From Burkholderiaceae bacterium (GTDB lineage Bacteria; Pseudomonadota; Gammaproteobacteria; Burkholderiales; Burkholderiaceae_C): a stretch of DNA of 33,075 nt. Of the stretch, positions 1 to 33,075 are shown in pieces; positions within the stretch are counted from its first letter, which is position 1, and each line of letters begins with the position of its first letter. Made by a program: the position numbers and the translations under genes. The stretch lies in the NCBI GenBank assembly GCA_031277295.1, contig JAITMV010000224.1, forward strand, positions 1-33,075. Reading direction: 5' to 3'. The notes below the pieces were generated by a model. The model did not search any database. It had not been told where the DNA came from and saw only the letters and a program-made list of their open reading frames with translations.

Positions 1-92
1 CCAACGCCGATCACATGCTCGCCCTGCGCGTCAATCGGGCCAACGGCGAGTGGAATTCGTATTGGGCTACCGAATACCGGTTCGCAGCTTGA
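1..92 (+). CDS. C-terminal end of a truncated ORF, product unknown (...NADHMLALRVNRANGEWNSYWATEYRFAA*)
   Basis: Open frame from base 3 to TGA at 90-92; the start lies outside the window. Family not recognised. Confidence 0.35.
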   Translation, partial: NADHMLALRVNRANGEWNSYWATEYRFAA

Positions 93-225
93 GCTACACA
101 TCAGTTTCAATCGCACCCGGTTCGCTTGGCCTGTGTCCGGGCAGGCGGCGGCAAGATAAAATCGCGCGCTCGCCAGATTCATAACGGGCAGCTTTGCAGC
201 CGTCCACTTCTTTTGCAGCAGCCGT

Positions 226-312
226 GCGCGGGTGGCGAAATTGGTAGACGCACCAGGTTTAGGTCCTGACGCCAGCAATGGTGTGGGGGTTCGAGTCCCC
301 CCCCGCGCACCA
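226..312 (+). tRNA. tRNA-Leu (anticodon UAG), CCA encoded
   Basis: Acceptor GCGCGGG/CCCGCGC, anticodon stem CCAGG with loop TTTAGGT, long variable arm, T-arm GGGGGTTCGAGTCCCCC, terminal ACCA. Confidence 0.95.
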
Positions 313-394
313 CGGTCAAAGTAGTGCTGACAAAGTGCCGGCGCGGCACGCGTGCGTGCAAGCACCGCGACCCCGAAAAGACTATGAACACGCT

Positions 395-1192
395 CTAAGG
401 CCCAAGCTCATCCAACTCGGTCGGCGAAAAGCCGGCTTGTCGCCGCGCCGCCAGGTTGAACGGCGGTTTGAGCTTTGGGGCGCGGTAGCGCTTGAGTAAA
501 GCGCGGTAGTGCGCCACGGGATCGAGTTGCTGACGCTGACACAGCCAGCCGTACCAACGATTGCCAACGGCAACGTGGCCGATTTCGTCGCGCACGATGA
601 TGTCGAGAGCGTCGCACGCGGCCAGCGCGTCGGGCGTGCCGGCCAAGCGCAGTTTGGCCTGGATCGGCGGCGTGGCGTCGAGTCCGCGCGCTTCCAGCGT
701 GCGCGGCACCAAGGCCATGCGGGCAGTGATGTCGCCAGCGGTTTGTTCGCACATTGCCCATAGTCCACCGTGCGCGGGAAAGTCGCCATAACGCCGTCCC
801 AGATGCTGTTGCAACAGCGTGTGCAACAGGGTGAAGTGCTGCGCCTCCTCGGCGGCAATGCGCAGCCAATCACGGTAGAACGCCTCTGGCATGGAGGCAA
901 AGCGCCAAATGGCGTCAAGCGCCAGGTTAATGGCGTTGAACTCAATGTGGCAGATGGCATGAATGAGCGCGGCGCGGCCTTCGGGCGTGCGCGCGCTGCG
1001 CCGTGGCAGGTTTTTGGGATCGACCAATTCAGGCCGCAGCGGACGGCCCGGCAGGTCGGCCGGTGCAATCAGGGCAGGTTCGGGCGCTATCGGAAGGCTC
1101 GTTTCCCGCGCCCACAGACCGTGCGTAAGTTCGACTTTCCGCTCGGGATCTGGCTCGCAAAGGGCTTGCAAGGCTGAGGTGCGCAACTCCAT
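395..1192 (-). CDS. DUF455 / ferritin-like domain protein
   Basis: 265 aa from ATG at 1192 (MELRTSALQALCEPDPERK...). Contains ferritin-like helices with E/H motifs (HIEFNAINLALDA, AAEEAQHF, RDEIGHVAVGNRWY). The longer track ORF extends antisense through the carbonic anhydrase gene and was trimmed. Confidence 0.85.
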   Translation of the reverse strand: MELRTSALQALCEPDPERKVELTHGLWARETSLPIAPEPALIAPADLPGRPLRPELVDPKNLPRRSARTPEGRAALIHAICHIEFNAINLALDAIWRFASMPEAFYRDWLRIAAEEAQHFTLLHTLLQQHLGRRYGDFPAHGGLWAMCEQTAGDITARMALVPRTLEARGLDATPPIQAKLRLAGTPDALAACDALDIIVRDEIGHVAVGNRWYGWLCQRQQLDPVAHYRALLKRYRAPKLKPPFNLAARRQAGFSPTELDELGP

Positions 1193-1225
1193 CCCTAGAA
1201 TTGTAGTTTTGGAGGCGCAATCGAC

Positions 1226-1753
1226 ATGGCCATATATGAACTGGATGGCAAGCTGCCGCAAGTGCATGCTAGCGCCTGGGTCGCCGACTCGGCCGAGGTG
1301 ATAGGAAACGTATCTATCGACGCCGACGCCAGCGTTTGGTTCGGCTGCGTGCTGCGTGGCGATACCGAGAGCATGACCATCGGCGCCGGCAGCAACATTC
1401 AGGACCTGAGCGTGCTGCACGCCGACTTCGGCTTGCCGTTGACCGTCGGACGTGACGTGACGGTGGGGCACAAAGTAATGCTGCACGGCTGCACCATCGG
1501 CGACCAATCGCTTATCGGCATCGGCGCGGTGGTGCTCAACGGTGCACGGATCGGACGCAACTGTCTGGTCGGCGCGGGTGCGCTGGTGACCGAAGGCAAG
1601 GAGTTTCCCGACGGCAGCATGATCGTTGGCGCGCCGGCTCGGGCGGTGCGCCAGTTGTCGCCGGAACAAATCGAGGGGTTGCGCGCTAGTGCGCGACATT
1701 ACGTGGATAACGCGCGGCGGTTTCGCGTCCTGCTCAAGAAAGTGGAGCGCTGA
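1226..1753 (+). CDS. Gamma-carbonic anhydrase-like hexapeptide-repeat protein (YrdA family)
   Basis: 175 aa with left-handed beta-helix hexapeptide pattern ([32 protein letters not shown]...[31 protein letters not shown]). RBS GGAGG upstream. Confidence 0.92.
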
Positions 1754-1831
1754 GCGTCCAGCGTGGGCTGTGATGTGGCGCGACGCCGGGCAAGAACACC
1801 GAACGTCGAACGCTAAACGCACAATGCCAGA

Positions 1832-2821
1832 ATGTCCGAACTGCATAAATTCATTTTCGACGGCCTGCCTGTGCGCGGCCAACTGGTGCGCCTGAGCGAT
1901 GCCTGGCAAGAGGTGCTGCGCCGCCGCGCCGCCAACACGCAGACCGGCCCCTATGCGCCACCGGTCGCCGAATTGCTAGGCAAGATGACCGCCGCCGCCG
2001 TGCTGATGCAAGGCAATATCAAGTTCGACGGCGCACTGGTGATGCAAATTGCTGGCGACGGCCCGGTGAAGATAGCGGTGGCCGAGGTGCAGTCCGATTT
2101 GCGCCTGCGCGCCACCGCCTCGGTAACCGGCGTGGTCATGCCCGGTGCGCGCCTGAGCGATTTGGTCGACGTGCATGGCAGGGGACGTTGCGCCATCACG
2201 CTTGATCCGCGCAACCGCCAGCCTGGCCAGCAGCCTTATCAGGGCGTGGTGCCATTGGTAAACGAAGGCGGCGCGCCGCTGACAACACTGGCTGGCGTGA
2301 TTGAGCACTACATGCGCCAGTCCGAGCAATTGGACACCACCTTGGTGCTGGCCGCCGACGAACAGGTCGCCGCCGGTTTGCTGCTGCAACGCCTGCCGGC
2401 GCAGGGGCAGGCCAACCTGTCGCAAAGCAACGCTGCCCGCGAAGGAGGGGATGGCGCTCTGGAAGAAGACGACTACCGGCGCCTGTCGATTCTGGCGCGC
2501 AGCCTTCAGCGCGAAGAGTTGCTCGGGCTTGATGCCGACACTGTCTTGCGCCGCCTGTTCTGGGAGGAGAAGCTGCTGCGTTTTCCGCCGCTGACGGCCG
2601 GTGCTGGTCCGCGCTTTGCCTGCTCGTGCAGCCGTGCGCGCATGGCCGCCATGCTGCAAGGATTGGGCCGACAGGAGACCGAATCGATTTTGGCCGAGCA
2701 AGGCCAGATCGAGGTCGGCTGCGATTTTTGCGGCCAGCAGGAACGCTTCGACGCCGTCGACGTGGCGCAGTTGTTTACTCCCGCGGCGCAACAGCCGCCG
2801 CAGCCGGGGTCGGTGCAGTAA
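1832..2821 (+). CDS. hslO: Redox-regulated chaperone Hsp33
   Basis: 329 aa, MSELHKFIFDGLPVRGQLVRL..., C-terminal zinc-binding CSC...CDFC motif. Confidence 0.93.
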   Translation: MSELHKFIFDGLPVRGQLVRLSDAWQEVLRRRAANTQTGPYAPPVAELLGKMTAAAVLMQGNIKFDGALVMQIAGDGPVKIAVAEVQSDLRLRATASVTGVVMPGARLSDLVDVHGRGRCAITLDPRNRQPGQQPYQGVVPLVNEGGAPLTTLAGVIEHYMRQSEQLDTTLVLAADEQVAAGLLLQRLPAQGQANLSQSNAAREGGDGALEEDDYRRLSILARSLQREELLGLDADTVLRRLFWEEKLLRFPPLTAGAGPRFACSCSRARMAAMLQGLGRQETESILAEQGQIEVGCDFCGQQERFDAVDVAQLFTPAAQQPPQPGSVQ

Positions 2822-2835
2822 CGTGACAGATTGCC

Positions 2836-3594
2836 ATGCGCTTTGACGTCATTACGCTGTTTCCGGAGTTGTTCACGTCCTTCATGACGGTGGGCGTGAC
2901 GCGCCGCGCGTTTGAAAGCGCTCAGGTACAGCTCAGGCTTTGGCAACTGCGCGACTTTGCCAACGGCGCTTACCGGCGCGTGGACGACCGGCCCTTCGGC
3001 GGCGGTCCCGGCATGGTGATGTTGGCGGAGCCGTTGGCGCGCTGCGTCGAGTCAATCCGCGCCGACCGCGCCGAAGCCTCGCCCGTGCCGGTGGCGCTGT
3101 TTTCGCCCGTAGGCCGCAAGCTCGATCACGGCGCGGTCGAGAATTGGGCTGCAAGCCGCGGCGCGATTTTGGTGTGCGGGCGCTACGAAGGCATTGATCA
3201 GCGCTTCATCGACACTTATGTGGACGTGCAGATCAGCTTAGGTGACTTCGTGCTATCCGGCGGTGAGATCGCCGCGCTGGCGTTGCTGGACGCGGTGGCG
3301 CGACTGCAACCCGGCGTACTGGGCGACGAAAGCAGCCATCAGGCCGACAGTTTCAACCCCGCTGTCGATGGCCTGCTGGACTGCCCGCACTACACCCGGC
3401 CTGAGCAATGGCGCGGCCAACGTGTGCCGGCTGAACTGCTGTCGGGCCACCACGCGCAAATCGAGCGCTGGCGGCGCGAACAGCGGCTGGCGCTGACGGC
3501 GCGCCAGCGATCTGAGCTGATCGTTGCCGCGCGCGCGGCGGGCCGTTTGACTGCGGACGACGAGCGATTGCTCCAACGCTCATCCAAGCTATAA
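2836..3594 (+). CDS. trmD: tRNA (guanine-N1)-methyltransferase
   Basis: 252 aa, MRFDVITLFPELF..., RPFGGGPGMVM, CGRYEGIDQRFID, LGDFVLSGGE. Confidence 0.97.
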   Translation: MRFDVITLFPELFTSFMTVGVTRRAFESAQVQLRLWQLRDFANGAYRRVDDRPFGGGPGMVMLAEPLARCVESIRADRAEASPVPVALFSPVGRKLDHGAVENWAASRGAILVCGRYEGIDQRFIDTYVDVQISLGDFVLSGGEIAALALLDAVARLQPGVLGDESSHQADSFNPAVDGLLDCPHYTRPEQWRGQRVPAELLSGHHAQIERWRREQRLALTARQRSELIVAARAAGRLTADDERLLQRSSKL

Positions 3595-3595
3595 T
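3568..3595 (+). promoter_or_regulatory. Candidate sigma70 promoter for rplS, embedded in the 3' end of trmD
   Basis: TTGCTC (3568-3573), 16-bp spacer, TATAAT (3590-3595) overlapping the trmD stop codon, ~118 nt before rplS. Confidence 0.5.
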
Positions 3596-3712
3596 TAAAA
3601 GCTTTTCGATCCTCTGCCGGCCGCGGCATTTCACATGGCTTTCAAAGGCGTTTTTGCTGACGAGGCTGCCGTCCCTAGCGTAGCGCGCGCATGATCGAGG
3701 CAAGAAACTTCC

Positions 3713-4099
3713 ATGAATCTGATCCAGACCCTCGAACAAGAGGAAATCCAGCGCCTCGGCAAAAAAATCCCCGAGTTCGCTCCCGGCGACACGGTAATCG
3801 TCAGCGTCAACGTCGTCGAAGGCACCCGCAAGCGCGTGCAGGCCTACGAAGGCGTGGTCATCGCCAAGCGCAACCGGGGGCTGAACAGCGGTTTCACGGT
3901 GCGTAAAATTTCCAGCGGCGAAGGCGTGGAACGCACTTTCCAGACTTACAGCCCGCTAATTGCTGGCATCGAGGTCAAGCGTCGTGGCGACGTGCGCCGT
4001 GCCAAGCTGTATTACCTGCGTGAGCGTTCCGGCAAGTCCGCCCGCATCAAGGAAAAATTGCCCAGCCGGGTCAACAAGCAGGCCGTCGGCGCGGCGTAA
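3713..4099 (+). CDS. rplS: 50S ribosomal protein L19
   Basis: 128 aa, [67 protein letters not shown]. Confidence 0.97.
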
Positions 4100-4132
4100 C
4101 TGGGGCGCGGCCTTTCCGGTCGATGCCCCTAA

Positions 4133-4294
4133 GGCAACGCCTCACCCAGTCCCATGCGGCGAGCGCATCCTCGCTTTGGGCGGTCTGCTTCGTTGCAAAT
4201 GCTCGCCATACCGCCAGGTATTGCTGCGCTTTGCGCCTCGCAGCCCATCCCAAACCGAGGCGCGCTCATCCGCAGGGACTTATTCAGCGTCGCC
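4133..4294. mobile_element. MITE-like long-hairpin element, copy 1, flanked by CTAA direct repeats (4129-4132, 4295-4298)
   Basis: Ends GGCAACGCCTCACCCAGTCCC and (reverse complement) GGCGACGCTGAATAAGTCCC. The whole element is an imperfect inverted repeat with apex CCATACC-gcca-GGTATTG at the centre. A related copy lies at 32786-32950. Confidence 0.75.
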
Positions 4295-4297
4295 CTA

Positions 4298-4334
4298 ACC
4301 GCCTGTGGCGCTGGTCGCTCCAGGCGGTTTTGTT
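4298..4334 (+). terminator. Rho-independent terminator (rplS)
   Basis: ACCGCCTG...CAGGCGGT stem, ~15-nt loop, followed by TTTGTTTTGTCTT. Confidence 0.6.
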
Positions 4335-4352
4335 TTGTCTTGTGATCCGCTC

Positions 4353-5093
4353 ATGGTTTTCAAGCCGCTGTCCACACTGCCCAATTTCGACCCGCGCCGG
4401 GTGGAGGTGGCCGGCATTGATGCCCATTTGCCCGCCGTACCGTCCGAGCGCCTGACGCCCATCGCGCTGCGCCAACGTTTTGCCGCGCCACCCGCATGGC
4501 AGCCCGAATTGCGGCGTGAACCGCGGTTTTCCGACCGCAGCCCGGCAGCAGCGGCGGTACTGGTGCCGTTGATCCAGCGAACAGGCGGCCTGACCGTGTT
4601 ACTGACCGAGCGCACAGCGCACCTGTCGACTCACTCCGGCCAGGTCGCGTTTCCAGGCGGCAAGGTCGATCCGAGCGATGCCGATGCCGCCGCTGCCGCG
4701 CTACGCGAGACCGAAGAAGAAGTGGCGCTGCCGCGCCGCTTTGTCGAGGTAATCGGGCAACTGCCGACTTACGCCACCGGCACTCAGTTCATCGTTACCC
4801 CAATCGTGGCGCTGGTGCGGCCGGGCTTCGTGCTGCATCCCAACCCGGACGAAGTGGCGCACGCATTCGAGGTGCCACTGACCTTTTTGATGAATCCCGC
4901 GCACCATCGTCGCCACCGTGTCGAATTAAACGGTCAAGTGCGCGAGTGGTTTTCGATGCCCTACGTCGAACCGGCCCGCGCCGAAACAGCGGCAAACGAA
5001 TCGCCCCCCACGCCCGGCAGCGAAGTGGAACGCTTCATCTGGGGCGCTACCGCTGGCATGTTGCGCAACTTCTACCGCTTTCTGGCTGCGTAG
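4353..5093 (+). CDS. NUDIX hydrolase, CoA pyrophosphatase-like
   Basis: 246 aa from ATG 4353; Nudix box PGGKVDPSDADAAAAALRETEEEVAL. Confidence 0.9.
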   Translation: MVFKPLSTLPNFDPRRVEVAGIDAHLPAVPSERLTPIALRQRFAAPPAWQPELRREPRFSDRSPAAAAVLVPLIQRTGGLTVLLTERTAHLSTHSGQVAFPGGKVDPSDADAAAAALRETEEEVALPRRFVEVIGQLPTYATGTQFIVTPIVALVRPGFVLHPNPDEVAHAFEVPLTFLMNPAHHRRHRVELNGQVREWFSMPYVEPARAETAANESPPTPGSEVERFIWGATAGMLRNFYRFLAA

Positions 5094-5124
5094 AGCCTTG
5101 GCGCGGCAGGGCTATCATCGAGTC

Positions 5125-6099
5125 ATGGCTCTGTTCGCAATTGTGGTGGCACTCCTGCTTGAACAGGTGCGCCCGCTGGCGTCGAGCAACTTGGTCACGG
5201 CGAGCTTGCAAGGCTGGGTGCGTGCGGTCGGCAGCAACGTCGATGCCGGCGGCGCGCAACATGGCTGGTTGGCATGGGCGCTGGCCACCTTGTTGCCCAC
5301 GTTGGCCGTGGCCGGCGTGTACTGGCTGCTGGGCTGGCTGGGCGGCTGGCCGTTCGAGCTGGCGTGGAGCGTATTTATCCTTTACGTTACCCTGGGTTTG
5401 CGTCAATTCAGCCATCACTTTACCGGCATCCGGGATGCACTGGAAGCCGGCGATGAGGCGCGCGCCAGCGCGCTGCTGGCGCGTTGGCGGCAAGTTACCG
5501 CGATGAATCTGCCGCGTAGCCAACTGGTACGTTACCTGATCGAATATGCCGTGCTGACCGTGCATCGCCAAGTGTTCGGTGTGCTGGTTTGGTTTTGCCT
5601 GCTGGCCGTGCTGGGACTGGGGCCGGCGGGAGCGGTGTTTTACCGCTGCGCCGAATTCACGCCGCGCTACTGGCACCGTCAGTCGCGGGCCGCCGATCAA
5701 CCGGTCAGTCCGGCGCTGGCGCAGGCGGCCGATCAGGCCTGGCGCGTGGCCGACTGGCTGCCAGCGCGCTGTACCGCGCTCGGCTTTGCCGTCGTCGGCA
5801 GCTTTGAGGACGCTATCGACGTATGGCGCAATCATGCGCAGCGTTTTCCAAATCCTAACGACGGCGTAATATTGGCTGCCACGGCGGGCGCGCTGGGTGT
5901 GCGCCTCGGTGATGCCGCGCTCAAGCCACTCGGCGGTCAGCAGCTTGCCGGTAACCTTGCTTTAGCCGACGAAGAAGGTTTGCCAGGTAAGCCGCCAGGC
6001 ACGACACATTTCACCCAAGTCGCTGGACTGCTGTGGCGCATGGCGGCGCTGTGGCTGCTGCTGCTGGTGCTGCTGACATTGGCGCACGTGATGGGTTGA
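5125..6099 (+). CDS. CobD/CbiB (AmpE-like) family membrane protein
   Basis: 324 aa from ATG 5125 (MALFAIVVALLLEQVRPL...), multiple hydrophobic segments, TLGLRQFSHHFTGIRDALEAGDEARA. Confidence 0.75.
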   Translation: MALFAIVVALLLEQVRPLASSNLVTASLQGWVRAVGSNVDAGGAQHGWLAWALATLLPTLAVAGVYWLLGWLGGWPFELAWSVFILYVTLGLRQFSHHFTGIRDALEAGDEARASALLARWRQVTAMNLPRSQLVRYLIEYAVLTVHRQVFGVLVWFCLLAVLGLGPAGAVFYRCAEFTPRYWHRQSRAADQPVSPALAQAADQAWRVADWLPARCTALGFAVVGSFEDAIDVWRNHAQRFPNPNDGVILAATAGALGVRLGDAALKPLGGQQLAGNLALADEEGLPGKPPGTTHFTQVAGLLWRMAALWLLLLVLLTLAHVMG

Positions 6100-6222
6100 T
6101 GGTTTTCCGCGGCGCTCACGCGCCATCCGCATTGCGCAAAACCGCGCGCAGCCTTACTTTGTCATGCTCGAGAAGCTTCCCCTTTGGGGTAGGGCCGGTC
6201 ATTGGCTGCAACCGTATGGGCT

Positions 6223-6798
6223 TCAAGCCAGCAACGCATGCAGCAGGCGCTGACGCTCCGGCTCGCCGCCGACGGCGTTGTCAAATAACAGCAGTTCCGG
6301 GTAAGCCTCCGCTTGCGGCATGAATAGGCGCGCGCGGTAGTCGTCCCAGTGCGCCAGCTTCCACGCATCGTTGGGGTTGCCGCGCGCGATGATGCGGCGG
6401 CGCGCTTCCTGTTCAGCCAGATGGACCCAGACCACGCGCACCGTCACGTCATCGCCGACGCCTAGCCAGGCGCGGTTGGCGAGCCGGTGCGCGCGTACCT
6501 CGCGCGACAGCGGGCCGACCACCACCGTGCTTACGCCCAGCGCCAGGTTTTCGCGCGCCGTGGCCAGCAGGCCGCCGTATTCGGGATCGCGCAGATGCTG
6601 CAAATACAGCGGACTGTCGCGGTCGTTGGCGTCGCCCGTCAGCGCAGCCATCGCCGCCGAGCTGTATTGGCCATAGAGCGTGTCTTTGTCAAGCAAGCAC
6701 GTCGGGCCGATGACGGTCAGCAGTTGCGCAAACAGACGCTTGGCTAGTGTGGTCTTGCCGGTACCGGCGTGGCCGCAGAAGAAGATCAAACGGGGCAT
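6223..6798 (-). CDS. P-loop kinase / AAA-family ATP-binding protein
   Basis: 191 aa with Walker A GHAGTGKTT near the N-terminus (MPRLIFFCGHAGTGKTTLAKRLF). Confidence 0.8.
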   Translation of the reverse strand: MPRLIFFCGHAGTGKTTLAKRLFAQLLTVIGPTCLLDKDTLYGQYSSAAMAALTGDANDRDSPLYLQHLRDPEYGGLLATARENLALGVSTVVVGPLSREVRAHRLANRAWLGVGDDVTVRVVWVHLAEQEARRRIIARGNPNDAWKLAHWDDYRARLFMPQAEAYPELLLFDNAVGGEPERQRLLHALLA

Positions 6799-6843
6799 GG
6801 GGCTAGCATAACGGGGCGAGGCGGGAGATATCGAACATGGATG

Positions 6844-6917
6844 CCCAATTTTTTGGGGCGATCATCCGCACAGCCGCTGCCGACCCCACAGGGTATATAT
6901 CTTTGTTCAGCGTCGCC
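6844..6917. repeat. Degenerate right half of the MITE-like element (copy 3)
   Basis: CCCAA...GGCG.TCATCCGCA...TTCAGCGTCGCC followed by TTAA. The terminal TTCAGCGTCGCCTTAAC is identical to the right end of copy 2. Confidence 0.5.
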
Positions 6918-7892
6918 TTAACGCTCAGCCTTGGTATCGTTGAAGCGCCCGTAGCTTTGCAGCCGTTCATAGCGGCGCTCGAGCAACTCGCGCACTTTCA
7001 GGTCGGCTACCTGCCGCCAGGCGTCGCCCAGCGCGCGCCTGAGAAAGGCGGCCATCTGGCGCGGATCGCGGTGCGCGCCGCCGACTGGTTCGCTGACGAT
7101 TTTGTCAACCATGCCCAGCGCTTTCAGACGGTGCGCGGTGATACCCAGCGCTTCGGCGGCTTCTTGCGCCTTGTCGCCGGTTTTCCAAAGGATGGAGGCA
7201 CAGCCCTCCGGACTGATGACGGAATAGATCGAATATTGCAGCATCACCACCTGGTCGGCGACCGAGATCGCCAGCGCGCCGCCGGAGCCGCCCTCGCCGA
7301 TGATGGTTGCGATGATCGGTACTTCAAGTTGTGCCATCTCGTAGATGTTGCGGCCGATGGCCTCTGACTGGCCGCGCTCTTCGGCATCGATGCCGGGAAA
7401 CGCGCCCGGTGTATCGACGAAGGTGAACACCGGCAGCTTGAATTTTTCCGCCGTTTTCATCAGGCGCAGCGCCTTGCGGTAGCCTTCCGGGCGCGTCATG
7501 CCGAAGTTGCGCAGCGTGCGCTCCTTGGTGTCGCGCCCTTTTTGATGGCCGATCACCACGCAAGCATTGCCATTGAAGCGCGCCAGTCCGCCGACGATGC
7601 TCTGATCGTCGGCAAAATGGCGGTCACCGTGCAGTTCAACAAAGCTGGTAAAGCATTCGCGCAGGTAGTCCAGCGTGTACGGGCGCTCGGGGTGGCGGGC
7701 AATCTTGGTGATCTGCCACGGCGTCAGATCGCTGTAGATGTCCTTGGTCAGTTGTAGGCTTTTCTTGCCGAGCTGTTCGATCTCCTCCGAAATGTCGACC
7801 GCGCTTTCGGTCTGTACGTAGCGCAATTCTTCGATCTTGTTCTCAAGCTCGGCGATTGGATGCTCGAAATCAAGAAATGTCCGTTTGGCCAA
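6918..7892 (-). CDS. accA: Acetyl-CoA carboxylase carboxyltransferase subunit alpha
   Basis: Homology begins at (M)[26 protein letters not shown] start at 7892 preceded by CAGGAGCC. Contains [36 protein letters not shown]. Confidence 0.95.
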
Positions 7893-8056
7893 TTCAGGCT
7901 CCTGAAAACCAACACCCGCCAATGTTACCGGATGTTGTATCGGGACTGAGCAGCAGGGGTGCGATTGAAAGTGGCGCTCGAAACGTGCCAGGTTCATTCG
8001 CGGACACTGCAATGCGCTTGACGGACAATGAGACTTTTCCCCTCTGCCTTCGTACC

Positions 8057-8320
8057 ATGTCTGATCTTCAAAGTGACTTCGAGGCCGCACAGGCCAATGC
8101 CAAACTGTTGAGCAAACGCCCGGACAACCCGACGCTGCTAAAAATCTATGCCTTGTACAAGCAGGCCACGGATGGCGACAACACCGAAAAAAAGCCCGCC
8201 TTCTCCGACTTTGTGGCCCGCGCCAAATGGGATGCCTGGGCCGCGTTGAAAGGTCAATCCGCCGATACAGCGATGCGCCAGTACATTGAATTGATCGATG
8301 CGCTGCGCGCAAATGCTTAG
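8057..8320 (+). CDS. Acyl-CoA-binding protein (ACBP)
   Basis: 87 aa from ATG 8057: [42 protein letters not shown]...[30 protein letters not shown]. Confidence 0.93.
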
Positions 8321-8538
8321 CCCGGATAGTGGATTCGGTCTTGTGGGCGCAAGATGACTGCGTCTCGGTGAGCAACCCAACCCCGCGAACCGGCCGGGCG
8401 CCCCTGAAGAAACTTTTGTTTCTTGTGAGCGGTTCTGAATTAAGGTTTTTGCCGATTCAAATAGATGAGCAAGCCATTACCATGAGATACAACAATGAAA
8501 CAATCATTTGATTTTTATCTTATTTAGAAGGACGAAGC

Positions 8539-9702
8539 ATGAAAGGAGTTTTTTGGAAGTTGGCAACGCTGGCGGTTGTCGCGGCGTTGAGTGCGTGTGG
8601 AAGCGGCGGCTCCCAGGGGCCAGGTAGCGCCACGGGCATCACCTCGGTCAAGGTCATGGGCGACAGCCTGTCGGACAGCGGTACCTTTGCCGGCGTGCCC
8701 GGCTACGGACGCATTTTCAGCGTCCAAGGCAGTAGCGCTGAACCGAACGTCGGCTGGACCGAGCGGGTCAACGCCAACCTTGGGCTGGCACAACTATGCA
8801 GCTTTTTTCGCTTTACCGGTACCAGCTTTAATTCAACGCCCGGCTGTACCAGCTTTGCCGTCGGCGGCGGTCGTATCAACGCGGTGACTCAAACAGGCGG
8901 CCAGCAAGGTCCGTTTTCGGTGGTTTATCAGTTGCAAACCGCGGCTATGGTCAACGGCGAGTATGTGGCAAGTGATCTGCTGCTGCTCGACGGTGGCGCC
9001 AACGACGCGGCTGATCTGGTAGGCGCCTATCTCGCCACCGCCAAAGACGGTGGCGCGAGTTACCAAGCGTTACTGCTGTCTTTGCTGCCTGCGGCCACGG
9101 TTGAGCAATTGCTCGGCCAGGGAAGCACCGGCTTGGCCCAGGCCGGCGGTGCGTACATGATCGCGTTGGCCGATTTGTTTTACAACACGCTCAAGACACA
9201 GGCGTTGGACAAGGGTGCCCAGCACGTCGCTGTGCTGAACATACCGGCCATCACGCTGACTCCGCGCTTGCAGATGGCGCTGGGCGGCGTTGCCGCTGCG
9301 CAAGGCGAGGCCGTTGCCGAGCAAACCAAGACATTGTTCGATTCCTGGGTAAAAGCCTTTAACGCACAACTGGTTCAAAACGTCGGCAGCGACAAGCGGA
9401 TCGTGCTGGTCGATTTTTATACCAGCTTCGTCAATCAATGGAACTCGCCGGCGCAGTACGGCCTGAGCAATATGACCGTCCCGGTTTGTCCGGCCACGGG
9501 CGTAGGCGCGGACGGATTGCCGACGTACACCTTTGAGACCTGCACCGCGCAGGCGCTGTCGGCCAACCCGCCGGAAGGTTCGTTAGCCCCTGATTGGTGG
9601 CAGACCTATGCTTTTGCCGACAGCTTCCATCCCACCCCCTACGGCTATCAGCTTATGAGCCAGATGGTGAGCGAGGCGCTGGCTAAAGCCGGATGGTTTT
9701 AG
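8539..9702 (+). CDS. SGNH/GDSL-family hydrolase, predicted lipoprotein
   Basis: 387 aa. Lipobox LSAC, block I GDSLSDSGTF, block III GANDAADL, block V DSFHPTPYGYQL. RBS AGAAGGA upstream. Confidence 0.9.
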   Translation: MKGVFWKLATLAVVAALSACGSGGSQGPGSATGITSVKVMGDSLSDSGTFAGVPGYGRIFSVQGSSAEPNVGWTERVNANLGLAQLCSFFRFTGTSFNSTPGCTSFAVGGGRINAVTQTGGQQGPFSVVYQLQTAAMVNGEYVASDLLLLDGGANDAADLVGAYLATAKDGGASYQALLLSLLPAATVEQLLGQGSTGLAQAGGAYMIALADLFYNTLKTQALDKGAQHVAVLNIPAITLTPRLQMALGGVAAAQGEAVAEQTKTLFDSWVKAFNAQLVQNVGSDKRIVLVDFYTSFVNQWNSPAQYGLSNMTVPVCPATGVGADGLPTYTFETCTAQALSANPPEGSLAPDWWQTYAFADSFHPTPYGYQLMSQMVSEALAKAGWF

Positions 9703-9775
9703 ATAGCGGCTTTCGTGGTCTTGACTCAGGTGGAGTAGGGGGCTGTTGTCCCTGCCTTGCGCGCCACCAGGCGGC

Positions 9776-10540
9776 TCATACCGGCGTGCGGCCAAATAGC
9801 CAAGTGGTCAAGGCGCTATCGGGATGAGTGTTATAGCTAAATGCTTTCAACCTGGCGTTGCCTGCGCCATTGGTCCACCAAAAGCTGTTGGATGCCCCGA
9901 CTCCAAGGTGGCTGGCAACATCGCTCCATGGAAATGACAAGGAGCGGTCGTTTGAGAGGGTTGGAGTCGCTGCCGCCGCGGTGTTACCACGGGCGCCGCT
10001 GCTCAATATATCCATAATGGCGGAGTCATTAGACAATGCCTCCGCGCTTGGCTCCAGCCACGGCAACGTCCGCTGCCAATTCGTCAGTGTTTGCTCAATC
10101 AATGGAATCAGCGTTTCTTTGGGCCAGCAGCGGCGAATCCCGTCGAACAACAAGACACCCGTCTGGGAAAGCAAGCGGGGTATGAGGTTGATCGTTTTCG
10201 AAAAAATCTCGGCTGGCAGTCCTTCAGGAAGCCCATAAGCCACAATGAACGGAAACCGGCGGCCTACGCGATCACAACTGGGGCTGACGCAGCCCGCAAC
10301 GCACCCTTGATCCCATGCGCCTTCGGGCACGATGAAGTTCCACAGAGGTGCGTGATCGAATCCTAATCGCCAGTTGTCGCCATAAGTCAAGCGAAAATGA
10401 TGCATCCCGCCAAACAGCCATCCATCCAACTGGGCGCGTAAAGTCAAGGGGCCATCGCTCCAGACAAAGTCACCCAGGCAGGGAAGCTTTCCTCCCCAGG
10501 CCAGCTTGATAAAAGGGGCGGTGGCGTGAGCGGATTCCAT
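9776..10540 (-). CDS. tagF: Type VI secretion-associated protein TagF
   Basis: 254 aa: KLAWGGKLPCLGDFVWSDGPLTLRAQLDGWL...WNFIVPEGAWDQG...VGRRFPFIVAYGLPEG; immediately downstream of tssM. Confidence 0.88.
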   Translation of the reverse strand: MESAHATAPFIKLAWGGKLPCLGDFVWSDGPLTLRAQLDGWLFGGMHHFRLTYGDNWRLGFDHAPLWNFIVPEGAWDQGCVAGCVSPSCDRVGRRFPFIVAYGLPEGLPAEIFSKTINLIPRLLSQTGVLLFDGIRRCWPKETLIPLIEQTLTNWQRTLPWLEPSAEALSNDSAIMDILSSGARGNTAAAATPTLSNDRSLSFPWSDVASHLGVGASNSFWWTNGAGNARLKAFSYNTHPDSALTTWLFGRTPV

Positions 10541-10554
10541 CAAAAGTCAGATGG

Positions 10555-13500
10555 CTAAAACTGAGTCGGGCAGGAGAACTCGTCCAATTCGCGCAGTCGA
10601 AAAGGATTTTGGACACTATTGGTGGTAACCTCGAAGACGATCTTCTTGCCTTGAATCGTGGCGGTAGCCAGAAATCTCTCAGGCGCCGTCCGGGAACTGA
10701 CGGACAGCTTGTCAAAGAAGCGGTGCAGCGCCCATGGACCTTCGGTTTTTATGGCAACACCGTTGAAGTCTTGTCCGGTAATTTCCAGCAAGACATAACT
10801 GAGTTTGTTCGGCCCAGGCCAAGTCAGGGATTGGGCAAGCTGAGGTCCGTGACTGTATCGCACGATGGAGCCATCGACATCGAGCGACATGCTTAATATT
10901 GTGGGGTCCATTTCCACCGGCTTGATCGCTAGCCGGACCGAAGGCATTCGATCACCGGTGCGGAAAAACACGTCTCTAATCACGGCGGCTGTCTTGAAGG
11001 ACGCCAAGGAACCGCTGCCTCCGGCCCATGAACCATCAATATTTTTCTTGAAGGTCCAAGTCGAGGTGTCAACGATGGAGGACAGGTTCTTGTGGAAGAA
11101 GTCGTCCATCAAGCCGTTTGGGGCGAAGAGGTGCGCGAAATCCTCCGGCGTGACATCCGAAGTTCCCGAGCGGCGCAAAGGGTAACGTCCGGCAATCGCG
11201 CGTCTGCAAAAGTCACCCACCGTCGAGTTTAGATTAGTACCTATTGAAGCCCGTACCAGATGAGTGGTCTGGCCAATACTTGACGCAGTGGCTTGATTAA
11301 TCATGCCCCGCAGGGGTTGCGGCAGCCGCGCCGCTTCGGCGCGAAGGCTAATCACCGATTCTTGCGAAGGCGGCCTATCGCCCGAGCGGATTGCGGCATT
11401 GGCGGCCACAAGCGTTCCGTAGTATTGATCGAGCATTTTCAACGTCGCGTCAATAGGCGCCTGCTGAGTCGGCGGGGCGCCGGGAGGCCCGACAAGCTGC
11501 CGGATCGGCTCAAAGCGATCATCAACGATGTGCTCCAATTTGCGATCTGGCGCGCCTATCGTCAGAGGCCCGACAACACGCTCAATTTCGTTCCTGGTGT
11601 TTTTGAGACGTTGTTTGGCGCGATCAAATAGGGAGCGTTGATCGCCGGTGAGGTTATCTCGCAGCAGTGTGGTTTCTTTGACGACCGCTTTCAAAAACAG
11701 GGGCAGGGGCGAGTCGGGAGCCGACAGCACGCGCATCTGCTGGATGGATGTTTGAAGCGAGTCACTGGGTATGAGCTGAATGTCGTTTAGGTATTGATCC
11801 CAGGTATCGGCGTACTCCCGCAAATAGACCATGCGGACCTCGCGCACCAGCTTGCCCCGTGTGGCCTCTTCTATCTGTGTCTTGTCGGTCTTGCCAGGCA
11901 GTCCAAGTACCCACGCCTCATCATCGGCCATTTCAGCGGAGGCTTTGCCGACCTCTTTGTCAAAAACGTCCCAATAGCCCTGGTAGGTAAAAAGCCCACT
12001 GACGCCGCGATTCAGGGGCAGTTTGCTGCGTCGCGTGAATATGTTGGCGGCTTGCGGGCCTGCTGCGTCCAGCAAGTTGAACGCGGGTAGATCCACGGTT
12101 TCAAGCTGCGCTCGTAAACGCGAGTAGACACGCTGCGCCGTGGTTAAGGTTTCAAGTTTTTTGCGCGCTTGCGCCAGCAAATCATCGTTGATCGGAAAAA
12201 CAGACGTAATGATGCGATCTTTGTTGATCAATTTCGCCAAATGCGTATCCATTCGCTCTAGCGTGTCGGCGTCGGCGTCCGGCATCAGATAACGGCGCGC
12301 GTCGGCAGACACCCATCGGCGTAAATATTCGGGGTCGTAGTGCTCTGCCTCATACAGCATGAGATAGCACTTCAAAGCTTCAAAGAGGTATTCAAGTGTT
12401 TCAACCGGAGGCCGCTGAACCTGGGATTCCAGACGTTTGGCGATGATCGGCAGCAGGCCGTCTTTGAGAAGATGCTCATAGGTGGCTTCGGCCGTTACGC
12501 TTACCTTGCTGCCCTGATATAGCCCGTAGCGGTACGGCAGATTCGGGTGCGCTCTGGGAAAAGCCGAGGTATCGCCCAGGTGCTGGGCTTGCTCAAGCAA
12601 GGCGATCATGCTTTCCATGTCGCCGTCGCCCTGGGGGTACGATGAGATCGCCGCAGAAAGCTTTTGCACGTCCTTGCCGACGTCGGCAAGATAGCTTTCG
12701 TTGTTTTTGTAGCTGATTATCCAGGCGCCAACGGCAATGGCCAGGACCAAGACGGAGGCGACATAGCCGGCGTAGGTGAGCCACTTGACCTTCCGCTCCC
12801 AACGGATATTACGCCCCGCTAAATGCGTTTCCTTAAATATCAGACTAGAAAAAAGATCGTAAAGGAAGTAGCTCTTGCCCTGATTGGGGACAATGCGGAA
12901 ATCGGCAGTCCGGCTGCTCGGGAAGTTGCGGCGCAGCGTGCTCAGGATACGGTCAAATGGAGTACCTTCCTGGGTTCCACTCGAAAAATAAAGGCCACGC
13001 AGCAACGGGCGCGCAACCTGTTTGGATTGACGAAATATGATTTCAATGGCTTCGCGAAGAATTGTTTGAAGACCGGCCAGTTGCTGAGGCAAGCCGTAGA
13101 TCGCGCTAAGTCGCCGCGATTCCGTTTCTTTGGCGAGTTGTTCATCTTGAAGCCGATACAGACGATCTTGCAGCAGCGCCCACTCGTGGTCAAAACTCTC
13201 GACAATATTCTGAGTACGATTTTCCTCCTGATATTTGAACGTGAACCCCCACACTTGTTTGCGTGGGTCGGTGCTGTAGCTGTCGAAAAATTCGCTGAAC
13301 CCAGCCAGCAAATCGGTCTTCGTAATCCAGAGGTATACAGGCAACTCGATGCCGAAGCTTTCTTGCAACTCGGCAAGCCGGGCCTTCAAGGTGTTGTAAT
13401 GCGCATCGCGCTCATCCCGGCTGAAAGCCAGCACATCGGCGATGCTAAGCGTCAAGATGACGCCATTGATGGGTTGCCTGGGGCGGTATTTTTTCAGCAG

Positions 13501-14187
13501 ACCAAGAAAACCACGCCATTCGGTTTTATCAACCTCTGCATGGCTGTCTTGCGTGGTGTAGCGGCCAGCGGTATCGATGATGACAGCTTCGTCGGTGATC
13601 CACCAGTCACAATTGCGTGTTCCGCCGACTCCCTTTAGTGCTGCGCGTCCGGTTATTTCTTCCAACGGAAAGTTGAGTCCGGAGTTGACCAGCGCGGTTG
13701 TTTTTCCGGAACCGGGAGCGCCGATGATGAGGTACCAAGGCAGCTCATAGATATAGCGACCGGATAAACGGTTAAAGCTGCCTTTGGAGGCGTGCAAACT
13801 CTTGATGCTGTTGAGCGCCTGGGCGAACCGCTCTTGTAGTTCTTCAACTTCACGGGGCTTTTGCGGCTTACCTGACGGATCAATTTTTTCCTTGACGGGG
13901 CGCGCGGCAATTTTGGCTAATTGATCAAGGAATTTGGCGTTCAGGTTCCTTCGGCGCCAAAAGCGCATGAGCCACCAAATCAGAAATAGTACGAAGACGG
14001 TGATGATGACATTCCAGCGGGCGCGCTCGCTTGCCAACGGCCTGGATTCTCCGTAAGCAAATAGCGGACCGGAAAACCAAATAAAAGCACAAAGCGCTAC
14101 CAGGCCCAACAGGACAAGCGTGGTCCGGTTGACGGCCAACCGGAAAAAGCTGGCAAAAAAGTACAGTATGCGGCGGAAAAAGTACAT
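10555..14187 (-). CDS. tssM: Type VI secretion system membrane subunit TssM (IcmF)
   Basis: 1210 aa, N-terminal TM segments, Walker A GAPGSGKTT, IcmF/VasK pattern throughout. Confidence 0.96.
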   Translation of the reverse strand: MYFFRRILYFFASFFRLAVNRTTLVLLGLVALCAFIWFSGPLFAYGESRPLASERARWNVIITVFVLFLIWWLMRFWRRRNLNAKFLDQLAKIAARPVKEKIDPSGKPQKPREVEELQERFAQALNSIKSLHASKGSFNRLSGRYIYELPWYLIIGAPGSGKTTALVNSGLNFPLEEITGRAALKGVGGTRNCDWWITDEAVIIDTAGRYTTQDSHAEVDKTEWRGFLGLLKKYRPRQPINGVILTLSIADVLAFSRDERDAHYNTLKARLAELQESFGIELPVYLWITKTDLLAGFSEFFDSYSTDPRKQVWGFTFKYQEENRTQNIVESFDHEWALLQDRLYRLQDEQLAKETESRRLSAIYGLPQQLAGLQTILREAIEIIFRQSKQVARPLLRGLYFSSGTQEGTPFDRILSTLRRNFPSSRTADFRIVPNQGKSYFLYDLFSSLIFKETHLAGRNIRWERKVKWLTYAGYVASVLVLAIAVGAWIISYKNNESYLADVGKDVQKLSAAISSYPQGDGDMESMIALLEQAQHLGDTSAFPRAHPNLPYRYGLYQGSKVSVTAEATYEHLLKDGLLPIIAKRLESQVQRPPVETLEYLFEALKCYLMLYEAEHYDPEYLRRWVSADARRYLMPDADADTLERMDTHLAKLINKDRIITSVFPINDDLLAQARKKLETLTTAQRVYSRLRAQLETVDLPAFNLLDAAGPQAANIFTRRSKLPLNRGVSGLFTYQGYWDVFDKEVGKASAEMADDEAWVLGLPGKTDKTQIEEATRGKLVREVRMVYLREYADTWDQYLNDIQLIPSDSLQTSIQQMRVLSAPDSPLPLFLKAVVKETTLLRDNLTGDQRSLFDRAKQRLKNTRNEIERVVGPLTIGAPDRKLEHIVDDRFEPIRQLVGPPGAPPTQQAPIDATLKMLDQYYGTLVAANAAIRSGDRPPSQESVISLRAEAARLPQPLRGMINQATASSIGQTTHLVRASIGTNLNSTVGDFCRRAIAGRYPLRRSGTSDVTPEDFAHLFAPNGLMDDFFHKNLSSIVDTSTWTFKKNIDGSWAGGSGSLASFKTAAVIRDVFFRTGDRMPSVRLAIKPVEMDPTILSMSLDVDGSIVRYSHGPQLAQSLTWPGPNKLSYVLLEITGQDFNGVAIKTEGPWALHRFFDKLSVSSRTAPERFLATATIQGKKIVFEVTTNSVQNPFRLRELDEFSCPTQF

Positions 14188-14193
14188 GTCTGT

Positions 14194-15456
14194 TTACTGC
14201 GTCGATTGGACGGTTGGCGCTACCATCAGCAGGATCTCGACACGCCGATTACGTGCACGGTTTTCTGCGCTGTCGTTGGGGACCACGGGATCGGATTCAC
14301 CCAACCCTTGCGCATGAATGCGACTTGGATCCTGCAAGTCGCGCACGAGGATATCCTTGACATGGTTGGCGCGTGCTTGCGACAACTCGTAATTTGATGG
14401 GAACTGCACCGTGCGTATCGGCACGTTATCGGTATACCCGTTCACCGTTACATTACCCCTGACCGTATTCAACGCATCCGAAATACGTTGCAAGGTCTGT
14501 AGATAGCGACTCTGGATGGTTGCGGAGCCGGAGGCAAAAAAACTATCACCGCGCAATATGACCACACTTCGATCCGCCTCGTCATGTACGGTCACCAAGC
14601 CCTCTTGAACTTCCGGTTCCAAAAATTTGGCAAGTCGCGCCGGCCCCGGTCTGGGTGGCGTGTGTATTTTCGCCAGACGCATTACGCCAATTTTGGTCGA
14701 TACCCTGTCCGACTGGTCAGCCAATGCAAAAACAAACCAGAGATAGGTCAGCACTCCAATGAGAAGGGCAATACAAGCGGCCACCCATGCCGGCAACAAA
14801 CGCCAGCCACGATTGCCGGGATCAATCTCGCCGCGCCAATGAGGCGACAAGGTGTCTTCCTTTTCGGGCGTGGTGTCGCGAAAAATTTGCCATAGACGCT
14901 GACGCAAGATTTCAAGCTGGGCCTTTCCGTTATCGATGATTCGAAAACGTCCCTCAAACCCAAGGCACAAGCAGTAGTACATCAGTGCCAGCAGATCCCG
15001 GTGCTGCTGCGGGTTTTGCGCCAGTTTCGACAAAAGCTGAAAGAATTTCTCGCCGCCCCAGGTCTCGTTATGAAAAGTGACCAGTAAGCTGTGCCTGGAC
15101 CAGACTCCCGAGCTGCCCCACGGCGTTTGCGCAGCCGTTTCATCCAGCAGCGTGCAAAGGCAATAGCGCGCTCCAATAATTACATCAGGGGCAACGCCCC
15201 TTTGTTGCGCATCGCGCTCAAAGGTTTTTATTTTTTCGATTAGATACTGTTGCAGCCGGGAATGATCACCGAGCTTCAGCAGATTTCGAATCTGGGGTAC
15301 CAAATTAAGCACCGGATTGGCTGCTGCCACGAGCGGATTCGCACCGCTGGTAACGTCCGGCAGGTCAGTGCTGGGCAGTTGTTCATGCTGCTGCAAGGGC
15401 AGGTTTGAGCCTGCCAATACAGCTCCGGCTTCGGAATGAGCAAGGGGTGTACTCAT
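14194..15456 (-). CDS. tssL: TssL (DotU/IcmH) with C-terminal OmpA-like peptidoglycan-binding domain
   Basis: 420 aa: DotU domain, one TM segment (WVAACIALLIGVLTYLWFVFAL), OmpA domain GYTDNVPIRT...NRRVEILL. Confidence 0.95.
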   Translation of the reverse strand: MSTPLAHSEAGAVLAGSNLPLQQHEQLPSTDLPDVTSGANPLVAAANPVLNLVPQIRNLLKLGDHSRLQQYLIEKIKTFERDAQQRGVAPDVIIGARYCLCTLLDETAAQTPWGSSGVWSRHSLLVTFHNETWGGEKFFQLLSKLAQNPQQHRDLLALMYYCLCLGFEGRFRIIDNGKAQLEILRQRLWQIFRDTTPEKEDTLSPHWRGEIDPGNRGWRLLPAWVAACIALLIGVLTYLWFVFALADQSDRVSTKIGVMRLAKIHTPPRPGPARLAKFLEPEVQEGLVTVHDEADRSVVILRGDSFFASGSATIQSRYLQTLQRISDALNTVRGNVTVNGYTDNVPIRTVQFPSNYELSQARANHVKDILVRDLQDPSRIHAQGLGESDPVVPNDSAENRARNRRVEILLMVAPTVQSTQ

Positions 15457-15569
15457 GTTTTCCTGGTGTTGCGTCCGGCGCTATGGATATGAGACAAATC
15501 GACCATTCATGCTGGTTCCCGGCTGGTTGCTAGCTTCACCAAGAATCAAATACTACACAAGTTGTCCTT

Positions 15570-16898
15570 TTAACTGCGGATGGCCCAGCATTCGATTTGC
15601 AGTCCCGGAAAATCGCCAGCGACGTGCATCGCCATGCCGCCTGAGCGCTCCAGTTGACCCCAAAGCTCATTGTTGGTGTCCAATTCGAAATAGTTATAGT
15701 TTGCATGGTATGGAAGCTGTCTTGGAGCGATGGGCATGGGATGTACCTTTACGCCAGGCAAGTGCAGATTAACCAGATCGCGAATTTTTTCGACCGGGCC
15801 GATTTTGACTTGAGTCGGGAAGCGGTTACGGATGATTTCCACGGGCATTTCGGCGAAAACCGCCAGCACGAATGTGGCGTCGCGCAGCAGCGCGTTGTCC
15901 GGTATCACGCCGACGCGGACACCATACTGACGTTCGTGCAACTCGATGGGGACGGCGTTTTGCTCCAGTACCATTGACAGCGAGCGCCGAATATCGGCGG
16001 CCACTGCCTCAAAGGACGGTCTCGGGTCGTCGTGATCGTAGACGGGATATGCAATAGGACGGCGGTTTTCCCGTGTGAACGACGACAATTCGCCCGCTAG
16101 TTCAAGAAGATGTCCGTATATGCGTTCAGGATGCAGCACACGGTGGTCGCGTAGGTGTGTCATCAGGGGTTGCCACCGGTTGACGATGTTGAGCATCATG
16201 AAGTCGCCCACCTCTGCAATCCCTCCGCGGCCAGGCTGCATGACGCGAGCCGCCAGGGCCTCGGCCCGCTGTTGCATCAAACCCGCAATGTCGTCCACGA
16301 TGGCATACAGGACGGGGCTTTGACCGTAGGCAATGGAAGGCGGAATATGCCGGGTATCGAGCACAACGGTTCCATCGTTGCGTCTTTCCAAAACGTGCGC
16401 CACGGCAAGCCGCAACCAGCTATCGGTCAGCGCGCTTTCGGGCAGCAGTTGGGCGCGCATCTGCGCGAGTTGTGCCGGCGCCGGTTCTGCGCCCTCGGAG
16501 TTGCAGTCATTCAGTTGCGCATCGGTTGCCTCGTAGCGGGCCAGCGGCTCCTCGTCGGTGAAGCGGACTTCGACAGCGCCTATGCGGCGCATGGGAAACG
16601 CGAGGAAAACGCGCTCGTCCTTGAGCAGCGGCGATATTTCGAGCGGATCGGGCAGAGCGTCCGTTCCGGGCAAACTAAAAGGGGTGCCGTCCGGGAAAAT
16701 GCCAATCGCTTTTTTCAGTACTATCTTTCCCAGGGCCAGTGCCTCGACATTGAGTTCGAGTTCACGGAACCCCCAGAAGTAGCTTTCGCTCGCCATGGCG
16801 CGGGCATGAGCAAAAAATTCGAGATAGCGTTCCTGCTGTTGGAAATGCTGCGGGCGCAGGAACATTCCTTCCCCCCAAACGACTTTCTGATTGTTCAT
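15570..16898 (-). CDS. tssK: Type VI secretion baseplate subunit TssK
   Basis: 442 aa: MNNQKVVWGEGMFLRPQHFQQQERYLE...; classical TssK start and C-terminus. Confidence 0.96.
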   Translation of the reverse strand: MNNQKVVWGEGMFLRPQHFQQQERYLEFFAHARAMASESYFWGFRELELNVEALALGKIVLKKAIGIFPDGTPFSLPGTDALPDPLEISPLLKDERVFLAFPMRRIGAVEVRFTDEEPLARYEATDAQLNDCNSEGAEPAPAQLAQMRAQLLPESALTDSWLRLAVAHVLERRNDGTVVLDTRHIPPSIAYGQSPVLYAIVDDIAGLMQQRAEALAARVMQPGRGGIAEVGDFMMLNIVNRWQPLMTHLRDHRVLHPERIYGHLLELAGELSSFTRENRRPIAYPVYDHDDPRPSFEAVAADIRRSLSMVLEQNAVPIELHERQYGVRVGVIPDNALLRDATFVLAVFAEMPVEIIRNRFPTQVKIGPVEKIRDLVNLHLPGVKVHPMPIAPRQLPYHANYNYFELDTNNELWGQLERSGGMAMHVAGDFPGLQIECWAIRS

Positions 16899-16902
16899 TT
16901 TT

Positions 16903-17736
16903 TTACCAACCTCCGGTATGCAGGGGGGGCGAATATATTCTTGGGGTTACGGTCGGCGTGGAGACGGGGGGTACACGGACCGAAGGAGCAGATACCGATG
17001 GCATGTTGACCGAAGGCCCGGATACCGATGGCATGCGGACCGAGGGCGCGGATACCGATGGCATGCGAACCGAGGGCGCGGACACCGATGGCGTGGACAC
17101 CGATGGCATATTGACCGAAGGCCCGTATACCGATGGCGTGGACACTGATGGCATGTTGACCGAAGGCCCGTATACCGAGGGCATGGTGGGGTCGTAGACT
17201 CCGGTTCCTGAGCTGCCCGTGTAATTGCCTTGTGTGCTGGTGGCTGCGGTGACCGACGATGGCCCAATGCGGATGGTCACCTGAGTCGGATCGAAGGAGG
17301 GTGAAAATAGCCTGAAACGTCCGTATTCTTTGGCGCCGGGCAAAGGGGCGACGGTGCGCCAGATGCTTCCGCCTTCGACGTTCCTGAACGCCACATAGAT
17401 ACCCAACGACCGTGCTTCTGGGTTTGCTTTGCGGGTAAGGGTAGTGCGTTGGCCTGGCCGCAACATCAATTGCTCTTTGGATAAAACGTCGCCTCCGAGG
17501 ACTTGGTCGTCTTTATCAAAAAGCGTATAAAAATCAAGCGACTGGAATTTGGAAGAGTTTCTTAATTCGTACAGGCGTACCTGCACTGGCATGGCCCGGT
17601 TCTGGCTATCGGGATTTACCCTGGCATCAGCCGAGACGACGATTGTGTATGGCGCGGGCATGACCGGTCTTGGTCCCGCGCAGCCCGACAGCGCGACAGC
17701 AACTCCCAGCACGGCAGGATAGAAAACGAGCTTCAT
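16903..17736 (-). CDS. tssJ: TssJ outer-membrane lipoprotein with C-terminal PSV pentapeptide-repeat extension
   Basis: 277 aa, lipobox LSGC (Cys19), TssJ core RLYELRNSSKFQSLDFYTLFDKD...LGIYVAFRNVEGGSIWRTVAPLP, then a repeat tail. Confidence 0.92.
   Translation of the reverse strand: MKLVFYPAVLGVAVALSGCAGPRPVMPAPYTIVVSADARVNPDSQNRAMPVQVRLYELRNSSKFQSLDFYTLFDKDDQVLGGDVLSKEQLMLRPGQRTTLTRKANPEARSLGIYVAFRNVEGGSIWRTVAPLPGAKEYGRFRLFSPSFDPTQVTIRIGPSSVTAATSTQGNYTGSSGTGVYDPTMPSVYGPSVNMPSVSTPSVYGPSVNMPSVSTPSVSAPSVRMPSVSAPSVRMPSVSGPSVNMPSVSAPSVRVPPVSTPTVTPRIYSPPLHTGGW
16948..17181. repeat. 15-bp-unit coding minisatellite in tssJ (16 pentapeptides xxPSV)
   Basis: On the plus strand, recurring 15/30-bp units such as gaccgaaggcccggataccgatggcat; encodes PSV-x-x repeated from aa 186 to 263. 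Confidence 0.95.
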
Positions 17737-17884
17737 TGCTGTTATAGGCCGCTTCGTAATAGCCGCTTTTTTTTACAAACCAAGCAACGGCTTCGTATGC
17801 GGGCACCCCTCCTCGAGTACGATCTTTCGTATCATAGCAGTTGGACGTCATGGTGTACATCCTTTGCTTTTGGGAGCAGCTTTA

Positions 17885-18916
17885 ATGCAAGACATAGACA
17901 CCGGCATTGATTGGGGAAAACCTGTCTCCGAGGATCAGCCCGCCGGCCCGGATATGCAATACGCCTCGGAGTTCGCGGAGCTGGAGGCAGCAGCCACCGG
18001 CACCCCCGAACAGGAATACGGCGATGTGCTCATTCCGGCAAAAGGGCCGGAATGGCAGCGTATTTTTGAGCTTACTGTCGGCCTGTCCAGGCAGACTCAT
18101 GATCTGCGGGTGCTGCTACTGATGAGTCGGGCCTTGACACGCTTGCATGGAGTGCCTGGTTTGCTCAACGGGATACAGGCGCTGGACACGGTGCTCAAGC
18201 GGCAGTGGGATGACGTGCATCCTCAGCTTATCGTGGACGGCATCAACGATCCGCACATCCGCTATGGGGTGTTGTCGGAATTCGGTGATCCTGATGGCTT
18301 GGTGGGAGATTTGCGCCAAGCGATTGTGTTGCGCTCCCCCTTGGCGGCGTTTACTGTGCGCGATATGGAGCGGGTGGCGGAACAAGGGAGCGTGGATGTG
18401 AACGGAGTGGCCATCAGTCGCCAACAAATTGATGACATGGTGATTGATATGCGTCAAACGGCCGAGATGGCGGCTTTGTTGGACGTGCCGAGCCGGCTGG
18501 TCGAGTTATTGAATGGATTGCTACAAAATATAGAGCAACGCTGCGGTCCTGATTTCACGCCGAACCTGACCAACTTGCTGCGACCGTTGGAACGTGTCGG
18601 CGGTTTGTTTGGCAGCGGGGTGCTGGCCGGCTCGCTGCAAACCGAAGACGGCTCGGCGCTATTGGCCACGGATGCGGTGTCCACGGAGGTGGTTGGCGGC
18701 TTGAAGTCGCGCGCCGACGTGGTGAGAGCCATGAGTGCGATTTGCGCCTATCTGGAACGTCATGAGCCGACAAATCCGGTTCCGCTGTTGATTCGAAGGG
18801 CGCAGCGACTAATGACCATGAGCTTTCTGGACATCGTGAAAGATCTGTCTCCCGACGGGCTGAATCAGGTATTGAACGTTACCGGTGCCGAGGCAGACGA
18901 CGCTGCTGGATCATAA
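17885..18916 (+). CDS. tssA: Type VI secretion system protein TssA (ImpA N-terminal domain)
   Basis: 343 aa from ATG 17885 with GGAG RBS: MQDIDTGIDWGKPVSEDQPAGPDMQYASEFAELE...EWQRIFELTVGLSRQTHDLRVLLLMSRALTRLHGVPGL. Confidence 0.93.
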   Translation: MQDIDTGIDWGKPVSEDQPAGPDMQYASEFAELEAAATGTPEQEYGDVLIPAKGPEWQRIFELTVGLSRQTHDLRVLLLMSRALTRLHGVPGLLNGIQALDTVLKRQWDDVHPQLIVDGINDPHIRYGVLSEFGDPDGLVGDLRQAIVLRSPLAAFTVRDMERVAEQGSVDVNGVAISRQQIDDMVIDMRQTAEMAALLDVPSRLVELLNGLLQNIEQRCGPDFTPNLTNLLRPLERVGGLFGSGVLAGSLQTEDGSALLATDAVSTEVVGGLKSRADVVRAMSAICAYLERHEPTNPVPLLIRRAQRLMTMSFLDIVKDLSPDGLNQVLNVTGAEADDAAGS

Positions 18917-18943
18917 AAGTTCACCTTGTGTCATCGGCATCGA

Positions 18944-20014
18944 TCAAGGCGCTTGCGCTTGCAAAAAACGCCGTATCGGAGCGGGCAGGCCCAGTGCCGG
19001 CCAGGCGCTGGGGGCGTGCCAGCGGCCTTCACTGTCGCCGTCAAGACGGTTGTTGCTGGTCAAGCGCACGCTGACCACATGCAAACTTAGATCGCGGTGC
19101 GTCAGCGCGTGAGCGATGGGCGCGCGAAACACGGCGTGGGCGCGGGTCGGCGCGGCAAGGGCGGCCAATAGTTCGGCGCGGGTGCCATATTCGGGCAGGC
19201 AATACAGGCGTGCCCATATGCCGCGCGCCGGGCGTGGCGTCAGCCACACGCGCTCGTGCTCATCTGTCGCGTGCAGTAGCCACACAGCGAGCGCGCGGCG
19301 CTCGGCGCGGCGCGTTTTGACCGGATAACACTCCGGGTGGCCGTTGCGGGCGGCCAGGCAGCGGCCAGCCAGCGGACAGACCGCGCAGGTGGGGTTGCGC
19401 CGGGTGCAAACAGTGGCGCCCAAATCCATCAAGCCTTGGGTGTAGGCAGGCATGGCGCGCTCCAAGTCACGCCGGGGTAGCAGAGCTTCGGCGCGCAGCC
19501 ACAAGGCGCGTTCGTTGGCGGCATTGCTCAGGTCGTCGGCGATACCGAATACGCGCGTCAACACGCGCCTGACGTTACCGTCGAGGATAGCGGCGCGTTC
19601 GCCGTGACAGAAGACGGCAATGGCGGCAGCGGTGGATCGGCCGATGCCGCTGAGGGCTTGCAATTGCGCGGCGGTGGTCGGGAAATGACCGTCGAAACGC
19701 GCCATGACTGCGCGCGCGCAGGCGTGCAGGTGGCGCGCGCGCGAGTAGTAACCCATGCCGCTCCACAGCGCCAGTACGTCTTCCAGCGGGGCGGCGGCCA
19801 GGTCGGCCAAGGTGGGAAAGCGCGCCAGAAAGCGCGGGTAGTAGACCAGTGCGGTGGCGACCTGGGTCTGTTGCAGCATGATTTCGGACAGCCAGACGCG
19901 GTACGCGTCGCGGGTGTCTTGCCAAGGCATGCCATGACGACCGTAGCGCCGCTGCCAGTCGATGATGCGAGCGGAAAACCAGTTTGTATCCGTGCCCGTG
20001 TTCACGCCGGTCAC
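18944..20014 (-). CDS. mutY: A/G-specific adenine glycosylase
   Basis: Helix-hairpin-helix and [4Fe-4S] motif C-x6-C-x2-C-x5-C (CTRRNPTCAVCPLAGRC), LSEIMLQQTQV. Likely GTG start at 20014 overlapping the upstream gene's TGA. Confidence 0.93.
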   Translation of the reverse strand: MTGVNTGTDTNWFSARIIDWQRRYGRHGMPWQDTRDAYRVWLSEIMLQQTQVATALVYYPRFLARFPTLADLAAAPLEDVLALWSGMGYYSRARHLHACARAVMARFDGHFPTTAAQLQALSGIGRSTAAAIAVFCHGERAAILDGNVRRVLTRVFGIADDLSNAANERALWLRAEALLPRRDLERAMPAYTQGLMDLGATVCTRRNPTCAVCPLAGRCLAARNGHPECYPVKTRRAERRALAVWLLHATDEHERVWLTPRPARGIWARLYCLPEYGTRAELLAALAAPTRAHAVFRAPIAHALTHRDLSLHVVSVRLTSNNRLDGDSEGRWHAPSAWPALGLPAPIRRFLQAQAP

Positions 20015-21981
20015 GCGGCAGCCGTTTGGCGCCCGGCGGTGGAGGAAAGCACGGGCGCGGTGGCGTTGGAGACTTGCAGTTCGCTCACCAGTTCGTCCAG
20101 GCGCAGCCGTACTGCTGCCAGCTCGTTTTCCTGCTCCTCGATTTCGCGGATGCGCTGGCTTAGTCCGCCGGCCGCGCCTTCGATGCGCTGGATGGCGTCG
20201 ACACGCCGCTCGTAGGCACGTAAACGTTCGCGCAATTGCGAGTCGAGTTGGCTGGAGCACGACTTGCTCCACAGTTCAATGTCGTTTAGCGCGGCTTCGA
20301 AGACTGATCGCACGCGGACAACAAGGGCGCGCAGCAATTTTTCGCAAAACTCGGGCCGGATGAGTTGCAACATGTTGCGCATACCCAGATACTGCATATG
20401 GCTGCGCTCAAGCATGGTCAGGTCATTTTCGAACCTGACCATATTTGGCGGCCGTGCGGCTTGTAGCAAGAAACCATACTCGGCGTTGAGTTGGTCGAAC
20501 GACTGGGTCAGTATGGCGTGTATTTCGTCGTTGAGCGCTTGTACCCTGCGTATGACTGCGCGCAGATTGTCAAATCCGCCGGCATACGTCTGTTTGATGC
20601 CGAGCTTGACTCCCGGCTCGCGCAGCGCTAGCGCCAGCGGGGTCAATTCCTTTTTGATCGATGCGCTGCCTAGCGCCTTGAATACATCGCGCAGCCGCTT
20701 CATATGGATCGAGCGCACCGCCAGCATGCTGGAGACGCCGCGATCAAACTCGTTTTTTTCCTGCTCCACGCGCAATTGCATCTGGTGTATGACCGCGTGA
20801 TTCTTACCGCGCAGACTCTTCAATTCTTGCGTTTGTTCGGCCAGTTCGCGCTGGCGGGCATCCATCGTGCGGGCCGCGTCGGCGTGCAGCCGCTCGGCGC
20901 AGGCGCGGATGGCCTCTTCCAGCATCGATTGCCGCTCCCCCAGCATCTGGCGGCCCAGCAATTGCTCGAACGATGGCAAGCAGCTTTGCTGCAACAGATT
21001 GTCGTCGCCGCGCACCTTCGCCAGCAGCCCCTTTTGGGCCGACAGCGCGATGACCTGTCCAGCCGGTAGATCCAGCGTGTGCGCGGTGTCGGCGCATTGG
21101 TGCTCGATCTGGGCTTGAATTTGCTCCGCCGTGCTCATTTCGTCCCACAGCGTGTCGATTTTGTTGAGCACCACGAAGCGCGTGCCCGCGCTCTCATCCG
21201 AGGAGATCAGATGCTCGCGCCAGATCGTCAGGTCCGACTTGGTCACCCCGGTATCGGCCCCGAGGATGAACACCACCGCCTGCGCTTGCGGGATCAGGTT
21301 GATCGTCAGTTCCGGTTCGGTGCCGATGGCGTTCAACCCCGGCGTGTCCAATACCACCAAGCCTTCTCTTAGCAGCGGGTGCGCAATGTTGATCAATGCA
21401 TGGCGCCAGCGTGGTACTTCCACTGCGCCGGTAGCGTCCACGCGCGGGTTGTTGTCCGGGCGGTCGTCGTGCCAGAAACCCAATACGCGCGCCTCGTCCT
21501 TGCTGATGTATATGACCTCGGAGACTTTTTCCATGGTCTCGGCCAGTTGTTGCGGATCGCTCATGTCCAGATCGACGCGGGTCCACTTCTCGGGCGCCAG
21601 GCGCCATTCCAGCAGCGCTTGGGGTTTCAACCGGCTTTCAATTGGCAGCAGACGCAGGCACGGCGGCAGGCTGGCGTCGTAGCCCAACTCGGTTGGACAC
21701 ATCGTTGTGCGGCCGGCCCGAGCGGGCATGATGCGCCGGCCATAACCGGCAAAAAACACAGCGTTGATCAACTCCGACTTGCCGCGCGAGAACTCGGCCA
21801 CGAAGGCGACCATCACCTTGTCCGAACGCAGTTGATCAATCAGACGCTGCGTGCTTTCCGCGGGCGCGTCGTTCAGCAGTTCCTGCTTGTGCAACCAATC
21901 GGTCAGCACTTGCAAGCGCAGGCTCATCTCGCGGCGCCACGCGCCATGCCTATCAAACTGCTCGCTGAAACCTGCCGCCAA
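20011..21981 (-). CDS. Dynamin-family GTPase-like protein
   Basis: 656 aa, G1-like AEFSRGKSE, G3 DTPGLN, G4-like NKID; long coiled-coil C-terminus. TTG start at 21981 with GGAG RBS. Confidence 0.87.
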   Translation of the reverse strand: MAAGFSEQFDRHGAWRREMSLRLQVLTDWLHKQELLNDAPAESTQRLIDQLRSDKVMVAFVAEFSRGKSELINAVFFAGYGRRIMPARAGRTTMCPTELGYDASLPPCLRLLPIESRLKPQALLEWRLAPEKWTRVDLDMSDPQQLAETMEKVSEVIYISKDEARVLGFWHDDRPDNNPRVDATGAVEVPRWRHALINIAHPLLREGLVVLDTPGLNAIGTEPELTINLIPQAQAVVFILGADTGVTKSDLTIWREHLISSDESAGTRFVVLNKIDTLWDEMSTAEQIQAQIEHQCADTAHTLDLPAGQVIALSAQKGLLAKVRGDDNLLQQSCLPSFEQLLGRQMLGERQSMLEEAIRACAERLHADAARTMDARQRELAEQTQELKSLRGKNHAVIHQMQLRVEQEKNEFDRGVSSMLAVRSIHMKRLRDVFKALGSASIKKELTPLALALREPGVKLGIKQTYAGGFDNLRAVIRRVQALNDEIHAILTQSFDQLNAEYGFLLQAARPPNMVRFENDLTMLERSHMQYLGMRNMLQLIRPEFCEKLLRALVVRVRSVFEAALNDIELWSKSCSSQLDSQLRERLRAYERRVDAIQRIEGAAGGLSQRIREIEEQENELAAVRLRLDELVSELQVSNATAPVLSSTAGRQTAAA

Positions 21982-22082
21982 TTGTGTGTCTCCAAAATGC
22001 TGAGCGGCATATTAAACCACCCCATAAATCATTCCACAATGGCGGCGTTGCCGCGCGTTGCTCCACGTTGCGACAAAGCAGA

Positions 22083-22898
22083 CTATTTCTGGCAGTGCGG
22101 GCAAAAGTAGGTAGAGCGTTGCCCCTGGCGAATCAGTTTGAGCGGTGTGCCGCAACGCACGCAAGGCTCGCCGACGCGGCCATAGACTGCCGCTTCGGAC
22201 TGAAAATGCCCGCTTTCACCCGCGGCATTGGAAAAATTGCGCAACGTGCTGCCGCCGCGTTCCACCGCCCGCGACAGCACCTGGCGAATAGCCGCGTGCA
22301 AGCGGTCGGCACGCTGGCGAGACAGCCGATTGGCACGCACGGTGGGCCGGATGCCGGCAAGAAATAGCGCTTCGGATGCATAGATGTTGCCGACGCCGAC
22401 CACCAAATCGCCGGCCAGCAGTACCTGTTTGATCGGCGCCCGCCTAGCCCTCAGCCCGGCATGGAATGCCGCCGGTTCAAACTGGGCCTCGTCCAGCGGC
22501 TCCGCGCCTAAGCCAGCCAGCAGCCGACGCGCCCGGCCGGTGTCGATTGACGGCGACCAGACCACGGCGCCGAAACGGCGCGGATCATGCAGGCGCAGCA
22601 TGCCTTGCGTGGTGCGCAGATCGAAATGATCGTGCACTCCAAAGGCCGGTTGTGCCTGCCGAAAGCTCAGACTGCCTGACATGCCCAAATGCAGCAGCAA
22701 CACGCCATCGTCGAGTTGCAGCAACAAGTACTTGCCGCGCCGACCGACGTCTAGCACCGTGCGGCCGACCAGCCGCTCAGACGCAATTCCGAGCGGCCAA
22801 CGCAGCGGCTTGCCTTGGCGCACGCCGAGAATGCGGGCGCCGACGATGCGGTCGACAAAACTGCGCCGGGTGACCTCGACTTCGGGTAGTTCAGGCAT
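22083..22898 (-). CDS. mutM: Formamidopyrimidine-DNA glycosylase
   Basis: [13 protein letters not shown]... from ATG 22898; C-terminal zinc finger CVRC-x16-CPHC. Confidence 0.96.
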
Positions 22899-22928
22899 GA
22901 GCGTTGGAGGCTGGATTATTATCAGCCG

Positions 22929-24689
22929 ATGAAGTTCTATCGCTCCGTCCAGACTGGCATGGTCTTGGTGATGGCGGGTTGCAGTGCTTTGTCTCAAGCG
23001 CCGGACCTGCCCCATGCTGCCGCCTCGGCGTCCCAGGCTATCGAATCCTCGGCGTTGACCGGGCCGTTGCTGTACGAGCTGTTGGTGAGCGAAATCACCT
23101 TCCGGCAAGGCGACGCGCAGGCCGGCGTGAGCTACATGTTGGAAGCCGCGCGACGCACCGGCGATGAATCGCTGTACAAGCGCGCGACCGAGATGGCGAT
23201 CAGCTCGCGCTCCGGCCCGGCGGCGCTGGAAACCGCGCGCGCATGGCGGCGAGCGTTTCCGCAGTCAATCAGGGCGGCGCGTTTCGAGTTGCAAGTGCTG
23301 ATCGTGCTTGGCCGTGTGGCCGAGACTGAAGATCTGGTGCGCAAACTGGCGGCGATGTTGCCGGCCGACGAGCGCGAATCGTTTATGGCCGTGCTGCCGG
23401 AGTTGTACAAGCGGGTGCCGGAGCCGGCCGAGGCGGCGCGCACCATCGAAGCCGCCTTGCGCGACGCCCTTGAAACGCCGGCCCTGGCGCCAGCGGCCTG
23501 GGCTGCCATCGGTCACCTCAGACTGCAAGCTGGCGATAAGCGCGGCGCGCTGTCGGCGGCCATGCTGGGGCAGGCGGCTGGCGCGCAATCCGAATGGCCG
23601 GCGTCTTTGGCGCTGCAACTGTTGAGCGGCGCCGATCTGCCCGAGGCCGAGGCGTTGGTCAGCCGCTATCTGGACACCCCACAGGCCAAGCCCGAACTGC
23701 GCATCAACTACGCACGCACGCTGGTTGAGAGGGGCCGTGTGAGCGACGCTCATACGCAACTGGACACGCTGACTCGCCAGCAGCCTGACTATCTTGAGGG
23801 CTGGCTGGTGCAGGGCGCGCTGCTGGCCGACGAACGCCGCGACGACCAGGCGGAGCCGATATTGCGGCGCTTTTTGCAGTTGGCCGACGCCCAGGCCAAT
23901 CAGCCGGGGATGGAACGCGAAGGACCGCGTGCCCAGGCGCGCCTGATGCTGGCGGGCATCGCCGAGCGGCGGGGCAACTTGGCCGAGGCCGAGCAACTGC
24001 TAGGGCAAATTGATTCGCCAGAGCAAATTCTGGCGGTGCGGTTGCGGCGCGCGCAGATGCTGGCCCGCCAGGGCAAGCTGGATGAGGCGCGCGAGGTCAT
24101 TCGCTCGACCCCTGAGCGCGAACCCGAAGATGCGCGCAACAAGCTGCTGGCTGAAGTACAACTGCTGCGCGAAAACCAACTGCCCGAGCAGTCCTACCAG
24201 TTGCTGAGCGAGGCGCTGAACGCCGATCCCGACGACACGGCCTTGCTTTATGACGCGGCCCTGGCCGCCGAGAGCGCTGGACGCTGGCAAGACATGGAGC
24301 GCCTGCTGCGCCGTCTTATCGAAGTCGCGCCCCAAGACGCCAGTGCCTACAACGCCCTGGGCTATTCGCTGGCGGATCGCGGCGAGCGCTTGCATGAAGC
24401 CAAGGCGCTGATAGAAAAAGCGGTGAAATTGTCGCCCGATGACCATTTCATCCAAGACAGCCTGGGTTGGGTCGAATTTCGTCTCGGCCGCGTGCAAGAG
24501 GCGCGCGGGTTGCTCGAGGCCGCCTACAAAAAACGCCCCGATCCCGAGATCGCCGCTCATCTGGGCGAGGTGCTATGGGTGCTGGGCGAGCACGAAGCCG
24601 CTCGCGCCATCTGGCGCGAAGGCCAGCGACTGGATCCCGACAACGCAACCTTGGTCAAGACACTCCAACGCCTGAAGGTTTCACCGTGA
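22929..24689 (+). CDS. Tetratricopeptide-repeat lipoprotein
   Basis: 586 aa, lipobox VMAGC, C-terminal TPRs ([33 protein letters not shown]). Confidence 0.88.
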
Positions 24690-25216
24690 TGATTTCACTG
24701 ATCTCATCGGCTGCTCGCGCCTGGGCGCGCGGGCGTCTTCACGCCGGCTTATTGTTTGCCGTGTTGTTCATGGTTGGTTGCACCACGCCGAAGTGGACCA
24801 TGGTTACCGTTGACCACGGCAAACGATCTTATTGGAGTGGCCGGCTTGGGCTGACGGTGGACAGCCAACCGCCGCAGTCGTACTTTGCCGGCTTTACCCT
24901 GCAAGGCAGCGAGCAAACGGGCGAATTGACTCTGATGTCGCCGGTGGGCAGTACGCTGGCCGTCATGCAGTGGCGCCCCGGCCAGGCGCTGCTGCGTCAG
25001 GGCGAGCAAACCCAGCGCTTTGCCTCGCTGGACGCACTGGTCACGAACGTCACCGGCACCCCGCTGCCGGTGCGCGCCCTGTTTGGCTGGCTCAACGGCG
25101 TGCCCGAGGCCGTCGAAGGCTGGCATGCTGATATAAGCCAGTTGCCCAACGGCCGCTTGACCGCGCGCCGCTTGACGCCACCCACAGCCGAACTGCGCGT
25201 CATTTTGGAGCGCTGA
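24689..25216 (+). CDS. lolB: Outer-membrane lipoprotein insertion factor LolB
   Basis: 175 aa from ATG overlapping the upstream TGA (TGATG); lipobox MVGC; LolB pattern YWSGRLGLTVDSQPPQSYFAGFTLQGS; gene order before ispE. Confidence 0.85.
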   Translation: MISLISSAARAWARGRLHAGLLFAVLFMVGCTTPKWTMVTVDHGKRSYWSGRLGLTVDSQPPQSYFAGFTLQGSEQTGELTLMSPVGSTLAVMQWRPGQALLRQGEQTQRFASLDALVTNVTGTPLPVRALFGWLNGVPEAVEGWHADISQLPNGRLTARRLTPPTAELRVILER

Positions 25217-26080
25217 TTGGTACGCGCCATCCATGACGTGGCAGCCCCCGCCAAGCTGAACCTGTTTTTACAGGTCACCGGGCGTAGGCCGGACGGCTAC
25301 CACCTGCTGCAATCGGTCTTCACGCTGATCGACTGGTGCGATACGCTTCATTTCGAGCGCCGTCCGGACGGCGCTCTCACGCGCGAAGACCTCGGTGTCG
25401 TTTTGCCGCCCGACGATCTGATTCTGCGCGCCGCCCGCGCCCTGCAACAAGCCGGCGGCGGCCACCACGGGGCGCACATCGGTGTGACCAAGCGTATTCC
25501 GGCGCAGGCCGGCTTGGGCGGCGGTTCATCCGACGCCGCCAGCACGTTGCTGGCGCTCAATCGTTTGTGGGGCCTGGGGCTGAGCCAGGCCGAATTGGCG
25601 CGCATTGGTCTCGCGCTGGGCGCCGACGTGCCGTTCTTTCTGTGCGGTAACAGCCACGGCTGGGTTGAAGGTATCGGCGAGCAGGTGCGGGCGCTGGCGC
25701 TGCCGCCAGAGCGTTTTGTGGTGCTGAAGCCACCACAGGGCCTGTCCACCGCGGCCATATTCAGCGCCCCCGACCTACAGCGCAACAGCAAGCCTGCTAC
25801 AATAACAGGCTTCGCTGCAGATCCATACGGTTTTCGCCGCAATGACTTGCAGCCGGTTGCCGAGCGGCTTTGTCCGCAGGTTGCCCAGGGCATCGATTTG
25901 TTGGCGCGAATCGGGCTCAAGGGCCAAATGACCGGTTCGGGCAGTGCGGTGTTTGCCCAGGTTCCTCAGGCAGTGGCCGCTGATGCGGTCCGCGTGCAGG
26001 CGCCGCCGGATTGGCAAGTGCGTTGGTGCAGCAGCCTGGATGCTCATCCGCTTTGCGGCTGGGCCCATGGCGGCGTTTAG
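25217..26080 (+). CDS. ispE: 4-diphosphocytidyl-2-C-methyl-D-erythritol kinase
   Basis: 287 aa, TTG start directly after the lolB stop; APAKLNLFLQVTGRRPDGYHLLQSVF, GHMP motif PAQAGLGGGSSDAAS. Confidence 0.95.
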   Translation: MVRAIHDVAAPAKLNLFLQVTGRRPDGYHLLQSVFTLIDWCDTLHFERRPDGALTREDLGVVLPPDDLILRAARALQQAGGGHHGAHIGVTKRIPAQAGLGGGSSDAASTLLALNRLWGLGLSQAELARIGLALGADVPFFLCGNSHGWVEGIGEQVRALALPPERFVVLKPPQGLSTAAIFSAPDLQRNSKPATITGFAADPYGFRRNDLQPVAERLCPQVAQGIDLLARIGLKGQMTGSGSAVFAQVPQAVAADAVRVQAPPDWQVRWCSSLDAHPLCGWAHGGV

Positions 26081-26119
26081 AAAGGGGTTGGCCAGCAATT
26101 GCGGGCCAACCGCCGACGC

Positions 26120-26196
26120 AGGGGAGTCGCCAAGTTGGTCAAGGCACCGGATTTTGATTCCGGCATGCGAGGGTTCGAGTCCTTCCTCCCCTGCCA
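26120..26196 (+). tRNA. tRNA-Gln (anticodon UUG), CCA encoded
   Basis: Acceptor AGGGGAG/CTCCCCT, anticodon stem-loop CCGGA-TTTTGAT-TCCGG, T-loop GGGTTCGAGTCC, G discriminator, CCA. Confidence 0.95.
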
Positions 26197-26262
26197 AAGG
26201 TTTTCTTGGAGAGCGCGCGTGGCTGGACGCGCTTTGCCGGGTGATGCAGCCGCTCTGAACCC

Positions 26263-27240
26263 ATGCAGACGTCTCCCAACCCCGACTTTCTGTTGTTTAC
26301 CGGCAATGCCAACACCGCGCTGGCCGCCGAGATCGCCAGCAACCTCGGCATCAACCTGGGTGCGGTTGATGTGGGGCGCTTTTCGGATGGCGAGGTCACC
26401 GTTGAGGTCAAGCAGAACGTGCGCGCGCGCGACATCTTCGTCGTTCAACCCACCTGCCCGCCGACCAATGAAAGTTTGATGGAGCTGCTCATCATGGTTG
26501 ATGCGCTCAAGCGCGCCTCGGCCGAGCGCATCTGCGCCGTCATTCCCTACTTCGGCTATGCGCGCCAGGACAGGCGTCCGCGCTCCACCCGCGTGCCGAT
26601 TTCGGCCAAGGTGGTGGCCAATATGTTGCAGGCGGTTGGTGTCAACAGCGTGCTGACGATGGACTTGCACGCTGATCAGATTCAGGGTTTTTTCGATTTT
26701 CCGGTCGACAATATTTACGCCTCGCCGGTGCTGCTGGGTGACTTGCGGCAAAAGAATTACGACGACTTGCTGGTGGTCAGCCCCGACGTCGGCGGTGTGG
26801 TGCGCGCGCGCGCGCTGGCCAAGCAGCTTGGATGCGAGCTGGCCATCATTGACAAGCGCCGCCCGAGACACAACGTCAGCGAGGTGATGCACGTCATCGG
26901 CGACATCGAAGGCCGAAACTGCGTCATCATGGACGACATGATCGACACCGCCGGCACGCTGGTCAAGGCGGCCGAGGTGCTCAAGCAGCGCGGCGCCAAG
27001 AAAGTCTACGCGTACTGCACGCACCCGATTTTTTCCGGCCCCGCCATTGGGCGCATCGCTCAGGGTGGCGCGCTTGACGAAGTAGTCGTTACCAATACCA
27101 TCCCCTTGAGCGACGCCGCCGCGCGCTGCGGCAAGATTCGCCAGTTGTCGGTCGCGCCGTTGATTGCGCAAACCATTCAGCGCATCGCGCGGGGCGAATC
27201 AGTGATGAGCTTGTTTTTGGAGCAGGAAAACCTGTTTTAA
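26263..27240 (+). CDS. prs: Ribose-phosphate pyrophosphokinase
   Basis: 325 aa: [37 protein letters not shown]..., [41 protein letters not shown]. Confidence 0.97.
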
Positions 27241-27248
27241 CTTCGGTC

Positions 27249-27269
27249 GCCGCCCGTGCGGCTTTTTTT
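27249..27269 (+). terminator. Rho-independent terminator (prs)
   Basis: GCCGC-CCGT-GCGGC followed by seven T. Confidence 0.8.
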
Positions 27270-27314
27270 CAACCCGAGTCGCACTGGTCGCGGTCGGCTC
27301 ATAAGGAGTGCAAC

Positions 27315-27962
27315 ATGAAATTCGTCGCTTTTGAGCGCACAAAGCAGGGAACGGGTGCGAGCCGCCGTCTGCGCAATGCTGGCAAGGTGCCGGGCATTGT
27401 TTACGGCGCGGAGGGCGCGCCCCAGTTGATCGAGCTTGATCACAACGCGCTTTGGCAGGCCATCAAGAAAGAGGCCTTCCACTCCACCGTGCTCGACATG
27501 GAGTTGGCCGGCAAGCTTAGCCAGGTGCTGCTGCGTGATCTGCAAGTCCACCCTTTCAAGCAGCAGGTGCTGCATGTCGATTTCCAGCGCGTGTCGGCCA
27601 AGCAGAAGATTCACATGAAGATACCGCTGCACTTCAGCGGTGAAGAGGAGTCGCCCGCCGTCAAGCTGGGCAAGGCGCTGGTCAACCACGTGCTGAATGA
27701 ATTGGAAGTGTCTTGTCTTCCCGCTGACTTGCCCGAGGCGATCAATATCGACCTGTCGAAACTGGAAAAGGGCGCCACGTTGACGCTGAAAGACATCGAG
27801 TTGCCCAAGGGCGTCGAAGCCGTGCTGCATGGTCATGCGGCCGAGGAGACGGTGTTGGTTACCCTAGTCATGCCGGTAACTGAAGAGGATCCCGCCCCCG
27901 ACGCTGCCGCCGCGCCAGCCGCTCCTGCGACTGCGGGCAAAGACAAGGCCGAGAAAAAATAA
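27315..27962 (+). CDS. rplY: 50S ribosomal protein L25 / general stress protein Ctc
   Basis: 215 aa: [31 protein letters not shown]...; RBS AAGGAG. Confidence 0.95.
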
Positions 27963-28119
27963 GCTCGGCGCATCCGGCGATTGAGGTTGCTGAGGTTGCA
28001 TCAGGGCAGCCCCGTCGCGCTTTGCCAGCCCACCCGATGCCCGATGACGGCTCAACTCGGGCGCGTTCAACAGCCCGGTTTTCCGGGTGTGCGTGAATTT
28101 TGGGGGGTGTGTCGGCGGT

Positions 28120-29253
28120 TCAAGCGCCGAAGAAGCTCTTGAGCCGGTCGGTCCAGCTTTCGGCGCTTGGCGTGTGTCGCGGACCGCCTTTTTTCAGCGA
28201 CTCGTCAAACTCCTTGAGCAGCTTGCGCTGATGCTCGGTCAGCTTGACCGGGGTTTCGATGCTGATGTGGCAGTACAGGTCGCCGGGGTAGCTGGAGCGC
28301 ACGCCCTTGATGCCCTTGCCGCGCAGGCGGAACTGCTTGCCGGCCTGGGTGCCTTCCGGGATGTCGATGACGGCCTTGCCGTTCAGGGTGGGGACTTCGA
28401 TCTCACCGCCCAGCGCGGCGGCGGTAAAGCTGATCGGCACCGCGCAGTGCAGGTCGTCGCCGTCACGCTCGAAAATGCTGTGTTTTTTGATGCGGATTTC
28501 GATCAGCAGATCACCCGGCGGTCCGCCGCCTGCGCCCGGCTCGCCGTTACCGGCGGAGCGGATGCGCATTCCGTTGTCGATACCAGCGGGTATTTTGACT
28601 TCTAGCGTCTTCTGGTGCTTTACTTTGCCTTGGCCGTGGCAGGTGTTACAAGGCTCTTTGATGATTTTGCCGCTGCCGCGGCAATGCGGACAGGTCTGTT
28701 GGACGCTGAAAAAACCCTGGCGCATCTGCACCACGCCCTGGCCGCGGCAGGTGCCGCAGGTTGCGGCGCTGGTGCCGGGCTTCGCGCCGCTGCCATGACA
28801 GGTGTCGCAGTCGTCCCAACTGGGGATGCGGATTTCGGTTTGTTTGCCGACGGCAGCTTCTTCCAGCGTGATTTCCATTGCGTAGCTGAGATCGGCGCCG
28901 CGGAACATTTGGCGCCCGCCGCGCCCGCCGCGCCCGCCGCCGAACACGTCGCCGAAGATGTCGCCAAACGCCTCGGCAAAACCGCCGAAGCCCTCCGGGC
29001 CGGGGCCGCCGCGCATGTTGGGGGAAACGCCGGCGTGACCGTATTGGTCATAAGCGGCTTTTTTCTGCGGATCGGAGAGGATTTCGTAGGCTTCCTTGAC
29101 CTCCTTGAATTTGGCTTCGGCGTTTTGCGCGTCACCCTGATTGCGGTCGGGGTGATACTTCATCGCCAGCTTGCGATAAGCTTTTTTGATTTCGTCGTCG
29201 CTGGCGTTTTTCGGAACGCCCAGGACTTCGTAGTAGTCGCGTTTGGTGGCCAT
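28120..29253 (-). CDS. dnaJ: Chaperone DnaJ
   Basis: 377 aa; J domain with HPD, G/F region, four CxxCxGxG zinc motifs. Confidence 0.97.
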
Positions 29254-29285
29254 GATGAGTGTGGCGCGGCGGGTTTGCTTGAAAT

Positions 29286-29326
29286 GGAAAAAAGCTGGAC
29301 GCCCGAAATGCGGCGCGTCCAGCTTT
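29286..29326 (-). terminator. Rho-independent terminator downstream of dnaK
   Basis: Minus strand: AAAGCTGGACGC-(12 nt)-GCGTCCAGCTTT perfect 12-bp stem followed by a T run. Confidence 0.85.
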
Positions 29327-29342
29327 CGGAGGGTAAAAGGCT

Positions 29343-31283
<1,941 letters not shown>

Positions 31284-31326
31284 GTGGTTCTCCGTGAATG
31301 TTGAGGGAGGTAACGATGTGTATTTA

Positions 31327-31354
31327 GGTTGTGGATAACCAGTGAATTTTCAAG
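31327..31354 (-). promoter_or_regulatory. Candidate weak sigma32-type promoter upstream of dnaK
   Basis: Minus strand CTTGAAA-N13-CCACAACC; -35 matches consensus, -10 is degenerate. Confidence 0.4.
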
Positions 31355-31426
31355 TGCTGCCTGAGCGGTCGCCCAGTGTTTGGCGAGGGAAACTCTTGCG
31401 GTCAAGCGCGCTTCACACGCTAAACT

Positions 31427-32029
31427 CTATTTGGACGCGGCTACGATGACTAGCGCTGGGCGCAGCACCCGCTCGGCAATGGTGTAGCCCTTTTGCAGTA
31501 CGCTGACTACGGTACCGGCTTCCTGCTCGGAGGGCGCTACGCTGATGGCTTGCTGGTTGGCGGGGTCGAATTTGGCGCCGGGAGCGGGGTTGACCTCAAT
31601 TACCTTATTGCGCTCCAGCGCCGCAAGCAACTGGCGCAACGTCGCTTCGGTGCCTTCGCGTAATTGCTCGGCGCTGGCGTGCTCGACTTTCAGGCCGGCT
31701 TCCAGGCTGTCGATAACCGGCAACAGGCTTTCGGCAAAGGATTCGACGGCAAACTTGCGGATTTTGGCCATCTCCTCTTCGGCACGGCGGCGTGCGTTTT
31801 GGGCCTCAGCCTGGGCGCGTAGCACCTGGTCGGCAAGTTCGTCCATCTTGGCCTGAAGCGTTATCAGTTCAATTTGGGCGCCGCCCAGGTGGGGCAGCGC
31901 GCCGGTGGCTTGCGGGGCGTTTGTGGCGGCTTCTTCCAACTCTTCGGGGTTGAGAGGTAGCGGATCCAGCGGATCAATGGGATGGGTGTCTGCCGGGGGG
32001 TGAGCGGCGCGGCGTTTGTGATGGGTCAT
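31427..32029 (-). CDS. grpE: Nucleotide exchange factor GrpE
   Basis: 200 aa: coiled coil [40 protein letters not shown]..., C-terminal [25 protein letters not shown]. Confidence 0.95.
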
Positions 32030-32077
32030 CGCTCAGACAAAAAGTGAATGAATCAGAGTGCGGTGAAAGAATCACGC

Positions 32078-32105
32078 AGATAGGTGCTGCTGGACGCTTT
32101 TCAAG
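32078..32105 (-). promoter_or_regulatory. Candidate sigma32 heat-shock promoter for grpE
   Basis: Minus strand CTTGAAA-N13-ACCTATCT versus consensus CTTGAAA-N11-16-CCCCATNT, ~50 nt before grpE ATG. Confidence 0.65.
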
Positions 32106-32124
32106 ACAAACCGGTAAAAATGAC

Positions 32125-32269
32125 ATCCCCCTGAGGCGCTGACGTGCCTTCCCTCCAGGGGGTAGGGTGGGGTTTACACCGCCAACTTGTACGCGCGCTT
32201 GCGGCCAAGGCGCGATGTCGGGATAAATCCCGACCTGTGCTTGCCGAGGCGCTTTCCCCTCAGGGGGAT
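32125..32269. repeat. Intergenic palindromic element bounded by ATCCCCCTGAGG / CCTCAGGGGGAT
   Basis: 12-bp perfect terminal inverted repeats; internal CCCCCT...AGGGGG hairpin and perfect GTCGGGAT-AA-ATCCCGAC palindrome (32217-32234). Confidence 0.6.
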
Positions 32270-32305
32270 GCACCCAGTGTTCAGGCGTGGGCGAATGAGT
32301 TGGCG

Positions 32306-32614
32306 CTATTTTTTTCTGCCTAGCACCGAGGCCCATTTGGCGGAAAACGCCTGCAGGTCGGACAGGCGCTTGACCAGGTCGGCTCCGATTAGCGTCAGGT
32401 TGTAGCCGTTGGAGTCGTGCTCGATGAAGCCGGCTACGCGCAATTCTTTCAGGCGCGTGTTCAGCGTGTTTGGAGTGATGCTGCCGACGCTGTCTTGCAG
32501 CAAGCGAAATGTCTGCGGGTAGCCGTCGCGCAACGACCAGAGTACCCGCATGGCGTAGCGCGCTTCCAGCAATGTAAGCAGTCGTTGGGTGGCGGCGTTT
32601 TCTTTGGAACTCAT
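32306..32614 (-). CDS. HxlR-like winged-helix transcriptional regulator
   Basis: 102 aa: RYAMRVLWSLRDGYPQTFRLLQDSVGSITPNTLNTRLKELRVAGFIEHDSNGYNLTLIGADL. Confidence 0.8.
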   Translation of the reverse strand: MSSKENAATQRLLTLLEARYAMRVLWSLRDGYPQTFRLLQDSVGSITPNTLNTRLKELRVAGFIEHDSNGYNLTLIGADLVKRLSDLQAFSAKWASVLGRKK

Positions 32615-32785
32615 GTTAGGCTTCTCCTCGCTCCACAGGATGCATCCAGAACGTGCGAATGTATGGGGCTAACTATATCTGAAATTTGTAGCGCGCTACC
32701 AGTTTCATAGCTTCACAGGATTCCGGTGCGTAAGTGTGATGCTACAAAATCGGGATTGCGTTCGAGCTCAATGCTGGTCACTTGG

Positions 32786-32950
32786 GGCAACGCCTTATCC
32801 AGTCCCATGCGGCGACAAGTATCCTAGATTTGAGCGGTCTTCGGAGAAAGCAAATGCTCGCAATACAGCCCAGTATTGCTGCGCTTTGCGCCTCGCATCC
32901 CATCCCAAACCCAGGCGCGTCCGCTCGCGCGGACTTAATTCAGCGTCGCC
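32786..32950. mobile_element. MITE-like long-hairpin element, copy 2
   Basis: GGCAACGCCTTATCCAGTCCCATGCGGCGA...CAATAC-agccca-GTATTG...GCGGACTTAATTCAGCGTCGCC; same architecture and many identical blocks as copy 1. Right flank TTAA, left flank TTGG (no clean TSD). Confidence 0.75.
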
Positions 32951-32984
32951 TTAACCCGAATGGCACTTACTTTAGCTGGCGAGC

Positions 32985-33075
32985 ATGAGCGCGTGGCACT
33001 TTGAGCCAAGGATATGGTTTGGGCCGTCGTTTGCGCACTCGTGGCTCGACACGCCCTGGTCGATGGCCGACCCTG
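32985..33075 (+). CDS. Possible 5' end of an ORF running off the window (MSAWHFEPRIWFGPSFAHSWLDTPWSMADP...)
   Basis: Open frame from ATG 32985 to the window end; weak RBS, family not recognised. Confidence 0.25.
   Translation, partial: MSAWHFEPRIWFGPSFAHSWLDTPWSMADP

Follow-up and report, generated by a model that had tools for sequence, protein, structure and literature searches.

A MITE-like hairpin element of Burkholderiales combines one structured core with different transposon ends and shows strand-polarised constraint

The 162-bp hairpin that follows rplS in the window, as the whole 33,075-nucleotide stretch of Burkholderiaceae DNA analysed here is called, is an inserted, dispersed element that carries a core of approximately 43 nt under one of several kinds of transposon ends. 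This core is asymmetric, is common to all copies and covaries, and the pairing of the arms around it is asymmetric between the two strands. The element is best explained, with a probability of roughly 0.6, as a non-autonomous hairpin that is moved by transposases, has a shared core, and has one strand selected for folding, most probably as RNA. The finding stands and is in part ordinary, in that the element is a MITE; its modular core and strand-polarised constraint go beyond what was claimed in the first-pass annotation.

The complete hairpin, which has arm type A on both sides and the minus strand as its foldable strand, was located at positions 4133-4294, with the termini GGCAACGCC...GGCGTCGCC and the sequence CTAA on either side (4129-4132 and 4295-4298). 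It consists of a left outer arm (4133-4194), the terminal GGCAACGC of which matches IS5-family ends, the conserved structured core GCAAATGCTCGCCATACCGCCAGGTATTGCTGCGCTTTGCGCC on the plus strand (4195-4237; 43 nt, covariance model E = 2.4e-15, with covariation) and a right outer arm (4238-4294). The two halves of the element form an imperfect inverted repeat, with an alignment score of 25 (500 shuffles scored 2 at most); the first-pass description of a segment that is almost wholly one inverted repeat between CTAA flanks was therefore confirmed. Its placement of the apex at the exact centre did not stand; the core is asymmetric. The folding that it had proposed gave z-scores of -4.7 for the plus strand as DNA, -7.0 for the plus strand as RNA and -9.9 for the minus strand as RNA, so the element folds far better than shuffled sequence. 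The predicted RNA energy of this copy was -105.7 kcal/mol for the minus strand and -83.1 kcal/mol for the plus strand. It was also correct that no ORF fills the element: none is confined to the 162 bp, and the two that cross it (3960-4298 and 4123-4455) look incidental.

A second, more decayed copy with arm type A is present on the minus strand at 32786-32954 (core at 32850-32892); its flanks differ (TTGG and TTAA). Also in the window is a type VI secretion gene, TssM/IcmF (10555-14187; TIGR03348).

The element sits between rplS, which encodes 50S ribosomal protein L19 (3713-4099, plus strand; TIGR01024), and the intrinsic terminator of rplS (4299-4332, plus strand), which is intact right after the insertion and which in relatives, without the element, follows rplS. 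The downstream neighbour is a Nudix or CoA pyrophosphatase-like gene (4305-5093, plus strand; NF007980), the true start of which is probably further in than 4305. The rplS gene was detected in 28 of the 29 genomes of the genus, including the element's own genome. Where relatives have the Nudix gene after rplS, the two are separated by a short spacer that holds the terminator (CCGCCTG..CAGGCGGTTTT or a variant of this sequence) and no element. These empty sites identify the 162-bp segment as an insertion.

BLAST against the element's own genome returned 44 matches, several of which were 80-98% identical over the full length, and a 22-bp piece of the core occurred 132 times at up to three mismatches (one occurrence for the reversed control). 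Together with the empty site in relatives, these multiple copies agree with the first-pass view of a mobile element. Being short, dispersed and without a transposase gene, and having terminal inverted repeats, a target duplication and empty sites, the element is MITE-like. When 86 copies in this genome were read with their flanks, the central 45-50 bp or so were found to be common, and the outer arms to be of several unrelated types.

Several individual loci showed additional features. Just to the left of the core, a short spot between GC and GCAAAT differed in both length and sequence among the copies of this genome (GTT, GAAA, GCAA or GCCACA) in constant surroundings, and in two copies (L087 and L091) a second, small hairpin of approximately 45 bp was inserted in the apical stem of the core. 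One copy (L055, approximately 1460-1620, in genome G013) lies inside a tRNA gene of a large tRNA cluster; at this site ARAGORN lists a tRNA-Cys before and a tRNA-His after the copy, and no intact tRNA. At locus L057 (G000:C279) a broken transposase gene adjoins a long CRISPR-like array with the repeat GTTTCAATCCACGCGCCCACGCGGAGCGCGAC.

The number of copies with identical flanking 4-mers was compared with the number expected if left and right flanks were paired at random. In the element's own genome, 3 of 14 arm A copies had identical 4-mers (1.6 expected), and a 4-bp duplication was unsupported by this genome alone. It was accepted after the test was applied to the 110 copies of the named genomes, in which the 4-mers matched in 8 of 9 copies with arm A (expected, 2.6) and in 9 of 15 copies with arm B (expected, 1.5). 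Since these values exceed the random-pair expectation, arm types A and B do have a genuine 4-bp YTAR duplication. The CTAA duplication proposed in the first-pass annotation is thus upheld by the two flanks and by the named genomes; its derivation from this copy and genome alone is not. The loss of matching flanks in the element's own genome may be due to misassembly, to decay or to copies having recombined with one another.

Structural constraint acts on the core. Among 33 distinct cores, a 14-pair stem had 95.7% of its cells paired, with eight pairs changed on both sides; structures slid along the same sequences were 31-42% paired and no shuffle reached the observed values. In the named genomes, the search pattern left pairing free at three independently variable pairs, which were complementary in 110, 109 and 109 of the 110 copies, the second with one G.T. 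The unpaired positions (T; CTC / TGCG) were nearly constant; the core covaries around a near-constant internal loop. No match to an Rfam covariance model was obtained in the window, nor at the core in four further loci (L258, L343, L287 and L283).

Some ten types of outer arm were distinguished, IS5-like and IS630 ends among them. Types A to F are represented by GGCAACGCTGAACAAGTCCC, GGAACCTCTGAACAAATC, GAACGTGTTCACGATC, GAGCCTGTGAATAAATTC, GTACTCCGTTCCACCAAAAC and GTGTCCTGAGTTAGAARTTCG, respectively. IS5-family elements carried by Cupriavidus and Paraburkholderia plasmids (L184 and L187; NF033581) have ends that match arm A; they share with it the terminal GGCAACGCTGAACAAG and the YTAR target and are closer to it than is the IS5 of Escherichia coli. 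On the Paraburkholderia plasmid, an annotated IS5 transposase gene has GGCAATGCTGAACAAG at either end, and its product scored 321.6 bits to the IS5-family model NF033581. Unlike these insertion sequences, the element has no transposase gene, and its interior is not derived from them, the core being absent from both at up to five mismatches. Arm F matches both ends (CTAGTGTCCTGAGTTAGAAATTCG) of an annotated Acidovorax IS630 element (L188; NF033545), a likeness that extends to the arms and not to the core. An IS5-family fragment in the element's own genome (L056) has an end that resembles arm C, and no convincing insertion sequence partner for arms D and E was found on the plasmids searched. In the element's own genome, a draft of 279 contigs with frequent breaks at these repeats, there was no match to the PF05598 transposase model, and none of three PF01609 matches had arm A ends.

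The first-pass assignment to the IS5 type therefore holds for the outer arms, the ends of which match that family, but not for the core, which is also found under IS630 and other ends. Judging by the matching ends, transposition would be carried out in trans by IS5 and IS630 transposases. A single core haplotype occurred with arms B, C, E, F, G and I, which makes an independent origin of each arm family unlikely. Six elements in the draft genome (L034, L041, L044, L089, L090 and L102) are hybrids with different arm types on the left and right; in the named genomes hybrids were rare (2 of 110 copies). Because the hybrids of the draft genome may be assembly chimeras, rather than products of recombination, they were kept as weak evidence of arm exchange.

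The core is largely a feature of the order. A strict 43-mer pattern gave a misleading distribution, finding the element's own genome only in two samples of approximately 300, and the covariance model was used in its place. This model detected the core in 26 of 150 Burkholderiales genomes, representing 21 of 92 genera, and in 5 of 200 genomes in a phylum-wide sample, with only two, weak, matches outside the order. Matches listed for a degenerate core pattern included Acidovorax, Variovorax, Ramlibacter, Extensimonas, Simplicispira, Comamonas, Verminephrobacter, Roseateles, Rubrivivax, Massilia, Pseudoduganella, Achromobacter, Castellaniella, Thiomonas and others. There was no core match in phages, and there was one in viral contigs, at a contig edge. 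An AT-rich locus from outside the class but in the same phylum (L399, genome G367) combines A/B-like ends (GGAAGCTCTGAACAAGTC) with a diverged core, and is possibly an ancient or transferred member.

Comparison of the left and right arms of 177 copies revealed 795 A.C mismatches and 81 G.T mismatches on the core strand. Because A.C on the core strand is G.U on the opposite (minus) strand, it is the minus strand that keeps its pairing. The excess of A.C over G.T was seen in 166 elements and the reverse in 5; by arm cluster the ratio was 9 to 2, and in a diverged set of 21 elements there were 60 A.C and 20 G.T cells. The copies are related by descent, so that these counts overstate independence and p-values have no literal meaning; support comes mainly from the arm clusters agreeing with one another. 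Mean predicted RNA energies were -101.7 kcal/mol for the minus and -83.5 kcal/mol for the plus strand, the minus strand being approximately 18 kcal/mol more stable. In one arm group (44 sequences) the minus strand formed 40 pairs, 25 of them with double changes. These patterns of mutation suggest that one strand has been kept foldable, most likely as RNA.

An ordinary IS5-derived MITE, made of joined IS5 ends and with copies that are similar through descent and recombination, would require no structural selection. Ends that match IS5, a YTAR duplication, an intergenic site and many decayed copies all fit such an origin. However, it is disfavoured, and was judged unlikely, since elements with IS630 and other ends carry the same core, the core covaries around its internal loop, and the strand-polarised wobble of the arms tracks pairing status.

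It is also possible, but improbable, that the selected molecule is minus-strand single-stranded DNA, the folded strand being read by a recombinase or a Y1-type transposase. A folded single strand is the acting form of integron attC sites and REP hairpins, and attC served as a working analogy only. G.T pairs stabilise DNA hairpins too (predicted DNA energies for the window copy were -53.7 kcal/mol for the minus and -43.4 kcal/mol for the plus strand), recombination of a folded strand could explain the exchange of arms seen in hybrids, and no promoter was seen in the element when the arms were read. In contrast, the ends and duplications are of the type produced by DDE transposases, which act on double-stranded DNA. 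Of the 143 unpaired plus-strand positions, 128 were T or C, and the mostly purine residues at these positions of the minus strand are typical of RNA; furthermore, hybrids are rare in the named genomes.

A bias in mutation without selection, for example through deamination of cytosines on one strand, is a far less credible source of the asymmetry. The largest excess was indeed of plus-strand G>A changes (141, compared to 31 C>T). At paired sites the plus-strand counts were 104 G>A, 16 C>T, 35 T>C and 12 A>G, whereas at unpaired sites there were 46 C>T changes at 57 C sites. Since C>T was common when unpaired and rare when paired, the asymmetry follows pairing rather than a plain mutation bias, and T>C also exceeded A>G at paired sites. 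In addition, the polarity is intrinsic to the element and the insertion sites vary. Finally, a conserved 3' untranslated structure of rplS, the ancestral state that the first-pass annotation had named as the alternative, is suggested by the position directly after rplS but was rejected as next to impossible, because the rplS loci of relatives lack the element but keep the terminator and the Nudix gene, and because copies are spread over the whole genome.

According to the favoured explanation, a transposase-moved hairpin with one strand selected for folding, the outer arms would be transposon ends, here IS5-like, that are recognised by a DDE transposase supplied in trans, which would cut the element out and paste it into YTAR sites. 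The arms enclose a conserved structured core common to hairpin elements with IS630-like and several other ends. Selection would keep the strand opposite GCAAAT[S]CTCG foldable over its full length, with G.U pairs allowed and with purine-rich internal loops. The relevant molecule would most probably be an RNA copied from the foldable strand, less probably single-stranded DNA, and such an RNA might protect or process the element transcript or aid the element's own spread.

Several results count against this explanation. No promoter was seen when the arms were read. Between co-directional genes the core strand was sense in ratios of 30:7 or 32:7 (gene orientations from a home-made gene caller), and the foldable strand was thus mostly antisense, so that ordinary read-through would not make the foldable RNA. 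No transposase with arm A was detected in the draft of the element's own genome, and the core stems had no bias between G.T and A.C (37 compared to 39). In two other sets the orientation of the core strand was 17:10, which was not significant. Part of the contribution of arm D to the orientation bias may stem from its directional TGA target, and the bias as a whole may indicate that a strong hairpin in mRNA is selected against. A role of the core as a sense motif in read-through mRNA, which the orientation bias had suggested, was rejected; the wobble direction points to the opposite strand.

CORE-SINEs of eukaryotes combine a conserved core with exchangeable, partner-specific ends; the present element is similar in its core and swappable ends but has DNA-transposon ends and bacterial hosts, and no relationship is implied. 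A MITE has reportedly been found in Polaromonas JS666. Passages of two papers (PMC2229807, PMC10969869) describe the Correia/NEMIS, RUP and ERIC elements as non-coding, mostly intergenic, high-copy MITEs of 100-200 bp with terminal inverted repeats and a stable hairpin in the transcript, and the ends of RUP as matching those of IS630-Spn1. The present element is like them in size, non-coding nature, terminal repeats, location and copy number. Compared with what those passages describe, it differs in having one covarying core under the ends of different insertion sequence families across an order, and one strand selectively kept foldable. Burkholderiales-1, a candidate structured RNA listed with no Rfam accession (Weinberg 2010, PMC2864571), is likewise an order-restricted structured motif of unknown role. 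Either Burkholderiales-1 or the JS666 MITE could be the same thing as the present element; the literature searched yielded no description of the element and no match to the core sequence.

Whether the core represents an order-wide family of mobile structured RNAs, which acquires unrelated DDE ends and yields a foldable RNA with a cellular or selfish role, is a more tentative proposal, to which we give somewhat less than even odds. Bacterial MITEs are usually viewed as the decayed debris of insertion sequences. If the repeated exchange of transposase partners by the core and the selection on one strand are true, MITEs would be maintained as RNAs (or single-stranded DNAs) themselves, and the function of MITE hairpins could be addressed directly. 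Testing for strand-polarised wobble is simple, and further families, such as Correia, ERIC and RUP, are open to the same test.
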